A stretch of 64,000 bases of DNA, taken from Natrinema salsiterrestre (lineage in GTDB: Archaea > Halobacteriota > Halobacteria > Halobacteriales > Natrialbaceae). The stretch covers positions 682,001 through 746,000 of the forward strand of contig NZ_JAMQOT010000001.1 of assembly GCF_029502005.1 (NCBI RefSeq), read 5' to 3'. Positions 1 through 64,000 of this stretch are shown in pieces (position 1 is the first letter of the stretch; the number at the start of each line of letters is the position of its first letter). The translations under genes were made by a program, and so were the position numbers. Under the pieces are notes generated by a model that worked only from the letters and a program-made list of their open reading frames with translations, was not told where the DNA came from and searched no databases.

Positions 1-252
1 CTGAGCAAGCATCTCCGGCAGGAACTCGAGGAGACGCTCGACGGGGCCGGCGAGATGGCACGGGTCTGTGCGGGACTTCGCGAGGAGCTCAAGGCGCGTG
101 ACGTGGCGGTCGACCGACGCCGGGAGATCGTTACGGACGTCGTCAATTCTCCGGATGTTTGGACAGCTTTACGTACGGGTACTTCCAACTGTCCGCAAGT
201 GATCGAGGACGTGCTCGGCGAGGAACTGGCAACCGAGGGGGATCAGCCGTGA
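1..252 (+). CDS. Precorrin-2 dehydrogenase / siroheme synthase N-terminal-type protein, C-terminal part
   Basis: The frame is open from the first base and ends at 252, so only the last 83 codons are present. The visible part is helical and polar, like the C-terminal helical domain of Met8/CysG-N-type precorrin-2 dehydrogenases, which oxidise precorrin-2 with NAD and insert iron into sirohydrochlorin to make siroheme. The strongest support is context: in haloarchaea this gene lies directly before hemA, and here its stop codon overlaps the hemA start (TGATG). The catalytic Rossmann domain lies outside the window, so the assignment rests on neighbourhood plus the tail. Confidence 0.65.
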   Translation: MSKHLRQELEETLDGAGEMARVCAGLREELKARDVAVDRRREIVTDVVNSPDVWTALRTGTSNCPQVIEDVLGEELATEGDQP

Positions 253-1598
253 TGTCGACCGGGGTCGTGACTGCCGGGCGAGTGACCCACAGGAGTGGCA
301 CCGTCGACCAGCTGGCCGCCGTCAGCCCCGAGAGTCAGGACGCCGCGGTCGCGGAACTCCTGACAGTTCCCGACATCGAGGAGGCGTACGTCCTCTCGAC
401 GTGCAATCGGGTCGAGGCGTACGTCGTCGGCTCGGACCACGCCGTCGGCCGCGCCGCCCTCGAGGAGTTTTTCGCCGGTGTCGACGACGAAGCCATCGTG
501 ACGACCGACCACGACGACAGTCTCCGGCATCTGCTTCGGGTGGCCGCCGGGCTCGAATCAGTGATCCTCGGCGAGGATCAGATCATCGGTCAGGTCCGGA
601 CCGCCTACGAGGACGCCCGCGACGCCGACGGCATCGGCTCGATGCTCGAGTCGGCCGTCACGAAGGCGATCCACGTCGGCGAGCGGGCCCGTACCGAGAC
701 CGCGATCAACGAAGGTGTCGTGTCGCTCGGCTCGGCTGCGACGCGACGCGTTGCAAAAGAGATCGACCTCGAGGGAGCGGTCTCTCTGGTCGTCGGGGCC
801 GGCGAGATGGGGCAACTCGCCGCGCGCAGTCTGGCCGCGGCCGGCGTCGACGAACTCGTCGTCGCCAACCGAACCGTCGCCCACGCGGACCATCTCGTCG
901 ACGACGTTACGGACGAGACCGGCGTCACGGCGAGGGCCGTGCCGCTCGAGGCGCTCGACACCGTCGCGACCCGTGCCGACGTCGTCGTGGCGGCGACCGG
1001 TAGCGAGGAACCGGTACTCGAGCGTCGCCATCTCGCGGACGGCGACGCGACCGGAGCCGAGCCGGAGCAGGTGGTCGTCGACCTCGGGCAACCCCGCGAC
1101 GTCGCCCCGACGGCGACCGCGCTGCCCTCGGTGTGCGTCTTCGATCTCGACGACCTCGAGTCGATCACCGACGAGACCCGCGAGCAGCGAGCCGACGCCG
1201 CTCGCGAGGTCGAGGCGATTATCGATCGCGAGTTCGACCTGCTCTGTGAACAGTACAAGCGGGCCCGCGCCGACGAGGCGATCGCGGCGATGTACGAATC
1301 GGCCGAGCGGATCAAGGAACGGGAGGTCGACACCGCGCTGTCACACTTCGACGGCGAGGTGACCGAGAGCCAGCGCGAGGTCGTCGAATCGATGGCCGAC
1401 TCGCTGGTCAACCAGTTGCTCGCTCCCCCGACGAAGAGTCTGCGGGAGGCGGCCGCCGAAGACGACTGGAGTACGATCCACACTGCACTCCAGCTGTTCA
1501 ATCCGGAGTTCGACGCGGAGGACGGCGCATTCGCACCGCCCACAGCCGTCACCGGCGCGAACGGCGAGGCGGGGATCGGCGCGACCGACGACGATTGA
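252..1598 (+). CDS. hemA: Glutamyl-tRNA reductase
   Basis: This 448-aa protein catalyses the first step of C5 tetrapyrrole synthesis, the NADPH-dependent reduction of glutamyl-tRNA to glutamate-1-semialdehyde. The catalytic cysteine motif STCNRVEAY (Cys51), the GEDQIIGQ motif (about 107-114), the Rossmann motif VGAGEMG (181-187) and a C-terminal helical dimerisation domain are all visible. The ATG at 252 was chosen because it overlaps the upstream stop codon and puts the catalytic Cys at the usual position; the frame stays open further upstream but that part is out of phase with the preceding gene. The tail after about residue 425 is a typical haloarchaeal acidic/Gly-rich extension. Confidence 0.95.
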   Translation: MSTGVVTAGRVTHRSGTVDQLAAVSPESQDAAVAELLTVPDIEEAYVLSTCNRVEAYVVGSDHAVGRAALEEFFAGVDDEAIVTTDHDDSLRHLLRVAAGLESVILGEDQIIGQVRTAYEDARDADGIGSMLESAVTKAIHVGERARTETAINEGVVSLGSAATRRVAKEIDLEGAVSLVVGAGEMGQLAARSLAAAGVDELVVANRTVAHADHLVDDVTDETGVTARAVPLEALDTVATRADVVVAATGSEEPVLERRHLADGDATGAEPEQVVVDLGQPRDVAPTATALPSVCVFDLDDLESITDETREQRADAAREVEAIIDREFDLLCEQYKRARADEAIAAMYESAERIKEREVDTALSHFDGEVTESQREVVESMADSLVNQLLAPPTKSLREAAAEDDWSTIHTALQLFNPEFDAEDGAFAPPTAVTGANGEAGIGATDDD

Positions 1599-1757
1599 TC
1601 GGAGCGCGACGCTCGAGCGATACGACCGATTTTCGGACGATTCGACTCGATAGTCAGCGTACCGTTCGGTATCGGGTTCTGCAGTTACGCAACGCGGCCG
1701 AATAGAACGTCGCAGAGCCGCCGCACTCACTGCAGAGTCAGCCGCGTCGAAGCCGTA

Positions 1758-2090
1758 TTATCGATTCGGCGCGCCGTACTCGACGTGGACCGTGGGGACG
1801 CTCGAGGAATCGGGCGCTTCGGTCCCGTTCCAGTCGACGAGCCGGACGTTCGCCATCTGGCCGGAGAAGCGGAATCGCTGGACGCCGACGTCGATCGCAC
1901 CCTCGGCGACGCCGCCGGCGACGACCGTTCCCTCGGCGACGGGATCGTCGGCGAGCATCTCGAGATCGCCGTCGACGGCGATCTCGTAGTTCGACGGAAC
2001 GCCGCGTCCGACGATCGTCACGAGGTTGGGAAGCGCACTATCCGTTGCAGCCGCGTCAGCTCGGTTCTCGACCGATGTGTCGCGTGCCAT
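1758..2090 (-). CDS. Uncharacterised haloarchaeal protein
   Basis: This 110-aa protein starts MARDTSVEN. It has an Ala-rich N-terminus and a beta-rich body (LPNLVTIVGRGVPSNYEIAVDGDL) ending in a VEYGAPNR tail. I see no signal peptide, membrane segment or metal motif. The ATG at 2090 lies about 26 nt downstream of a TATA-like CTTATG near 2116, which fits a leaderless mRNA; the frame runs nine codons further upstream but that would pass through the promoter. The alternation of Gly and beta-type residues suggests a small all-beta domain. I do not recognise a family. Confidence 0.7.
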   Translation of the reverse strand: MARDTSVENRADAAATDSALPNLVTIVGRGVPSNYEIAVDGDLEMLADDPVAEGTVVAGGVAEGAIDVGVQRFRFSGQMANVRLVDWNGTEAPDSSSVPTVHVEYGAPNR

Positions 2091-2236
2091 GCTTCGATAA
2101 GTCGAACATCCCGGCATAAGCTTTCTTGTCGAAAAAATGGTAAGAAAGCGTGACTATGGCGACTGGGCTACTACTAGCCGCCAACGGGAGTTACCGGGCC
2201 AACGTTTAGGGTCGGTAGTGTAGTCGGGACTATCGA

Positions 2237-2500
2237 ATGCTCGAACTCTACCAGGCGGAGAGCTGTCCTCACAGCGCGGACGTCCGGCAGAAACTGACCG
2301 ATCTCGGCGTCTCGTACGTGATTCACAATCCCCGGCGACCCGGCCACGAGGGCGGCGACGTGCGCAACGACTGGACCCACGAGGCGATGATAGATCTCGG
2401 CGGCGAGGATGCGATCCCGTTTCTCGTCGATACCGACCGCGAAGAATCCCTCTACGAGAGCGACGAAATCGTCGACTACCTCGAGGAACACTACTCGTAG
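2237..2500 (+). CDS. Glutaredoxin-like / GST N-terminal domain protein
   Basis: This 87-aa thioredoxin-fold protein has a one-cysteine active site C10-P-H-S13 after a beta-strand LELYQAES. The IPFLVD strand contains the cis-proline, and an ESDEIVDYLEEHYS C-terminal helix follows, as in glutathione S-transferase N-terminal domains and glutaredoxins. Haloarchaea generally use gamma-glutamylcysteine rather than glutathione, so the thiol partner is probably that (inference). It stands alone with a TTTAG box about 30 nt upstream. Its length matches the single-domain haloarchaeal members. Confidence 0.85.
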   Translation: MLELYQAESCPHSADVRQKLTDLGVSYVIHNPRRPGHEGGDVRNDWTHEAMIDLGGEDAIPFLVDTDREESLYESDEIVDYLEEHYS

Positions 2501-2535
2501 CTACGTCCCCGACCCGACGGTCGAAATGCGGCCGA

Positions 2536-2733
2536 TCAGTCGTTCGACGGGATCAGATCGCGGACGAGAACCGCACCGGGGATAGCCGGCGCGGTCGGAC
2601 GAACGATCGACTCGGTCGAGTCGATCGCGTGCCCCGTGTCGACGTGGTGATCGATCGCCGCCCGGGAGCGGTTCCGTCGTGACGGTTCCTCGGCCGCGTT
2701 CAGATGCCAGTCGCAGTCGAGACAGTACTTCAT
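2536..2733 (-). CDS. Small zinc-ribbon-like protein
   Basis: This 65-aa protein begins MKYCLDCDWHLNAAEEPSRRN and contains a CxxC near the N-terminus and two histidines in DHHVDTG about 30 residues later. The CxxC...HH pattern suggests a C2H2-type single zinc site, common among haloarchaeal microproteins of this size. The ATG at 2733 is chosen because it starts exactly at the conserved-looking domain; an upstream-extended frame is Arg-rich and looks non-coding. No function can be assigned; a nucleic-acid or protein contact role is only a guess. Confidence 0.7.
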   Translation of the reverse strand: MKYCLDCDWHLNAAEEPSRRNRSRAAIDHHVDTGHAIDSTESIVRPTAPAIPGAVLVRDLIPSND

Positions 2734-2886
2734 CGTAACTCGATCTCCGGCCGTACCCGTGAAGCCCTTTTGATCCGGTCTCGAGCGGGACTCGAGTATC
2801 GCCCTCGGTGCGTACTCGAAAACGCGACTCCGGGCCCTCCGTCTCGCTCCAGCGGGATGCGCTCGACCCGAGCTGTCGTCACCCAC

Positions 2887-3522
2887 TCAGTATAACTCGT
2901 CGAACGAGCGGACGCGGTAATCGCCGAGCACACACTGACCCCGCCGTTCGTGACCGACCCGTTCGACGTGGATCGCATCGAGACCGGCGTTCCAGGCCGC
3001 GCCGACGTCGTTCGCACCGTCACCGGCGAGGACGCCCAGATGGCCGTTGTGAGCGACACCGAGGTCGGTCATCACCCGCTGGACGGGTCCCGGATCGGGC
3101 TTCCAGCCCGTCTCCTCGGTGCAACACAGCCGCGCGTCGAACCAGTCTCGGATTCCGAGGTTGTCGAGGACCGGCTCGCAGAGGAACTCCTGACAGTGCG
3201 TGACCAGTCCGACCGGGGCGTCGAGCTCCGCGACGAACGCGGCGTCCTCGTGCAGATAGGTCTGTTCGGCCCGCACCAGCGGATCCTCCTCGTCGTGGAA
3301 CGCCTCCCAGAAGGATTCGGGGTCGACGCCCCACTCCTCGAGTTGCCGGTCCCGAGAGCCGGTCAGGCCGTTCCAGAGGATATCGGCCTCCCGGTCGGTG
3401 AACTCGCGGCCGAGCCGGTCGCCGACCCGGTCGAACACGTCGCGAGTGTAGGCCCACTCGACGTCGACGAGCGTCCCGTCGAGGTCGAGCAGCCAGAAGT
3501 CGTACTCACGCTCGAGGTCCAT
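2887..3522 (-). CDS. HAD superfamily hydrolase
   Basis: This 211-aa phosphatase-type protein has motif I DLDGTLVD with nucleophile D13 and acid D15, a helical cap domain (about 20-90), motif II in the VGLVTHCQE strand, a lysine in GWKPDPGP (motif III), and GDGANDVGAAWNAGL (motif IV), so the full set of HAD catalytic residues is present. The layout is that of phosphoglycolate-phosphatase/beta-phosphoglucomutase-like enzymes, but the substrate cannot be told. The ATG at 3522 begins directly before motif I. It is a single gene, tail to tail with nothing obvious. Confidence 0.85.
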   Translation of the reverse strand: MDLEREYDFWLLDLDGTLVDVEWAYTRDVFDRVGDRLGREFTDREADILWNGLTGSRDRQLEEWGVDPESFWEAFHDEEDPLVRAEQTYLHEDAAFVAELDAPVGLVTHCQEFLCEPVLDNLGIRDWFDARLCCTEETGWKPDPGPVQRVMTDLGVAHNGHLGVLAGDGANDVGAAWNAGLDAIHVERVGHERRGQCVLGDYRVRSFDELY

Positions 3523-3692
3523 CGGAGGAAGGTCTATGCGGTTCTCGAGTAAATGTTTATCGCCGTTCAGCGGGCGAAGCGGAGAGCCAGCCCCCGCGTA
3601 CGGATCGGCTACCGGTCCAGTCCGACCCATCCTCGTCTCAGCTACTATCGAGCGGTGAGCGACCTATAAATAACCCATCGGATACCACCCCG

Positions 3693-3702
3693 AATATATA
3701 AC
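3693..3702 (+). promoter_or_regulatory. TATA box for the wHTH gene at 3727
   Basis: AATATATAAC is centred about 27-30 nt before the ATG at 3727, the spacing expected for a leaderless haloarchaeal transcript. Confidence 0.6.
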
Positions 3703-3726
3703 CGGATAGTACGCCCTCCTACTGGC

Positions 3727-4203
3727 ATGGTCGAGACGGATTCGGACGCCAGCGGCGATCACCGGCACAGCGGCCTCGAGGACCAAACCCGCATCGGTTC
3801 GGAGATGGGCGATGACGGAGCGGCCGATCTCGACGAACTGTTACGGATACTGAGTAACCGGCGTCGCCGGTGTGTTCTCTACTGTCTGGACGCCGCGGAC
3901 CATCGAGACGTCGAGACGCTCGCGAAACGCGTCGTGACCCGGTTGGAACGAACGGTTCCGGACGATCGTGCCGAGGTCAGATACGACGACGTCGAGCTCT
4001 CGCTCGTCCACGTCGACATCCCGATGTTGGAGGATGCCGACGTCATTTCGTACGACCGGCGACGCGGCGATCTGTGTCTCGACTGCCCGCCGACACGCAT
4101 CGAACCCCTTCTCGAAACGTGTGCCGCACTCGACCCGTGTGCCGAGACGGACGACGGACGCGAGAGCGACGAGTTGGAAGCCGCATCGTCGTGCGACCGG
4201 TGA
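3727..4203 (+). CDS. DUF7344-like winged-helix regulator
   Basis: This 158-aa protein has an acidic, His-containing N-terminal tail (1-35) followed by DELLRILSNRRRRCVLYCLDA. That LSNxRRRxxLYxL signature marks the many haloarchaeal winged-helix proteins of the DUF7344 type. The second half (YDDVELSLVHVDIPMLEDADVISYDRR) fits the recognition helix and wing. It is probably a soluble DNA-binding regulator, but its targets are unknown. Four Cys residues near the C-terminus (LCLDCPP, ETCAALDPC) could bind metal or react with oxidants. It is monocistronic, with the convergent PBP-fold operon downstream across a hairpin element. Confidence 0.75.
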   Translation: MVETDSDASGDHRHSGLEDQTRIGSEMGDDGAADLDELLRILSNRRRRCVLYCLDAADHRDVETLAKRVVTRLERTVPDDRAEVRYDDVELSLVHVDIPMLEDADVISYDRRRGDLCLDCPPTRIEPLLETCAALDPCAETDDGRESDELEAASSCDR

Positions 4204-4206
4204 ACC

Positions 4207-4286
4207 GCCTCGAGGTCAAGTGCTTCGAGAGACCGACGGTCTCTCGTCGTCCCGAGAATCGTTGATTCTCGGACGGCCCCGAGGCG
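4207..4286. repeat. Tandem triloop hairpin element A
   Basis: Two perfect 9-bp hairpins, each with a 3-nt loop, lie in tandem. CGAGAGACC-GAC-GGTCTCTCG is at 4226-4246 and CCGAGAATC-GTT-GATTCTCGG at 4252-4272, separated by 5 nt. Near-perfect outer arms CGCCTCGAGG (4207-4216) and CCCCGAGGCG (4277-4286) enclose both. The element lies between convergent genes and could act as a bidirectional terminator, but the same layout occurs elsewhere in the window, including inside a gene, so a mobile or expanded palindromic element is the better reading. Confidence 0.75.
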
Positions 4287-4324
4287 CTCGACTCGTTTCG
4301 CCCGTCGACCGATTCCCGGAGCCG

Positions 4325-5305
4325 TTACTCCGTCGTCGATCGAACTCGATCGGCGTACTCGGTCACGACCGGGTCGTCGGGCCGGAGCGAGTCGGTCCAC
4401 GCCGCGTCCGGATCGATATCGCCGTCGAGCAGGGCCGTCTCGGAGAGCGTCTCGCCGAGCCGACGCCAGCGGTCCGGATCCTGCGCGCCCCACCCGTGCG
4501 TTCGGACGTGCGGCGTGAACTGTAACTGGTGTGCGGCGGTTTCGAACTTGCGCCGCTCGATCCCTCGATTGCGCTCGAGCGTCGCGTTTCTGTCGACCAG
4601 AACGTCGATCGCACGCTCCGGGTCCCGAGTCGCGGCGGCCCAGCCCCGGGCGGTCGCTCGCAGGAAGGATCGAACCGTCTCCGCTCGCTCGGCCGCGAAT
4701 TCGGGACCGGTGACGAGCGTCATCCCGTAGATATCCAGATACTCGCCGATCGGAAGCTCGTCGGGCGTTCGATCGTGCTCCCGGCCGATTTCGATCCCGT
4801 TGGTGACCACGCCGACCGCGGCGTCGACCGTCCCGTCGATCACCTTGTGCTGGACGCGGTGGTGCGTGTGCGGATCGACGTCGTGGAGTTCGACTTCGTC
4901 CCGGATGCCCGCGTTCTCGAGCAACTGGGCGGTGAGGATCCGCGTCTTCGTCGCGGAGGGCGCGATGGTCCGACCGGCGAGTTGCTCGGGTTCGGAGAGC
5001 GGTTCGCCGAAGACGTCCCGCAGGGTGTAGACGGCCGCCGGCGTCTTCTGGGTCACCGCGGCGACCGCGAGCGGGTCGAACCCCTCGCTCTGTTTCGCCA
5101 GCACGGCGCTCGCACCGGCGAGGGCGATGTCCGCGTCGCCGCGGGCGGCGCGTTCGGCCGCGTACGGCGAGCCGTGGCCCTCGACGAACTGGATCTCGAG
5201 GCCCTCCTCGCGGTAGAACCCGTCCTCGCGGGCGAGGAAGTACGGCGACTGGAAGCCGTTTGGCTCCCAGTTGAGCTGGAAGGAGACCGGATCGGTCGCG
5301 GTCAC
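4325..5305 (-). CDS. NMT1/THI5-like PBP-fold protein without signal peptide (3 of 3)
   Basis: This 326-aa protein starts with a GTG that overlaps the upstream stop (GTGA). From the first residues it reads as a mature type-2 periplasmic-binding fold: FQLNWEPNGFQSPYFLA, then DGFYREEGLEIQFVEG and GDADIALAG, typical of the NMT1/THI5/ThiY family (sulfonate, nitrate or HMP-precursor binding). There is no Tat or Sec signal and no lipobox cysteine, so it appears cytoplasmic. No permease or ATPase gene is adjacent. Family members of this fold can be enzymes (THI5, MqnA/MqnD, dihydroxyphthalate decarboxylase), which fits the context better than transport. Confidence 0.8.
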   Translation of the reverse strand: MTATDPVSFQLNWEPNGFQSPYFLAREDGFYREEGLEIQFVEGHGSPYAAERAARGDADIALAGASAVLAKQSEGFDPLAVAAVTQKTPAAVYTLRDVFGEPLSEPEQLAGRTIAPSATKTRILTAQLLENAGIRDEVELHDVDPHTHHRVQHKVIDGTVDAAVGVVTNGIEIGREHDRTPDELPIGEYLDIYGMTLVTGPEFAAERAETVRSFLRATARGWAAATRDPERAIDVLVDRNATLERNRGIERRKFETAAHQLQFTPHVRTHGWGAQDPDRWRRLGETLSETALLDGDIDPDAAWTDSLRPDDPVVTEYADRVRSTTE

Positions 5306-6324
5306 GCCTCCACCTCGAGGTCGGTCCGGAACAGCCCGTCGGGGAGGTCGTCGATGCCGAGCGTGTCCGCGCCCGCGATGGATCTGAGGTGGTCGAACAA
5401 CCGTTCCATCCCCGCGACGGTGGTCTCGTCCCAGTCGGGAACGACCATCTCGCGCCACCGGTCGCGGACGGCGCGGACGACCGCGGGGTCGCTCTCGTAC
5501 ATGAGTCGCTCGCCGATCTCATCCCAGAGCTCGTCGTCCCGTTGCAGCCGCTCGACGGCGTCCCGAAAGGCACCCTGAAACCCGCGGATTGCGTCCGGAT
5601 GCGCGTCGAGATACGCCTCGCTCGTCAGGAACGTCGAGACGGGGATCGGCCGATCGGCGTCGGTATCGATCCCGGCGTCCGCGAGGCGGTCGACGAGCCG
5701 CGACATCGGCAGGACCTCGCGGTAGGGCCCGGTCTCGACGATCTCCGGAACGATCTGCCAGAACTGCAGGATCGCGTCGACCTCGCCGTCCTCGAGCAGC
5801 CGGGTGAGTTCGACCTTCGAGCCGGCTTCGACCGGTGTGGCCGTCTCGTCGGGGTCGAAGCCGTGAAACTCGCGGCAGGCCGCCCGGACGAGGATCCAGT
5901 TCTTGTCGAGGCGTCTGACGACGCCGACTCGGTGCCCGGAGAGATCCGCGAGCCCCTCGATCGGCGAGTCGGTCGGCGCGACCAGCCCGCCGACCGTCTG
6001 GCCGTAGGGGTGGACGGCGACGATCGGCGCGCCCGCGGCCCGCTCGCGGGCCGTCGAGATGTAATCGATGTCGATCAGATCGGCGTCGCCCTCCTGGAGT
6101 TTCGCCTCGACGGTCTCGCGGCCCTCGTCGAGTTCGTCGGAGACGAGTTGCAAGTCGAGATGGAACCCGCGGTCGTGATCGTAGCCGAACCGTTTGATCG
6201 TATAGAGCATGTACCGCGGGCTGCCGTTGTGTTCGAATCGTGCGCGCAGGACGGCTCGATCGCCCGGGTCGCCCTGAAACTCGTCGATCGCGGCCTGCTG
6301 GGAACCGATGTCGATGGTGGTCAT
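5302..6324 (-). CDS. PBP-fold protein without signal peptide (2 of 3)
   Basis: This 340-aa protein shares the type-2 binding-protein layout with its neighbours. A strand/helix start (RARFEHNGSPRYMLYTIKRFGYD) leads to GDADLIDIDYISTARERAAGAPIVAVHPYG, then DLSGHRVGVVRRLDKNWILVRAA (hinge to lobe 2) and a DGEVDAILQFWQ segment. No signal peptide or lipobox is present. It lies 42 bp after the first gene and overlaps the third by 4 bp, so the three are one operon. The three proteins are clearly different from each other, so this is not a recent tandem duplication. Substrate unknown. Confidence 0.75.
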   Translation of the reverse strand: MTTIDIGSQQAAIDEFQGDPGDRAVLRARFEHNGSPRYMLYTIKRFGYDHDRGFHLDLQLVSDELDEGRETVEAKLQEGDADLIDIDYISTARERAAGAPIVAVHPYGQTVGGLVAPTDSPIEGLADLSGHRVGVVRRLDKNWILVRAACREFHGFDPDETATPVEAGSKVELTRLLEDGEVDAILQFWQIVPEIVETGPYREVLPMSRLVDRLADAGIDTDADRPIPVSTFLTSEAYLDAHPDAIRGFQGAFRDAVERLQRDDELWDEIGERLMYESDPAVVRAVRDRWREMVVPDWDETTVAGMERLFDHLRSIAGADTLGIDDLPDGLFRTDLEVEA

Positions 6325-6366
6325 GGCTGTCGTCTGGTTGGGGGAATCTGGTGTCTCGAGAGGCGA

Positions 6367-7260
6367 TCACAGCGGCGCGACGATGTCGTCGATCGCCGCG
6401 CTCTCGTCGATCAGTCCGCGGGACTGCATCCACTCGAGGTGGTCGTCCAGTTCCGCGGGATCGACGGGGTCGGGAACCTCGTACCGCGGGACGGTGAGCT
6501 CCTCGCGGACCGCGTCCACGTCGACGTCCTCGAACAGCTCGGGTGCGACCGCCGCATCGGCCTCGAGCAGTTCCAGATACGTGCCGCGGAACGCGTCGGG
6601 CTCGGCATTGATATCGTCGACCGCGCGGCCGTAAGCGCGGAGGAACGCCTCGAGAACGTCCCGATCGACGTCGTCGCTGCCGACGATCCCCATGTGGTTG
6701 TCGTACTCGAGGAGTCGCCGGAAGCCGAGGTGATCGGCGAGGGTGCTGTGGGGATCGATGAGCGTCACCGCGTCGACGCGGCCCTCGGAGAGCGCCCGCA
6801 GTCTGTCCGTCGGCATTCCGCAGCCGACGAGGTCGATCTCCGCCGGGGAGACGTAGTCCTCGAGGGCTTTGCGGGCGGTGTACTCCTGGCCGGTCCGGCG
6901 GTTGACGCCGACCGGAACGTCGGCGAGGTCGGCCGGCGTCTCGACGTCGGTGTCGGGGCGCGTGAACACCGTGTACGGGAGATCGGCGAAGGTCCCGTTC
7001 GCGACCACCCGGCCGTCGCCCATGGTCCACGTCCGGCGGATGCTCTCCCACTTGCAGATGGGGTAGAGATCCACGTCGTACTCGCCCGTCAGCGTCTCCG
7101 CCGCGGGAATGTACTTGACGGACACGTCCCGTCTGTCCCGTTCGACCAGGTCGACCGCGAGCCCCTCGTCGCGGAAGTAGCCTCGTTCGGTCGCTACCTT
7201 CTGTGGTAACACGAACGAGAACGGGAGGTGGAACACCCTGACAGCACGGTCTGCTAACAT
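6367..7260 (-). CDS. PBP-fold protein without signal peptide (1 of 3)
   Basis: This 297-aa protein from the ATG at 7260 opens with VFHLPFSFVLPQKVATERGYFRDEGLAVDLVERD, a type-2 binding-protein first lobe. EYDVDLYPICKWESIRRTW, TPADLADVPVGVNRRTGQE (entry to lobe 2) and SEGRVDAVTLIDPHSTLAD follow. In layout it recalls 4,5-dihydroxyphthalate decarboxylase-like or MqnD-like enzymes as much as binding proteins. There is no export signal. It is the first gene of a three-gene operon transcribed divergently from a cupin gene. A GTG four codons upstream is possible, but the ATG suits the TATA box at 7284-7292. Confidence 0.75.
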   Translation of the reverse strand: MLADRAVRVFHLPFSFVLPQKVATERGYFRDEGLAVDLVERDRRDVSVKYIPAAETLTGEYDVDLYPICKWESIRRTWTMGDGRVVANGTFADLPYTVFTRPDTDVETPADLADVPVGVNRRTGQEYTARKALEDYVSPAEIDLVGCGMPTDRLRALSEGRVDAVTLIDPHSTLADHLGFRRLLEYDNHMGIVGSDDVDRDVLEAFLRAYGRAVDDINAEPDAFRGTYLELLEADAAVAPELFEDVDVDAVREELTVPRYEVPDPVDPAELDDHLEWMQSRGLIDESAAIDDIVAPL

Positions 7261-7283
7261 GGGACACGCCACACCGTTGAGAT

Positions 7284-7292
7284 GCTTAAAAC
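7284..7292 (-). promoter_or_regulatory. TATA box for the three-gene PBP-fold operon
   Basis: On the minus strand GTTTTAAGC is centred about 27 nt before the ATG at 7260, fitting a leaderless start. The opposite strand carries GTTTATC (7307-7313), which may serve the divergent cupin gene. Confidence 0.5.
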
Positions 7293-7343
7293 GTTTTCAC
7301 GATACGTTTATCTGTGATTCCGTGGAGAGTGACCCCCGTTCCC

Positions 7344-7706
7344 ATGGAACAGTTATCGACAGCCCGTGCGGAGTTCGAGGAGGTCGCCGACGGGGTCCAC
7401 CTCGCGCCGCTTCCGGCAGGGAAACGGGCGGGGATGATCTACTGGCGAATCGAACCGGGGGCGACGTTGCCGTCGCATTCCCACTCGAACGAGCAGCTCG
7501 GCTTCGTCACCGACGGGGAACTCGTCGCGATCGTCGAGGGCACGGAGTACGCGCTCGAGGCCGGCGACGCCTACATGTTCTCGAGTAACGAGCGACACGG
7601 TGCCGAAAACCGGAGTGCTGACGACGCGATCGGCATCGGCGTCCTCGCACCGCCGCGAGAAGAGCCCGACTGGCGACGGACGGCGTCGGCGGTCGATCGG
7701 GGGTGA
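7344..7706 (+). CDS. Single-domain cupin protein
   Basis: This 120-aa beta-barrel protein has cupin motif 1 with H45, H47 and E50 (PSHSHSNEQLGFV) and motif 2 around H85 (YMFSSNERHG), so a 3-His/1-Glu metal site is possible. Small cupins of this kind act as dioxygenases, isomerases or ligand sensors. It is divergent from the three PBP-fold genes, with about 80 bp between, which suggests a shared pathway. ATG 7344 was preferred over an in-frame GTG at 7314 because the domain starts right after it. Confidence 0.8.
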   Translation: MEQLSTARAEFEEVADGVHLAPLPAGKRAGMIYWRIEPGATLPSHSHSNEQLGFVTDGELVAIVEGTEYALEAGDAYMFSSNERHGAENRSADDAIGIGVLAPPREEPDWRRTASAVDRG

Positions 7707-7749
7707 GAGCCCCGCGGGAACCACCGCGCGCCGGAGGGGGTCACGACCA

Positions 7750-7757
7750 GTATATTG
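7750..7757 (+). promoter_or_regulatory. TATA box for the VOC gene at 7782
   Basis: GTATATTG lies about 28 nt before the ATG at 7782, consistent with leaderless transcription. Confidence 0.5.
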
Positions 7758-7781
7758 AACGTCCTCGTCGTACTGGCATCC

Positions 7782-8243
7782 ATGGACGCCGTCGACCACA
7801 TCAACGTCGATGTCGACAGCCTCGACCCGTGTTACGAATTCTACCGGGAGACCCTCGAGCTCGACCTACTCAGACCGCCCGCAGATTTCGAGGGCGACCA
7901 CGCGATGTTCCGGGCCGGCGAGACCGTCGTGACGCTGGCCGAAACGGGCCGCGCCGAGAACTGGGACGAGCGAGGGCTCGCCCATCCCCTCGACAAGGCG
8001 CATCTCGCGTTCGAGACCGACCGGCAGACCTACGATTCACTGATCGACGCCCTCGAGGGACAGTTTCCGAACCAGGGACCCTACGACTGGGGCGAGTTCG
8101 AGGGGTTCTACGTCCTCGATCCCGACGGAAATCTCCTCGAGGTCGTCACCTACGAGGCCCCCGAGGGCGACCGATCGCGACCGTTGCTCACGCACGACGT
8201 CGTGGAGGAGGCGGACTCGAGCGGTGCCGAAGATCTCGGGTAG
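7782..8243 (+). CDS. VOC (glyoxalase/bleomycin resistance/dioxygenase) family protein
   Basis: This 153-aa protein has the paired beta-alpha-beta-beta-beta modules of the vicinal-oxygen-chelate fold. It begins with MDAVDHINVDVDS (metal ligand H6) followed by CYEFYRETLELDLL; the second module contains KAHLAFET and ends in the classic FYVLDPDGNLLEVVTYE with the metal-ligand glutamate. It is probably a soluble metal-dependent lyase, dioxygenase or resistance protein with unknown substrate. It is a single gene 75 bp after the cupin. The last 25 residues are a polar tail. Confidence 0.85.
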   Translation: MDAVDHINVDVDSLDPCYEFYRETLELDLLRPPADFEGDHAMFRAGETVVTLAETGRAENWDERGLAHPLDKAHLAFETDRQTYDSLIDALEGQFPNQGPYDWGEFEGFYVLDPDGNLLEVVTYEAPEGDRSRPLLTHDVVEEADSSGAEDLG

Positions 8244-8359
8244 ATCGAATTCGGCCGGTGGGAATTAAATCGGCGGCCGGCGGGACTCGCGAACAGTTGT
8301 TCACCACGAATCGGCCGGAAAGCGGCCGTCGTACCGGTATCTTCGGATCGACGTTTCCC

Positions 8360-8923
8360 TCACTGCCCCTCCAGCAGCGGTTTCCGATCGATCTGAGAGC
8401 TACGGACGGGCTCGTCGAGTGCCCGCGTTTCGACCGTCGCGAGCCACTCGTCGACGGTATACGTGCACTCGTCGTCCGTGTACGATAGTTCCGTACACGG
8501 GACGACGCCGCGAAGGACCTCGGCGTCGCCGTCCTCCTCGTAGAGCGCCAGCGCTACGAGCGGCACTCGCACCCGTTCGCGCGCCTCGGCGTCGACGCCG
8601 AGCGGTGACGGGGGGACCGTTCGCCGACGGAACCCCGGCTCGAGCGAATAGCCGTGTCGGTCGGCCCACCGTTCGAACTCGGCCACGAGTTCGTCGCACG
8701 TCGGTTCCGTCTCCGCCGCGACGGAGTGTCGTGGCGGCCATCGGGAGACGTCCACCTCGTCGACGCAGCCGCATTCCCGGAGCGTTCGGAGGCGCTCGAC
8801 GAGCGTCGTGATCTGTTCGGAGACGCCGGTCGGGATAGCCGATCGCACGTAGCAGTCGATGTGGACGTGCCCCCGGGAACCGGAATCGACGAGCAGCGGT
8901 ACGCCGGGTTCACGTGCAGACAT
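8360..8923 (-). CDS. Uncharacterised haloarchaeal protein paired with a small wHTH
   Basis: This 187-aa protein starts MSAREPGVPLLVDSGSRGHVHIDCYVRSAIPTGVSEQI. The N-terminal part resembles an alternating-strand domain with HVHIDCYVR, followed by a C-x-C pair (ECGCVDEV) and a helical middle (CDELVAEFERWADRHGY). It contains six or so cysteines, several in the last third (VVPCTELSYTDDECTYTV). It overlaps the end of the upstream wHTH gene by 14 bp, so the two are co-translated and probably act together, perhaps as sensor and DNA-binding halves. No family recognised with confidence. Confidence 0.65.
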   Translation of the reverse strand: MSAREPGVPLLVDSGSRGHVHIDCYVRSAIPTGVSEQITTLVERLRTLRECGCVDEVDVSRWPPRHSVAAETEPTCDELVAEFERWADRHGYSLEPGFRRRTVPPSPLGVDAEARERVRVPLVALALYEEDGDAEVLRGVVPCTELSYTDDECTYTVDEWLATVETRALDEPVRSSQIDRKPLLEGQ

Positions 8924-9128
8924 AGCCACCCTCCGTGCGCTCGACGAGGTCCGTCGCGGCGAGGGACTCGAGAACGGCAAAGAGCGTGAGTTTGGACGGT
9001 CCGAGCGTCCGCTGTAGATCGGTCACCCTCGCGTCGCCGCCGGCGAGAAGGGACAGATACGCGAGTTTCGCCCGTGAGGATGCGAGTTCGTCCGGAACGG
9101 ATAGCCGTTGTTCGCTCGTAAACATCAT
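8910..9128 (-). CDS. Small winged-helix (MarR/TrmB-like) DNA-binding protein
   Basis: This 72-aa protein (from ATG 9128; ATG 9125 is equally possible) is a single wHTH domain. It has an RAKLAYLSLLAGG helix, the turn ARVTDLQRTLGPSKLTLFAVLESLAATDLVER, and a short wing EGGYVCT. It is the first gene of a two-gene operon with the overlapping gene downstream and has a clear TATA box at leaderless spacing. It most likely regulates its own operon or local metabolism (inference). Confidence 0.75.
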   Translation of the reverse strand: MMFTSEQRLSVPDELASSRAKLAYLSLLAGGDARVTDLQRTLGPSKLTLFAVLESLAATDLVERTEGGYVCT

Positions 9129-9149
9129 AGAAGCCGGCCACAGGTGAGC

Positions 9150-9160
9150 ATATAAATATG
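9150..9160 (-). promoter_or_regulatory. TATA box for the wHTH gene at 9128
   Basis: The minus strand reads CATATTTATATG about 25-30 nt before the start, the standard distance for a leaderless transcript. Confidence 0.6.
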
Positions 9161-9624
9161 GAGGGGGCCACGTTATCACCCATCACCTTCCCCCGCGGTG
9201 TGGTCGATACGGAAGCGCATCGACGGGGCAACGCGATCGCATCGACGGCCATTCGAGCGGACCCGGATATAAAGGTGTATTTAAATTGCGTTGTGATTAG
9301 GAATACCGTACATCGATTTTAGACGGGGCTTGTAATACCGTCGGGACGGGCCGGTTGCGGTGGCCAGCATATCTCGCACGACCAATGATTCGATCGGGCA
9401 ATCGATTTCGACGTTGCGACCGACCGGCGGTATCGAACGAGTGGGAGGCGCTCTCCGCCCACGTCGCGGATGGACCGGTCGCTCCGGCCGAGACGAGGGG
9501 TCCGGAGCGCGGCACCGAACGGACGAACTCGTCACTGGACGCACCCCTCGAGGCGGGCCGGCGACGCCGCTATCGTCGGTCGTGAAGTCGGTCGAACGTC
9601 CGCTGAACGGTCCGAATTTCGGAC
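9161..9624. other. Gene-free stretch of about 460 bp
   Basis: I see no convincing gene here. Candidate reading frames are Arg/Ser-rich shadows. There are AT-rich promoter-like boxes at 9268-9290 (GATATAAAGG and TATTTAAATT on the plus strand) with no good start codon downstream. The word AATACCGT occurs twice (9302-9309 and 9331-9338). A decayed gene or a non-coding RNA starting near 9300 is possible but unsupported. Confidence 0.4.
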
Positions 9625-9906
9625 TCAGGCGTTGCGTTCGGACTCGATCAGTTCCGCCATTTCGATATCCTTGTCGGTGATGCCGCCGTCCTCGTGGGAG
9701 GTCAGCCGGATCTCGACGCCGGAGTATCGGATGATGATCTCGGGGTGATGGAACTGCGCCTCGGCGATTTCGCCGACCATCTGTGCGAAGTTGACGCCGC
9801 GAAGGTAGTCGTCGAACTCGTACATTCGCACGATCTCGTCGTCGTCCTGTTCCCAGTTGTCAGGGAGATGGTCGTCGATCTCCGCGTCGGAAAGTCGGTC
9901 AGCCAT
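9625..9906 (-). CDS. Pterin-4-alpha-carbinolamine dehydratase
   Basis: This 93-aa enzyme dehydrates 4a-hydroxytetrahydropterin. The catalytic FHHPEI motif (H53, H54, P55) and the later TSHEDGGITDKD (H71) match the family signature HHP...THxxGG(L/I)TxxD. Length is typical. In haloarchaea the pterin substrate is probably linked to an aromatic amino acid hydroxylase or molybdopterin metabolism elsewhere in the genome. ATG 9906 puts the start at the usual place; an in-frame extension of seven codons upstream is unlikely. Confidence 0.92.
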   Translation of the reverse strand: MADRLSDAEIDDHLPDNWEQDDDEIVRMYEFDDYLRGVNFAQMVGEIAEAQFHHPEIIIRYSGVEIRLTSHEDGGITDKDIEMAELIESERNA

Positions 9907-9997
9907 GTGGGGGCGAACGCAATCCAATCAAATAACCATTGTGCCGTGTTCCCGTCCTATCACGGCACTCAGCGATCGCTCGGACGGCGATCCGCGG

Positions 9998-10657
9998 TCA
10001 CTCGAGTCGCGATCGCTCCCCCGGGGGCTGGAGTTCGGCATCGACCAGCGTCTCGTAGGCCCGTCGAAACCGTTCGGAGAGCGCCTGATGGGAAATCCCC
10101 AGTTCCTCGGCCAGCTCTTCCATCGAAACGCCGCGAGGAATTTCGAAGTAGCCGTACTCGAGGGCCGCCTCGAGGGCTTCCTGCTGTTCGGGCGTCAGGC
10201 GCGTCTCGTGATCGTCGACGTCGGTCACGTCGGTCACGCGCCGGAGGTCGGCGTTGATCCCCCGATCGACCAGCCGATCGTACGCGTCACACAGCGCATC
10301 GCGGTCGCGGTAGCGAACCGTCACCTGCCACCAGCCGTCGCTCGCCCGCGCTTCGAGCAGCGAGCCGCCGTTCGCGAGCAGGTCGTCCCAGAGCCGGGTC
10401 GTTCCCGTCCCCTCGGTGAAGGTGACGTCGTACAACAGCCGCGATCCCGTTTCGACGAGGAGGTCGGCCTCGTCCACCGAGGGGTCCGCCTCGAAGGCGT
10501 CGGTGGCCGTCTCGCGATCGACGCCGGCGACCCACAGCGAGGGACGCGTCTTCGATACCGAGGACTCGAGTTCGAACGTGGCCTCCGGCGCGCGCTCGAA
10601 CGCGGTCGCCAGCACGGAGTCGGCCGCCGGAAGCCGGAGATCGGCTATCGTCGACAT
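9998..10657 (-). CDS. Bacterio-opsin-activator-like HTH_10 regulator
   Basis: This 219-aa protein has an N-terminal beta-rich sensor-like domain (about 25-150) and a C-terminal HTH of the bat/HTH_10 type: LTPEQQEALEAALEYGYFEIPRGVSMEELAEELGISHQALSERFRRA, ending shortly after. This class is a large haloarchaeal family of transcription factors whose ligands are mostly unknown. It is a stand-alone gene next to the pterin dehydratase. No transmembrane or phosphoacceptor motif is seen. Confidence 0.85.
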   Translation of the reverse strand: MSTIADLRLPAADSVLATAFERAPEATFELESSVSKTRPSLWVAGVDRETATDAFEADPSVDEADLLVETGSRLLYDVTFTEGTGTTRLWDDLLANGGSLLEARASDGWWQVTVRYRDRDALCDAYDRLVDRGINADLRRVTDVTDVDDHETRLTPEQQEALEAALEYGYFEIPRGVSMEELAEELGISHQALSERFRRAYETLVDAELQPPGERSRLE

Positions 10658-10823
10658 CGGGCTTCGTACACCGTCGACGCGTAAAAACCGCTATTGCGAC
10701 GGCCCTGACTGTCGGGATCGGTGATACCGGCCGCCGGACTCGAGTCGGGCTCTCGACCGGACCGGTCGACGACCGGAACTGGCCGGCCACACCGTCAAGG
10801 GCGACACCCACCGAACACGCAGT

Positions 10824-11231
10824 ATGAGCTCGCGTATCGACGCCGAGACCGACTTCGAGGAGTTGACCACCCGCATCCGTACGCAGTCACAGCAAGCGCC
10901 GGGATCGGACACGGAACGGGTGACGATCCGATCGCTCGAGGACGTCTCCGCGGACGCGCTCGCGACCCTGCTCGAGGCGGCCGAGAGCGAACACCTCGAA
11001 CCGGGGGCGCTCGTCTTCGTTCTCTCGCGGGCCAACGCCGAACAGCTGGTCGAGCGGGAGTCCGACATCGACGACGTCGACGACCTCGAGGAGGTGCTGG
11101 GTCGGCGGGTTCGGGTCGAAGACGAGATGCCCGACGAGACGATTCTCCTGTTGCATCCCGACGCCATCGAGGGGGAGGAGCTGGTCGAACCCGAAGCGAT
11201 CGCCTGCGGAATCGTCGGCACGGACGGCTAA
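10824..11231 (+). CDS. Uncharacterised acidic haloarchaeal protein
   Basis: This 135-aa protein begins MSSRIDAETDFEELTTRIRTQ. It has a helical, strongly acidic body (SLEDVSADALATLLEAAES) followed by two predicted strands (GALVFVLSRANAEQL and RVRVEDEMPDETILLLHPDAI). There is no signal, membrane segment or cysteine cluster. It is convergent with dodecin and is probably cytosolic. No family is recognised and no neighbour suggests a pathway. Confidence 0.65.
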   Translation: MSSRIDAETDFEELTTRIRTQSQQAPGSDTERVTIRSLEDVSADALATLLEAAESEHLEPGALVFVLSRANAEQLVERESDIDDVDDLEEVLGRRVRVEDEMPDETILLLHPDAIEGEELVEPEAIACGIVGTDG

Positions 11232-11347
11232 CGGCTACCCGTCCGAAGGGGCCGTTCGAGGTGTCACCTGCCCGGACGCCGACCGATACCCGCGCGGCGA
11301 CCTTCGGAGTCGGGTCGCTGGTGCGCGCCGAACAGCAGCCCGAGACC

Positions 11348-11554
11348 CTAGCGCTGGAGGCCGAACGAGACGTGGATCGTCGTCGTGTACGATTCGATCC
11401 GGCCGTCCTCGACGTCCGCGGTCTGAGATTCGATTTTGATTCCCGTAATTCCCTCGAGCGTCTCGTCGGCGTCGTCGAGCGCGCTCTGTGCGGCGTCTTC
11501 CCAGGATTCGGTCGAGTTACCGACCAGTTTGATTACTTTGGCGGTTTCGCTCAT
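11348..11554 (-). CDS. Dodecin-family protein lacking the flavin-stacking Trp/Gln
   Basis: This 68-aa protein has the short strand-helix-strand-strand fold of dodecins (VIKLVGNSTESWEDAAQSALDDADETLEGITGIKI, then YTTTIHVSFGL), which assemble into dodecameric flavin stores. By my alignment to the Halobacterium salinarum protein, the stacking tryptophan (W36 there) corresponds to G38 and the flavin-contacting glutamine (Q55 there) to T57. The fold should be kept, but classic flavin binding is doubtful; another ligand such as CoA is possible (inference). Monocistronic. Confidence 0.85.
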   Translation of the reverse strand: MSETAKVIKLVGNSTESWEDAAQSALDDADETLEGITGIKIESQTADVEDGRIESYTTTIHVSFGLQR

Positions 11555-11644
11555 GATGCGCGCCTACGGACACCGGCGAAGTGCATAGTCCTTGGCCGAG
11601 GGTGTGCTTGCTCGGCGTCCTCGTTTCCCGTCGGCTGTCGCGAG

Positions 11645-13075
11645 TTAGCTCGGCTCCGACGACGGCCGATACCGACGGCTCACCGCCTTCCACCGGCCGG
11701 TTCGGAACAGCCAGTAATTGATCCCGCCCGGGACGGCCGTCTCGAGGAAGAGCGCGAGGTAGAGTCCGCCGACGCCCAGCGGCGTGACCAGCCCCAGCGC
11801 GGCCGCCGGGAGGGCGAAGGCGTAGCGGCCGAGCAGGGAGGCGACGAACGGCCAGCGAGTGTCGCCGGCACCCAGCAGCGCCCCTGCAGCGGCGCCGTCG
11901 ATACCGTATGCGATCGAACTGACCGCTCCGACGACGACGAACGCCGCGGCCTGCGCGGCCTCCGACGGGCCGGTGACGAACACCGCCGCGATCGGTCGAG
12001 CGAAGAGCACGACGAGAACCGCGATTCCGGTGTAGATCACCGTCGAGAGCCGGATGATGTCAGCGCCGTAGCCCCCGGCAACCTCCTCCTCGTTCGCGCC
12101 GAGATGCTGTCCGACGAGGGAGCTCGAGGCCAGCGACAGCCCCCAGTTGACGCTGTTGATCAGGGCGCGGACCCGGCGGCCGACCTCGAGGGCCGTGACG
12201 ACGACCGGCCCGAACGAGGCGGCGATCCAGAGCAGGGGGAAGACGACGACCCCCTGTGCGAGCCGCCGACCGATCTCCGGCAGCGAGATCTCGATCAACT
12301 GGCGGAGCAGCGTCGGCTCGAGCCACGGCCCGCCTCGCGTGATCGGGACGGGACTGGGTTCCATGCCGAGCCGACCGTACGACCGGCCGAGCATGCCCCA
12401 CGCGAGGACGACCGTCACGAACCCGCTCGCGAGGGTCGTCCCGATCGCGGCACCGGCGGCACCCAGACCGAACCCGAATATCAGCAGCCCGCTGAGGACG
12501 ATATTGAGTACCGCGCCGCCGGCCCGGGCCACCATCTCGGTGAACGTGTCGCCGACGCCGGTGTACGTCCGGCTGGCGATGAGGTTGAGCAGTTCGAAGA
12601 CGACGGCCGGCGCGACGTAGACGAGGTAGACGCTGCCGTGACGGAGCGCATCGGGACCCGCGCCGAGCAGCCCGATCAGACGGTCGGGGACGGCGAGAAA
12701 GACCCCTGCGACCGGAAGCGAAATCGCGGTCGCGAGCACGACGCTCTGGGTGACGGCCAGCGACGCGCGGCCGGTCTCCTCGCCGCCGTAATTCTGCGAG
12801 ACGAGCGTGACGGTGCCGCCCGCGAGGCCGAGTCCCAGCAGCGTCACGATCTGCCAGTACCCGAGCGCGAACGCCAGCCCCGCAGTGCCCGCCGTCCCGA
12901 CGGCGATCCCGACCATCGCGAGATCGGCCGTCTGCTTGGACATGATCGCGAACCCGGTGACGATTCGGGGCCACGCCAGCTCGGCGATGGGGCGGAACCG
13001 CTCGGCGTCGACGATCCCGCAGCGCTCGAGGAGTCCCGCGACGAACGCGAGCGCGGCCGACTGCCGATCCGTCAT
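11645..13075 (-). CDS. MATE-family multidrug/cation antiporter
   Basis: This 476-aa polytopic protein has about 12 hydrophobic helices and the duplicated MATE layout. MSKQTADLAMVGIAVGTAGTAGLAFALGYWQ and LVSQNYGGEETGRA are typical of the first half, and SLVGQHLGANEEEVAGGYGADI is the matching motif of the second half. Such proteins export drugs or metabolites in exchange for Na+ or H+. ATG 13075 was chosen over the longer frame because the upstream part is Arg-rich. It is a single gene, divergent from a small membrane protein. Confidence 0.9.
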   Translation of the reverse strand: MTDRQSAALAFVAGLLERCGIVDAERFRPIAELAWPRIVTGFAIMSKQTADLAMVGIAVGTAGTAGLAFALGYWQIVTLLGLGLAGGTVTLVSQNYGGEETGRASLAVTQSVVLATAISLPVAGVFLAVPDRLIGLLGAGPDALRHGSVYLVYVAPAVVFELLNLIASRTYTGVGDTFTEMVARAGGAVLNIVLSGLLIFGFGLGAAGAAIGTTLASGFVTVVLAWGMLGRSYGRLGMEPSPVPITRGGPWLEPTLLRQLIEISLPEIGRRLAQGVVVFPLLWIAASFGPVVVTALEVGRRVRALINSVNWGLSLASSSLVGQHLGANEEEVAGGYGADIIRLSTVIYTGIAVLVVLFARPIAAVFVTGPSEAAQAAAFVVVGAVSSIAYGIDGAAAGALLGAGDTRWPFVASLLGRYAFALPAAALGLVTPLGVGGLYLALFLETAVPGGINYWLFRTGRWKAVSRRYRPSSEPS

Positions 13076-13152
13076 CGACCGCTCGTTTCGGGACCACCGC
13101 CTTCGATCTGTCGTTCGATGGACCGCAGCAGCCCCGAGAGAACCGATCAGCA

Positions 13153-13161
13153 AAATTTATA
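13153..13161 (+). promoter_or_regulatory. TATA box for the membrane protein at 13185
   Basis: AAATTTATA lies about 27 nt before the GTG at 13185 and decides that start: the transcript would begin at or next to the GTG. Confidence 0.55.
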
Positions 13162-13184
13162 CGAGAAATGTACAGATTGAAAAC

Positions 13185-13745
13185 GTGTCACCACTCGCCT
13201 CGCTTCGCCTTCCGACGACGGTACTTGCAACGGTAGAGTTCCTGCTCGCCGAATCGTGGGCGGTGCTCGCCCAGCGGGAACCCGCGGGTATCGGTGCCGA
13301 AACGGCAGCCAGCACGCCGTGGTACGTCCAGTCGATCACTGCAGCAGTGATTACGCTCGTTATCGGCGGACTCCTAATCGCGATCGCACCGGACGGGACG
13401 CGCCGACAGACCGATCGCGTGCTCGAGCAACCCGGGGCCGCGTTCGTCTCCGGCGTCGTCAGTTTGGTCGCCGTGATCGGGGTCGCTTTCGTGTTGGCGA
13501 TTACGGGAATCGGGATCGTTCTCGCGATTCCGCTGCTGCTGATTTTCGCTCTTCTAGCACTGGTCACCGGAGTGTACGGCTATCTCGCCGTCGGCAGACT
13601 CGCGAGCGACAGTTGGCCGCTCGCACTGGGCGTCGCGATCGTCGTCTCGGCGCTCGTCGGTGCGGTTCCCGTCCTCGGATCGATAGCCGGGTTCGTAATC
13701 AGTAGTATCGGATTGGGAGTGGTCGTCATGGATTCCATGGAGTAA
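13185..13745 (+). CDS. Uncharacterised membrane protein, about four to five helices
   Basis: This 186-aa protein from GTG 13185 has hydrophobic segments at about residues 47-65 (ITAAVITLVIGGLLIAIAP), 86-105, 106-130 and 140-185, the last two rich in Gly and Val. The pattern ALVGAVPVLGSIAGFVISSIGLGVVV resembles the membrane part of haloarchaeal proteins found with bactofilin-like domains, but no cytoskeletal domain is present here. The N-terminus is cytosolic or short. It is convergent with geranylgeranyl reductase, whose stop lies only 6 bp away. Confidence 0.7.
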   Translation: MSPLASLRLPTTVLATVEFLLAESWAVLAQREPAGIGAETAASTPWYVQSITAAVITLVIGGLLIAIAPDGTRRQTDRVLEQPGAAFVSGVVSLVAVIGVAFVLAITGIGIVLAIPLLLIFALLALVTGVYGYLAVGRLASDSWPLALGVAIVVSALVGAVPVLGSIAGFVISSIGLGVVVMDSME

Positions 13746-13751
13746 CACGAC

Positions 13752-14837
13752 TCACGCCCGTGAGAGCAACGCTTTGAGGTGGTCCATCGAGACCAGCGAC
13801 GTCGGCCGGTCCATATGGACGCCGATCTCGCCTGATAGCGCACCCAACCCGATCCGCTGGACGGGTTCGGGCAACGAGTACGCGCGCCGAATCCAGCGGC
13901 CGAGTCGCTGTTCCCGCTCTAAGTCGTCCCGCCAGGCGTGCTCGTAGGCCGCGAGGGTAGTCGGGCGATCGGGGTCGATCTCGCGGGCGGCGTGATCCGC
14001 GCTGGTCATACTGTAGAGGATCCCGCCGCCCGTGAAGGGCTTCGTCTGGGCGGCCGCGTCGCCGACGAGGAACGCGCGGCGAGTCGTCACCCGGTCCGGC
14101 GGGCCGATCGGGATCGCGCCCGAACAGCGGTGGGCGACGTCGATCTCGTAACCGTCGATCAGCTCCTCGAAGTGTTTGGTGACCTGCACGCCCGGCGGTG
14201 CCGCGAGACCGTACTCGACGCCGGCCTCGCCGCGCGGGATCCGCCACGCGAAGAACGTCGGCGGCGTCAGGTGAACGTCGACGAAATCCTCGTGGTCCGC
14301 TTCGTCCGAAAAGGCGAGGACGCCGTGGAGGAACTCCTCGGGCTCGGGGAGGGCGAGTTCCTCCCGAACCCTCGAGCGCGGGCCGTCGCAGCCGGCGACC
14401 ATCTTCGCCTCGAACTCGACGGTTCCCTCGGGGCCGCTGGCGACGATCGCGACGCGGTCGCGGTGTTCGGTGACGCCCGTGACCGTGTGTTCCTCTCGAA
14501 CGTCTGCTCCCGCATCGCGAGCGAGATCCGCAAGGTGGCGATCCAGCCCCACTCGATCGATGACGTTCGAGGCGACCTCGCGTTTGTAGAACGGGTACGC
14601 GTCGCTGTGCGGCCCGTCGACGTGGAACCGCGCGCCGTAGATCTCGTTCTGGAACAGCTCCTCGCGAGCGCCCTCGCCCGTGAACTCCCAGACGTCGGTA
14701 CTGACGTGGCCCGAACAGGCCAGCGGCTCGCCGACCCGCCCCTTCTCGAGGGCGAGCACGTCGTACCCCTCCTCGGCGGCTCGGCGGGCGAAGCGCGCGC
14801 CCGGCGGCCCGACGCCCACGACGACGAAATCGTACAT
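13752..14837 (-). CDS. Geranylgeranyl reductase family FAD enzyme
   Basis: This 361-aa flavoprotein has an N-terminal dinucleotide-binding motif VVVGVGPPGARFARRAAEEGYDVLALEKG (G8-x-G10-x-x-G13), a CSGHVSTD segment that in this family lies near the isoprenoid site, and a second FAD motif AFLVGDAAAQTKPFTGGGI. Family members saturate the geranylgeranyl chains of archaeal ether lipids or of menaquinone. The ATG at 14837 sits directly before the motif; the much longer open frame upstream is antisense to the cyclase gene and is not coding. Confidence 0.88.
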   Translation of the reverse strand: MYDFVVVGVGPPGARFARRAAEEGYDVLALEKGRVGEPLACSGHVSTDVWEFTGEGAREELFQNEIYGARFHVDGPHSDAYPFYKREVASNVIDRVGLDRHLADLARDAGADVREEHTVTGVTEHRDRVAIVASGPEGTVEFEAKMVAGCDGPRSRVREELALPEPEEFLHGVLAFSDEADHEDFVDVHLTPPTFFAWRIPRGEAGVEYGLAAPPGVQVTKHFEELIDGYEIDVAHRCSGAIPIGPPDRVTTRRAFLVGDAAAQTKPFTGGGILYSMTSADHAAREIDPDRPTTLAAYEHAWRDDLEREQRLGRWIRRAYSLPEPVQRIGLGALSGEIGVHMDRPTSLVSMDHLKALLSRA

Positions 14838-14893
14838 GCTCGTCACGTTCACACCGCTCGGTAAATAGTTTCTCGAGACTGTCTCGGAGCCAC

Positions 14894-14902
14894 AACTATA
14901 TG
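14894..14902 (+). promoter_or_regulatory. TATA box for the cyclase operon
   Basis: AACTATATG is centred about 27 nt before ATG 14925 and supports that start over the GTG at 14916. Confidence 0.5.
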
Positions 14903-14924
14903 GGATCCGATAGTCGTGACAGCT

Positions 14925-15773
14925 ATGTGCGGCCTGGTGACAGCCGACGAGACCACGCTGATCGACCTGAGTATCGGCCTCGAGGACGGCGTTCCGAGCG
15001 AGCCGACACCGCCGAGCATCGACGCGTTCGATCACGAGGCGGGCGCGGAACGGCTCGCCGAAACCCTCCGGGATCAGGGGTACGACGTCGACGCCGAGGA
15101 CTTCCCCGACGGGATGGGGCTGGCCTGGGAGGATCTCGCGGTCATCCCCCACGCCGGGACCCACCTCGACGCGCCGTGGCACTACGGCCCCGAGGTCGAC
15201 GGCGAGCCGGCGAAGACGATCGAGGAGATCCCCCTCGAGTGGTGTCGCGGAAATGCGGTCGTGCTCGACTTCCGGTGGATGGATCCGGGGAGCGAAATCT
15301 CCGCGGCCGACCTCGAGGACGCCCTGGCCGACCTCGACCACGACCTCTCGCCGGGCGAGATCGTCCTGATCCAGACGGGTGCCGACGAGCTGTGGGGCCA
15401 GCCGGAGTACTTGACCGAGTTCCCCGGCATGAGCGCCGGGGGGACGAAATTCCTCGTCGAACGAGGGATCAAGGTGATCGGGACTGACGCCTACGGCTTC
15501 GATAAGCCCTTCGCGACGATGGGCGAGAACTACGTCGACTCCGGCGACGAGGACGAGCTGTGGCCGGCCCACCTCGCGGGTCGAGAGGTGGAGTACTGCC
15601 AGATCGAGAAGATGGCCAATCTCGACGAGTTGCCCCGCAAGACCGATATTCCGCTGGTCGCGTTCCCGATCAAGATCGAGAACGGCAGTGCGGGGTGGGT
15701 GCGGCCGGTCGCGATGCTCGAGGGCGATGGGACCGACCTGATTGACGCCGCGAACGGGGGTGAGGGCGCGTGA
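14925..15773 (+). CDS. Cyclase / kynurenine formamidase-like metal hydrolase
   Basis: This 282-aa protein carries the signature HAGTHLDAPWHY (H76, H80, D82, H86), the divalent-metal site of the cyclase family that includes KynB formamidases and isatin hydrolase. It is longer than KynB (about 210 aa), with an insertion between the N-terminal strand and the motif. The stop overlaps the start of the following FAH-family gene by 4 bp (GTGA), so the two probably act in sequence in breakdown of an aromatic or cyclic acid (inference). Confidence 0.85.
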   Translation: MCGLVTADETTLIDLSIGLEDGVPSEPTPPSIDAFDHEAGAERLAETLRDQGYDVDAEDFPDGMGLAWEDLAVIPHAGTHLDAPWHYGPEVDGEPAKTIEEIPLEWCRGNAVVLDFRWMDPGSEISAADLEDALADLDHDLSPGEIVLIQTGADELWGQPEYLTEFPGMSAGGTKFLVERGIKVIGTDAYGFDKPFATMGENYVDSGDEDELWPAHLAGREVEYCQIEKMANLDELPRKTDIPLVAFPIKIENGSAGWVRPVAMLEGDGTDLIDAANGGEGA

Positions 15774-16765
15774 AACTCGCCACCTTCGAGGTCGACACAC
15801 CCGTCGGCCCCGTCGAACGCATCGGCGCCGTCGACGAGTCGAGCGCGTCCGACGACGCTCCCGCCGGCGAAGCGACGCTCGTGGATCTCACCGCGGCCTA
15901 CGGCGCGGCGCTCGCGGACGAGGGCGAGCCCGCACCCGCGGACCTCGCCCGGACGCACGTCCCGCCGGAGATGATCGCCTTCCTCGAGCGCGGCGATCGG
16001 GCGATCGCGGAGGCGAGAGAGGCGCTCGAGTACGCGGCGGAAACGAACGCCGAACGCGGCCCCGGCGGCGCGAAGCTCCGGTACGAGCCCGGCGAGTACC
16101 GGCTGCTCGCGCCGCTACCGCGGCCCAACTCGCTGCGGGACTGCATGGCGATCGAAGAGCACGTTCGGAACAGCATGGACGGCGAGATCGCGGACGTCTG
16201 GTACGACCTGCCGGTCTACTACAAGGGCAACGCCGACAGCGTGGTCGCCCCCGGCGAGACGATCCAGTGGCCCGACTACTCCGAGATCATGGACTACGAA
16301 CTCGAGATCGCGGCCGTGATCGGGAAACGCGGTCGCGACATTCCCGCCGAGGAGGCCGACGAGCACATCGCCGGCTACACGATCTTCAACGATTTCAGCG
16401 CTCGCGACATCCAGGGCAAGGAAATGGAGGGGCGGCTCGGGCCGGCCAAAGGCAAGGACTTCGCGAACGGGTTGGGGCCGTACGTCGTTCCCCGCGACGA
16501 CATCGACGTGCTCGAGGCCCCGATGATCGCCCGGATCGACGGCGAAGTCTGGTCCGAGGGGACCGTCGACGAGATGTACCACTCCTTCGCCGACATCATC
16601 GAGCACATTTCCCAGTCCGAGACGCTCCACCCCGGCGACGTCATCGGCAGCGGCACCGTCGGCGAGGGCTGTGGCCTCGAATTAGGGCAGTGGCTCGAGG
16701 ACGGAGACACCGTCGCACTCGAGATCGAGGGGATCGGCGTCCTCGAACACACGGTCGTCGACTGA
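15770..16765 (+). CDS. Fumarylacetoacetate hydrolase family protein
   Basis: This 331-aa protein starts with a GTG overlapping the cyclase stop. The FAH C-terminal fold is visible: LPRPNSLRDCMAIEEHVRN, YYKGNADSVVAPGE, the metal-binding segment DYELEIAAVIGKRGRDI, YTIFNDFSARDIQ, KGKDFANGLGPYVV and a GSGTVGEGCGLE motif. Relatives hydrolyse or decarboxylate 2-oxo acids with Mg2+. Together with the cyclase it makes a two-gene catabolic operon; the substrate is unknown. Confidence 0.9.
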   Translation: MKLATFEVDTPVGPVERIGAVDESSASDDAPAGEATLVDLTAAYGAALADEGEPAPADLARTHVPPEMIAFLERGDRAIAEAREALEYAAETNAERGPGGAKLRYEPGEYRLLAPLPRPNSLRDCMAIEEHVRNSMDGEIADVWYDLPVYYKGNADSVVAPGETIQWPDYSEIMDYELEIAAVIGKRGRDIPAEEADEHIAGYTIFNDFSARDIQGKEMEGRLGPAKGKDFANGLGPYVVPRDDIDVLEAPMIARIDGEVWSEGTVDEMYHSFADIIEHISQSETLHPGDVIGSGTVGEGCGLELGQWLEDGDTVALEIEGIGVLEHTVVD

Positions 16766-16912
16766 CGGCCGTGTCGTCGCGTCGGGAGGTGGCGGTTCCG
16801 GCCTCGAGTTCGCTGTTAGCGGAATCGGAACCCACGGATAAACGCCCGGAAATAGCCCCGGCAATACATATCGGAGTGAGTGACATTTCGTTAGAGAACA
16901 CCGTACTCGGAT

Positions 16913-17719
16913 ATGATCAGTCGATCCGCCCTCGCGGCCGTCTGTCTGGGTATCGTTATCGTCGTGAGCCTCCCCGCCGGGGCATACGCCACTCTGTCGA
17001 GTTCGGGGCCGGCATCACCCACGTCTCTCGCACAGGACGACCCCTATCGCTACCAGTGTCTCAATACCGCACCGGCCGAAAACGTCTCGATGAACGCCTA
17101 CGAGCAGAACACGACGGACCTCCGGACGCAGTCGGCGACCGTATCGTCGACCGGGAACGGAACCACTGCCAGAGAGGGGTTCATAGAGATCGAGTCCGAG
17201 TTTATCAACGGGAATCAGACGTGTTTCGACAGGGTATCGACGGAAAAGAAGACGATGATGCTGCAGCTCAAGGGCGTTCAGTTCGAGAACACCTCGGTCC
17301 GCGGCCCGTGGACCGATATCGTGTTCGGACAGGGCGAGGCGGACGTGGTCACGATCCTGCTGCCGGGGAACGAATTCCTGGACGTGTTGCGGCAGATGGG
17401 CGTCAGTGAGGGGTTCATCGAATTCTTCGAAGAGGAGTACGACCTGGCTTCGACCGGCGACGCCGAAACGACAGCAGGGCAGACGGAAACTGACGGTCCG
17501 GCGAACGAGTCAAACGATTCTACCGAGAACGTGACCGAGTCGGACGAGCCCACGGAGAACGCGACTGAGTCGGACGGCGAAAGCGGAAATACGACGGACG
17601 ACACCGGCGGAGGGGGTGAGGATTCGACCGGAGCGAACGAGACCGGGACCGAGTCGGTCGTCGACTCGATCGAATTAGCGGGCGAGCCGTCCGAGGCGGC
17701 GATCGTGCAACCCCGATAG
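16913..17719 (+). CDS. Exported Asn/Thr-rich protein with DUF6230-like neighbour
   Basis: This 268-aa protein has a Sec-type signal (MISRSALAAVCLGIVIVVSLPAGAYA). A globular part (about 45-180) includes PYRYQCLNTAPAENVSMNAYEQN and two cysteines that could pair. A low-complexity tail of Thr/Ser/Asn/Glu repeats (NESNDSTENVTESDEPTENATES) has many N-x-S/T sequons, so it is likely N-glycosylated outside the cell. The tail style matches that of the next gene. No archaeosortase signal is seen and the end is not hydrophobic. Confidence 0.75.
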   Translation: MISRSALAAVCLGIVIVVSLPAGAYATLSSSGPASPTSLAQDDPYRYQCLNTAPAENVSMNAYEQNTTDLRTQSATVSSTGNGTTAREGFIEIESEFINGNQTCFDRVSTEKKTMMLQLKGVQFENTSVRGPWTDIVFGQGEADVVTILLPGNEFLDVLRQMGVSEGFIEFFEEEYDLASTGDAETTAGQTETDGPANESNDSTENVTESDEPTENATESDGESGNTTDDTGGGGEDSTGANETGTESVVDSIELAGEPSEAAIVQPR

Positions 17720-17885
17720 CAAACGGTCGCCAGCCGCTGATTGCTACCGACCGCGGCGGGACGGCCACCTCCCGACGAAACTCAGTAGCCGATCCGACAG
17801 TCCGACACACCGCCAGCACGGACCGCACGCCGACGTGGCGGTGTCCGACTACTTATACGTCCGGCCATATACGTACAAAATTATA

Positions 17886-17895
17886 ATTATATATG
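17886..17895 (+). promoter_or_regulatory. TATA box for the DUF6230-like operon
   Basis: ATTATATATG lies 21-30 nt before the GTG at 17916. Further TATA-like boxes occur at 17850-17875, so start-site choice may be variable. Confidence 0.55.
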
Positions 17896-17915
17896 TATGA
17901 AACGTCCGAGCACCT

Positions 17916-18689
17916 GTGCCAACCGATCGCAAGAAATTCATCGTCGCCTTCCTCGGCGCGAACGTCCTGCTGATTAGCGTCGTCGGGGGCTTCGCGACCA
18001 CCGGGACAAGTGTCGCCGTCCCGATGAGCGATACCGGCGGGTTCACCGTCGCGTTCGACGAACTCGAGGGCAACGGGTTCGAGCAGTACTCGACGATGGA
18101 GGACAACGGGGTCTGTGAGCAGTACCCCGTCAGCGAGACGCGCATCGACAACGGAACGATCGAGGGGCTCCACCTGTTCAAGGACCTCGAGATGCCCGTC
18201 GCGAACGACACGGTCAGAGTGTCGATACGAGCGGACAGCATGGAGTTCGAGGGGCTCACCCAGCGCTTTACGTATCTCGAAGGGGATCTCTCGTTCGACG
18301 GGGAACAGGTCGTCGAATACGACGACGATCGGGATCGAATGCGGATTTCGGCCCGGAACATCACCATCGAGAACAGTTCGATTCAGACCGAAAACCAGTA
18401 CATCACCTACCTGTCGTTGGACGAGCTGGACGTCGACGTAGAGACGAATCCCGACGATGCGGGCGTCGACGCACCGGACGTCGAGTGTCTCTCGGAGGGG
18501 AGTTCCGACGGTAACCAGTCTAGTGGTAACGGTTCCAGCGGTAACCAATCCGACGATATCAGTTCCGGCGGTAACGAGTCTGGGAGAGATAGTTCCAACG
18601 GAAATGAATCCACAAATAGTAGTGCCATAGGTAATACCTCCGCGGATAACAGCTCCGTGAGGGCTGCCGTCGCAGATAACGGACGATGA
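17916..18689 (+). CDS. DUF6230-like exported protein
   Basis: This 257-aa protein has an N-terminal membrane segment (KKFIVAFLGANVLLISVVGGFAT) and a beta-rich domain (about 35-185). Motifs such as GGFTVAFDELEGNGFEQYSTME and TRIDNGTIEGLHLFKDLEMP recall actinobacterial DUF6230 proteins. The tail (190-250) is Gly/Asn/Ser-rich, repeating GNQSSGNGSSGNQS-like units with many glycosylation sequons. It overlaps the DUF6114-like gene by 4 bp (ATGA), the same pair order as in Streptomyces, where the function is unknown. My family call is from memory of the motifs and needs a profile search. Confidence 0.7.
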   Translation: MPTDRKKFIVAFLGANVLLISVVGGFATTGTSVAVPMSDTGGFTVAFDELEGNGFEQYSTMEDNGVCEQYPVSETRIDNGTIEGLHLFKDLEMPVANDTVRVSIRADSMEFEGLTQRFTYLEGDLSFDGEQVVEYDDDRDRMRISARNITIENSSIQTENQYITYLSLDELDVDVETNPDDAGVDAPDVECLSEGSSDGNQSSGNGSSGNQSDDISSGGNESGRDSSNGNESTNSSAIGNTSADNSSVRAAVADNGR

Positions 18690-19135
18690 ACGACGAACGT
18701 CTGATCCGAGTCAGCGTGTGGCGGGACGAGCGGCCGTTCTGGGGGGGAACGATACTGACGATCGCCGGGCTCGTCATCGCCGTCGTTCCGCTAACCCTCG
18801 CGTTCCGGTTCGGGATGGGAACGACTCCATACGTCCTCGTCGGGCTCTCCTCCGCTTTCCTCGTGTCGCTGTCCGGTATCCTCTCGCTCCGCCGGCCGGA
18901 GCGTGCGGACTACTTCGGCGCGGTCGGCATCCTGTTCGCAGTCGCCTCGATATTCGGCGCGCTCGGCGGGTTCGGACTCGGAACGGTTCTCGGAATGGTG
19001 GGCGGTTCGCTCTGTCTCGCATGGGTTCCCGCCGACGGCGCGGCCGACGATCCGTCGCCGGAAACCGAGTCAGTTCTGAGCCGACTCCGGTCGCGCTGTC
19101 GCGGGGCCGTCGACTCCCTATCCCAAGAGCGATAA
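18686..19135 (+). CDS. DUF6114-like membrane protein
   Basis: This 149-aa protein has four hydrophobic segments and begins RVSVWRDERPFWGGTILTIAGLVIAVVPLT. It ends with GLGTVLGMVGGSLCLAWVP, matching the layout of DUF6114, a short four-helix protein encoded beside DUF6230 in actinobacteria. It starts inside the stop of the upstream gene, so co-translation and complex formation are likely. Its last 18 bp overlap the convergent HTH gene. Confidence 0.7.
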   Translation: MNDERLIRVSVWRDERPFWGGTILTIAGLVIAVVPLTLAFRFGMGTTPYVLVGLSSAFLVSLSGILSLRRPERADYFGAVGILFAVASIFGALGGFGLGTVLGMVGGSLCLAWVPADGAADDPSPETESVLSRLRSRCRGAVDSLSQER

Positions 19136-19771
19136 AAAGACCGCGGATTCGGCCTTGCGAAGGTGTTCGTCGACGGTACTCGTCGCACAGTCGAGTTCGT
19201 TCGCGATATCCTGATGGGTCGCCCGCTTCGGAACGTCGTAGTAGCCGATTTCCACCGCCGTTCGGAGCACCTCCTGCTGTCGCGTCGTCAGGTCGAATAT
19301 CGACCACTTGGACGTCGGATCGTACTCACCGGTTTTGATGATCTCGTAGTCGAATCCCTCGGGAATCGCCCGATACGCGTCCTGGATCATCTCGTCCGTT
19401 CCCGCGACGGTGAGTCGAAGCGAGCCGTCCCCGGCGAACTCGATCGGCGTTTCGACGATGAGCCCGTCCTGGCCGACGAGCGACATGAGTTTCGAGGCCG
19501 GTTCGCCGGAGTCGAGGTACAAGTAACAGTAGAGGTCCGAACCCGCACCCTCGAAGAGATCCCAATCGAGGACGAGCGGATGGTCCTCGACCCGTGACGC
19601 GAGGGTCTCGCTGTCTCCGCGGAGTCGATACAGCAGGATCCCGGTCCCGTCCGGGAACGAATCGACGTAGACGATTTCCGATCGTTCGAGGCCGGGTTCG
19701 GTCGCCAGTCGCTGCCCGGCGGGATGGACGGCACCGGTCGGTGGCGTTAGCTCGAGTCGGACGTACCTCAT
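19118..19771 (-). CDS. HTH_10 (bacterio-opsin-activator-type) regulator
   Basis: This 217-aa regulator has a beta-rich sensor half (MRYVRLELTPPTGAVHPAGQRL to about 150) and a C-terminal HTH_10: DLTTRQQEVLRTAVEIGYYDVPKRATHQDIANELDCATSTVDEHLRKAES. It lies tail to tail with the DUF6114-like gene, overlapping by 18 bp. ATG 19771 starts right at the sensor domain; an upstream frame ends with ATGA at the same point (see the next entry). Ligand and targets unknown. Confidence 0.85.
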   Translation of the reverse strand: MRYVRLELTPPTGAVHPAGQRLATEPGLERSEIVYVDSFPDGTGILLYRLRGDSETLASRVEDHPLVLDWDLFEGAGSDLYCYLYLDSGEPASKLMSLVGQDGLIVETPIEFAGDGSLRLTVAGTDEMIQDAYRAIPEGFDYEIIKTGEYDPTSKWSIFDLTTRQQEVLRTAVEIGYYDVPKRATHQDIANELDCATSTVDEHLRKAESAVFLSLLG

Positions 19772-20367
19772 CGTTCGACCCAGCTGCGGTCTCGGGATCC
19801 CGACAATGCCCTCTCGTCGAGTCTCGGAGTCGGATCCGAAGCCATCATTCCTCTCGCTGCGGTACCGTTCGTGGTGCACCGAACTGTCTCGGGAGTACGT
19901 TTCTGACTGGTATCCGGTGTCGTTTCGTCGATCATGAATCTCGACTGGTCCGTCTGCCGACGGGTATCTCGGGTCTCGAGAGCGACGCTCGCTGCGAGTC
20001 GCGTAGACGAACTGGCCCGTGTCGATCCCACGCTACGACTCGACGTGAGCGTCCCAGCGTACTCGCCTCCGTCCGGTCGGTTCCGTCACAGATACTGACT
20101 CATCGACCGTGCATAAAAGTATTATTCCGTCTATAGCTCAGAGTTTAAATAAGGATCGGCGACGGCATCGGTCCAAGTCACTGAAACGGCCGTCGTCGGG
20201 CCCCCGTTCGGCCGAACGTGGCGACTAGAATTACCGCTCGAGCGAAACTCGCGCCTGACTATCCGGACCCAATCGTGGATACAACGACCGCCTCCGACCG
20301 CACGTGGGTGCTCGAAACGACAGTCGAAACGGACTGACCGGCCGGTAACGAAGTCCGAGCCGGCCAC
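19772..20367. other. Gene-poor stretch of about 600 bp
   Basis: There is no convincing gene. A minus-strand frame of 55 codons (19768-19935, starting MIDETTPDTSQ) ends in an ATGA overlap with the HTH start at 19771 and could be a short leader protein, but its third positions are less GC-rich than those of neighbouring genes. AT-rich promoter-like words occur at 20110-20150 (CATAAAAGTATTATTCC, GTTTAAATAAGG). Nothing else is clear. Confidence 0.4.
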
Positions 20368-20937
20368 CTACTCGTCCAAGAGATTCCAGAACCGCTCGGT
20401 GTCGCCCTCGAAGCGCTCGAGCAACGCTCGCATCTCCGTTCGGTGGTCGTCGGTGACGGTCACGTGGACCATCCCCTCGTCGGGCTGGCCGTAAACGACG
20501 CTCGCGCCCTCGGGCGCGGCGACGATCGCCGGCAGCGCGACGAGGTCCTCCTCGCCGTCGACCAGAATCGTCGTCGGCTCGTCGGTCGCGAGCGCGCGCC
20601 GAAGTGCACGGACGACCGGTGCCGAAAGCTCCGCGGGCGGGTTCCGTACCTCGATGCTCGCACCGGCGGTGACCGCCTCGCGGATCTCCTCGTCGACGGC
20701 GCTGCGTTTGGTCCGGCCGTCCACGAGTGCCACGTCCGGCTGGCGGCCCGCCTGCAGGAAGTGGTAGGTGACGACGTCGCCGACGGCGATCAGCGGCCCG
20801 TCGACGGCTTCGAGGAGTCGCCGGGCGTCGGTCTCGATCGGTCCCATCGGCTCCTTGAGTTCGTGGCGGAGATCGTCGGGTAAAACCAGTAGCTGGTCGT
20901 CCTCGGCGGGCGCCGAATCGTTGTCGTCGCGGGTCAC
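20368..20937 (-). CDS. GTP-dependent dephospho-CoA kinase
   Basis: This 189-aa protein of the DUF359 family phosphorylates dephospho-CoA with GTP, the last step of archaeal CoA synthesis. Visible features are LVLPDDLRHELKEPMGPIE, the GPLIAVGDVVTYH strand-loop, DVALVDGRTKR, IEVRNPPAELS and VDGEEDLVALPAIVAAPEGASVVYGQP. It starts with GTG 20937, 5 bp after rpoE2, as the last gene of the aIF2-gamma/rpoE operon, an arrangement conserved among archaea. Confidence 0.92.
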   Translation of the reverse strand: MTRDDNDSAPAEDDQLLVLPDDLRHELKEPMGPIETDARRLLEAVDGPLIAVGDVVTYHFLQAGRQPDVALVDGRTKRSAVDEEIREAVTAGASIEVRNPPAELSAPVVRALRRALATDEPTTILVDGEEDLVALPAIVAAPEGASVVYGQPDEGMVHVTVTDDHRTEMRALLERFEGDTERFWNLLDE

Positions 20938-20942
20938 GTGCG

Positions 20943-21140
20943 TTAGCGAACCTTCAGGGCGTACGCGCCCGGTTCGGTGATCTGCATCTCCGTCGCGATC
21001 TCGCTGTCCTCGGGATGGGCGATGATGACGTAGCCCGCCCAGTCCTCGGTCAGCGACGAGGAGTTGCAGGCGTCGCAGGTCTCGTTATCCGGCTCGTTGA
21101 CCCGGTGACACTCGCGACAGACGAGGCGATCGGATGCCAT
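20943..21140 (-). CDS. rpoE2: RNA polymerase subunit E'' / Spt4
   Basis: This 65-aa zinc-ribbon protein has LVCRECHRVNEPDNETCDACNS, four cysteines in two CxxC knuckles, followed by SLTEDWAGYVIIAHPEDSEIA, the conserved Spt4 body. It partners with Spt5/NusG in elongation. It lies 2 bp after rpoE1 and 5 bp before the CoA kinase. Confidence 0.96.
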   Translation of the reverse strand: MASDRLVCRECHRVNEPDNETCDACNSSSLTEDWAGYVIIAHPEDSEIATEMQITEPGAYALKVR

Positions 21141-21142
21141 GG

Positions 21143-21712
21143 TTATTCACCTGCGGTCGCTTCGCGCTTCTCGCGCTCGTCCTCGAGCCACTCGTGTTTG
21201 CCCAGCCCCGGCTGTTTCGCGGTGAGGCCGATCTTCGAGTCCCGCGGGTTGCGCTCGTCGATGCTCTTGGTGACGATGCGGGCCCGGACGGCGTCCTCGA
21301 CGCCGAGCGAGCGCGCGGATTCGTTCGAGGCGAGTTGCTGGTTCTCGCCGTCGAAGGCGAGGTACTCGTCGCTGATCTGTGAGACGTGGAGCAGCCCGTC
21401 GACGGGGCCGATGCCGACGAACGCACCGAACTCGACGACTTCGACGACGGTGCCGTCGACGACCTCCTGCATCTGCGGATCGAACGTGACGGCGTCGAAC
21501 TCGGCCTCGTAGTAGACGCCCGGTCGATTCGGCAGCACCGTCCCCTCACCGATATCGTGGACCTCGGTGACGGAGACGACGCTCCCGACCTCCTCGTCCA
21601 TCCGCCCCTCGAGTTTGTCCTGGAGCAGTCGTTTGACTCGATCCGGCGAAACGTCGCCGAGTTCTTCCGGCGGTACTTCTACTGTGTCCTTCAGTCTAAC
21701 CCGTTTGTACAT
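21143..21712 (-). CDS. rpoE1: RNA polymerase subunit E' (Rpo7)
   Basis: This 189-aa stalk subunit has the N-terminal tip domain (MYKRVRLKDTVEVPPEELG to about 80) and a C-terminal S1/OB domain (GTVVEVVEFGAFVGIGPVDGLLHVSQISDEYLAFD). It binds RNA leaving the polymerase together with Rpo4. It ends 2 bp before rpoE2 and starts immediately after the PIN gene stop. Length and domain layout are normal for archaea. Confidence 0.97.
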   Translation of the reverse strand: MYKRVRLKDTVEVPPEELGDVSPDRVKRLLQDKLEGRMDEEVGSVVSVTEVHDIGEGTVLPNRPGVYYEAEFDAVTFDPQMQEVVDGTVVEVVEFGAFVGIGPVDGLLHVSQISDEYLAFDGENQQLASNESARSLGVEDAVRARIVTKSIDERNPRDSKIGLTAKQPGLGKHEWLEDEREKREATAGE

Positions 21713-22105
21713 CTATGGTTGAGTGATCGCTAACTTGTTTCTCCCGCGTAATGCAATTACCGGTCTGCTCGCTTCGAGCACTCGGTCGCGCAGCGGCCGA
21801 TCGTTCGTAACGACGTAGTCGACGTTCCCCTCGCGAGCGAGTTCGACCAGTGCGTCGTCGGCGTACGACGCCTCCGTGTCGACGACGAGGCAGCGTTCGG
21901 TCGCCAGATCGTGGCCGACGGTCGCGGCCGTCCCCTCCTGGCCGCCCTTCTCCGAGAGCCGCCGGAGTTCCTCGAGGACCGCCTGCGGAATCGTCGGCTC
22001 GAACGAATCGAGGAGCCGCTCGAGTTCCTCGAACAGCCGAACGTCGAGTTCGACCGGCATCATGAGCGCGCTCGTGTCGAGGGCGACCCGCGTCCGCGTG
22101 CTCAT
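21713..22105 (-). CDS. PIN-domain protein (FCF1/VapC9-like)
   Basis: This 130-aa nuclease-fold protein carries the PIN acidic residues: D9 in VALDTSALMMPV, a glutamate in VLEELRRLSEKGG, and aspartates in DDALVELAREGNVDYVVTNDRPLRDRV. In archaea this gene regularly lies between aIF2-gamma and rpoE and is thought to act in rRNA or tRNA processing rather than as a toxin. It has no antitoxin partner here. Confidence 0.9.
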   Translation of the reverse strand: MSTRTRVALDTSALMMPVELDVRLFEELERLLDSFEPTIPQAVLEELRRLSEKGGQEGTAATVGHDLATERCLVVDTEASYADDALVELAREGNVDYVVTNDRPLRDRVLEASRPVIALRGRNKLAITQP

Positions 22106-22109
22106 CGCC

Positions 22110-23342
22110 TTAGTCCGTGAGCGTTCCCAGGCCGATCAGCCGCCAGCGCGCGCCGATGCGGCGGTTGATCGCGATTTTGGTTCCCGGGTCGGCGGCGACG
22201 GGTCGTTTGAGTTTCACCTCGCACTCGCCGCTTCGGGCGCTGGTGACGGAGCCGACGGTCGTCGCCGTGCCGACGGTCATCATCAGCGGTTCGCCGGTGC
22301 TGATCTCGTCGACCGTCTCGCCGCTCTCCGCGCCGACGACCCGCTCGAGCAGGTCGACGTCCATGGTGAACTCGTTCCACGTCGGCGGGAGCGTGCCCGG
22401 CGGGCCGGCCATCCGACCTGCGAGGGCGTCGCCCTTCGTCAGCGAGGGGTCGAGTCCGGTTCCGACGCCGAGCAGGCCGCCCGGCGTGACGGTGTCGACC
22501 GTTTCGCCGCCGGCCTGTAGCGAGCGAATGCTCGTCTCGATCGGGACGTACTCGCTCTTCCCGCCTTCCTCGACCTCGCGGCCGGGTCGGATCTCGATCT
22601 CGTCGCCGACCTCGAGCTCCCCCTGCACGAGACTGCCGCCGAGGACGCCGCCGGCGAGGTCCTTCGCGGTCGTCCCGGGTTTGTTGATGTCGAAACTGCG
22701 GGCGACGTGCATCCGTGGATCGGCGTCGGGGTCCCGATCCGGCGTGGGGATCTCCTCCTCGATGGCCTGAATGAGCAAGTCGAGGTTGACCTCCTGACCC
22801 GCGGAGACGGGGACGATCGGCGCGTCTTCCGCGACCGTTCCCTCGACGAACTCCTTGATCTGGTCGTAGTTGTTTCGGGCGGTCTCGGGGTCGACGAGGT
22901 CGACCTTGTTCTGGGCGATGACGATGTTGTCGATGCCGATGATGTCGAGCGCCATCAGGTGCTCTTCGGTCTGGGGCTGGGGGACGGGCTCGTTGGCGCT
23001 GACCACCAACACGGCCCCGTCCATCAGCGACGCGCCCGAGAGCATCGTCGCCATCAGGGTCTCGTGCCCCGGGGCGTCGACGAACGAGACGGTCCGGAGC
23101 GGCTCGCTCGGCGTGCCGTCCGCGCACTCCTCTTCGACGGTGTAACACTCGGGTTCGTCGAGCCCCTCGCAGTGGCGGAACGTCGCGTCGGCGTAGCCGA
23201 GCCTGATCGAGATCCCGCGTTTCATCTCCTCGCTGTGCTGGTCCGTCCACGAGCCGCTGAGCGCTTGCACCAGCGTCGTCTTGCCGTGGTCGACGTGACC
23301 GACGAGTCCGATGTTCACCTCCGGTTGTCGATTTCCTACCAT
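22110..23342 (-). CDS. eif2g: Translation initiation factor aIF2 subunit gamma
   Basis: This 410-aa GTPase delivers initiator tRNA to the ribosome. P-loop GHVDHGKT (15-22), switch region [18 protein letters not shown] (G3) and AQNKVDL (G4) are visible, then the two beta-barrel domains. The zinc-knuckle region ([19 protein letters not shown]) keeps only three cysteines, a relaxed version. It is the first gene of the conserved operon with the PIN protein, rpoE1, rpoE2 and dephospho-CoA kinase. Confidence 0.97.
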
Positions 23343-23383
23343 AAGACGATGAGTAATCTTGCGTAGTGATTCCGCTGTGCGAC

Positions 23384-23393
23384 TGATAAAGGT
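23384..23393 (-). promoter_or_regulatory. TATA box of the aIF2-gamma operon
   Basis: The minus strand reads ACCTTTATCAG about 45-50 nt before the ATG, which implies a short leader of roughly 20 nt. Confidence 0.45.
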
Positions 23394-23498
23394 TGCGAGC
23401 TATCCCTTGTCTCGACTGACGCAGTGTGCGGGACGTCGGCCGACGAACGAGCCCGCCGAACCCGACGACTTATTTCGATTCCCGCCTACCCTGTGACC

Positions 23499-24503
23499 GT
23501 GTCGGAGTTCGCGTTCGAACTCGAGTTGTGCGCCCGCCTCGAGCGGCGACGCGACGGTATCGTCGCCCGACAGCTCGGCGGCAGCGTCGCCGATCCCGGC
23601 GGGCGAGTTCTGGACGTACTCTGCGTCGAGCCCGGCCTCGAATTCGAGGACCGCATCGCGATTACGAGCGAGACGATTCCGGACGCCGCAATCGAGTCGG
23701 CCGTCGGCACCGGGCAGGCCCGCTACTGGAAGGACGCCTTCGACTGTCATCCCGAGCGGGCTCGCAGCGCCACGGAGCGGGCACTCGAGATCGGCTTCTT
23801 CGAACGCGATCACAGCGCCAGCGCGACCGCGAGCCGCGAGTACGTCCGACAGGTCGCCCGTTACCCCGACTGGTACGACCGGCTCGTCGCGATCGAGAAC
23901 AAGCCCGATCTCGGGCGGCCGGGGGACCTCGAAGCCCAGCTGCGAACCGACGTCAGCCTCGCGCTGGTCGACGAAGTCGTCCTCGCGACCGAGAGTTACG
24001 TGACGCGCGCCCACCTGAATCGGATCCCCGAGGCGGTCGGCGTCTGGCGCGTTCACCGCGAGGCGTCGGACGCGGGCGGGTCCCTCGAGATCGAGGTGAT
24101 ACGCGAGCCGACGTCGCTCTCCGTCGACGGTCGGGGGATCGAACCCCTCGAGTCCCATCCCGGCCGAACCGAGATCGCCACCGTGTCTGCCGAGGCGAAG
24201 GCTCGAGCGCGCCGCCGGCTCGCCGAGCGGGCCTACGGCAAGGGCTGGCGGACGTACGGGTTTCCCGACTGTGCCGCGTGTCGCCCGGACGACGCGAGCG
24301 ACGCGACGCTCCCGTACTGCGAGTGGAAGGACCGAATCGTCGACGCCGGGTCGGAATGTGGGTCGTCCTGTCCGGGATACCGACCGGACTCGGATTCGGT
24401 CACGGACGTCGATCTCGAGGCGGAACGTGACCGCCGAACCCCCTGGATCGCCGATCCGGGCGGAAAGCGCCGACGGCAGTCCGGACTCGATCAGTTCGGC
24501 TGA
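23499..24503 (+). CDS. DUF5787-like protein with PD-(D/E)XK nuclease-like features
   Basis: This 334-aa protein from GTG 23499 begins SEFAFELELCARLE as in haloarchaeal DUF5787 proteins. An aspartate in GRVLDVLCVEPG followed about 100 residues later by the strand RLVAIENKPDLGRP gives a D...ExK pattern typical of PD-(D/E)XK nucleases; a helix with VDEVVLATESYV follows. The C-terminal part has five or more cysteines (CAAC, then C in YCEWKD, then CGSSC) that could bind zinc or an Fe-S cluster, as in Cas4/AddB-type nucleases. A TATA box at 23467-23476 fits this start. Nuclease function is an inference. Confidence 0.75.
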   Translation: MSEFAFELELCARLERRRDGIVARQLGGSVADPGGRVLDVLCVEPGLEFEDRIAITSETIPDAAIESAVGTGQARYWKDAFDCHPERARSATERALEIGFFERDHSASATASREYVRQVARYPDWYDRLVAIENKPDLGRPGDLEAQLRTDVSLALVDEVVLATESYVTRAHLNRIPEAVGVWRVHREASDAGGSLEIEVIREPTSLSVDGRGIEPLESHPGRTEIATVSAEAKARARRRLAERAYGKGWRTYGFPDCAACRPDDASDATLPYCEWKDRIVDAGSECGSSCPGYRPDSDSVTDVDLEAERDRRTPWIADPGGKRRRQSGLDQFG

Positions 24504-24536
24504 CCGGATCCCGCGATCGAGGGGGGGGTCGAACCG

Positions 24537-25361
24537 TTACAACACGTACTGCTCGCCGTCGATCGCCAGCGGCTCCTCGAACGCCTCGTCGGCGGGGTAG
24601 AAGTGCGCGAGATGGACCAGTCGCGTCTGAGCTGCGTTCAGTTCCTCGGCCAGCGCGAGGGCTCCTTCTCGAGTCATGTGTTTCGTGCCGAACGTCCGGG
24701 GGACGCCGTCGGGGTCTTCGTGCCGACCGCCGAGCGGATGGTACTCGCAGAGGCTCGCCGGGACGATCCCGTCGGCCAGCAGGAGGTCCGCGTCGGCCAG
24801 TACCGCGCGGGATTCCTCGGGAATATCGTAGCTCGTATCGCCCGTGATCGACAGCTTGGTCCCCGTTTCGGGATCCTCGACGGCGAGTCCGTAACAGACC
24901 AGCGGTGGGTGCTCGACCGGCACCAGCGTCACGTCGAGCCCGCAGATACGGACCGTCTCGAGGGGCGTCGTCGGAACGACGGTGACGGGGTCGAGGTAGT
25001 GGTAGTCGTCCCGAACCGTCTCGGCGACGCTCTTGCCGGTCTCGGGATCGGTCTCGTCGGCCGCGTAGACCTCGAGGTCGTCGACCACGCGAAAGACGTT
25101 CCCCAGGCCGTCGAGGTGATCGAAGTGAATGTGGGTGACGACGGCGGCGTCGGGCAAGGGAACCTCGTCGCGCAGGAACTGGTAGCGGAAGTCGGGGCTG
25201 AAGTCGATCAGCAGCGACTCGTCGGTCCGCTCGTTCTCGACGTGGACCGAGAACCGCGTGCGCTCGACGCCGCGCTCGCGTGCGGCCGTACACGTATCGC
25301 AGTCACAGCCCACTGTCGGCGTCCCGGTCGTGTCCCCGGTTCCGAGCAGGGTTACTCGCAT
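24537..25361 (-). CDS. MBL-fold phosphodiesterase (PhnP-like)
   Basis: This 274-aa protein begins MRVTLLGTGDTTGTPTVGCDCDTCTAA, in which three cysteines may form the structural zinc site seen in PhnP. The metallo-beta-lactamase motif THIHFDHLDG, the later VPVEHPP and ITGDTSYDIP, and a final LVHLAHF complete the site. PhnP-type enzymes hydrolyse cyclic ribose phosphates or 2',3'-cyclic nucleotides; the exact substrate here is unknown. It is a single gene convergent with the DUF5787-like gene. Confidence 0.88.
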   Translation of the reverse strand: MRVTLLGTGDTTGTPTVGCDCDTCTAARERGVERTRFSVHVENERTDESLLIDFSPDFRYQFLRDEVPLPDAAVVTHIHFDHLDGLGNVFRVVDDLEVYAADETDPETGKSVAETVRDDYHYLDPVTVVPTTPLETVRICGLDVTLVPVEHPPLVCYGLAVEDPETGTKLSITGDTSYDIPEESRAVLADADLLLADGIVPASLCEYHPLGGRHEDPDGVPRTFGTKHMTREGALALAEELNAAQTRLVHLAHFYPADEAFEEPLAIDGEQYVL

Positions 25362-25433
25362 CGTTGCGATTCCCTCCTGCTACCGTCCGCGGACCGAACC
25401 GACAGCGGATCGAAGGCGTCCGGTCTTCGCCGC

Positions 25434-25865
25434 CTACACATAGGACCGCCCTTCCTCGAGTGCGCGCCGAACGAACGGGTGGTCCGAGTTCGCGTCGAAC
25501 CGATCGGCCGGCAAGACGTGAACGGAAAAGACGACGCCGTGCTCGAGCCCGACCGTCTCGGCCAGCACCTCGAGTCGCCGTTCGGTCTCCTCGTCGTCCT
25601 CGTCTCGCGGCTCCGCCGCTCGACTGTTCGCGTAGTCTCGGGAGACGTCGTCTCCCGAAGGTCGGGAAATCTCCGATTTCCCTCGACTTCGCTCCGCGCT
25701 ATCCTCGAGGACGAGCAGTACCTCGACCGACGTGTGGACGCCGCGGTCGTCGCCCCGGACGGCATCGCCGAAGACGACGAGATCGCGGATCGACTCGCCG
25801 TGTTCGGACCGTGCCCGGCTGGCGAACGCGTCCGCGGCGTCCCCCTGTGGCGCGCCATTGCTCAT
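25434..25865 (-). CDS. Degenerate nucleotidyltransferase-like protein with in-frame hairpin insert
   Basis: This 143-aa protein has an MNT-type core: SIRDLVVFGDAVRGDDRGVHTSVEVLLVLED. The usual GS and DxD residues are replaced (GD, and SVE for the acidic pair), so catalysis is doubtful. Residues about 57-88, rich in Ser/Arg/Asp, interrupt the fold and are encoded by two tandem hairpins at 25638-25682; the sequence then resumes as ETERRLEVLAETVGLEHGVVFSVHVLPADRF. The reading frame is kept through the insert. It could be an antitoxin-like MNT remnant without a HEPN partner. Confidence 0.75.
   Translation of the reverse strand: MSNGAPQGDAADAFASRARSEHGESIRDLVVFGDAVRGDDRGVHTSVEVLLVLEDSAERSRGKSEISRPSGDDVSRDYANSRAAEPRDEDDEETERRLEVLAETVGLEHGVVFSVHVLPADRFDANSDHPFVRRALEEGRSYV
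25638..25682. repeat. Tandem triloop hairpin element B (intragenic)
   Basis: TCGGGAGAC-GTC-GTCTCCCGA (25638-25658, 9-bp stem) and GGGAAATC-TCC-GATTTCCC (25664-25682, 8-bp stem) are perfect hairpins with 3-nt loops, 5 nt apart, the same layout as the element at 4226-4272. It lies inside the nucleotidyltransferase-like gene and is read in frame as about 15 codons. Confidence 0.8.
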
Positions 25866-25920
25866 AAGGGGTGATTGGCAGCCGTCACATAAAGGGTATT
25901 CCCCGCGGGCGGATCGACCC

Positions 25921-26316
25921 CTACACGGTCCCGGGATCGCTGCCGTCGGTCCCGTCGTACTCGTGCTCTCGGAGCAGGTCCGGATCGACGTCCCGAAGGA
26001 CCGCCTCGTGGGTCGCCTCGAGGACGACCGGCGGCGCGCAGTCGGCCTCTTCAGCCTCCACCCATCGTCCGAGACAGAGACACCACCGATCGCCGGGCTC
26101 GAGGCCCGGGAACTCGAACTCCGGCCTGGGCGTGGTGAGGTCGTTACCCCGCGCCCGGCTGAATCGCAGAAATTCCTCGGTCACGACGGCACAGAGTTCG
26201 TGTCGGCCACGATCGGCCTCGACCCGCCGACAGCAGCCGTCCCGGGTGTAGCCCGTGGTCGGGTCGGTGCCGCAGGGCTCGAGTTCGGTGCCGTACACGT
26301 TCCGGTCGTCTGGCAT
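25921..26316 (-). CDS. DUF2237 family protein
   Basis: This 131-aa protein matches the conserved DUF2237 pattern: EPCGTDPTTGYTRDGCC at the start, LCAVVTEEFLRFSRARGNDLTTPRPEFEFPGLEPGDRWCLCLGRWVEA, then APPVVLEATHEAVL. Several invariant cysteines suggest metal binding. The family is widespread in bacteria and halophilic archaea and its biochemical role is not known to me. It is about 70 bp downstream of the AAA ATPase gene on the same strand and may be cotranscribed with it. Confidence 0.88.
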   Translation of the reverse strand: MPDDRNVYGTELEPCGTDPTTGYTRDGCCRRVEADRGRHELCAVVTEEFLRFSRARGNDLTTPRPEFEFPGLEPGDRWCLCLGRWVEAEEADCAPPVVLEATHEAVLRDVDPDLLREHEYDGTDGSDPGTV

Positions 26317-26388
26317 GGGTAGTGCGAGGTGCGTCAGGTGGAAACGGGTGCTGTCGGACGGACGAGACGAGATTTCCCGTCGGGAGGC

Positions 26389-27828
26389 TCAGTGGTCGTG
26401 CTCGTGGTCGTGATCGTGGTCGTGATCGTGCGAGTGTCCCCCGTCGCTGGCCTTGTCGAGATCGCCGCCGGCGACGAGCGCGTCGTGGTCGCCCTCCATC
26501 ATGTCCATGTTCTTCAGCGTATCGCGCTCCTCGAACTCCTCGACGGCGTTGAGGAGGTCCTCCTGGGTCAGCGTCGTCCGGTCTTCGGTCAGCGCCTCGA
26601 GCACCGCTTCCCGGAGCACCATCCGGAGGTCGCTGCCGGTCAGCCCCTCGGTGACGTCGGCGATGAGCTGGGGGTCGAACTCGTCGATCTCCATCGTCCG
26701 CGTGATGAGGCCGAGGATGTCGGCCCGCATGCCGTGATCGGGTTTGGGGAAGTTGATGATCTCGTCGAAGCGCCGCCAGGCGGCGTCGTCGAGCTGGTCG
26801 GGGTGGTTGGTGGCCCCGATGAGCAGGACGTCGTCGTCGATGAGCGAGATGTTGTCGATGCTCTTGAGGAGGGTGTTGACGGCGCGCTTGAGCGCGGCGT
26901 GTTCGTCGCTCCGACGCGTCTTGGCGACGAAGTCGAACTCGTCGATGAAGAGGATACAGGGCGACAGTCGCTTGGCGACCTCGAAGGTCTTGTCGACGTT
27001 CTTCGCCGTTTCGCCCAGGTACTGGCTCGTGATCATCGAGAGCTTGACCTCGACGAAGGGGAGGTCCATGTCCTGTGCCAGCGCCTGCGCCGTGGACGTC
27101 TTCCCGGTTCCGGGCGGCCCGACGAACAGCAGTTTCCCGATCTCCCGCAGGCCGATATCGGCGAGGTAGTCCCGGTGTTCGATGGCCTTCGAGATCTTGT
27201 TGAGTTCGTTCTGCTGGTCCTCGGTGAGGACGAGGTCGTCGAGGGACATGTCGACCTCTTCGGGGGCGCGGACGTCCACGAGGTCGAGCATCTCCTCGTC
27301 GTCCTCCTCGTCGAAGTACTCGTTGAGCAGGCCGTCGATCCAGACCCGATCGGCCTGAATCGGCCGGTTCCGTTCGCGAGCCTCCTCGTGAGTGACGTCG
27401 AACGCGTAGTCGTCGTGATTCGCGAAGTGCTTCGCCAGCGTCGGGTTCTCGAGCAGCCGGTCGTCGTCGACGCGCTCGGCGAACCACTCCTCGGCCATGT
27501 CCTGCTGGGCGAGGGTGATCGTCCCGGAGAACTCGTCGCGTTCCGTGAACATCAGGTCGGAGACGGCCTCCCAGGGGCGATCGACGCCGGTCGCATCCCG
27601 TGCGGTACTCGTCGTGACCGACAGGGGACGACTGATCCCGGCGGGTTTGCGAGTACTGCCGCCGCTTCCCCCGCTCTCGTCGTCGCTCCCGCTGTCGTCG
27701 TCGACGCCGCCGGTCCAGTAGACCCGGCGGAACGCCGGCGGGAGATCGTTCTCGTCTAGCGTCCGGTCGTCCGAATACACGCTCGTCGTGAGCAGGAATT
27801 CCACGACATCGAGCGCCGCATCAGTCAT
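26389..27828 (-). CDS. AAA+ ATPase with His-rich C-terminal tail
   Basis: This 479-aa protein has a variable N-terminal region (1-200) and one AAA+ module. Walker A is GPPGTGKT (237-244), Walker B ILFIDEFD (around 292-299), sensor 1 ATNHPDQLDDAAWRRFDEII, and the lid domain carries LTGSDLRMVLREAVLEAL. It resembles proteasome/FtsH/CDC48-type ATPases but has no protease domain. The last 15 residues alternate His and Asp (HSHDHDHDHDHEHDH), a likely metal-binding tail. Gly/Ser linkers near residues 45-60 mark disordered segments. Confidence 0.9.
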   Translation of the reverse strand: MTDAALDVVEFLLTTSVYSDDRTLDENDLPPAFRRVYWTGGVDDDSGSDDESGGSGGSTRKPAGISRPLSVTTSTARDATGVDRPWEAVSDLMFTERDEFSGTITLAQQDMAEEWFAERVDDDRLLENPTLAKHFANHDDYAFDVTHEEARERNRPIQADRVWIDGLLNEYFDEEDDEEMLDLVDVRAPEEVDMSLDDLVLTEDQQNELNKISKAIEHRDYLADIGLREIGKLLFVGPPGTGKTSTAQALAQDMDLPFVEVKLSMITSQYLGETAKNVDKTFEVAKRLSPCILFIDEFDFVAKTRRSDEHAALKRAVNTLLKSIDNISLIDDDVLLIGATNHPDQLDDAAWRRFDEIINFPKPDHGMRADILGLITRTMEIDEFDPQLIADVTEGLTGSDLRMVLREAVLEALTEDRTTLTQEDLLNAVEEFEERDTLKNMDMMEGDHDALVAGGDLDKASDGGHSHDHDHDHDHEHDH

Positions 27829-27975
27829 TCCGTGAACCTACTGACTACACGTTCTTAACAGCGTCGTCCTGCACAACGTCTGCGGTAGTCGGGCGTCCCC
27901 AACCGGACCACAGTCCCCGTTTCGATCCCGGAAACCGGCACAACCGTTTTCGTGTGTCGGCTCACAAGCACTCGT

Positions 27976-28347
27976 ATGAACGTGTTGCTGGGTCTCGGCG
28001 GCAGCGACGAGTCGGTGAAGACGCTCCGACGGACCATCGAGCGGACCCGCGAGGTCGGTGACGACCTGACGATCGTCGTCGTCGACAAACCCGAATCGAA
28101 ACGCTCGCAGGACGAGATGTACCAGCAGGCCCTCGACTCGCTCGAGGAGGCCGACATGAGCGACGTCGAGGTCGAAACGCTCGAGGGGGATCCCGGAAGC
28201 GCGCTGGTCAATTACGCGGAGCGAGGCGAGTTCGACCAGCTGGTCATCGGCGGCGGGACCCTGAGCCCGATGGGGAAGATTCAGCTCGGTCCGATCACGG
28301 AGTTCGTCCTGTTGAACGCGCCGACCACCGTCAAGCTGGTGCGATAA
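27976..28347 (+). CDS. UspA-like stress protein
   Basis: This 123-aa protein has the universal-stress-protein fold, starting MNVLLGLGGSDESVKTLRRTI and with a C-terminal loop FDQLVIGGGTLSPMGKIQLGPITEFVLLNAPTTVKLV in place of the usual G-x2-G-x9-G-S/T ATP motif. ATP binding may be lost or altered. It is the first of two genes; the GNAT gene starts 2 bp after its stop, so they form an operon. Confidence 0.85.
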   Translation: MNVLLGLGGSDESVKTLRRTIERTREVGDDLTIVVVDKPESKRSQDEMYQQALDSLEEADMSDVEVETLEGDPGSALVNYAERGEFDQLVIGGGTLSPMGKIQLGPITEFVLLNAPTTVKLVR

Positions 28348-28349
28348 CG

Positions 28350-28931
28350 ATGGTCGGCACGCGTCAGTATCCCGACGAACCGTCCGGACCGTTCCCCTCG
28401 CCGCCGACGACGATCGAGGACAGGGACGGGCGATCGATCGAGATCCGAGCACCCGAGACGTTCACCGGTGAGACGCTCGATGCAGTCGTCGGGATGTACG
28501 CCGAGTTCGATCCCACGGATCGCGCACAGGGGATCCCGCCGACCGGCGAGGAGCGCATCCGAACCTGGCTCGAGGCGATCGGCGACGACAGCGTCAACGT
28601 CGTCGCCCGCGACGGTGACGACGTCATCGCCCACGCGATGTTGGTCCCCGACACCGACGACCTCTCCGCGATCGAGCACAGATCGGACATCGAGTGGGAG
28701 CTGGCGATTTTCGTCCTGCAGGCCTACCAGCGAGCGGGCATCGGGACGACGCTGCTCGAGAACCTACTGGGTCACGCGAGCGATATCGGCATCGACCACG
28801 TGTGGCTGACCGTCGAACGGTGGAACAACCCGGCGATCGCCCTCTACGAGCGGGTCGGATTCGAGTCCACCGGCACCGAGAGCTTCGAACAGGAGATGGC
28901 GATCCTGCTCGAGGGAAGCGACGAGCACTGA
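28350..28931 (+). CDS. GNAT acetyltransferase
   Basis: This 193-aa acyltransferase has a Pro-rich N-terminus and a GNAT core. WELAIFVLQAYQRAGIGTTLLENLLGHA holds motif A (Q-x-x-G-x-G/A), and HVWLTVERWNNPAIALYERVGFESTG is motif B with the usual N and Y residues. Pairing with a UspA-like gene recalls bacterial acetyltransferases found with Usp domains, some regulated by cAMP, though no cNMP domain is present. The substrate, a small molecule or a protein lysine, is unknown. Confidence 0.88.
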   Translation: MVGTRQYPDEPSGPFPSPPTTIEDRDGRSIEIRAPETFTGETLDAVVGMYAEFDPTDRAQGIPPTGEERIRTWLEAIGDDSVNVVARDGDDVIAHAMLVPDTDDLSAIEHRSDIEWELAIFVLQAYQRAGIGTTLLENLLGHASDIGIDHVWLTVERWNNPAIALYERVGFESTGTESFEQEMAILLEGSDEH

Positions 28932-29075
28932 TCCCGTTTCCGAGCGGTACGTGTCACCAATAGCGTGGTAGTCGAGACCGGTTTGACGGCGGTCGATTTC
29001 GGTAGCAGCGGAGCGAAACGGAGAGCACGTCCAGTAGGCTTGTACGGGAGGGGGTCCCAGACGGTATCACGAATC

Positions 29076-30095
29076 ATGAGTGACGCGCAGTCGCTTCGAG
29101 ACGTCCTGACGCCGGCCGAGGAGCTCACGATCGTGTGCCACAACAATCCGGATCCCGACTGCCTCGCGAGCGCGCTCGCGCTCGGGCGGATCGCCGCGGC
29201 CGTCGGGATCGACGATCGGCGCATCCTCTACAGCGGGGACATTTCCCACCAACAGAACCGGGCGTTCATCAATCTCCTCGATATCGACCTCACCGAATTC
29301 GATCCGGAACGGGTCCGAAACCGGTCCGAGGACTCGTTGCTCGCGTTCGTCGACCACGCGACCCCCGGCGCGAACAATCGGGTCCCCGAGGGGACCCCGG
29401 TCGACATCGTCATCGACCACCACCCGGCGGAGGCCATCGACGCACGGTTCGTCGATCACCGGGAGACGATCGGTGCCACGGCGACGATCCTCACCCAGTA
29501 CGTCGGGGAGTTCGATATCGACCTCGACGCCACGCTGGCGACCGCGCTCCTGTTCGCGATCCGTCGCGAAACGCTCGGGTTTCTCCGGGGGGCGACGCAC
29601 GAGGAGTACGCTGCGGCGGGGTCGCTCCACGATGCCGCGGACCTGAATCTGCTGCGACAGCTATCGACACCCTCGGTGACCGGCGCGACCGTCGACGCCA
29701 TCGCGCAGGCCATCGGGAACCGAACGGTGCGTGGGTCGGTCCTCATCACGCACGTCGGCCGGACGAGCGAGCGCGACGCCCTCCCGCAGGCGGCGGACTA
29801 TCTCGCCACGCTCGAGGGCGTCGAGACGGCGGTCGTGTACGGTATCGTCGACGAGAGCATCCATCTGAGCGCGCGCTCGACGGATACGCGAGTTCACATC
29901 GGGGACGTCCTCCACGAGGCGTTCGCGGACGTGGGGAGCGCCGGCGGGCACCGGGAGATGGCCGGCGGTGAGATCCAACTCGGGATCTTCGCCGATGCTA
30001 TCGGTGACGACACGCAACTGATCGCGATCGTCGAACAGATCGTCACCGCTCGGCTCGTTGCAGGGCTCAACCTCCAGGACAACGAACAGTCGTGA
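29076..30095 (+). CDS. DHH-family phosphoesterase (NrnA-like)
   Basis: This 339-aa protein has the DHH motifs CHNNPDPDCLASALAL (D26, D28), AFVDHATPG, VDIVIDHHPAEA (the DHH triad) and the DHHA1 end SAGGHREMAGGEIQLG. The set matches bifunctional nanoRNase/pAp phosphatases (NrnA), which degrade short oligonucleotides and pAp. ATG 29076 was chosen because the protein core starts there; upstream codons are Arg/Gly-rich. Confidence 0.9.
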   Translation: MSDAQSLRDVLTPAEELTIVCHNNPDPDCLASALALGRIAAAVGIDDRRILYSGDISHQQNRAFINLLDIDLTEFDPERVRNRSEDSLLAFVDHATPGANNRVPEGTPVDIVIDHHPAEAIDARFVDHRETIGATATILTQYVGEFDIDLDATLATALLFAIRRETLGFLRGATHEEYAAAGSLHDAADLNLLRQLSTPSVTGATVDAIAQAIGNRTVRGSVLITHVGRTSERDALPQAADYLATLEGVETAVVYGIVDESIHLSARSTDTRVHIGDVLHEAFADVGSAGGHREMAGGEIQLGIFADAIGDDTQLIAIVEQIVTARLVAGLNLQDNEQS

Positions 30096-30197
30096 CGGTA
30101 CCGCCGAGAACGGAGAGGAGAGATATCGGCTCGGCGTGCGGTCCCGCGGACGGCCGTCGCCGACGGCGTCTCGAGCACCCCGCGAGACGGACCGCGA

Positions 30198-30656
30198 TCA
30201 CACCGACAAAACGGGCTGGCTCGCGTACGAGAGGACGTACTCGGCGGCCTTCTCGAGGACCTCGGCTTCGGTTTCGGTGACTGGTTCCCGGGGAAGGACG
30301 ATGAAGTCGGCGTCGATGTCGTCGGCGGTATCGAGGACGACGTTGCCGGGGTGGCGCGTCTTCCGCGTCTGCGAGAAGCCGTCGTCGACGGAGGTGGCGA
30401 GCGGAACGTCGGCCTCGTCGGCGATCCGTCCGATGTCGTCGAAGAACCCCTGCGTGTGCTCCGCGACGTCAGTGTCCTCGACCGTCCCGGCGTCTAGCCC
30501 CCGTACGACGCCGCGACCGAGCACGTACAGCGCGTGCACGGTGGCATCGTAGCGGTCGGCGACGGCGACGGCGTACTCGACGGCGGTGGCTGACTCGTCG
30601 CTCCCGTCGACCGGTGCGAGAACGGTGTCGACGGTAAACGGCTCGCTGTCGTCCAT
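30198..30656 (-). CDS. Universal stress protein A family
   Basis: This 152-aa Usp begins MDDSEPFTVDTVLAPVDGSDESATAVEYAVAVADRYDATVHALYVLG. The C-terminal half has DADFIVLPREPVTETEAEVLEKAAEYVLSYASQPVLSV, so the classical GxxGxxxxxxxxG(S/T) nucleotide motif is missing, as in the FA/UspFG variants with changed loops. It is divergent from a second Usp gene about 210 bp away; the two proteins are clearly different in sequence. Confidence 0.88.
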   Translation of the reverse strand: MDDSEPFTVDTVLAPVDGSDESATAVEYAVAVADRYDATVHALYVLGRGVVRGLDAGTVEDTDVAEHTQGFFDDIGRIADEADVPLATSVDDGFSQTRKTRHPGNVVLDTADDIDADFIVLPREPVTETEAEVLEKAAEYVLSYASQPVLSV

Positions 30657-30865
30657 AATCGGAGATTTTGCGGGCGGCCGTAAAAAGGCTGTCCCGACCG
30701 GTCCGGACCGTCGACGGCCGCGTGCGACAACCGTTCGCGACGCGATCCGAGTCCTCGATCGCCGACGGGACTCCCGGAATCGAACCCGGTATCGGCCCGT
30801 TTCGGCGATCGGTCGATCGGTCATCGACCGACCGGTTTTTGCTCTCCGGCCCGAAACGGTCTCTC

Positions 30866-31333
30866 ATGTTCGATACGGTCGTGGTCGCCACCGACGGCTC
30901 CGACAGCGTGAAACGGGCCGTCGACGTCGCGTTCGATCTCGCCGACCGGTTCGACGCCGAGGTCCACGCGCTCTCGGTGATCGACGCCAGCGAGGTCGAC
31001 GCCTCGCCCCAGCAACTCCGAGAGGAGCTCCGCACCGCCCTCGAGACGACCGCCGAGGCCGCAGTCGCTACCGTCGAGGAGCGGGCGGACGGGGACGTGA
31101 CGACCGCCACCCGCGAGGGTCGCCCCGCCGCCGAGATCTGCGAGTACGCCCGCGAGATCGACGCCGATCTGGTCGCGACGGGGACGCGCGGTCGCCACGG
31201 CGAGAATCGGCTCCTGCTCGGCAGCGTCGCCGAGCGAATCGTCCGGACGTCACCGGTGCCCGTCCTGACGGTGCGGCAACTCGCACCGGCGGACGACGAT
31301 GACGACGGGGAAACCCTGGCCGCCAACGCCTGA
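30866..31333 (+). CDS. Universal stress protein A family, ATP-motif type
   Basis: This 155-aa Usp starts MFDTVVVATDGSDSVKRAVDVAF and keeps the ATP motif (VATGTRGRHGENRLLLGSVAERIVRTSPVPVLTV). It is therefore likely an ATP-binding dimer. The last 20 residues are an acidic tail (ADDDDDGE). A T-run just upstream (GGTTTTTGC near 30833-30841) may be part of the promoter. Confidence 0.92.
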   Translation: MFDTVVVATDGSDSVKRAVDVAFDLADRFDAEVHALSVIDASEVDASPQQLREELRTALETTAEAAVATVEERADGDVTTATREGRPAAEICEYAREIDADLVATGTRGRHGENRLLLGSVAERIVRTSPVPVLTVRQLAPADDDDDGETLAANA

Positions 31334-31444
31334 GGGCGTCGTCAGATCGGCGTCGAATCGATGGCGGTTATCCGCCGATTCGACGCCCTCCTCTCCGCTC
31401 GCGATACCGGCGATTACTTCCCCCACGGTCACGCAGCACGTATC

Positions 31445-32719
31445 ATGTACGACGAACTCATTCGGAGCGACGATCTGTCGCTCGCCCGCAAATCGGTCCT
31501 TCCGGGAACCGGCTTCTTCCTGCCCGACGAGCTCGAGGAGGACCTCGAGGAGCAACAGACCGAAGCCGCGCTCGAGGGGGCCGAGGTCGCGGTCATCGCG
31601 GATCCTGACGCCGACGGACTGGCCTGCGTCGCCCTGATTCGAGAGGCCTACGGCGACGTACAGAACGTCCCGGAACCGGAAGAGGCGGAGGCTGACGCGG
31701 ATGACACCGACGGTCAGCCGGACCCGGTAGCCGACGCGACCGACGACGCCGACGAGGAGAACGTCGTCATCGCGGCGGGAGACGACGACCCCCTCGAGGA
31801 ACCCGAGCCGACGCCGCACGACGTCGCGCTCGTGCCCGCGAGCCCCCACGACGTCGAGGACGCAATGGCTCGCGTCGCCGAGTACGGCGACGAGGGGATC
31901 GATATCTTCATTTGCGATCTCGCACCGGACCGCTACGAGTACGTCGAAGACGAACTCGCGGCCGCGCTCGAAACGGCCGACCGCGTGTCGTGGTACGACC
32001 ACCACCAGTGGGGCGACGACGTCGCGCGGGCAGTCCGCGACGCCGGGGCTGATCTCGTGATCGGCGACTCCGACGAGGAGTGCAGCGCGGACGTCGTGTT
32101 TCGCTCGCTCGAGTACGACTTCGATCCGATGTACGAGGAACTGGCCGCCGTCACCCGGGATCACGACCTCTGGCTGCGCGAGGATCCGCGCAGCGACGAT
32201 CTGGCGGATTACGCCTACTGGACGGATCCCGCGGAGTACGTCGAGGTCGTCCGGGAGTACGGCGTCGACCTGCCCGAGTGGGTCACGGACTACATCGCCG
32301 AGCGCCGCGTCGAGAAGGAGGCGCTCATCGATCAGGCGGTCGGCCGGGCGGAGCTTCGCGAGATCGGCGGCTACACGGTCGGCATCACCTACGGTCGCTG
32401 TTCGCAGAACGAGGTCGCCGAAGCGATGCGCGAGCAGGGTGCCGACGCGTCGGTGATCGTCAAACCCGCCGGCTCGGCCTCGATTCGGGGCACCGACGAG
32501 TTCGAACGGTGCCACGAGGTCGCGGGGAAAGTAAACGGCGGCGGCCACCCGAAGGCCGCGGGCTGCAAGCCCGACATCTACGACGACATGCTCGACTACG
32601 CGAACCACTGGACGACCCGCGGTGCCGTGACGAAACGCGTCATTCTCGACGCGTTTCGTGACGTCATCGCGGACGCGGCCGAGGAGACCGACGGCGACGC
32701 GGAACCGAGCGACGACTGA
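31445..32719 (+). CDS. DHH-family exonuclease (RecJ/GAN-like)
   Basis: This protein is 424 aa from ATG 31445. It has DHH motifs VAVIADPDADGLACVAL (motif I), FICDLAPDR (motif II), VSWYDHHQWGDD (motif III) and RDHDLW (motif IV), then the DHHA1 domain with AGKVNGGGHPKAAGC. It is related to RecJ-like single-strand nucleases such as archaeal GAN that work with the replisome. A long acidic insert (about 80-125, DADDTDGQPDPVADATDDADEE) splits motifs I and II. An in-frame ATG at 31361 is the alternative start. Confidence 0.88.
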   Translation: MYDELIRSDDLSLARKSVLPGTGFFLPDELEEDLEEQQTEAALEGAEVAVIADPDADGLACVALIREAYGDVQNVPEPEEAEADADDTDGQPDPVADATDDADEENVVIAAGDDDPLEEPEPTPHDVALVPASPHDVEDAMARVAEYGDEGIDIFICDLAPDRYEYVEDELAAALETADRVSWYDHHQWGDDVARAVRDAGADLVIGDSDEECSADVVFRSLEYDFDPMYEELAAVTRDHDLWLREDPRSDDLADYAYWTDPAEYVEVVREYGVDLPEWVTDYIAERRVEKEALIDQAVGRAELREIGGYTVGITYGRCSQNEVAEAMREQGADASVIVKPAGSASIRGTDEFERCHEVAGKVNGGGHPKAAGCKPDIYDDMLDYANHWTTRGAVTKRVILDAFRDVIADAAEETDGDAEPSDD

Positions 32720-32825
32720 TCGGCCCGGGACAGCAGTCGGATTCGTCCGACTTACGCCGCTTTTTCGTCGACCACGCGAACAGAGATTCAGCGTTCTTTT
32801 CATTTCGTACCAGAGATAGTTCCGT

Positions 32826-33296
32826 ATGTCTCAGGAACGCCTTTTCTCCGGACTGGCCGCCGCGGTGGGCGTCCTCGCGCTCGTTCACGCCACAGTCACG
32901 TGGCCGCTATCGGCGACGGTCGCGTTCTTCGGCGGCGGTGCACTCGTCGCGTTCACCGGCGAGGCAATCGTCATCGGCCTCGACTGGCTGGAACACCACA
33001 TCGGCCCGAAAGTCGCCGGCGTCCCGCTCTACGTGCTGTTCGGGTGGACCGGGACGATCTACGTCGCGTTTCGCGGTGCACTCCTCGTTACCGACGGCTG
33101 GACCGCAGTCGTCGCCGCTGGCGCGCTCGCGACCGCCTACGACGTGCTTACTGACCACCGAGGCGTCGCCGAGGGCCACTGGACTTACACGGACGACCTC
33201 CCCGGCCCCCGGTATCGCGATGTCCCCTGGTGGAATTTCGCCGGGTGGTTCGTCATCAGTTGCCTCACGGCGTCGCTCGCCGTCGCCTTCCTCTGA
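32826..33296 (+). CDS. CruF-like (carotenoid biosynthesis, DUF422) membrane protein
   Basis: This 156-aa protein has about five hydrophobic helices. The end ATAYDVLTDHRGVAEGHWTYTDDLPGPRYRDVPWWNFAGWFVIS resembles the carotenoid-hydratase/DUF422 family signature (D-x-x-x-E...W-x-W...YYGIPLxNFLGW). Haloarchaeal CruF hydrates bisanhydrobacterioruberin and is about 290 aa, so this protein is much shorter and may be a paralogue with a different role. It is a single gene. Confidence 0.65.
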   Translation: MSQERLFSGLAAAVGVLALVHATVTWPLSATVAFFGGGALVAFTGEAIVIGLDWLEHHIGPKVAGVPLYVLFGWTGTIYVAFRGALLVTDGWTAVVAAGALATAYDVLTDHRGVAEGHWTYTDDLPGPRYRDVPWWNFAGWFVISCLTASLAVAFL

Positions 33297-33344
33297 CTCG
33301 TCGTCGTTCCCGTGGGCATGTCCGCTTTCGCTCGAGCCACCCGA

Positions 33345-34040
33345 TCACTGCCGCGACGCGAAGTACCGCATCACGAGCTGGAGCACGTGGACGAACACCC
33401 CGGCAACGGCGATGTAAACGCCGATCGTCTGCAGCGCCACGGATTCGCTGCGCCGGTCGCGGACTTTCCAGATTTCCCAGCCCAGTCGGAGCAGGAAGCC
33501 GAGAAAGATCAGCACGAAGCCGGCGAGCAACACCGGCGGAACGAACGTCCCGATCAAAATCGCGACGACGCCGCCGATGAACGCGTAGTTGGCGTAGGAT
33601 CCCCAGTGCTCGAACGTCTTCGACCGGGCGTAGACGTACGCCGAGATCACGGCGGTCACCAGGGCGACGACGATCGCCGTCACGGCGAGGATCGTCAGCT
33701 GGGACTCTCGAGGCGCGAAGCGAAGCACCCCGGCCCCGAAGATACCGAAGGCCAACTGCAGGATCACCATCCCGACGAACGCGATGCCCATGTCGCCGCC
33801 CTCGACGCCCCGCTCGGCGACCAGCTGGCCGGCCATGATCGCCGCACCGTAGGCGATCGCGCCGATAATCGGGAACGAAAACAGGTAGTCGTTGACTGAC
33901 GCGAGCGGCGTCACCACGAGGACGTACATCAACAGAACGTTGACGGCCATCAGGGCGCTCGCGCCGCCGATGACCTGCGCTTCGCGGCTCGAGAGACCGA
34001 ACCCGCGGCCGGTCTCGTACGGGGTTTCGGTCGAACTCAT
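33345..34040 (-). CDS. Uncharacterised seven-helix membrane protein
   Basis: This 231-aa protein has a short polar N-terminus (MSSTETPYETGRGFGLSSREAQ) and seven hydrophobic segments spread evenly to the end. Loops are short; the only charged cluster is LRLGWEIWKVRDRRSES before the last helix. The layout recalls BI-1-like (UPF0005) proteins, but I see no diagnostic aspartate pair. Monocistronic; function unknown. Confidence 0.7.
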   Translation of the reverse strand: MSSTETPYETGRGFGLSSREAQVIGGASALMAVNVLLMYVLVVTPLASVNDYLFSFPIIGAIAYGAAIMAGQLVAERGVEGGDMGIAFVGMVILQLAFGIFGAGVLRFAPRESQLTILAVTAIVVALVTAVISAYVYARSKTFEHWGSYANYAFIGGVVAILIGTFVPPVLLAGFVLIFLGFLLRLGWEIWKVRDRRSESVALQTIGVYIAVAGVFVHVLQLVMRYFASRQ

Positions 34041-34142
34041 GGTGTCACTCTAGACCGCTGGGCCGCAAAAGAGTATGCCTTCCTCGAGACTGACAGTCCT
34101 CTGACACTGGTCGAGAGCGAACGGGTCGTCGTCGTACCGCAC

Positions 34143-34568
34143 TCATTCGGTGACGTTCCACCGATCCGAGAACGCCGTCCCGCACGTACACTGCGCGTAG
34201 GCGTGGATAACGGCCGCCTCGGCGTAGATACCGCCGACTTCCTCGTTCTGTGCTTCGGCGAACGCGAAGACGAACTGAATCGCGTGGTCCTCGTCGTCCG
34301 AGGCGTCCGGACAGTGGCCGCCCGTCAGGTCGCCGTCGATCTCACCCTCCGTGCTCATCGCGGACTTTGCGAACTCCATCGCACCGGTTCCCGTCGCCGC
34401 CTGAAACGCCCCTCGACCCCGCTCGCCGTCGACGACGATCAGCGTCCCGTCGTCGACGCGATCGCCGAACCGCTCGAGCCGGTCGTCCGACACGTACGAG
34501 TCGGCCAGAAAGAGCGCGACATCATCGAGACGTTCGCCCGCCAGAAACGCTTCGCGTGGGTTACTCAT
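34143..34568 (-). CDS. DUF5807-like haloarchaeal protein
   Basis: This 141-aa soluble protein begins SNPREAFLAGERLDDVALFLADSYVSDDRLERFGD, which I associate with the haloarchaeal family DUF5807. The middle has GGHCPDASDDEDHAIQFVFAFAEAQNEEVGGIYAEAAVIHAYAQCTCGTAFSD, with three cysteines and two histidines near the end that may bind metal. No neighbour hints at function. Confidence 0.75.
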   Translation of the reverse strand: MSNPREAFLAGERLDDVALFLADSYVSDDRLERFGDRVDDGTLIVVDGERGRGAFQAATGTGAMEFAKSAMSTEGEIDGDLTGGHCPDASDDEDHAIQFVFAFAEAQNEEVGGIYAEAAVIHAYAQCTCGTAFSDRWNVTE

Positions 34569-34693
34569 GGCGTCGGATTCTCGCTCGACGTGGAAAAAGG
34601 GCGGTATTCGCGTCTCCCTGTTCGAGGGTCGACTCGAGTGCGGGGCGTGACGGTCTCGCGGGTCCGCACGCGCTGGTACCCCAGGAGGCCGCC

Positions 34694-35092
34694 CTACACG
34701 TCGAGATCGGACGCAGCGAGCATGACCTGCAGCGCCTCACTGGGGGACATGTCGTCGTCGAGCTGGCCGGCGTACCAGGTCAGGAGATCGACGAACACCT
34801 CGCGGACGTCGTGTGAGGTCGCGCGATGGTGGGCGATTTCGCCATCGGTCTTGAGCGTAATATCGACGCCGTGGGGTTCGCTCGCATCGGCGAGCGCACC
34901 CCCGTTCGTCTCGACCGACGGCTCCGTCAGTGGACCCGCCGTGTCCCCGTCGACGAGGTGATCCGCGTTCTGCTCGTCGCTGCCCGCCCTGATTACGTAC
35001 TGATTCTCGGCGAGTTCCCGGACGTGATCGCCCTCGAGCTCGAGGTCGTCGGGCTCGAGGACCGTGTCGGTGTCGTGGCTGTCTTCGGTCAT
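34694..35092 (-). CDS. Uncharacterised acidic protein at end of archaellin operon
   Basis: This 132-aa protein starts MTEDSHDTDTVLEPDDLELEGDHVRELAENQYVIRAGSDEQN, is strongly acidic and soluble, and ends with a helical segment (SHDVREVFVDLLTWYAGQLDDDMSPSEALQVMLAASDLDV). The start overlaps the stop of the 674-aa membrane protein (ATGA), so it is co-translated with it. No known domain is recognised. It is the last gene of the string that begins with the archaellin. Confidence 0.7.
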   Translation of the reverse strand: MTEDSHDTDTVLEPDDLELEGDHVRELAENQYVIRAGSDEQNADHLVDGDTAGPLTEPSVETNGGALADASEPHGVDITLKTDGEIAHHRATSHDVREVFVDLLTWYAGQLDDDMSPSEALQVMLAASDLDV

Positions 35093-37113
35093 GAGTTTCT
35101 GATCTGAATGTGCTGTTCGAGGAGGTCCGCGATGGGGAGCGCGAACTGTCGCCCGGTGCCGAAGTACTCCAGCCCCGAGAGGAGCAGGAAGACGGCCATC
35201 GCGGCGACGGCCAGCGCGAGCGCGAGCGCGCCGACGCGGTCCCACCTGTCGGTCCGCGTCGCGACGACGATCCACGCGGCGAGCGCGCCGGCGACGATGA
35301 GGTTGACGACTGCATGCGTCTGGACGACGGTTCCGACGGACCAGTCGACCGCGCTGAAGACGGCGATCGAGACGGCGACGCCGACGACCGCGAACCCGAA
35401 CGTCGCTAACGCGAGGGAACGGAACTCTCGGTTCGCGATCCGTCGGATCGGCTCGAGGCGGAACACGCCGTAGAGCAGCACGGGAACGATCGGAGCGAGG
35501 TAGCGAACCGTGATCGTCGAGTGGAGCGGGAGCCGCGAGAGGTACATGAGACTGAAGAGGCAGACGTAGCAGACGGCGAAGACGTCCGTCTGCGTGAGCG
35601 GGTCGCGCAGTCGCCGCCGGACGGAGTGAGATTGTGCGATCCGTCTGACAGCGACGACTGGAGCCGCGACGAGCGCACCGAGGACGGGTGCGGACTCGGC
35701 GATGGTCAGCTCGACGGTCTGGCCGCCGGTTTGACTGTAGTCGACGCCCGGAATACGTCCGCTTCGAAGAAAGACGTGGGAGAGGCGATTGGCATCAAGC
35801 GCGTCGAATCCGGTAGAAAGCACGCCGCCGAACACGTCCAGCGCGTCCAGTGCACCGTCGATCCCGGCTGACGCCAACCCGATCGCTCCGCCGACGAGGC
35901 GGGTGAGTATGCCCGTGGGGCGGGTAGTCGAGTCACCGCTCGTTCCCTCGGCCGTTTCGCTGTTCGTCCCCTCGGGCGTTTCGCTACTCGAGCCGCCATC
36001 GCCGGAGGCCGTTCCGTCGGCTGATTCCCCGCCGGTCGGTTCGGCACTGCCCGCGCCGGTTCCCACGTTGTCGACCAGCACGTCGCCGCCGGTGTACGCC
36101 GACAGCAGCCGCGGCGGTTTGACCGGATTTCCGGAGATGAGCGTGTTCGTCACGAAAAACGGCAGCAGCGAGACGAAAAAGACGCCGCCGATGATCCCGA
36201 GCGTGCGCGGATCCCTCGAGCGAGCCGTCAGCAGATCCAGCGGCAGGAGCACGGCGAACAGTGCCAGCGCTTCCGGGGCGTGGATCCAGGCCGTCGCGCC
36301 GACCGTCGCGTAGGCGAGCGCTCGGAACGCGACCCCCTCGTCGCCGTCGGCGATGGCGACGCGACTTCGGTAGAAGCCATACAGCGCGATGAGGGCCAGC
36401 AGCGCGGTCAACGCGTGTCGCTTCGGGATCGACGCCCAGAAGCCGATCGGGACGAGCACGACGCCGGTGATCCCGGCGGCCATCGCGACCCGTCGCCCGT
36501 GTGCGCGGGCGAACAGCCGGTAGAGGACGACCGGAACGAACCCGGCCGCGACCATCGTGCTCACCTGTAGCGCGACAAGTGGAAAGAATCGCGGCGGAAG
36601 GGCGGTCGCCGTCGCGAGGTTCGCCTGAAAGAGGCCGAACGCGAGCGCACAGCCGGTCAGCGTCGCGAGGCGGCCGCGCCCGAACAGATGGCCGAGTTGG
36701 ATACAGAAGGCGAGCACGAGGAAGCTCCACACCGCCGCGATCGCGATTCGCGGGTCCGCGACCAGCGCGATCGCCTCGAGCCCCAAGAGGAACGGCAGCG
36801 CGAAGACGACCTGGCCGTAGTTTCGCGCATAGAGCCGTCCGTCCACGATGTTCATCCCCGGCGTCGACGGATCCGTCGGGCCGTAGACGGCCTGCGTAAT
36901 GTGGAGCTGGCCCTCCGAGACGGCGACGAGCGCGTTCCCGATGGCGAACGTGTCGACGATGAAGATGTCGACGCGCCAGTAGAGGGCGAACAGCGCGAGC
37001 GCACCGAGGTAGATCGTGAGTCCGGTCCGATCGCCGAACAGCAGTCGAACCAGCACCTTTCGGTCGACCTCGAGCCCCGTCAATTCCTCGCGGACGCGAT
37101 GGGCCGTGCTCAT
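35089..37113 (-). CDS. Polytopic membrane protein, possible GT-C glycosyltransferase
   Basis: This 674-aa protein has an N-terminal cytosolic segment, one helix, then about a dozen helices in two blocks. They are split by a long Thr/Ser/Gly/Glu loop (about 350-400). The first external loop reads PSTPGMNIVDGRLYARNYGQVVFALPFLLGL, which recalls the conserved loop of GT-C transferases (DGR-Y...G...ALP) that use dolichol-linked sugars. It overlaps both neighbours by 4 bp, placing it in one operon with an exported protein and, 26 bp further upstream, the archaellin. A role in archaellin glycosylation is an inference. Confidence 0.7.
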   Translation of the reverse strand: MSTAHRVREELTGLEVDRKVLVRLLFGDRTGLTIYLGALALFALYWRVDIFIVDTFAIGNALVAVSEGQLHITQAVYGPTDPSTPGMNIVDGRLYARNYGQVVFALPFLLGLEAIALVADPRIAIAAVWSFLVLAFCIQLGHLFGRGRLATLTGCALAFGLFQANLATATALPPRFFPLVALQVSTMVAAGFVPVVLYRLFARAHGRRVAMAAGITGVVLVPIGFWASIPKRHALTALLALIALYGFYRSRVAIADGDEGVAFRALAYATVGATAWIHAPEALALFAVLLPLDLLTARSRDPRTLGIIGGVFFVSLLPFFVTNTLISGNPVKPPRLLSAYTGGDVLVDNVGTGAGSAEPTGGESADGTASGDGGSSSETPEGTNSETAEGTSGDSTTRPTGILTRLVGGAIGLASAGIDGALDALDVFGGVLSTGFDALDANRLSHVFLRSGRIPGVDYSQTGGQTVELTIAESAPVLGALVAAPVVAVRRIAQSHSVRRRLRDPLTQTDVFAVCYVCLFSLMYLSRLPLHSTITVRYLAPIVPVLLYGVFRLEPIRRIANREFRSLALATFGFAVVGVAVSIAVFSAVDWSVGTVVQTHAVVNLIVAGALAAWIVVATRTDRWDRVGALALALAVAAMAVFLLLSGLEYFGTGRQFALPIADLLEQHIQIRNS

Positions 37114-37628
37114 TCGGGCACCTCGAGTTGGATAGTCTCCGTAGTCACCGGGAACTCGTTGTCGCCCGATTCGGCGGTGATGGTAATTGTGGCCTCGACG
37201 CTCGAGTTTTCGGTCCCCTGGACCTGTTCATCGGGGATCGAGAGGGAAACTGATTTTTCCGTTCCAGCGGCGACGCTGCTGGTTGTCGTCCCGTTGTACT
37301 TCAGTTCGGGAACCGAAACGCGGTAGGTCAATACGACCGGTTCCGCGCCGGTTTCGACGTAGACCAGCGCGTCGGGGATCTCGAGTCGATGCGAGGAGGA
37401 GTTCGTTTGCTCGAGCGAGACGTTTTCGGCGTGAACCTGCGTCGGCGAGACGAACAACTGTCGGTCGACGGAGACGCTCTCTTCGTTCCCGGCGAAAGAC
37501 GTGTAGAGATCGACGGATTCGTCGGCGGGTTCGGTCGCGTCGATTGCGGGCACCAGCGGTCCGGCCGCGAGCGTAACGAGTAGTATGCAAAGCGCGGTAA
37601 CGACGACGCACTGGTGATCTATGTCCAT
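37110..37628 (-). CDS. Exported protein following archaellin
   Basis: This 172-aa protein starts MDIDHQCVVVTALCILLVTLAAGPLVPAIDA, a signal peptide or membrane anchor. A beta-rich ectodomain (about 45-172) follows with repeated strand patterns (VSLEQTNSSSHRLEIPDALVYVETGAEPVVLTYRVSVPELKYNGTTTSSVAAG) and several N-glycosylation sequons. It resembles Ig-like or CARDB-like extracellular domains in style. It begins 26 bp after the archaellin stop and overlaps the membrane protein gene by 4 bp, so it is a likely surface partner. Confidence 0.75.
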   Translation of the reverse strand: MDIDHQCVVVTALCILLVTLAAGPLVPAIDATEPADESVDLYTSFAGNEESVSVDRQLFVSPTQVHAENVSLEQTNSSSHRLEIPDALVYVETGAEPVVLTYRVSVPELKYNGTTTSSVAAGTEKSVSLSIPDEQVQGTENSSVEATITITAESGDNEFPVTTETIQLEVPE

Positions 37629-37653
37629 AAAAATCGAGGGTAGGTGATCCCTA

Positions 37654-38241
37654 TTAGACGATGACGTAGTCTTTGTTACCGAAGGTGTTCGGCACGGTAA
37701 CGCCGTAGACGGTCGTTGCACCGGACTGATCGACAATACTTAGCGTTGCGTCAGATCCAGTTGCAAGTGAGGTACCTTCGATAGATGCCACATCAATCGT
37801 GAGCGTAACACGCTGTTCGCTACTAGTAAGAGAGTTGTCCTGAGTTCCACCACCAACGCCAACTGCTTCTGTCGTGAAGGCGGAAGCAGATGCGGAGTCA
37901 TCGTCATGCACGAGTGTTGTAGAAGTAGTATCACTCGTGTACTGCACTGTTGCAGATGTCAGGTCGATAGCGTTAGAGCCAGCGGACTTCTTAATAGTCA
38001 TTCGTATCTCGGTGATACCGTCTGAACCAGTCGTACCGACTGCATCCACTACGCTAATTTGGTTCGCAACTTCTTGCTGCGTGTCTTCGCCAGTACTCGA
38101 GGCCTGGCTCTGGAGGAGCCCGGCCGTGTTAATCAATACGCCTGCTGCGATCGCTGCGACGAGCACCATCGCGATGAAGACGATCAGGGTACCGATACCG
38201 ACCTGACCGCGCTCGTCTCTCTCTGTAATTGCTTCGAACAT
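37654..38241 (-). CDS. arlA: Archaellin (archaellum filament protein)
   Basis: This 195-aa protein is a class III (type IV pilin-like) exported filament subunit. The preflagellin-peptidase site is in [33 protein letters not shown], with cleavage expected after Gly in RGQ or nearby, leaving the hydrophobic assembly helix. The rest is a Thr/Ser/Ala-rich beta domain with few Lys and no Cys. The central part of the gene has more A/T in third positions than its neighbours, as is common in fast-evolving surface genes. It is divergent from arlCE and the only archaellin in the window. Confidence 0.93.
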
Positions 38242-38610
38242 TTATGTGTACACCCTGAGTGCCGTCCTCGCCCGTCCGAACCCGTCGCGACGTCGTGCGC
38301 CACCGTGGGTCCTCGAGACGCCCGCGTGAGCGCCGGCAGCCGGCTCGACGGGCTGGGCCCGTCGCTCCCTCGATGGGCGTGGCGACGGGCCAACAGTCGT
38401 GTCCCGTCGAACTCCGGCGTGAGGCGAGTGGTTTGGCATCACAGTATCTGGGGATGCACCCCGACCGACACATCGCCTAGTCGGACTATCAAGCTCCGTA
38501 TCACCTCAGACCGCGTATCGAGACTCGACTCACGATTCGAAACGCGGGCCGATTCGGCGGCGGAACTCGAGCGGACATCTATAGGAGCACCCCCACTACA
38601 GGGGAGTAGT
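38242..38610. other. Divergent archaellin/arlCE control region
   Basis: This stretch of about 370 bp has no convincing gene. On the arl side it contains the box ATCTATAGG at 38577-38585. On the archaellin side no good TATA box is visible at leaderless distance, so the archaellin mRNA may have a longer leader or an activator-dependent promoter. The arl machinery and its filament protein can thus be controlled separately. Confidence 0.5.
38577..38585 (+). promoter_or_regulatory. TATA box for the arl operon
   Basis: ATCTATAGG lies about 30 nt before the ATG of a 26-codon frame at 38611, not before arlCE itself at 38693, so transcription would begin at or just before the short frame. Confidence 0.5.
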
Positions 38611-38691
38611 ATGACTGCATCGTCCGACGAAGATCGCCGCCGGCACCGGTGGAGCGCGGCGAGACGTCGAACCAAGAACGCAACGACGTAA
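38611..38691 (+). CDS. Possible 26-aa leader peptide before arlCE
   Basis: The frame ATG...TAA encodes MTASSDEDRRRHRWSAARRR plus six residues. It is preceded by GGGGAG five bases upstream of the ATG (a Shine-Dalgarno-like word) and by a TATA box 26-34 nt upstream, and its stop ends 1 bp before the arlCE ATG. The spacing suggests translational coupling or a leader role. The peptide is very basic, unlike typical haloarchaeal proteins, so it may serve only to bring ribosomes to arlCE. It could also be chance. Confidence 0.4.
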   Translation: MTASSDEDRRRHRWSAARRRTKNATT

Positions 38692-38692
38692 C

Positions 38693-39790
38693 ATGGATTT
38701 CGGACTCGATTCCCTCCGCACTTTCCTCGAAGACTTCCTGAGCGATAGCGGCGGGCGCCGAGGCCGCCAGCGCGAGCAGCAACGCCGCCAACAGGAAGCC
38801 CAGGGTGACGATGCGGCCGACGGACAGGCGGGAGGGGAGACAACGGCCGACGAGACGGAGAGCGGCAACACCGCCGAGTCCGAGGCGAATGAGAGCGGCG
38901 GCGGTGGCCTGTTCGGCCGCGGGTCGTCGTCGGCCGAGGAGGAAGAGCTCGACGACCTCTACTATCGGATCGACGAACTCGAGGAGCAACTCGAGGACAA
39001 GAGCACGGAGCTGGGCTCGGTTCGGGACTCCCAACAGCAGGTCGCGGACCAGGTCGAGGAGATGAACGACACGGTTCGTCAGCTGCTCGGGGTCTACGAC
39101 ATGTTGACCGACGACGTGAACCCGTTTACCGGGGCGGGCGAGGAACGAAACGGGTTCGGCGTCTTCGGTGAGGACGATCCGGCGGCCGACGAGCAACCCG
39201 GGATCGGGGTCGCCGACGGCGGGTCGACGAGCGGCGACGAGACGGTTTCGTTCGGCGACCTGAAGGGCGCTATCGAAGACGCGACGGCGGCGGGGGCCGA
39301 CACGGCCGGCGGCGACGCCGGCGGTGAAACGATCGCGTTCGACGATGGCGACGGCGATACCAGTGAGGAAGCGCGCAACGACACCACCGTGGAAGTGCAG
39401 GCCACCGAAAGCGTCGACGGGCCGGATACCGAGGCGGATTCGGACGACGACGGTGGGTCCGACGTCACCCTCGAGAGCCTCGCGAACACGTACGCGACGG
39501 ACATCATCGTCCTGGAGTGGCTGACCGAACTCGTCCGGACGGCCGGTCCGGCGGCGACGCTGCGCGCGATCTCCTACTACGCCGAGATCGGGTGGATCGA
39601 CGAGGAGGTCAAAGCACACCTCGAGGCGATGCTGAGCGGCCCGGATCTCGACATCCACGTCGACCCCGGGGCGACGCCGGACGAACTGACCGCCGAGGAT
39701 CACGCCGACAGCTACACGTACATCATGAAGCTGCAGGAGATCCACGAGACGAAACGGGAGATCGAGCCGGACGCCGAAACGGGGAGCTGA
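38693..39790 (+). CDS. arlCE: Archaellum protein ArlCE (FlaC/FlaE fusion)
   Basis: This 365-aa cytosolic protein starts MDFGLDSLRTFLEDFLSD. It has a long charged coiled-coil-prone stretch (80-135, EEEELDDLYYRIDELEEQLEDKSTELGSVRDSQQQVADQVEEMND) typical of FlaC, a low-complexity acidic linker (about 150-250), and a C-terminal FlaE domain (DIIVLEWLTELVRTAGPAATLRAISYYAEIGWIDEEVKAHLE). In haloarchaea ArlCE links the motor to chemotaxis input through CheF/ArlD. It is the first machinery gene of arlCE-F-G-H-I-J. Confidence 0.92.
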   Translation: MDFGLDSLRTFLEDFLSDSGGRRGRQREQQRRQQEAQGDDAADGQAGGETTADETESGNTAESEANESGGGGLFGRGSSSAEEEELDDLYYRIDELEEQLEDKSTELGSVRDSQQQVADQVEEMNDTVRQLLGVYDMLTDDVNPFTGAGEERNGFGVFGEDDPAADEQPGIGVADGGSTSGDETVSFGDLKGAIEDATAAGADTAGGDAGGETIAFDDGDGDTSEEARNDTTVEVQATESVDGPDTEADSDDDGGSDVTLESLANTYATDIIVLEWLTELVRTAGPAATLRAISYYAEIGWIDEEVKAHLEAMLSGPDLDIHVDPGATPDELTAEDHADSYTYIMKLQEIHETKREIEPDAETGS

Positions 39791-39827
39791 CGTGACGCGG
39801 ATCGACGACGGAGGACGGTGATCGAAC

Positions 39828-40256
39828 GTGGGATTCAGTACCAGTGGTGCGACGGCGATCATCTTCGTGGGCGTGCTCGTCGCGGCGGGGATCGCCTACC
39901 CGGTGTTTCAGACGGCCTACGAGGAGCGGACGACCGCGATCGAGAACCACGACGATCGCGCGCTCGAGATGCGAAACACGGCGATCGAGATCGCGTCTAC
40001 GAGCTACGACGCGAACGGAAACGGGAATTTCACCATGGACGTGAACAACACTGGGTCGACGGTGCTCTCGGTTTCCGAGACGGATCTCCTGCTCGACGGC
40101 GTCTATCAGGAGTCCTACGAGACGAGCGTGAACGGAACCGCCGATCGGGAGCTGTGGCAGCCCGGCGAGACGCTGACGGTGACGGTCTCGACCGAGCGGC
40201 CGAACAGGGTGAAGATCGTGACTGAACACGGAATCGCGGCGACGGAGGTGCTGTAA
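39828..40256 (+). CDS. arlF: Archaellum stator protein ArlF
   Basis: This 142-aa protein starts with GTG 39828. It has a type-IV-pilin-like N-terminal helix (GFSTSGATAIIFVGVLVAAGIAYPVFQTAYEERTTAIENH) and a beta-sandwich body (GNFTMDVNNTGSTVLSVSETDLLLDGVYQ) as in ArlF/ArlG, which bind the S-layer and act as stator. Sequons such as NFT and NNT suggest glycosylation of the exported domain. Confidence 0.9.
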   Translation: MGFSTSGATAIIFVGVLVAAGIAYPVFQTAYEERTTAIENHDDRALEMRNTAIEIASTSYDANGNGNFTMDVNNTGSTVLSVSETDLLLDGVYQESYETSVNGTADRELWQPGETLTVTVSTERPNRVKIVTEHGIAATEVL

Positions 40257-40259
40257 TCG

Positions 40260-40724
40260 ATGGCCGGCGACTCGGTCTCGACGCTGATCCTGTTCATCGC
40301 CGCGATGCTGGTCGCCGCCGGCGTCGCCGGGACACTGGTCACCAACGTCAACGAGATCAGCAACTCGGTCGATACGAAGAGCGGCGAGATGACCGACAAG
40401 ATCGAGACCGATATCGAGATCATCAGCGATCCGGGCAGCGGGGCAGTGTACAACTCCGACGGTGCCGAGAACATCACGCTCCTCGTCAAAAACACCGGCC
40501 AGAAGACGCTCGCGACCGACGGCACCGGCCTCGACATACTGGTCAACGGCTCGTACGTCTCGAGCGACGAGTTCGCGATCACGGTCCAGGACGGCGGCGG
40601 TCCCTGGCGAGACGGGACGGTCGCCGCGATCGAGATCGACCGGTCGCTCGCGACGGGCGAAGAACACAGGGTGCAGGTGACGACCAACGGCGCGAAGGAG
40701 GTGTTCGAATTCTACGTCCCATGA
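40260..40724 (+). CDS. arlG: Archaellum stator protein ArlG
   Basis: This 154-aa protein begins MAGDSVSTLILFIAAMLVAAGVAGTLVTNVNEISNSVDTKSGEM, a pilin-like membrane helix. A beta-sandwich with ENITLLVKNTGQKTLATDGTGLDILVNGSYVSSDEF follows. It starts 3 bp after arlF and overlaps arlH by 4 bp. In haloarchaea ArlF-ArlG form the stator complex in the pseudoperiplasm. Confidence 0.9.
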   Translation: MAGDSVSTLILFIAAMLVAAGVAGTLVTNVNEISNSVDTKSGEMTDKIETDIEIISDPGSGAVYNSDGAENITLLVKNTGQKTLATDGTGLDILVNGSYVSSDEFAITVQDGGGPWRDGTVAAIEIDRSLATGEEHRVQVTTNGAKEVFEFYVP

Positions 40725-41449
40725 CCGAGTATCACTCCATCGGACTGACCGGACGGGATCGCGTGAACAACGCCATCGGCGGCGGGATTCCAGCGGGGAG
40801 TATCATGCTTATCGAAGGCCAAGACGGTGCGGGAAAGAGTGCGATCTCGCAACGGTTCTCCTACGGACTGGCGACGGAGGACGCGTACGTCACGTACGTC
40901 TCGACGGAACTGAAGTCCTGGGAGTTCGTCCAGCAGATGAACTCGCTGTCCTACGACGTCGTCGACCTCCTGCTCGACGAGCAGTTGTTGTTCCTGCACG
41001 CGAACGTCGATACCCATAACGAGGGCAAAGAGCGCCAGTTGCTCGGCCGACTCACGAGCGCCGAAACGCTCTGGAAGGCCGACGTCGTCTTCGTCGATAC
41101 GCTCTCCGCGCTGTTGCGGAACGATCCGAACTACGAAGCGGGAAGCAAGGACGGCGAGGAGGACCACGTCATCCAGCGGCTCGTCACGTTCCTGCGGCAG
41201 GTGACGATGCGGGACAAGTCCGTCGTGCTGACGGTCGACCCGACGAGCGTCCGCGACGACGCGTTGCGGCCGCTGCGGAACGTGGCCGACATCTACTTCC
41301 AGATCGAGACGAACACGGTCGGCCAGGAGATCAGACGCAAGATCCTGGTCCGGCGCTTCCAGAACATGAAAAGTCCGGTCGACGACTCCATCGGCTTCAG
41401 CGTCCAGCAGGGCCGTGGCGTCTCGATCGTCAGCAGGACGGTGGCGTAA
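40721..41449 (+). CDS. arlH: Archaellum motor regulator ATPase ArlH
   Basis: This 242-aa RecA/KaiC-like protein has Walker A GQDGAGKS (33-40), a Walker B-like strand VVFVDTLSALL and a switch segment TVDPTSVRDDALRPL. ArlH binds ArlI and modulates assembly and rotation; in Pyrococcus and others it binds ATP with weak or no turnover. Start overlaps arlG stop (ATGA). Confidence 0.96.
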   Translation: MTEYHSIGLTGRDRVNNAIGGGIPAGSIMLIEGQDGAGKSAISQRFSYGLATEDAYVTYVSTELKSWEFVQQMNSLSYDVVDLLLDEQLLFLHANVDTHNEGKERQLLGRLTSAETLWKADVVFVDTLSALLRNDPNYEAGSKDGEEDHVIQRLVTFLRQVTMRDKSVVLTVDPTSVRDDALRPLRNVADIYFQIETNTVGQEIRRKILVRRFQNMKSPVDDSIGFSVQQGRGVSIVSRTVA

Positions 41450-41451
41450 CG

Positions 41452-43131
41452 ATGTCAGATTTCGGCACTGCACGACTCGAGAGCGAACTGGACGGACTGG
41501 CGGCCGAGCACCCCCACCTGCGGGAACACCTCGACTGGTTCTCCGAGGAGTACGGCGAGTATCCGAAGCTCATCGACGAGCCGAGCGGCGAGTGGGAGTC
41601 CGATCGGCCGAACGTCATCTACGAAGCGGAGTCGCCGATCTTCTGTCACGTCCACGGCGACATGGGGATCGACACGACCTACTACTGCGTCGAGCCGACG
41701 CTCGAGGACGAGGACAAGGCCCTGTACAACCAGCTCCGACAGCGCATCCTCGACAAGAGCGTCACCCGACCGGCGCCGAGCGACGATGAGGAGTTCGAGG
41801 AGCACTTGGACGAGCTGCTGGACGAAGTCGTCGAAGTCGGGTCGGGGATCACCGGCCAGTCGATCGGGCGGCTCAAATCGCTCGGGCGGAGCAAGGTCTC
41901 GCTCTCGCAGGACCAGTTCACCCGGTTGCGCTACCAGCTCCAGCGCGATATCGTCGGACTCGGGCCGCTGGAACCGGTGATGGTCGACACGGCGAACGAG
42001 GACATCCACGTGATCGGGCCGAAACAGTGTTACCTCGATCACGGCACGTACGGCATGATCTCGGCGACGGTCGACTTCGGGACGCCCGAGGAGTTCGAAC
42101 AGTGGCTGCGGAACATGGGCGAACGGATGAACCACCCCGTCAGCGACTCCGACCCGATCATCGACGCGACCCTGCCCGACGGCTCGCGTATCAACATCAT
42201 CTACTCCGACGACGTCTCCGTCCAGGGCCCGTCGCTGACCATCCGGCAGGGCGAGGAGATCCCGCTGTCGGTCTTCCAGATCACGAAGTGGGGTACCCTG
42301 AGTCCGGAACTGGCCGCGTACCTGTGGCTCTGTCTGGAGAACGAGCAGACCGTCTTCGTCGTCGGCGAGACGGCCTCGGGAAAGACGACGACGCTGAACG
42401 CGGCACTGTCGTTCATTCCGCGGGACGCGAAGATCTACACGGCGGAGGACACCTCCGAAGTCGTCCCGCCGCACAACACCTGGCAGCAGCTGCTCACCCG
42501 CGAGGGATCCGGCGACGAGTCGGCCGACGTCGACATGTTCGACCTGGTCGCTGCCGCGCTCCGATCGCGCCCGGATTACATCGTCGTGGGTGAGGTCCGC
42601 GGAGCGGAGGGACAGATGGCGTTCCAGGCCGCCCAGACCGGCCACCCGGTCATGCTGACCTTCCACGCCAGCGACATCGTCTCGATGATCCAGCGCTTTA
42701 CCGGAGCCCCGATCAACGTCCCCGAGACGTTCATGGACAACTGCGACGTCGCCCTGTTCCAGAATCGGGTCAAGCAGGGCGACGACGTCCTCCGTCGGGT
42801 GACCTCGGTCCAGGAGATCGAAGGCTACTCCGACTACGAGGGCGGCGTCGTCACCCGACAGGCGTTCAAGTGGGACCCCCGCGACGACGAGGTCGCGTTC
42901 ACGGGGCGGAACAACTCCTTCGTCCTCGAGGAACAGATCGCGACGCTGCTGGGCTATCAGGACACCCGCGAGATCTACGACGAACTCGACCGCCGGGCGG
43001 AGATCATCCGACAGCTCATCGACGCCGACGTGCTGGGCTACCACGAGGTCAACAAGGCGATCGCCGACTTCCAGCGCGACGGTCTCGAGGGACTGCCCAT
43101 TCGGATCAGCGGGATCGATCAATTCGCCTGA
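41452..43131 (+). CDS. arlI: Archaellum motor ATPase ArlI
   Basis: This 559-aa type II/IV secretion ATPase has an N-terminal domain of about 280 residues. The RecA core has Walker A GETASGKT (305-312), the Asp box region YTAEDTSEVVPPHNTW, Walker B-type segment RPDYIVVGEVRGAEGQMAFQAAQTGH, and the His box LTFHASD. ArlI powers both filament assembly and rotation with ArlJ. An N-terminal His/Cys-free acidic extension is normal in haloarchaea. It starts 2 bp after arlH and ends 4 bp before arlJ. Confidence 0.97.
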   Translation: MSDFGTARLESELDGLAAEHPHLREHLDWFSEEYGEYPKLIDEPSGEWESDRPNVIYEAESPIFCHVHGDMGIDTTYYCVEPTLEDEDKALYNQLRQRILDKSVTRPAPSDDEEFEEHLDELLDEVVEVGSGITGQSIGRLKSLGRSKVSLSQDQFTRLRYQLQRDIVGLGPLEPVMVDTANEDIHVIGPKQCYLDHGTYGMISATVDFGTPEEFEQWLRNMGERMNHPVSDSDPIIDATLPDGSRINIIYSDDVSVQGPSLTIRQGEEIPLSVFQITKWGTLSPELAAYLWLCLENEQTVFVVGETASGKTTTLNAALSFIPRDAKIYTAEDTSEVVPPHNTWQQLLTREGSGDESADVDMFDLVAAALRSRPDYIVVGEVRGAEGQMAFQAAQTGHPVMLTFHASDIVSMIQRFTGAPINVPETFMDNCDVALFQNRVKQGDDVLRRVTSVQEIEGYSDYEGGVVTRQAFKWDPRDDEVAFTGRNNSFVLEEQIATLLGYQDTREIYDELDRRAEIIRQLIDADVLGYHEVNKAIADFQRDGLEGLPIRISGIDQFA

Positions 43132-43135
43132 GACC

Positions 43136-44863
43136 ATGTCGACCGACTCCCAGTCAGCGCCGGATATGAGCGCTCGATCGCTGCTCGAGTCGCTCAACAT
43201 GGCGTACGCGAACATGGACATGTCCGCGTCGCGGTATCTGCTGCTCATTATCGCGCCCGCGTTCGCGTTCTTCGTCGGCTCGGGAGTGGCGGTCCTCGTC
43301 CTCGGGCTCTCCCTGATGGTCGGACTCCCGGTCGTCATGCTGGGACTGTTGGCGATGGTCGTCGCGATCATCTATCCCAAGCTGGCCCAGGACCGCAAGC
43401 GAAAGCAGATCCGGCAGCGCTTTCACCTGTTCCTGACCCACATCACCGTCCTCTCGATGACGAACATCAACCGCGTCGAGATCTTCCGCACCCTCGCGGA
43501 GGAAGACGAGTACGACGCCCTGGCTGAGGAGATGGGCCATCTCGTCGCGATGGTCGACACCTGGAACCAGAGCCTCGACGACGCCTGCCGGCTCCGGGCC
43601 AAACAGACGACGAGCCCCCTCCTGACGGACTTCCTGGAGCGCCTCGCGTACACGGTCGGCGGCGGCCAGCGGATCAGCGACTTCCTGATGGACGAACAGG
43701 ACACGATTATCCAGCAGTTCGTCACCCGATACGAGGCGGACCTCGCGAAACTCGACGTGATGAAGGAGCTGTACATGTCGATGATGCTGTCGGTGGCGTT
43801 CATCCTCGTGTTCGCGATCGTCCTGCCGATCCTGATCGGCACGAACCCGACCCTCCTCATCGGCGGGACCATCGTCATGTTCTCGATCGTTCAGGTGGCG
43901 TTCATTTACGCGATCCACGTCATCTCGCCGTACGACCCCCTCTGGTACATCGAGGAGACCGAAGGGACCGGCCCGTTGAATCGGATCCCGCGAGCGATGG
44001 CCATCGGTATCGGCTGTAGTATCGTTCTCGGGATCGTCATGATAGCCGCCATGCTCGGATACGTTCCGCCCATCGCCGACCGCGCCCCGTTGCCGATCAT
44101 GGCCGCGATTCCCGTGACGCCGCTGCTCCTCCCCGGCTGGCGGATGCGCCAGGAAGAACAGAAGGTCAAGGTTCGCGACGGGGAGTTCCCCAGCTTCATT
44201 CGCGCGCTCGGGGCGGTCGAGAGCGTCAAACAGACCTCGACCGGCAGCGTCCTCGAGAGCCTGCGCCGGAAAGATTTCGGGGCGTTGACGGACAACATCG
44301 ACGCGCTCTACAAGCGACTCAACATGCGGATCGACGACATCCGCTCCTGGCGACTGTTCGCCGCCGAAACCGGCTCCTATCTCATCCAGAAGTTCGGCGA
44401 TATGTACGTCGTCGGCCGCCAGATGGGCGGCGATCCGAAGGTGCTCGGACAGGTCATCAGCGAGAACCAAAACGAGGTACTCAAGGTCCGCGAACAACGC
44501 CAGCAGGCGACGATGACGCTCATCGGCGTCCTCTACGGGATCACCGCCTCGGCCGTCTTCTCGTTTTTCGTCGGCCTCGAGGTCGTCGAGATCATGATGG
44601 ACATCACGAGCGAGATGAACCTCGGCGAACAGAGCGACATCGCCGGCAGTATACTCAATACCGAACAGTACAACATCCGGACCATCGAGTTCCTGCTGAT
44701 CCTGACGATCATCATCAACGCCGGGCTCTCGGCTGTCATGATCCGGCTCACCGACCGCGGCCACATGATCAGCGCCCTGGTTCACTTCGTCTTCTTGACC
44801 TGGCTCGGCGCAGTGGTCGCCGTCGTCACACAGTACGTGGTCAACGTGGTCATCAGCGTCTGA
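43136..44863 (+). CDS. arlJ: Archaellum platform protein ArlJ
   Basis: This 575-aa polytopic GspF/TadC-type membrane protein has two cytosolic helical domains (KLAQDRKRKQIRQRFHLFLTHITVLSMTNINRVEIFRTLAEEDEYDALAEEM and the repeat with FPSFIRALGAVESVKQTSTGSVLESLRRKDFGALTDNIDALYKRLNM). Clusters of membrane helices lie at about 33-80, 210-270, 290-340, 460-490 and 510-570. It anchors the motor in the membrane. Confidence 0.96.
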   Translation: MSTDSQSAPDMSARSLLESLNMAYANMDMSASRYLLLIIAPAFAFFVGSGVAVLVLGLSLMVGLPVVMLGLLAMVVAIIYPKLAQDRKRKQIRQRFHLFLTHITVLSMTNINRVEIFRTLAEEDEYDALAEEMGHLVAMVDTWNQSLDDACRLRAKQTTSPLLTDFLERLAYTVGGGQRISDFLMDEQDTIIQQFVTRYEADLAKLDVMKELYMSMMLSVAFILVFAIVLPILIGTNPTLLIGGTIVMFSIVQVAFIYAIHVISPYDPLWYIEETEGTGPLNRIPRAMAIGIGCSIVLGIVMIAAMLGYVPPIADRAPLPIMAAIPVTPLLLPGWRMRQEEQKVKVRDGEFPSFIRALGAVESVKQTSTGSVLESLRRKDFGALTDNIDALYKRLNMRIDDIRSWRLFAAETGSYLIQKFGDMYVVGRQMGGDPKVLGQVISENQNEVLKVREQRQQATMTLIGVLYGITASAVFSFFVGLEVVEIMMDITSEMNLGEQSDIAGSILNTEQYNIRTIEFLLILTIIINAGLSAVMIRLTDRGHMISALVHFVFLTWLGAVVAVVTQYVVNVVISV

Positions 44864-45030
44864 TTCCCCCGACAGCGTCCCGAAGTGGGAGGGAACTCGC
44901 CCGAATCGCGCTGATCGTCGATCGCCACCGGACGAGTCCGATTCTCCGACGACTCACCGTTCGTAATGACGCGAATCTTCTTGACCGCTGGACGACTGGA
45001 ACACCAATAGACCGGTTCCGCCGGCCACTC

Positions 45031-45492
45031 ATGTCAGACTCAAAGCCCTACCTCGAGACGCTCGAACGATCGGCCGGGCGCACCGACGCCACGATCCAGT
45101 GGGCCCGCTTTCTCGGCGAAACCTTCGGCACGACGGGCGCGCTGAACTGCCTGCGCTACTACGAGGACCTGGGATGGATCAGCTCCCTCGTCCGCGAGCA
45201 GATGGTCTCGTACCTGCGCGGACTCTCGATGGGAGAGATCCACAACAAGCGGTACGACGAACCGACCACCCTCGAGTACCCCCTCGAGTCCCTGAGCGGA
45301 ACGCTCTTCAGCGCGCACGCTCAGAGCCTCGAGTACATCGCGACGATTCGGGGCGACGACCTCGAAGAACACGTGATGATCGCGCGGATGGCCGAACGCC
45401 GGGTCGAACGGCGGATCGACGACGACGAAGACGAGGCCGACGAACCCAACGAGATGGTCAGTATCATCCGCGACGGCCCGTCGACACACTGA
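45031..45492 (+). CDS. arlD: Archaellum protein ArlD (stand-alone FlaD/E domain)
   Basis: This 153-aa protein begins MSDSKPYLETLERSAGRTDATIQWARFLGETFGTTGALNCLRYYEDLGWISSLVREQMVSYLRGLSMGEIHNKRYDEP, clearly the same fold as the C-terminal FlaE domain of ArlCE. The coiled-coil part is missing. In haloarchaea a separate ArlD lies after arlJ and cooperates with ArlCE in CheF-dependent switching. It starts 167 bp after arlJ. Confidence 0.9.
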   Translation: MSDSKPYLETLERSAGRTDATIQWARFLGETFGTTGALNCLRYYEDLGWISSLVREQMVSYLRGLSMGEIHNKRYDEPTTLEYPLESLSGTLFSAHAQSLEYIATIRGDDLEEHVMIARMAERRVERRIDDDEDEADEPNEMVSIIRDGPSTH

Positions 45493-45517
45493 CCATATAT
45501 TCGGTACGAGGCCACAA

Positions 45518-45553
45518 CAGTTATCAAGGCCTTTGGTACCAGCCCGATAACTG
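45518..45553. repeat. Inverted repeat between arlD and the PadR gene
   Basis: CAGTTATC (45518-45525) and GATAACTG (45546-45553) are perfect 8-bp arms with a 20-nt spacer, 25 bp after the arlD stop. It could be a terminator stem or an operator for the downstream regulator. Confidence 0.45.
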
Positions 45554-45671
45554 GAGTATTTCGATCATTATCAGTGTTTCCCTGCACATATGCAACCTTC
45601 CTATAGTCACTCTCCGAGATCAGGACACGAGTCGACGAGTAGTCAGTTATTATGTCATTCATCGGCATTTG

Positions 45672-45682
45672 ATTTATATATT
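45672..45682 (+). promoter_or_regulatory. Strong TATA box, long leader before PadR gene
   Basis: ATTTATATATT is the most AT-rich promoter-like word nearby and lies about 150 nt before the PadR ATG at 45831, implying a leader of about 125 nt. Within it a 27-codon frame (GTG 45742 to TGA 45825) ends by overlapping the in-frame GTG at 45822. The remaining sequence from 45493 to 45830 contains no other gene. Confidence 0.5.
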
Positions 45683-45830
45683 TGGGAGACTGTTCGGTTC
45701 CCTGTCCCTTAATATCCCCCAGCGTCAGGGAATCAGTAGTCGTGAACGAGCCCGCGTTCGGCAGTGCGTCGGCAATACGTGGTTGGGGAGCACGAACCGG
45801 GATCGATCACGAACCCATCTGGTGATCGAA

Positions 45831-46331
45831 ATGCGTAAGGACACAACAAACACCGATTCCGTGCTCGACGAACTGTCGAAAGCGGCGACTGCGGACAACC
45901 AGTCGGAATCGTACGACATCTCGCTCGGATCGTCCGACGATGCAACGAAAGACGTCGAGCGCGAACTCGACGAGCTGATGGAGCAGGTAAACAGCGCGCT
46001 CCCGACCGACGAGGTCCAGTTCGACGAGGCCATCATCAAGGAGAACCTGGACGAGATCCTCCTGATGCTCATCGCGTTGCACGAGGAAACCCACGGGAAA
46101 GAGCTCCTCTCGGATCTGACCCACCTCTTCGGCGCCCAGCTCAGTCCGGGGACCGTCTACCCGAGCCTGCACAATCTGGAGGAAGAGGACGTGCTCTCGA
46201 TGCACGCGAAAGTCCGAACCAAGGAGTACTCCATCGACGACGAGGAGTACGTCCGCGCGACCGTCGAACGGACGATGGTCCAACACCTCGCCTTCGGCCT
46301 GTTGCTGTACGCCTTCCTGCCGCGCCTCTGA
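45831..46331 (+). CDS. PadR-like winged-helix regulator at the arl locus
   Basis: This 166-aa protein has an acidic N-terminal region (MRKDTTNTDSVLDELSKAATADNQ). The PadR-like core reads EILLMLIALHEETHGKELLSDLTHLFGAQLSPGTVYPSLHNLEEEDVLSMHAKVRTKEYSIDDEEYVRATVE, where GTVYP.LHNLE is the family signature; a C-terminal helix follows. Its place directly after arlD suggests control of archaellum genes. Start is ATG 45831 or GTG 45822. Confidence 0.82.
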   Translation: MRKDTTNTDSVLDELSKAATADNQSESYDISLGSSDDATKDVERELDELMEQVNSALPTDEVQFDEAIIKENLDEILLMLIALHEETHGKELLSDLTHLFGAQLSPGTVYPSLHNLEEEDVLSMHAKVRTKEYSIDDEEYVRATVERTMVQHLAFGLLLYAFLPRL

Positions 46332-46497
46332 ACGGCTGCGTATTTCTTCCGTGATCGACGCGAGCAGCGACCGCGTTTTCGACCCCGCACCCGACGGACT
46401 GCGACACCGGCCGCTCGAAACCGATCCCTGCAGCGACGCAGCCGCCGACGCAGCCCGGGCCACCGTCGGTGAGACGCGGTGAAATTGTGCGCCGGTG

Positions 46498-46935
46498 CTA
46501 TTCGTCGTCGAGGGTCTCCGCGATGTCGCTCAGGCTGTCGCTTGGCGGTTCGCGGGCGTCGTAGTAGGCCGTCTCGCCGGGCGAGCGAAGCCCGTAGAGA
46601 AAGGCCGGTTCGACGACGTCGATCAACACCGATCCGCCCGCGGGGACGTCGTGCTCCGCGGTCCACTCGGCCAACCGATCGGTCGCGCCGCTCGGGTCTC
46701 GAGCCAGGTCCGGCGTGTCGTAGATCCCCGGAATCGACAACGCATCGCCCGTGAGGGCGCGTTCGACTCGTGCGAACAGTTCGTCACCGTCGAGAACGAC
46801 GCGGACGACTTCGTCGGTCGAGAACGCCTCGCGATCCTCGGCCGGCACCTCGAGTTTGACGCCGGTCGCCGTCTCCGTACACGTCGAGCGGACCGTCTGC
46901 ACCGAGGGATGGTCGCTCGCGATTCTATCAGTCAT
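46498..46935 (-). CDS. Uncharacterised haloarchaeal protein cotranscribed with S6e
   Basis: This 145-aa protein starts MTDRIASDHPSVQTVRSTCTETATGVKLEVPAEDREAFSTDEVVRVVLDGDELFARVERALTGDALSIPGIYDTPDLARDPSGATDRLAEW. It has a beta-rich N-terminal half resembling a double-psi barrel (VKLEVPAEDREAF, DEVVRVVLDGDELFARV) and a helical C-terminus. It lies 31 bp downstream of S6e on the same strand. No family is named with confidence; a soluble RNA- or protein-linked role is a guess from the operon. Confidence 0.7.
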   Translation of the reverse strand: MTDRIASDHPSVQTVRSTCTETATGVKLEVPAEDREAFSTDEVVRVVLDGDELFARVERALTGDALSIPGIYDTPDLARDPSGATDRLAEWTAEHDVPAGGSVLIDVVEPAFLYGLRSPGETAYYDAREPPSDSLSDIAETLDDE

Positions 46936-46966
46936 TGAAACGAAATGAAAACGGGCGGTCGACGAC

Positions 46967-47368
46967 TTACTCGTCGTCGCCGTCGCCGTCGGCGAGCAGT
47001 TCGTCGACGTCAGTGCTCCCTCGCTCGACGATCGACGCGTTGATCTGTGCGACGGCGTCGGACACTTCGCGGCCTCGCACGGTGATCCGGCGGCGCTCGC
47101 CGTCACGCGACGGCTTGTAGCCCGTCTGCTCGCCTTTCATCAGGACTTCCTTCAGGTTCGCCCCCGCGACGTCCCGGTTGAGCGGGCGACCGGCCTCGTC
47201 GGAGCCGCCGGTGATCTCGAGCGTGTAGCCGTCGAGGCCGACCGCGCCACCGTCGACTTCCTCGCCGATCGACTTGCCGATAAAGCGGTTCGCGTCCTGT
47301 TCCTCCGCCTCGAGCTGGTGGGCCAACCCGGACTCCGGGTCGCCGACAACGACAGTGAAACTTGCCAT
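46967..47368 (-). CDS. rps6e: 30S ribosomal protein S6e
   Basis: This 133-aa protein starts [69 protein letters not shown], then [40 protein letters not shown]. This is the archaeal S6e core without the phosphorylated eukaryotic tail. The upstream region holds a nested palindrome element about 35 bp from the ATG. TATA-like TCTTTTGAC at 47391-47399 (minus) fits a near-leaderless start. Confidence 0.96.
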
Positions 47369-47404
47369 GCCCGACGGAAGACGGCCGTCGGTCAAAAGAT
47401 CATC

Positions 47405-47488
47405 GATCGACCTTTTACTCTGCGCTCTGAGCGCGCCGGGAGCGCTATTAGCGCTCCCGGCCGCTCGTCACTCGGTAAAAGGTCGATC
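47405..47488. repeat. Nested palindrome element D upstream of S6e
   Basis: Outer arms GATCGACCTTTTAC (47405-47418) and GTAAAAGGTCGATC (47475-47488) are a perfect 14-bp inverted repeat. Inside are GCGCT-CTG-AGCGC (47422-47434) and a long perfect hairpin GCCGGGAGCGCT-ATT-AGCGCTCCCGGC (47435-47461, 12-bp stem). Both inner hairpins have 3-nt loops. The 84-bp unit is similar in size and architecture to the element at 4207-4286. Confidence 0.8.
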
Positions 47489-47735
47489 AAAAGCACTCGC
47501 ACCGACCTTTTTTCCGCTCGGGTTCACTGCGTTCACCCTCACGCAAAAAATCTCGACCAAAAAAGGCCGCTCGCTCCCTTCGGTCGCTCGCGGTCGTATT
47601 GGGCGAGCGCCTGCCCTCCCCCGAGTCCGACGGCTCTCGCGTTGCTCGAGCCGTCCTCCCGGCCGACCGGCTCAGTATCGTTTCGACACGCGTTCCGCTC
47701 GAACAGTCAAGTAGGTAGAACGCCTACGGAAACCC
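47489..47735. other. Repeat-rich gap before the gene at 47736
   Basis: There is no gene. Variants of the word CGACC plus a T- or A-run occur at 47503-47512 (GACCTTTTTT) and 47554-47563 (CGACCAAAAAA), echoing the arms of the adjacent palindrome. GCTCGC-rich direct repeats flank CCCTTCGGTC at 47569-47592. This looks like decayed copies of short non-coding elements. Confidence 0.5.
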
Positions 47736-48014
47736 GTGTTCATCGATCCGGGGCGGCTCGAGATTCGCCTGCGCGAGGAGTTCGGCGGGACGATGGGGCA
47801 GTCGCGGGTGGTCGTTCGGCAGGCCGTCGATCTCGCGGATTCGGGCCAGTACCAGCGGGACGTGGGAGCGACCCTGACGAACGACCTCGTCATCGACGAG
47901 CTGTCGGACGCCCCGGAGGGGCCTCCGCCGGAGCGGTGGAACTGGTGGATCGGGTCGCTCGAGCTCGCGTACGGCGGCTACGATCGGTTCGGAATCAACC
48001 AGTACCGGAAATAA
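47736..48014 (+). CDS. Uncharacterised haloarchaeal small protein
   Basis: This 92-aa protein from GTG 47736 begins FIDPGRLEIRLREEFGGTMGQSRVVVRQAVDLADSGQYQRDVGATLTNDLVIDELSDAPEGPPPERWNWWIGSLELAYGGYDRFGINQYRK. It has a helical N-terminal half and a Trp/Tyr-rich C-terminal end. No cysteines, no membrane segment. Family not recognised; the clear codon bias (GC-rich third positions) supports it as a real gene. Confidence 0.7.
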   Translation: MFIDPGRLEIRLREEFGGTMGQSRVVVRQAVDLADSGQYQRDVGATLTNDLVIDELSDAPEGPPPERWNWWIGSLELAYGGYDRFGINQYRK

Positions 48015-48067
48015 CCCACCGGTCGGGATGGCAACGCAAATTGTCTTCCGTGACGTAGGCCCGCCCG

Positions 48068-48409
48068 ATGAGCGAGCTGTCGCGACCGGTCTGGCCGGCG
48101 TATCCGCTCTCGGCGCTGGTCGCCGGCCTCGGCCACTGCTACCTCGGTCAGTGGAAGCGCGGCGGAATCTGGTTCGTCCTGTACGGCCTCGCGCTCGCGT
48201 TCCTGAGCGCGCGATCGCTGTCCGGTGCCCTCGAGCCGAGCGATCCGTTCGTCGTGACCGCCCTGCAGTTCGATGCAGTGAGCTATCCCGACGTGGCGGT
48301 CCCGCTCGCGATCCTGTTGATCTGTCTGCTCGACGTCTACCTCATCGGGTTGACCGAGCGGACCGCCGCTCGGACGACCGGCGCGGACGAATTGCAGAAC
48401 GGGTCCTGA
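48068..48409 (+). CDS. Small TM2-like membrane protein
   Basis: This 113-aa protein starts MSELSRPVWPAYPLSALVAGLGHCYLGQWKRGGIWFVLYGLALAFLSARS. The G-x-G-H-x-Y-L-G-Q-W-x-R-G pattern between two helices recalls TM2-type or DUF7575-type membrane proteins with a short loop. A third hydrophobic stretch is VAVPLAILLICLLDVYLIGLTER. Role unknown. It is followed by another small membrane protein on the same strand. Confidence 0.75.
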   Translation: MSELSRPVWPAYPLSALVAGLGHCYLGQWKRGGIWFVLYGLALAFLSARSLSGALEPSDPFVVTALQFDAVSYPDVAVPLAILLICLLDVYLIGLTERTAARTTGADELQNGS

Positions 48410-48511
48410 CGCCGCTGTCGTGATCCGTCGACTCGCCTGAAAACCGGCGAATCGTGACGGTCGCTACTACGGTCACGCGTGACTTTTGTGATCGTCCGAC
48501 GAACGGAACGT

Positions 48512-48934
48512 ATGGGACGTCTCAGCTCCGTCCTCCTGAAAGCACTCGGCGCACTCGTACTCGCGGGGATCGTCCTGAGCGTCGTCGGAACGATCGTCGG
48601 AATCGGTCTCTGGGTCGTCACAGCCGTCCTCTCGATGATCGCGTCGCTCGCCGTCCTCTGCGTGTTCGTCCTGGCCGTCATCGGATTGGTTTCGGTACTC
48701 GATAGCGGGTCGACGACCGAAGACGGGACGCACGCGCCGCGGCGCTCCACCGACGAGACCGACCCGGAAGAACGCCTCCGCTCGCGGTACGTCGACGGCG
48801 AGCTCACCGACGCGGAGTTCGAACGGGAACTCGAGCGACTACTCAGTTCGGACGAACGCCGTGGTCGAAGCCGGCCGAACCGCTCCGGTGCTCGCGACGG
48901 TCCGAGCGATCGGCGTCGGCTCCGGGATCGGTAA
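48512..48934 (+). CDS. SHOCT-domain membrane protein
   Basis: This 140-aa protein has two N-terminal helices (GRLSSVLLKALGALVLAGIVLSVVGTIVGIGLWVVTAVLSMIASLAVLCVFVLAVIGLVSVL) and a soluble SHOCT motif at DPEERLRSRYVDGELTDAEFERELERLLSSDE, the short C-terminal oligomerisation helix pair often found in haloarchaeal membrane proteins. The end is Arg/Ser-rich. ATG 48512 was chosen since it starts the first helix. Confidence 0.8.
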   Translation: MGRLSSVLLKALGALVLAGIVLSVVGTIVGIGLWVVTAVLSMIASLAVLCVFVLAVIGLVSVLDSGSTTEDGTHAPRRSTDETDPEERLRSRYVDGELTDAEFERELERLLSSDERRGRSRPNRSGARDGPSDRRRLRDR

Positions 48935-49027
48935 CATCGACGTCCGGCCCCAAGCCCGTTTTTGGACCCCTCGCCCGGTCGTAGCGAACCAACGGAGGCA
49001 AGCCGACCGAGGCCGAACGTCTCGCTA

Positions 49028-49746
49028 ATGGACGTCCAGTGGCTGGGTGGCGCACGCGAGATCGGCCGGAGCGCGATTCTCGTCGACGACACGCTGCTAC
49101 TCGATTTCGGCATGGATTCGGGGAACCCGCCAACGTTTCCGGTGGGTGACGTCGACCCCGACGCCGTCGTCGTCAGTCACGGCCACCTCGATCACGTCGG
49201 TTCCGTCCCGGCGCTCCTCTCGGCCGTCGATCCACTGGACGTTCACGAGCGCTCCGCTCTCGTGAGCCCATCAGAAATCGAAGATTTCTGAGGACGCCGC
49301 CGACGTACGACCTCGCGGTGGTGCTGGCCCGCGACACGCTGAAGCTCCATGGGGGGAGCTACGACTGCCCGTTTACCGAAGCCGAGCTCGCTCGCGTCGC
49401 ACAGGTGTCCGAGACCCGCGGCTACGGGGACACCTTCGAGGCTGCGGGCTACGAGATCACGTTCTTCGACGCCGAGCACGATCCCTACGAGATTCAGTGG
49501 ATCGACGGGGGACGGCACTACTCGCTCAGGTGGCACCAGGACGAAACCCACCCCGACCTCGGGAAGTGTCACTTCCAACTTGATTATCGAGACGAGACGA
49601 TCGCTCGGAAACCGGCCGTGTTCCACGACAGCCATCCGGTGAACGTCCTCGAGCAGCGACTCTCGCTCGTCCCGTCGATTCTCGAGCTGGTGGCGTGGGA
49701 GAACGACCGGTCGAGGCTTTCTCGGTGGCCGCCTGACGGCGTGTAG
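49028..49746 (+). pseudogene. Broken beta-CASP/MBL exonuclease gene, chimeric end
   Basis: The first 69 or so codons (MDVQWLGGAREIGRSAILVDDTLLLDFGM...VVSHGHLDHVGSVPALLSAVD) are a paralogue of the intact gene at 56587, including the metal motif HGHLDH. Then a hairpin element (49243-49291) adds a stop (TGA 49289-49291) and shifts frame. Reading resumes in another frame as YDLAVVLARDTLKLHGGSYDCPFTEAELARVAQVSETRG up to ITFFDAEHD. From about 49481 it turns into unrelated sequence (YEIQWIDGGRHYSLRWHQDETHPDLGKCHFQLDYRDETIA), resembling a small haloarchaeal protein, possibly DUF6516/TumE-like. So it is both interrupted and fused by deletion. Confidence 0.8.
49243..49291. repeat. Hairpin element C inside the broken exonuclease gene
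   Basis: The stem TCACGAG/CTCGTGA (49243-49249, 49259-49265, 9-nt loop) is followed by a perfect 9-bp hairpin TCAGAAATC-GAA-GATTTCTGA (49271-49291) with a 3-nt loop. Compared with the intact paralogue, about 44 net bases appear to have been added between the codons for VH and TPPT. The second hairpin shares the AATC-NNN-GATT core with elements at 4252 and 25664. Confidence 0.7.
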
Positions 49747-50025
49747 CAGCCGCGTCCGAATCACGCTCAGTTGCCGCGCTCGACTGGCGAGGGAGATCGA
49801 CTAATTCTGTAGCAAATTACCGGTGAGTTCGCAGTTTCTGACGTGGCAGACTCTTGACCGGCTGAACTCTGCGTGACCGACTCAGAGGCTGTACTCAGAA
49901 GACCGACAGCTTCGGGAGAGCGGTGTAACGGCGACCCGGAAGTCACTCGAACTAGCCAGAACCAGCCCACTGAACAGGAAGAAGCCGTGCTGTATTCACA
50001 GGATTCGGGGCGGGCGATTAAACAC

Positions 50026-50835
50026 TCAATTCAGCGATCTCCAGGCGGTAGCGGTCGTGGTGATTACCTCTAACGCGTCTTGGCTTCCGTCCGCTTCTCC
50101 TTTTTCGAAGTCCTCCTCAATCTGCCCCATCTGGTTGGTCACGTGCGCGAGGCAAACTACCGGGCGATCCCGAACGTCCGCGAACGTATACAGCGCTGCT
50201 GCTTCCATTTCGACGGCGAGGATTCCTTCTGACCGAGCACGTTCGATTGCAGCCTCCGTTTCCCGGAACGGGGCATCAGTCGTCCACGTTGCCCCCGTAT
50301 ACACTGGACGGGATACCTCTTCACACGCCTCTTCGACCACAGCACTGAGTTCGTCATCGAGCGCTGCGTAGCGATTCGTGGATCGGTAATGATGACTCGT
50401 CCCTTCGTCCCGGAGCGCACGTTCGATAAGAACGAAGTAAGGCGGGTCGTCCTTCGGTACAATCTGTCCCGAGGAGGTTACACTGACGAGGAATCGACAG
50501 CCGGCGGCGAACAGTTGCTCTGCAACGAGGACAGCGAACGAGGCCCCCACTGCACAGCCAACGATACCGAATTCCTCCCCGTTTCGTTCGAACCGATAGA
50601 GGTCGGTGTGATAGCCGGGCCACGCTTCATCGTTACGTGCTTCTCCAGTGGCTGTCAGTTGGCGCACGATGTCTCCGTCCGGATCGAGGATACAGATCTC
50701 CGGAACGGATCGTTCCGGGAGATGCTTCTGCCGGCGGGCGTTCTCCAGCAGCGCTTCCGGCGCGAACACAGATGATTCGTCGAAATCTTTCGCCTCGAAA
50801 AGCGGAGACGTGTCCGGGTCGGACGGGTCAGTCAT
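50026..50835 (-). CDS. Nucleoside phosphorylase family protein
   Basis: This 269-aa protein has the PNP/UDP phosphorylase fold: FGIVGCAVGASFAVLVAEQLFAAGCRFLVSVTSSGQIV near the phosphate site and the nucleoside-site signature GILAVEMEAAALYTFADVR late. The ribose/base pocket cannot be typed to purine, uridine or methylthioadenosine. It begins 39 bp after the methyltransferase stop on the same strand. The codons here are less GC-rich than in flanking genes. ATG 50835 preferred over GTG 50850. Confidence 0.85.
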   Translation of the reverse strand: MTDPSDPDTSPLFEAKDFDESSVFAPEALLENARRQKHLPERSVPEICILDPDGDIVRQLTATGEARNDEAWPGYHTDLYRFERNGEEFGIVGCAVGASFAVLVAEQLFAAGCRFLVSVTSSGQIVPKDDPPYFVLIERALRDEGTSHHYRSTNRYAALDDELSAVVEEACEEVSRPVYTGATWTTDAPFRETEAAIERARSEGILAVEMEAAALYTFADVRDRPVVCLAHVTNQMGQIEEDFEKGEADGSQDALEVITTTATAWRSLN

Positions 50836-50874
50836 ATCGTTCGTGTTCACAGAACTCAGGCAAGGATATTGTGG

Positions 50875-51480
50875 TCACTCGGTCGGAGTCCCAACGACCG
50901 CTGAGATCGCAGCGTTCGATGGGTCTGTGGTCTCGAAGACGTGCTCGTCAGAGATACCCAAGAAGAACTCCTGCTCGCCCTCGACGTATTCCAGAATCGT
51001 GTCTGTCAACGCCTCAGAATCCCGGTGGACCATCCGCTGGAAGTAGGAACCTCCTCGCTGGAGATTCGATCGAACGTACTCGGAACGTGTGTTCAACACG
51101 AGTGCCACGAGGACACCCTCAGACGCGAGGACACGAGTCGCCTCGGCTAGCACAGCATCGCTATCGGGAATGAATTCGAGCGTCGAGACGAAGACGACAG
51201 CATCAACGGACGCGGTTGCGATAGGGAGCGCGGTCGCATCGCCGAGAACAAGCGGTGCAGAAACTCGATCCCGTGCTGCCCGGATCATCGCCTCCGAGCG
51301 ATCTACCCCGATCATTTCGTGATCGGGAAAGCGTTCTTCGAGCGAGCCGATGCCGCATCCAACGTCCAGAATCCGGTCGTCCGTACCGACGTGCTGTTTC
51401 ACGTACGCGGCCTCGCGGTCCATGACCGCCGTCCCGAACTCGCTCTCACAGAATCGAACGAAACTCTCTACGTCGCTCAT
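50875..51480 (-). CDS. Class I SAM-dependent methyltransferase
   Basis: This 201-aa enzyme has motif I ILDVGCGIGSLEERF, acidic residue D in MIGVDRSEAMIRAARD, motif II-like LVLGDATALPIATASVDAVVFVSTLEF and a long helix EATRVLASEGVLVALVLNT, as in UbiE-like methyltransferases. The substrate is unknown. Its ATG overlaps the stop of the cysteine desulfurase gene (ATGA), so the two were co-translated before the desulfurase frame broke. Confidence 0.87.
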   Translation of the reverse strand: MSDVESFVRFCESEFGTAVMDREAAYVKQHVGTDDRILDVGCGIGSLEERFPDHEMIGVDRSEAMIRAARDRVSAPLVLGDATALPIATASVDAVVFVSTLEFIPDSDAVLAEATRVLASEGVLVALVLNTRSEYVRSNLQRGGSYFQRMVHRDSEALTDTILEYVEGEQEFFLGISDEHVFETTDPSNAAISAVVGTPTE

Positions 51481-52593
51481 CTCCTGGCCTCCTCGAGAAC
51501 GCGTCCGAGTTGATCTTTGACGTACTGGACGTCTTCGCTCGTCGTGTCACGGCCCAGTGAGAACCGAACCGCGCCAAATGCCAGGTTCGTATCGATGTCC
51601 ATCTCCATCAGGACCCGAGAGGGAGACCGATCACCGGAGTGGCACGCAGACCCGCTCGACACCGCGATGTCGCGGTCAGCGAATCCCTGAACGAGATCCG
51701 CCCCCGACAATTCAGGGAATCCCATCATCGCGTAGCCCGGGAGTCGCCGATCGGGATGACCGACGAGGGTTGCACCGGTTTCGGTCTGGAGTGTCGCGAC
51801 GAGTTCGTCACGGAGTTCGGCTAGACGTTCTCTCCGTTCTGCCAGGTCCTCCGGCAAGTTCAGCAGCTTTGCCCATCCCAACAATCCCTGGGACGTTTTC
51901 GGTTCCGCTGCGGAACCCTCGTTCTTGACCGCCTCCGTGGATTATCGGCTCCAGTTCGATACCGTCACGGACGTACAGTGCGCCCACGCCTTTCGGGCCA
52001 TAGAACTTGTGCGCGCTGAGGCTCGCCAAGTCGAGTCCGAGTTCATCGATGTCGATTGGAATCTTCCCCGCGGACTGGACCGTATCCGAGTGGAACAACA
52101 CGTCGCGTTCGTCAGTGATTTCACCAATAGCTTTCAGCGGCTGGATGACCCCGGTTTCGTTGTTGGCGTGCATGACAGAGACGATGGCTGTGTCCGGTTG
52201 AATCGCATGTGCGACATCGACTGGATCGACGCGGCCGTCCCGCCCGGGAGCCACCCGCGTTACGTCGATACCGTGTTCTTCCAGCCAGTTGGCCGTCTCG
52301 ACCACCGCTGAGTGTTCGATAGTCGTGATGACGACGTGTTGCCCGTCAGCCGCATCGACGGCCCCTTTGAGTGCGAGGTTGTCCGCTTTGCTTCCTCCGC
52401 CCGTGAACACGATGTTTCGAGCACTCGTGCCGAGGAGATCAGCGACTGCTGTTCGTGCGTTGTGAACCGCGTCAGCCTCGGTGGTCGCATAGACCGCCGA
52501 TGGATTGCGGTAGTGATCTTCGAGAGACGGCTGCATTGCGGCGATAACCTCCTCGCGCGGTTCCGTCGTCGCGGCGTGGTCCAAGTAGATCAT
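51477..52593 (-). pseudogene. Cysteine desulfurase (NifS/IscS type), single-base frameshift
   Basis: Frame 1 (from ATG 52593) covers MIYLDHAATTEPREEV, the GGGSKADNLALKG region, HANNETGVIQP, the PLP lysine in SAHKFYGPKGVGALY and FRSGTENVPGIVGMGKAAELA. Then the frame slips near 51849-51855, and the second frame continues EDLAERRERLAELRDELVATLQTETG, YAMMGFPELSGADL and the catalytic Cys in SSGSACHSGD. Removing one G from GCCGGAGGAC would restore one 370-aa protein. So only one extra base separates it from an intact gene; a sequencing error is possible. It starts a three-gene string with a methyltransferase and a phosphorylase. Confidence 0.85.
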
Positions 52594-52619
52594 TAGTGGT
52601 TGCGAAGGCGTAACATCGA

Positions 52620-52712
52620 CTCTAGAGCGCTTCAGTCTCGGTCTGAGGTGACCTACCACCATAATTGGTCGACTGGATTCCCTCTAGAGAGGAATCATCA
52701 CTGAGACTCAAG
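52620..52712. promoter_or_regulatory. Repeat-rich divergent promoter between desulfurase and DsrE genes
   Basis: The 8-bp palindrome CTCTAGAG occurs twice (52620-52627 and 52682-52689). The imperfect arms CTTCAGTCTCGGT (52630-52642) and ACTGAGACTCAAG (52700-52712) form an inverted repeat (11 of 13 matching). The words could be operator sites serving both divergent genes. Confidence 0.4.
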
Positions 52713-52735
52713 TTACCACCTACCGCAGCTTCCGC

Positions 52736-53059
52736 ATGCATCTCGGAATCATCATCGAGACGAACGACACCGAGCGCGTCTGGAACGGATTTCGACTGGC
52801 GAACACCGCCCTCGATGCGGAGCACACGGTCGAGGTGTTCCTGCTGGGCGATGGCGTCGAAGCGCCCGACCTCGAGCACGAGAAGTTCAACCCACACGGA
52901 GTCATACGCAAGTACACGCAAGACGGCGGGGACCTCTTCGCCTGTGGTACCTGCCTCGACTCTCGTGACATCGACCCCGACGACCTCAGGCCCCGTTCGA
53001 CGATGGGTGACTGCCTTCGCATCGTCGAAGACGCCGACGAAGTGCTGACCATCGGCTGA
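52736..53059 (+). CDS. DsrE-family sulfur-relay protein
   Basis: This 107-aa protein starts MHLGIIIETNDTERVWNGFRLANTALDAEHTVEVFLLGDGVEAP, the DsrE/TusD fold first strand and helix. Two cysteines in LFACGTCLDSR lie in the loop where DsrE-like proteins carry the sulfur-transfer cysteine, followed by STMGDCLRIVEDADEVLTIG with a third. It probably carries persulfide sulfur in the cytosol, fitting the nearby desulfurase and rhodanese genes. It is convergent with the HTH regulator. Confidence 0.85.
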   Translation: MHLGIIIETNDTERVWNGFRLANTALDAEHTVEVFLLGDGVEAPDLEHEKFNPHGVIRKYTQDGGDLFACGTCLDSRDIDPDDLRPRSTMGDCLRIVEDADEVLTIG

Positions 53060-53088
53060 CGCTACGACGGCGTTGACTCGTAGCGTGG

Positions 53089-53823
53089 TCAGTCGGTGCT
53101 CTGTTCGGGCGCCCGTGGTTGCTCGACGTGCAGTGGGTCTCCCGTGGACGTCGCCGCCACCAACCGCAAGAACTCGCCCGTGTTCGTGAGGAGTTTGTTC
53201 TCAGCTTTCCGAAGGTGTTCCTCGTACGTCGAGCGAGCAACGGATGTCCGCTCGGCCAACTCGCGTAGTGACGTCTTCCGGGGCTGTTCGTAGTACCCGC
53301 TTTCGAGGGCCAACCGGAGCGCCGCCAGCTGTCGGTCGGTGAGATCCTCGAAGAGCTGATCGACGGGGGCCAACATGCTGTGTGGGATCTGCTGTTCCTC
53401 GATGGCAGTCTTCGAGAGGACCTCGATGTCCCGGTCGGACTCGAGGTCCCGAATCAGCGCTCGGACGTCGCCCTCGTCGAACGCGATCACCGAGTAGTGC
53501 TCCCAGCCCTGCCGGTGGATCGTCGGCGGCTGGTACAGGCAGTTGTACTCCTCGAATCGGTCGATGATCGACCCCTCTAGCGAACAGAGACACGCCTGCG
53601 TAACGACGTGCAACCCGGAGTCGTCGACGGATCGGTGCAGAACCGTTCCCAGACTGTCGATCTCCTCGAGCAGGTCGTCCGTCGGAGTTTCCGAGGACGT
53701 GATCTCGAGCACCTGGCAGTCGCTCAGATACCACTCGCGTATCGTGAGGTCCGGCTGCCGTTCCGAGATCTCCCGATAGGGACACTCGTGTTTCACCCGG
53801 AACGAGGCCTCGTACAGGCTCAT
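53089..53823 (-). CDS. HTH_10 regulator with Cys-containing sensor domain
   Basis: This 244-aa protein has an N-terminal sensor half starting MSLYEASFRVKHECPYREISERQ. Cysteines at HECP, SDCQ, QACLCSLEG and YNCLY are spread over the first 100 residues. The C-terminal HTH_10 reads DLTDRQLAALRLALESGYYEQPRKTSLRELAERTSVARSTYEEHLRKAENK. It is divergent from the rhodanese-MBL gene with a perfect 20-bp palindrome between them. A thiol- or sulfide-responsive control of that operon is a reasonable inference. Confidence 0.85.
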   Translation of the reverse strand: MSLYEASFRVKHECPYREISERQPDLTIREWYLSDCQVLEITSSETPTDDLLEEIDSLGTVLHRSVDDSGLHVVTQACLCSLEGSIIDRFEEYNCLYQPPTIHRQGWEHYSVIAFDEGDVRALIRDLESDRDIEVLSKTAIEEQQIPHSMLAPVDQLFEDLTDRQLAALRLALESGYYEQPRKTSLRELAERTSVARSTYEEHLRKAENKLLTNTGEFLRLVAATSTGDPLHVEQPRAPEQSTD

Positions 53824-53853
53824 ACGCTCTATTCGATCTCTATCGCAATAGCT

Positions 53854-53873
53854 GTGCCGGTCATGACCGGCAC
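53854..53873. promoter_or_regulatory. Perfect 20-bp palindrome, likely operator
   Basis: GTGCCGGTCATGACCGGCAC reads the same on both strands and lies midway between the HTH gene start (53823) and the rhodanese-MBL start (53912), next to the TATA-like words CATATGCAGATATG (53878-53891) and GCTATTGCG (minus). It is well placed to be the binding site of the adjacent regulator. Confidence 0.65.
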
Positions 53874-53911
53874 TACCCATATGCAGATATGCCTCTTATC
53901 GGAGAACACCG

Positions 53912-55024
53912 ATGACAGAAGTGACTCCGGACGAACTCAGTGGACGATTGCAGGCCGACGGGGACGACGTTCTCGTCCTCGACATTCGGCACCGGGCGGA
54001 CTACGACGAATGGCATATCCCGGATAGCGTCAACGTCGACGTCTACGATGAACTACAGGACGATCCGGAAACGGCAGGGGATGCCCTCGAAGACCTGCCG
54101 GAAGAGAAAGAGATCGTCACCGTCTGCGCCGCGGGAGTCGTCTCGCAGACGGCGACGGACGTCCTGCGAGAGCTGGGTTACGACGCCGCGACGCTCACCG
54201 ATGGGATGAACGGGTGGAGCCGTGTCCATCGACGCGCACCCGTCGAGACCGATCTCGACGGGACGCTGGTTCAGGTCGCCCGTCCCGGGAAGGGCTGTCT
54301 CTCGCACGTCCTGATTTCGGACGGCGAGGCCGCCGCGTTCGATCCCTCCCACTACCTCGACGAGTACGATGCAATCCTCGACGAGCACGACGCCGACCTC
54401 GTCGGCGTCTTCGACACGCACGCGCACGCCGACCACGTCTCCGGTGGTGCGGAACTCGCCGAGAGGCACGACGTTCCCTACTACCTCCACCCGAAGGACG
54501 CGCTCGCGATCGACGCGACCCCGGTCGAAGACGAAGCGACGATCGGAGTCGGGACCGTCGACGTCGACGTGATCCACACGCCGGGACACAGCGAGGGCAG
54601 CGTCTCGTTCGATCTCGAGGGCGAGGCCCTGCTCACGGGCGATACGCTCTTCCACGAGAGCGTCGGCCGCGTCGAACTCGGCGTCGAAGCCGGTATCGAA
54701 GAGTCCGACGTCGAAGGGAATGCGGCCACGCTCTACGAGAGCCTCCAGCGCCTGCTGGATCGGCCGGACGACGCCGTCGTCCTCCCGGCACACGATCCCG
54801 GATCACCTGAGCCACCGGTGACTGCGACACTCGGTGACGTCAAAGCGCAAAACGCGGATCTTAGTCGTGAACGCGAGGAGTTCATCGAGACGCTCGCCTC
54901 GGACATCCCGGACCATCCGCCGAACTTCGAGCGCGTCAAGCGCACGAACGTCGGGCAGGAGGACGTCCCCGACGAGGAACTGTCCGAACTCGAACTGGGC
55001 CCTAACCGCTGTGCAGCAGAGTAA
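53912..55024 (+). CDS. Rhodanese-MBL fusion, persulfide-dioxygenase-like
   Basis: This 370-aa protein has an N-terminal rhodanese domain (1-105) with active-site loop VCAAGVVS (Cys72). A C-terminal metallo-beta-lactamase domain follows, with FDTHAHADHVSGG (H170, H172, D174, H175), HTPGHSEGSVSF and LTGDTLFHESVGRVEL. The MBL part is like ETHE1/CstB persulfide dioxygenases, which oxidise persulfide sulfur to sulfite; in CstB the rhodanese part comes last, here it is first. The end NFERVKRTNVG matches the conserved tail seen in ETHE1-type enzymes. It starts the operon with the MFS gene. Confidence 0.9.
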   Translation: MTEVTPDELSGRLQADGDDVLVLDIRHRADYDEWHIPDSVNVDVYDELQDDPETAGDALEDLPEEKEIVTVCAAGVVSQTATDVLRELGYDAATLTDGMNGWSRVHRRAPVETDLDGTLVQVARPGKGCLSHVLISDGEAAAFDPSHYLDEYDAILDEHDADLVGVFDTHAHADHVSGGAELAERHDVPYYLHPKDALAIDATPVEDEATIGVGTVDVDVIHTPGHSEGSVSFDLEGEALLTGDTLFHESVGRVELGVEAGIEESDVEGNAATLYESLQRLLDRPDDAVVLPAHDPGSPEPPVTATLGDVKAQNADLSREREEFIETLASDIPDHPPNFERVKRTNVGQEDVPDEELSELELGPNRCAAE

Positions 55025-55027
55025 TCG

Positions 55028-56317
55028 ATGAGTGGGCAAACCGACCTGACGCAGGGCATTCGCGAGCACCTCGGACAGTTCTCGCTGCACGTTCTGCTGG
55101 TGTTCGCGACGGGGCTGACGATCGGCTCTGAGCGTACGGTCGTCCCCGTGCTGGGCGAGGAGGTACTCGGCGTCGAGTCGTTTTTCGTCATCGGCTCGTT
55201 CGTCGTCTCCTTCGGCTTCGTCAAGGCGCTGCTGAACCTCTACGCCGGCAAGTGGGGCGAAGAGTACGGCCGCAAGCCAGTGCTCGTTCTCGGCTGGCTC
55301 ACTGCGCTGCCGATCCCGGTGATTCTCATCTACGCGCCGAGCTGGAGCTGGATCACCGTCGGGAACGTCCTGCTGGGGATCAACCAGGCGCTGACCTGGA
55401 GCATGGCGATCAATGCCAAGATCGACCTCGCGAGCACCGACCAGCGCGGGCTCGCCGTCGGCATCGACGAGGCGTTCGGCTACACCGGCGTCGCAGCGGG
55501 CGCGTGGATCACTGGCGTCATCGCCGGGCGGTGGAATCTCCGGCCCGAGCCGTTCTACTTCCTCGCCATCGTGGTGGTGCTGGCGTTCCTCATCTCGATC
55601 TTCCTGATCAAGGAGACGGTCCAGCTCGCACAGCAGGAGGGTGACGACGAGCACCACGACGCGAATCTCCCGTTCGTCGACGTCCTGAAGCGCGCGACCT
55701 ACGGCGACAAGACGCTGTTCGCGGCGGCGCAGGCCGGCCACATCGAGAACTTTGTGGACACGCTGTTCTGGATCGCCGTCCCGCTGTATCTCACGAGTCA
55801 GGGGCTCGCGATCGAGGCCGTCGGCGTCGTCGTCGGCGTTCACAGCGCGATGTACTTCCTCCAGATCGGGACCGGCGGCCTCGCCGACCGCATCGGTCGC
55901 CGCCCACCCGTCGTCGTGGGGATGTTCATCGCCGGTGCTGGCGTCCTCGGGATGGTATTCGTCGACAGCTACCTCCCGTGGGCCGTTTTGGCCGGCGTCT
56001 CTGGTCTCGGGATGGCGCTGCTCTACCCGAACCTGATGACGGTCCCGAGCGACGCGGCCCATCCGACCTGGCGGTCGGCGGGCATGGGCGTCTACCGGAT
56101 GTGGCGCGACTCCGGCTACGGCGTCGGGGCTATCCTGATCGGCCTCACGATGCAGTTCGTGAACACCGAAGCTGCGTTCTACATGACTGCGATCCTGATG
56201 TTCGTCTCGGGGGCAGTCGTGTTCCTGTGGATGGAAGAGACCCATCCCGACTTCGGCACTCACGAGCCTCCGGCTCCGGCCCGGGAAGCACCCGGGCACG
56301 TCACACCAGAGGATTGA
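55028..56317 (+). CDS. MFS transporter
   Basis: This 429-aa protein has 12 predicted helices and the A-like motif GKWGEEYGRKPVLVLGW between helices 2 and 3, and the second-half copy GGLADRIGRRPPVVVGMF. It begins 3 bp after the rhodanese-MBL stop. Exchange of a sulfur oxyanion or thiol compound is suggested by the operon only; the sequence itself resembles general sugar/drug MFS proteins. The C-terminal tail is Pro/Glu-rich. Confidence 0.9.
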   Translation: MSGQTDLTQGIREHLGQFSLHVLLVFATGLTIGSERTVVPVLGEEVLGVESFFVIGSFVVSFGFVKALLNLYAGKWGEEYGRKPVLVLGWLTALPIPVILIYAPSWSWITVGNVLLGINQALTWSMAINAKIDLASTDQRGLAVGIDEAFGYTGVAAGAWITGVIAGRWNLRPEPFYFLAIVVVLAFLISIFLIKETVQLAQQEGDDEHHDANLPFVDVLKRATYGDKTLFAAAQAGHIENFVDTLFWIAVPLYLTSQGLAIEAVGVVVGVHSAMYFLQIGTGGLADRIGRRPPVVVGMFIAGAGVLGMVFVDSYLPWAVLAGVSGLGMALLYPNLMTVPSDAAHPTWRSAGMGVYRMWRDSGYGVGAILIGLTMQFVNTEAAFYMTAILMFVSGAVVFLWMEETHPDFGTHEPPAPAREAPGHVTPED

Positions 56318-56364
56318 GGCCCCCGTTTTCGAACGACGCCCCAGTTGTTTCTTCACGGACTTCC

Positions 56365-56484
56365 CTAGACTAGTTGCACGTCTTCGAACAACTCGTCGAA
56401 CGAGCGGTCCGAGCCGACGACTATGTCTCGTCACAGCGACATCGGGTCGGGATCGAACTTGACGCGGAGGCGGTAGGCTGTCAT
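56365..56484 (-). pseudogene. Remnant of a pRiA4b ORF-3-like gene
   Basis: On the minus strand an ATG at 56484 reads MTAYRLRVKFDPDPMSL, then a TGA, then RDIVVGSDRSFDELFEDVQ before a TAG at 56365. Reading the TGA as Trp gives the start of a plasmid pRiA4b ORF-3-type domain (YxLRVxL...xxxWRxIxVxxdxTLxxL). Only about 40 codons remain and there is an in-frame stop, so it is a fragment. The family call is from motif memory and is tentative. Confidence 0.45.
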
Positions 56485-56586
56485 CCTCGTTTCGTTCCTC
56501 TCCACCGGCGATAGTGAGCGGTCGGCTCTCGACCGAGGCGGCACGATTCGACGTTGTCAAACGGTACGAGCGACTATCAGTCGCTA

Positions 56587-57816
56587 ATGGATATTCGGTT
56601 TCTGGGCGGTGCGGGAGAAGTCGGCCGGAGCGCGATCCTGATAAACGATCGCCTCCTGCTCGACTACGGAATGAAATCGGGGAACCCGCCGCAGTTCCCG
56701 GGCGACGCAGCTCCCGACGCGATCGTGGTGAGTCACGGCCACCTGGACCACGTCGGGGCGATCCCCTCGCTGCTCAGCGGCGACGCCCGCCCGGCGATTC
56801 ACTGGACGCCGCCGACGCGCGAGCTCGCACTGACGCTCGCGCGGGACACCTTGAAACTGCACGGCGGGACCATGCAATGTCCCTTCACCGAAACGGACGT
56901 TCAGCGAGTCACGCAGGTCTCGAAGACACACGGCTATCGCGAGACGTTCGAGGTAGCCGGCCACGAGGTGACGTTTTTCGACGCGGGCCACATCCCCGGC
57001 TCAGCCCACGTTCTCGTCGATGACGGGGAAACGCGACTGCTCTACACTGCGGACTTCCACACGGAAGACCAACAATTGGTGTCCAAGACGACTGCGCGAC
57101 CCGACGCCGACGTAGTGATCTGTGAGAGCACCTATTCCGACGTCGAACACGAGGACCGACCGAGGGTTGAAGAACGGTTCGTCGAAAGCGTCGAGCGGAC
57201 GCTTTGGGAAGGTGGCACCGTCGTGATCCCCGCGTTCGCCATCGGACGCACACAGGAGATGCTACTGCTCTGCGAGCGACAGGAAATTCCCTGCTACGTC
57301 GATGGGATGGGGAAACAAATCACGAAGATGCTGCTGCGACATCCCGAGTTCGTCCGCGATGCGGACGCGCTTCGGCGAGCGAAATCCCACGCCCGGTTCG
57401 TCACCGGCCGCGACGGCCAGCGCAGGCGCATCGCCGAGCAGAACACGGCGATCATAACGACGAGTGGGATGCTCCACGGCGGTCCCGCGATGACCTACGT
57501 CCCCGCGATCCGGGCGCACCCGACGAACAAGATCGCGATGACCGGCTATCAGGTCGAGGGGACGCCCGGTCGGGAGCTACTCGAGACCGGCAGCGCCGAG
57601 ATCGACGGCCGGGTGATGCCGGTCAGCGCCCAGGTCGAGCAGTACGATTTCTCCGCGCACGCGGATCGGAACGGCGTCCGGGCGTTCCTCGAGTCCTACG
57701 AGGACACGCGGGTGCTGGTCAACCACGGCGACCGGTGCGAGGCGTTCGCCGAGGAACTCCGAGCCGACGGGTACGACGCGGCCGCCCCCGAGCTCGGCGC
57801 GCGGCTCGAGCTCTGA
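56587..57816 (+). CDS. Beta-CASP MBL-fold ribonuclease/exonuclease
   Basis: This 409-aa protein begins MDIRFLGGAGEVGRSAILINDRLLLDYGM and has the MBL metal motif VVSHGHLDHVGAIP, FFDAGHIPGSAHVLVDDGETRLLYTADFHTE, and a beta-CASP domain with VVICESTYSD, VVIPAFAIGRTQEMLLLCE and the C-terminal YDFSAHADRNGVRAFL. Family members process RNA (CPSF73/aRNase J-like). It lacks KH domains. The preceding bases CTAATGG and the N-terminus match those of the broken copy at 49028. Confidence 0.92.
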   Translation: MDIRFLGGAGEVGRSAILINDRLLLDYGMKSGNPPQFPGDAAPDAIVVSHGHLDHVGAIPSLLSGDARPAIHWTPPTRELALTLARDTLKLHGGTMQCPFTETDVQRVTQVSKTHGYRETFEVAGHEVTFFDAGHIPGSAHVLVDDGETRLLYTADFHTEDQQLVSKTTARPDADVVICESTYSDVEHEDRPRVEERFVESVERTLWEGGTVVIPAFAIGRTQEMLLLCERQEIPCYVDGMGKQITKMLLRHPEFVRDADALRRAKSHARFVTGRDGQRRRIAEQNTAIITTSGMLHGGPAMTYVPAIRAHPTNKIAMTGYQVEGTPGRELLETGSAEIDGRVMPVSAQVEQYDFSAHADRNGVRAFLESYEDTRVLVNHGDRCEAFAEELRADGYDAAAPELGARLEL

Positions 57817-57939
57817 CGACGGGGAGCGGGAGCCGATTACGGACTCCATCACGTCCGATACTGCAGTCGATTCCGCCTATCCGATGGTCCGGCAGATTCA
57901 ACGGAGAGGATTTTCCCCCGGGCTGCCGTCGTCGGGTTC

Positions 57940-58374
57940 GTGACTGATACCGATCCGAGCGCCGGCCCCGACACGGAGACCGATCCGGACGAGCTCGCGC
58001 TGAGCGACGCCGAACAGGCCGCGCTCCACGAACTCCAACTGGGAATCGAACACGTCCATCGAGCCTACGGCACCTTGCTCGAGTTCCACCACCAGCTGGG
58101 CCACGCGATGGACCGGATGGGTGACGCCGAGGACCGGCTTCGGGACGCCGGTCACGAGGAGCGGGCGAACGAACTCCGTGACGACCACCTCCCCGCGGGT
58201 GCGATCAGCGATCAGTGGACCTTCGAACTGGTCGAGGAGTTTTCGGGGGAATTCCTCGACGAGGTCGACGCCTTCGAGGACGCCGTGCGAGCGGAGCTGG
58301 CCGACGGCGTCGATCACGTGACCGAGCGCCAGCAGAAACGCCGGTTACGCGAGCGCGCCGAGGACGACGGCTGA
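57940..58374 (+). CDS. Uncharacterised helical haloarchaeal protein
   Basis: This 144-aa protein starts with GTG 57940, has an acidic N-terminal tail, then a long helical body: LSDAEQAALHELQLGIEHVHRAYGTLLEFHHQLGHAMDRMGDAEDRLRDAGHEERANELRDDHLPAGAISDQWTFELVEEFSGEFLDEVDAFEDAVRAELADGVDHVTERQQKRRL. Heptad-like spacing and histidines at H-x2-H, HH and GH suggest a four-helix bundle that might hold metal or heme, but this is only a pattern. Family unknown. Confidence 0.75.
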   Translation: MTDTDPSAGPDTETDPDELALSDAEQAALHELQLGIEHVHRAYGTLLEFHHQLGHAMDRMGDAEDRLRDAGHEERANELRDDHLPAGAISDQWTFELVEEFSGEFLDEVDAFEDAVRAELADGVDHVTERQQKRRLRERAEDDG

Positions 58375-58515
58375 TCGGCGTGTGAGTCGGCGAGTGGCCG
58401 CTCGAGGGAGTCGTCGTGCGCGATTCGGACGGCAGTGCTCGGGGGAAACGCGGCCAGTGGAACCGGGGCCGTACTCACGGCCGCGAATCGGACGAGTACC
58501 GGAATCCCGGATCGA

Positions 58516-59790
58516 TCACAGGTCGCCACCGCAGAACGGACAGAAGTTGTAGACGCCGTCCGACGGGATCTCCTTCTCGCAGTCGGGGCACGTCTCGACC
58601 GGCGTCTCATCGGGAACGTACTGATCGAAGTCGTCGACGAAGATCCGGGTGTCGGAGCCGGAACCGTCGCTGCTCGAGTCGGCCGCCGAGTTAACAGCGT
58701 CGGCGGGCGATGAGTCGTCAGTGCCAGCGCCTTCGGATTGCGTGGTCGGAGACGAATCGTCCTCGTCCGACGTGTCGGTGGAGCTCGCGGACGGCCCGTC
58801 GTCCGCCGACGTGCCCGCGGCACGTTCGGCCGACGAGGTCGAGCTGGAGGCGTCGTTCGATGTCGACCCGCTGCGAGGAGCGGATCCCGTTCCCGGGCTC
58901 GAGGGAACGACGTCGCTGGAGGATCGGGCCTTCTTCGAGGAGGCTCGGCCGGCACCCGCGCCGGTGGGTTGGCGACCCGACGAGTCCGATCGCACGCGCG
59001 ACGTGAGATCGGAAATCGCGTCTCTGGGATTCGGCAGGGATCTGGCGGACGGCGTACGGGACGAAATCGCGTTTCGGGAGACCGGGACCGACCAGTCGGG
59101 CCCGTCCCATCGCGATTGTCGACTGTAGAGCGTCTCGATACCGTAGAGCGCCGTGACGAGGAGCGGAACGGCGATCACGACCGATCGCACCGTCGGGGTA
59201 CCCCCGCCGACTGCCACCGGGTCCAGCGTCCGCGCGATCGGTCGTCCCGAACCGATCATTCGGCTGGCGAGGTCGAGCAGCACGACGACGACCGGGAATC
59301 CGGTGAGCGCACCGGCGACCAGACCGTCGCGTTCGCGGTCTCGGCGGAGCGAATCGATCGCGATCGTCCGATACGCCAGCGCGTACGCCGAGATAGCGAT
59401 GGGGAAGAAGAGCCACGAAGAGAGCCGTATCGAACCGGCGGTCCAGATCGAGTACCCGACTGAAACGGCGATACCGATACCCGGAACGAGTAACACGGGA
59501 AGCGCGCTGACTTCGTCGAACCACGAGTCGAAGCAGTAGCGATAGCCGACGACGAGGAGTCCGCCCGCCCCGAAGAGAACCAGCAGCGTCCCGAGTCCGA
59601 TCACGACGTTGACGACCGGGAGAACGGCGCCACCGACACCCGCGGCGTCGATCGCCATGCTAATCGCGACCGCGAGGAGTTCGGCGAGAGCGAGCGTGAA
59701 GAACGTCGCCAGCAACGCGATGGGAACCGCGACCAGTTCCAGGAGAACGAGTGTTTCGTGGTCGGTACCTGATCCGTTCGGGGGGCGCAT
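58516..59790 (-). CDS. Membrane protein with C-terminal zinc ribbon, divergent from FHA/kinase cluster
   Basis: This 424-aa protein has six to seven helices in the first 220 residues (LVLLELVAVPIALLATFFTLALAELLAV, VVNVVIGLGTLLVLFGAGGLLVVGY and others). A long Ser/Thr/Asp-rich disordered stretch (about 245-385) is a good phosphorylation substrate. The end is a zinc ribbon PVETCPDCEKEIPSDGVYNFCPFCGGDL with two CxxC pairs. The same type of zinc ribbon occurs in the FHA protein on the other side of the 377-bp divergent region, so it may be a membrane partner of that system. Confidence 0.75.
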   Translation of the reverse strand: MRPPNGSGTDHETLVLLELVAVPIALLATFFTLALAELLAVAISMAIDAAGVGGAVLPVVNVVIGLGTLLVLFGAGGLLVVGYRYCFDSWFDEVSALPVLLVPGIGIAVSVGYSIWTAGSIRLSSWLFFPIAISAYALAYRTIAIDSLRRDRERDGLVAGALTGFPVVVVLLDLASRMIGSGRPIARTLDPVAVGGGTPTVRSVVIAVPLLVTALYGIETLYSRQSRWDGPDWSVPVSRNAISSRTPSARSLPNPRDAISDLTSRVRSDSSGRQPTGAGAGRASSKKARSSSDVVPSSPGTGSAPRSGSTSNDASSSTSSAERAAGTSADDGPSASSTDTSDEDDSSPTTQSEGAGTDDSSPADAVNSAADSSSDGSGSDTRIFVDDFDQYVPDETPVETCPDCEKEIPSDGVYNFCPFCGGDL

Positions 59791-60167
59791 TGTATCCCGA
59801 CATCTCCTGTTTGACGTAAATACTTAGCGTTTGTTTTGATTGTAGTGTCTGTTGAGACCGGTAGCGGAGCGAGGAACTCCCGTGACGAGATCAGTACGAC
59901 GGGCCGGATTCCATCGGCACCGAAATCGGCGGGTGCACAGCCACCAATCGCGTTTCTCCCCTCGTTCCCTCCACCGTCACCACCGACCGAGCGACACACT
60001 GCACCCGTTCTCCCAGCCAGCCCATAGTTGTGTTTTTGATGTTTACGGGTGTCGTCCGCGAGTGGAGAGACTTCGTGCGTCCGATACATCGCCCCGAAAC
60101 CGGAGAAAAAACACGCCAGTTCTGGCATACTTTTTTCTATTATGACTGAGAAAGTGCGCTGAATACC
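59791..60167. other. Divergent promoter region of the FHA/kinase cluster
   Basis: This stretch of about 380 bp has no convincing gene. AT-rich words near 60127-60144 (GCATACTTTTTTCTATTATG) probably hold the promoter of the FHA gene at 60168. GTAAATACTTAGCG at 59817-59830 may serve the membrane protein gene on the other strand. Confidence 0.45.
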
Positions 60168-61133
60168 ATGGCAGAACAAACCGAATTCAGCTGCGTCTCG
60201 TGTGAAACGACGTTCGATCCGTCCCCGAACGGCGGATTCTGTCCGAACTGTAACACGCCACATCCCGATTACGAAGCGCCGAGTGGTGACGACGCTGATA
60301 GTTCCGACGAGGAGTCCGAGACCGCCGACGACGCAGCCGATGACGAAGACGACCTCGAGGTGGAGTACGACGAAGGAGAGGAGGCAGAGACGGACGACGA
60401 AGACGAAGCGGAAACGGATGCCGACGGGGAAGCCGAAGACGACGGAGACACGCCGGAAGAAGACGAGCCGGCGACGATCGAGTGCCAGTCGTGTGACTCG
60501 ACGGTCGACGCGTCGGCGGCGTTCTGCCCGAACTGCGGGGAGGAACTCGAGGAAGCGGACGAGAGCGAGGCGGACGAGTCGGTGGAGCTTACCGAGTGTC
60601 CGGACTGCGGGAACTCGATCGACGAGGAGTCGTTCTGCCCGAGCTGCGGGACGGATCTGGACGCGATCCGGGAGAGCGGGGGCGTCGACGCCGACGACGA
60701 GGAAGCCGCTGACGAGGCCGTCGACGACGAGATCGGCGATGACGAAGCCGACGACGCCGACGATGAAACCGCAGACGACGACGCGAGCGATGACGAGGCA
60801 TCCGACGACGACGCCGACGACGTCCCGACCGAAGTGACGCTCGAGATCGACGGCGAACCCTACACGTTCGGTGACGGTGACGTGTTCGGTCGACGCGACG
60901 AGGAGTGGCTCGCGGACCTCGTCTCGGCGAGCGGCGGCCGCGAAGAGGCGAGGTACCTCTCGGGCGAGCACCTCGAGTTCGCGGTCGAAGACGACGGCGT
61001 CTACGTGACCGACGTCAGTACGAACGGGACGAAGCGCAACGGAACTGCCATGGACGGTTCCGAGGAGAAGCTCGAGGACGGCGACACGCTCGAACTCGCC
61101 GGTCGCGCGGAGATCGACGTGAAACTGTCGTAG
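60168..61133 (+). CDS. Triple zinc-ribbon protein with C-terminal FHA domain
   Basis: This 321-aa protein has three zinc ribbons: C9/C12/C25/C28, C106/C109/C120/C123 and C144/C147/C157/C160. They are separated by very acidic low-complexity linkers (40-100 and 170-220). The C-terminal forkhead-associated domain (about 222-320) carries FGRRDE (G241-R242), SGEH (S265, H268) and the STNGT loop (N286, G287), the residues that bind phosphothreonine. It is probably the reader of phosphorylation by the kinase two genes downstream. A T6 run at 61221 may end its transcript. Confidence 0.85.
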   Translation: MAEQTEFSCVSCETTFDPSPNGGFCPNCNTPHPDYEAPSGDDADSSDEESETADDAADDEDDLEVEYDEGEEAETDDEDEAETDADGEAEDDGDTPEEDEPATIECQSCDSTVDASAAFCPNCGEELEEADESEADESVELTECPDCGNSIDEESFCPSCGTDLDAIRESGGVDADDEEAADEAVDDEIGDDEADDADDETADDDASDDEASDDDADDVPTEVTLEIDGEPYTFGDGDVFGRRDEEWLADLVSASGGREEARYLSGEHLEFAVEDDGVYVTDVSTNGTKRNGTAMDGSEEKLEDGDTLELAGRAEIDVKLS

Positions 61134-61220
61134 CGACCGACGGCTCGAGCCGGCCGCGTTCGCCGCGATAGTCGCGGATTCTCCCGGTCGGATGCGTCAG
61201 CGTCGCGTAACGGGACCCCG

Positions 61221-61226
61221 TTTTTT
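61221..61226 (+). terminator. T-run after the FHA gene
   Basis: CCCCG followed by TTTTTT, 88 bp after the FHA stop and about 95 bp before the VWA gene, fits the oligo-T terminators of haloarchaea. Confidence 0.45.
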
Positions 61227-61320
61227 CCACGCCCGTGTCGAGTCGGTTTCGTATCAACTGACATTAGATACCAGCGAAAAAGTTATCAGATCATCCTGAG
61301 AGGTATGATTAGTTACCGCA

Positions 61321-62529
61321 ATGACGACCGACTTCTCAACGAAACTGAATCGACCGTACGTGCCGGAGAACGGGGGCGGAATTACCTGCGAACTCACTAT
61401 CGAACCGGACGACGACGGGACCGACGAACCGACGGAGCGACACATCGCGCTCTGTATCGACAGCAGCGGGTCGATGTCCTACAAGAAGATGGATCAGGTT
61501 CGCGACGCGACGAACCTCGTCTTCGGGCTCCTGAACGATCAGGACTACCTGAGCATCGTCACGTTCGATACCGAAGTCGACGTCATCATGGAAGCGACCC
61601 GGTGGGGAGACATCGAACGGAGCGAGGCCGAGGCGAAGCTCGACGAAATCGAAACCCGCGGCGGGACCGACATCTACGCCGGCCTCGAGGAGGCGCGAAA
61701 GTCGCTGCGCGGCCTCGACGAGGGCGAGGGAATCGCGAAGCGGATCCTGCTGCTCTCGGACGGCCGCGACATCCGGCTCGAGGAGCCGGACTTCGAGCCG
61801 CTGGCGAAGGCGACCGCGGACGGCGGGACGTCGATTTACTCCGCCGGGATCGGCTCGAACTACGACAAGGGGATCATTCGGACGCTGGGCGAGCACTCCC
61901 AGGGCCAGTGGGCGCACGTGGAGAACCCGATGGACATCCGATCGTTCTTCGGGGATGTCGTCCAGGAGGCCTCGACGGTCGTCGCGAACAACCCCGAACT
62001 GGTGATCGATCTGGAGGAGGGCTGTGAGGTCGGCGACGTCTACCGCCGGCTGCCGCAGGTTCAGGAAGTCGACGTCGAGCACGCCGGGGGGAGTGCGATC
62101 ATCGGACTGCCGGATCTGCTGGACCGCGAGCAACAGAAGGTCGTCCTGACCATGGACGCTCCCGTGGGCGAACTCGGGACGACCGCGACGATCGCTAACG
62201 TCGACCTGCAGGCCGGGTCGGCGTCGGCATCGAGCGACATTTCGGTCAGCTACACCGACGACGAGGAGAAACTGGCGACCCAGAACGAGGACGTCACCCT
62301 CTCCTACCGCGAGACGGATCTCCGCACCCGCATCGCCCACGCCGACGACGAAGACGAGATCGAGGAGGTCAAGGATCTGATCGACGAGACCGAGGTCATC
62401 ACCGGCGAGACGGAGATCACGGACGCGCTCCGGGAGAACGTCACGAGAATCGAGGAAGGCGACGAGGAGGAGGTCCGCGAGATCCAGGAGAACACGACAG
62501 TCGTCTACGATGCCGGCCGGTTCGACTGA
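61321..62529 (+). CDS. von Willebrand factor A (VWA) domain protein
   Basis: This 402-aa protein has a VWA domain with a complete MIDAS: CIDSSGSMS (D47, S49, S51), the ETRGGTDIYAGL threonine and ILLLSDGRD. After about residue 220 it continues with beta-rich sequence (VVANNPELVIDLEEGCEVGDVYRRL) and a helical acidic end (DEDEIEEVKDLIDETEVITGETEITDALRENV). There is no signal peptide, so it is likely cytosolic, as in TerY-type VWA proteins that work with kinases and PP2C phosphatases. It lies 82 bp before the kinase. Confidence 0.9.
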   Translation: MTTDFSTKLNRPYVPENGGGITCELTIEPDDDGTDEPTERHIALCIDSSGSMSYKKMDQVRDATNLVFGLLNDQDYLSIVTFDTEVDVIMEATRWGDIERSEAEAKLDEIETRGGTDIYAGLEEARKSLRGLDEGEGIAKRILLLSDGRDIRLEEPDFEPLAKATADGGTSIYSAGIGSNYDKGIIRTLGEHSQGQWAHVENPMDIRSFFGDVVQEASTVVANNPELVIDLEEGCEVGDVYRRLPQVQEVDVEHAGGSAIIGLPDLLDREQQKVVLTMDAPVGELGTTATIANVDLQAGSASASSDISVSYTDDEEKLATQNEDVTLSYRETDLRTRIAHADDEDEIEEVKDLIDETEVITGETEITDALRENVTRIEEGDEEEVREIQENTTVVYDAGRFD

Positions 62530-62611
62530 AAGCGGTCGACGCGATCGACCGGTGGCGGCGGATACCGTCCGCGGACGATCGGACACAGAGAGACACTAAG
62601 TACCAACCAAA

Positions 62612-63880
62612 ATGTCAGAGCCAACAGCCGGAGACGAACTCGCCGGCCGATACGAGATTCGAGAACAGCTCGGGAGGGGCGGCTTCGGCGTCGTGTGGGC
62701 CGCAACCGACACCGACACGGGACAGTCGGTCGCACTGAAACACCCCAACTACGACGGGAACGCGCCGGACGACCTCGTCGACAAGTACTTCGAGCGAGAG
62801 CGGGACGTCCTCGAGGACATCCGCGACGCGGGCGGCCACCCGAACATCATGGGGTACTACCGGACGGAACGCGGGTTCGGAATGCCGGTCCTCGTCATCG
62901 AGGCGATCGACGGCGAGGAGCTCGGGACCGTCGTCAAGAACGACGATCCCATCGCCGACGACGACGAGGTCCGCGAGATCGGCATCGGGATCTGCGACGC
63001 GCTCTCCTTCCTCCACGATCACGACCTCATCTACCGTGACCTCAAGCCGGACAACATCATGATCAACGGGACCAGGAACCCGAAGATCATCGACTTCACC
63101 ACGGCCAAGGGGTTCGTCCCCGAACGCGGCGGCGCCGAGTTCACGACGGAGAGCGCCGCGAGTTCCGCGGCGGGGGAGTCGAACGCGGACTCGACCGTCC
63201 CGGGGGAGTTCAAACCGCCGGAACTGAATCAGGGGTCGGAACAGCGCCAGGGCCCCTGGAGCGACGTCTACTCCATCGGGAAGATCCTGTGTTACCTCAA
63301 GGTCGGCTGGGTCCCCGACGACGACGGCGTCGCCCCCTCGGACTTTGGCATCGAGACGGCGCCGTACATGGACGAGATCATCCGACTCTCCACCCAGCAC
63401 GATACCGTCGACCGATATCCGAACGCGTCCGTGCTCAAGCGATCCCTCGAGAAGCGCGACGCGACGATGCCGGCGCAGGCGTCGGTCCACTGGCTCGGCC
63501 GCGACGAGCGGTGGACGATCAGTCCGGGCGACACCATCGGCAGGGTGACCCCCGACGGACCCCGGCCCTCGATCATGCTCGAGGACGACCGACACAAGGC
63601 CCTCTCGGCCGTGCACTGTCGGTTCGACACCGACGAGGAGGGGAACTGGCGTGTGATCGACACCAGTCTCAACGGCACCTACATCAGCAAACACGATGAA
63701 CAGGAGTGGCACCTCCTGCTGTCGGAGGCCGGACAGGAGCGCCAGCGACGCCACGGCGAGTCGGTTCCCGACGACCTCGAGGCGTCGACGTCGCTCGAGG
63801 GCGGCGACACCATCGCGCTGGTCAGTCCGTCCTACCCCGAGCGGTTCTACTTCCAGTTCGATCACCAACCCGTGGAATGA
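62612..63880 (+). CDS. Hanks-type Ser/Thr kinase with C-terminal FHA domain
   Basis: This 422-aa protein has a kinase domain with glycine loop GRGGFG (21-26), lysine K43 in VALKHP, the catalytic loop YRDLKPDN (D143, K145, N148; Tyr replaces the His of HRD) and the metal motif DFT (D161-T163 instead of DFG). The activation segment is Ser/Ala/Thr-rich (about 175-198) and could be autophosphorylated. The C-terminal FHA domain (about 300-415) has IGRV, SAVH (S332, H335) and SLNGT (N354, G355). It ends 2 bp before the next gene. Confidence 0.92.
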   Translation: MSEPTAGDELAGRYEIREQLGRGGFGVVWAATDTDTGQSVALKHPNYDGNAPDDLVDKYFERERDVLEDIRDAGGHPNIMGYYRTERGFGMPVLVIEAIDGEELGTVVKNDDPIADDDEVREIGIGICDALSFLHDHDLIYRDLKPDNIMINGTRNPKIIDFTTAKGFVPERGGAEFTTESAASSAAGESNADSTVPGEFKPPELNQGSEQRQGPWSDVYSIGKILCYLKVGWVPDDDGVAPSDFGIETAPYMDEIIRLSTQHDTVDRYPNASVLKRSLEKRDATMPAQASVHWLGRDERWTISPGDTIGRVTPDGPRPSIMLEDDRHKALSAVHCRFDTDEEGNWRVIDTSLNGTYISKHDEQEWHLLLSEAGQERQRRHGESVPDDLEASTSLEGGDTIALVSPSYPERFYFQFDHQPVE

Positions 63881-63882
63881 CT

Positions 63883-64000
63883 ATGGAACACGCGAGCACT
63901 ATCGATATCGGCGCGCGGAAGCAACGACGCGACGGAATCAACGAGGACGGGATCGCGACGGCGGTCTTCGAGAACCAACACCGGCAGACGGAACGGCCGG
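63883..64000 (+). CDS. Probable PP2C-type protein phosphatase, N-terminal fragment
   Basis: Only 39 codons lie in the window: MEHASTIDIGARKQRRDGIN, then EDGIATAVFENQHRQTERP. The pattern G-x-R-x-x-R-D-x-x-N-E-D-x-x-A is the first motif of PP2C phosphatases, where the aspartate of NED holds the metal. It starts 2 bp after the kinase stop, so kinase and phosphatase are cotranscribed. The call depends on one short motif plus context. Confidence 0.6.
   Translation, partial: MEHASTIDIGARKQRRDGINEDGIATAVFENQHRQTERP

Follow-up and report, generated by a model that had tools for sequence, protein, structure and literature searches.

In-frame hairpin-forming elements in haloarchaeal genes very likely work like Rickettsia palindromic elements

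The window analysed here is a stretch of 64,000 nucleotides from the 4.79-Mb genome of Natrinema salsiterrestre. It contains, next to a metallo-beta-lactamase-type gene and a DUF2237 gene, a host gene whose reading frame runs through a hairpin-rich insert. The features are as follows, G010 being the genome of the nearest relative:

25434..25865, minus strand: host gene for a 143-aa protein without a family assignment; orthologues in 27 congeners have 108-115 aa
25602..25703, minus strand: in-frame insert, 102 bp or 34 codons (residues 55-88), from the orthologue and G010 alignments
25602..25624, minus strand: hairpin 2 (GTC/GAC, tandem GA mismatch, GCGGC/GCCGC)
25629..25635, minus strand: one arm of outer hairpin 1 (CGCGTAG on the plus strand)
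25636..25686, minus strand: 51-bp inner module inside the loop of hairpin 1, absent from G010
25638..25658, no strand assigned: inner hairpin, perfect 10-bp arms (25638-25647/25649-25658)
25664..25682, no strand assigned: inner hairpin, perfect 8-bp arms (25664-25671/25675-25682; GGGAAATC/GATTTCCC)
25692..25698, minus strand: other arm of outer hairpin 1 (CTCCGCG on the plus strand)

The original prediction, made from sequence alone, placed two hairpins in frame within this 143-aa open reading frame, and both the perfect arms and the reading frame held. Its estimate of about 15 codons and two hairpins was too small, as the insert comprises 34 codons and four palindromic parts: a 48-bp two-hairpin unit enlarged by a 51-bp module with two more hairpins. 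The short form, found in G010, consists of CGCGGAGCGAAGCTCCGCG, AACA and then GTC GA GCGGC GGA GCCGC GA GAC. Compared with dinucleotide shuffles, the 103-nt element folds more stably than nearly all of them, whether as RNA (z -3.2 and -3.9 for the two strands) or as DNA (z -3.6 and -3.5), while the inner hairpin pair reaches a z of -4.3.

Orthologues of the host protein provide the first empty sites. In a protein search of 60 relatives, congeners match residues 1-~57 and ~88-143 as abutting pieces, and orthologue length rises from 108-115 aa in the 27 congeners, which do not have residues 55-88, to 126 aa in G010, with 17 of the 34 codons, and 143 aa here. The DNA of G010 aligns over ~3 kb of shared flanks with a clean 51-bp difference within the element. 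From these alignments we conclude that the 34 codons were gained in the line of the window genome, 17 of them being common to G010. The predicted absence of residues of about 57-88 from element-free orthologues is thus seen in 27 congeners. Neither outcome that would have refuted the prediction occurred: palindrome-free orthologues carry no unrelated insertion of similar length (a single one, L039, exceeds the others there, by 2 acidic residues), and the orthologues do not all carry the insert as a conserved domain. A second case is TrpD, where, among 57 genomes with a match, the element is present in G004, G023 and G027. The TrpD gene of G007 is without exactly 48 bp, and 135 of 142 flanking bases are identical to those of G004. 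No target site duplication separates the filled from the empty TrpD site, the window site being ambiguous in this respect; when a solved TrpD is aligned, the insert lies in a gap flanked by conserved stretches. Insertion relative to empty sites is therefore shown in two host genes, which supports the claim that an in-frame palindromic insertion created protein sequence, although no peptide or ribosome data are available.

The identity proposed for the host protein was not supported. It had been called nucleotidyltransferase-like, with an active site degraded, it was hinted, by the insertion. The 143-aa protein has no Pfam hit, NCBIfam gives only sub-threshold ANT(4') hits (E 0.1-0.17), and Foldseek with the predicted structure finds no significant fold match. 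A nucleotidyltransferase fold is thus unproven, without support from any of the three, and the label stays open because the predicted fold has no significant match. The degenerate motif (GDAVRG...SVEVLLVL) is real, and it is common to the host and to element-free orthologues, which shows that it is ancestral and predates the insert. In an AlphaFold model supplied with 17 orthologues, pLDDT is below 50 at residues 57-86 and mostly 70-85 elsewhere; the insert is predicted to be an unstructured loop, as would be expected if it is tolerated.

A nucleotide similarity search of its own genome with the whole element returns the window copy as the only full copy, and the exact inner hairpin is likewise unique there, so the family looks absent unless its structure is modelled. 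We built a covariance model from 19 copies; these seeds were found by similarity to the window copy and are mostly coding, so our sampling leans to coding copies. Within the window the model has a sole match, at 25602-25700 (49.7 bits). With the top 150 candidates scored per genome, it finds 22-24 matches in the same genome (24 at E up to 0.1) and 7-35 in each of the other Natrinema searched. Across the class, matches at E up to 1e-4 occur in at least 327 of 391 genomes and 75 of 86 genera, counts that are lower bounds because 15 candidates were scored per genome. In 12 loci with coding and intergenic copies, Rfam returned nothing at E up to 0.1, one exact pattern searched in viral contigs had no match, and plasmids yielded only weak partial matches. 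Repeated or tandem units were observed at L157 (G000:C20 ~372300-372520), L256, L258 and L264, as up to three adjoining model matches or as two consecutive first hairpins (SEARSASDASSAERSSADSRAAEPRD).

The basic unit is 48 bp long (51 bp in a variant) and consists of two hairpins whose outer parts are fixed and whose stems covary. Among 84 distinct copies, 99.1% of cells are paired and 139 are changed on both sides, compared with a shuffled mean of 34; a control in which the pairing partners were slid gave nothing comparable. This alignment was fitted to the covariance model, which favours pairing. In a model-free alignment of 19 hand-picked copies, hairpin 1 already has four pairs changed on both sides. 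The wide spread of the element and the covariation of its hairpins are thus shown. These data bear on a rival explanation at the protein level, in which SAERSSA.SRAAEPRD is a linker under selection as an acidic loop suited to halophiles, the palindromes being a by-product of codon bias. The hydrophilic peptide, its use in one frame only and its lack of structure in the model speak for it. Against it stand the paired stem changes over 84 copies, the same hairpins kept in intergenic copies, and the exact 48-bp presence or absence in TrpD of close relatives; already weakened, this reading is very unlikely.

To place the copies relative to genes, the 240-bp flanks of each received a score for every one of the six frames, from a codon table that had 27 open reading frames of the window as its training set. 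Of the 110 copies in a Natrinema-rich sample, 55 lie between two clearly coding flanks; every one of these has sense orientation, keeps the frame and uses a single phase. The same state holds for all 32 copies with coding flanks among 40 in a second sample, nearly all from other genera and families, whose scoring also took in three further copies. Pooled, 87 of 87 coding-flanked copies, in 59 host clusters, use the same one of six frames, and a single orientation and phase among such copies is shown; what looked like a frameshift at L293 and like a strand conflict at L279 comes from elements close to a gene end, each in phase with its gene. Stop codons do not explain the single frame, because most copies are open in five or six frames: among 86 copies, each of five frames is free of stops in 76-81 copies, and the sixth in 41. 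A preference for GACGGCGA-like targets helps and does not suffice, since acidic-codon target motifs are only ~60-70% sense phase 0 in window genes, so that this preference alone predicts ~0.6-0.7 in the observed frame as against 87/87 seen. Peptides from the other frames of the element are basic and acid-poor. We infer that the single frame reflects the loss of other insertions together with some preference for GACGGCGA-like acidic codons. One could also speculate that insertion is itself linked to transcription or the coding strand, so that the element enters only a single strand of transcribed genes, at acidic motifs in codon phase; the mechanism, and not later selection alone, would then give the orientation and frame. 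We consider this unlikely.

The hosts are varied. Pfam confirms a GatA-type amidase, PurK, LeuRS, NadC and an Lhr helicase in the window genome, and PepF and TrpD in others. Read from sequence only, further hosts are what we take to be MetRS (G010), a Trm5-like protein, an aldo-keto reductase, a metal ATPase, a formate-dehydrogenase-like protein and an M32 carboxypeptidase. Judging from these identities, without peptide or ribosome data, the element resides in unrelated, often essential and likely functional proteins. A functional mRNA structure maintained by the host for regulation or processing is another conceivable explanation, favoured by the stable fold, the covariation and the related intergenic copies. 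Yet the hosts have no common pathway, the orthologues of close relatives do without the element, and an Rfam match is absent in the loci scanned, all of which make it very unlikely. As a separate observation, the same PepF site is filled in species of two different families (L131, L139, L194), which points either to an old insertion or to a preferred site.

Long forms like that of the window also occur at unrelated loci in G011, G015, G016 and G019. None of the five breaks the reading frame of its host (an amine-oxidase-like protein, a GNAT, a cupin, an oligopeptide ABC ATPase and the window protein). A module length of 51 bp was measured in G011, G015 and G016; our measuring pattern missed the window and G019 modules, and the length of the former comes from its coordinates, 25636-25686, and the G010 alignment. 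At the ABC ATPase site, G011 has a long and G027 a short form, 51 bp apart, so that the 51-bp difference is shown at two orthologous sites. This difference, along with the missing target duplication and transposase link, could be taken to favour recombination or gene conversion between hairpin copies as the means of spread, without dedicated transposition. Such a process requires homology, yet the 59 host clusters share none beyond the element, and we regard it as unlikely.

Of the Natrinema matches sampled, about half lie between genes or at gene edges. Many non-coding ones belong to a related subfamily with additional flanking sequence of its own (GAGCGAACG..., GGAGGAGTGCTTTTGAT...), so the mobile unit may be larger; these relatives may have given rise to the coding copies or may form a sister family. 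Long conserved flanks with the GGAGGAGTGCTTTTGAT tail were seen at L189, L197, L198, L216, L218 and others, and Rfam gave no match in the intergenic subfamily loci scanned. Other hairpins were noted in passing. The two inner hairpins of the long form stand alone, without outer hairpins, at L294, L295 and L296 (G019:C8, G008:C4, G008:C2), in a conserved setting on smaller contigs. A different pair, GGACGAAGTCC and CGGGAGACGGCGTCTCCCG, lies apparently in frame (DGRSPSARETAS) in a helicase-like gene at L297 and L298 (G004:C1 ~856550; G005:C1 ~673515) and is possibly a second coding palindrome family. A similar pair at L299 (G018:C1 ~1568960) is outside any clear gene, beside sequence that might be the end of an insertion element and hence a link to a mobiliser.

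How the element moves is less clear. It has two hairpins without an overall terminal repeat, and no transposon end, transposase or intermediate was identified for it; there is no fixed target site either, only codon-like GNN flanks. Mobilisation in trans by a hairpin-recognising Y1 transposase of the IS200/IS605 type, as in REP/RAYT or PATE systems, would be a mechanism under our preferred explanation rather than an alternative to it. The hairpins, the TrpD site without target duplication and the reported relation of haloarchaeal PATEs to IS605-type transposons (PMC3119063) argue in its favour. Against it, PF01797 (Y1) has no match in the window genome, was not found in the element-rich G000, G004, G006 and G008, and occurs in G044-G046, genomes without an element match; the codon-like flank composition without a fixed target also speaks against it. 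A link to a resident Y1 transposase is not supported, Y1 presence not tracking element presence, and Y1 mobilisation remains unlikely.

Taken together, the segment is very likely one copy of a haloarchaea-wide family of selfish, hairpin-forming coding palindromes that work like Rickettsia palindromic elements (RPEs), a reading still without peptide or ribosome data. In this view, a copy would enter a gene in sense orientation, between codons, adding a multiple of three bases; it would be translated as a hydrophilic peptide (SAERSSANSRAAEPRD and relatives), also without such data, and be tolerated as an unstructured loop, and in the long form a further 51-bp two-hairpin module would lie within the first hairpin. 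That the element is selfish, and that its hairpins are needed for movement as cruciform, single-stranded DNA or RNA, is inferred. Because TrpD shows no target duplication, and a fixed target and a Y1 tie are lacking, we limit the claim to the mode of action: in-frame, hairpin-forming and selfish-like.

We found no description of archaeal in-frame coding palindromes in the open-licence literature searched, subscription papers being outside the search. Several known systems come close. Haloquadratum PATEs and small mobile repeats are haloarchaeal, short and palindrome-bearing, without target duplication (PMC3119063); unlike our element, PATEs are not described as in-frame gene insertions in the relevant sections of that paper, and no IS605 end was identified here. 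Intragenic REPs of the GTAG and CGTC families, as in Opitutus terrae and R. conorii, are small hairpins also within coding regions (PMC3733652, whose main text names no haloarchaeon), but they measure 20-40 bp, whereas the haloarchaeal unit is two hairpins with fixed outer parts. In Nematomorpha, inverted repeats are embedded in protein-coding genes (PMC6649704), although these are described as mitochondrial, perfect and up to 284 bp long. Unlike a MITE, the haloarchaeal element adds exactly 48 bp to TrpD, with no target duplication.

The closest likeness is to RPEs, dispersed palindromic elements found in frame in many unrelated open reading frames and translated with the host protein (PMC10969869, PMC3733652). 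With respect to mode of action, the likeness that the original prediction drew holds, since dozens of unrelated genes carry this one element in frame; membership by sequence is not shown. Like RPEs, the haloarchaeal element is dispersed within one genome, keeps the frame of genes that are unrelated and likely functional (87 copies in 59 host clusters) and has empty sites (the window gene and TrpD). Unlike RPEs (~150 bp), with which no sequence link is shown, it is archaeal, 48 bp long and made of two hairpins, and it keeps one orientation and phase in every coding-flanked copy. By this account, many haloarchaeal enzymes contain recent loops derived from the element, which can mislead alignments, domain calls and structure models. 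Rickettsia genetics is hard, and genetically tractable haloarchaea exist. With closely related filled and empty sites, the way in which such elements move, and whether their peptides are used or just tolerated, would become open to test. Palindromic elements of this in-frame kind are known chiefly from Rickettsia, and the haloarchaeal element would be a class-wide archaeal counterpart.
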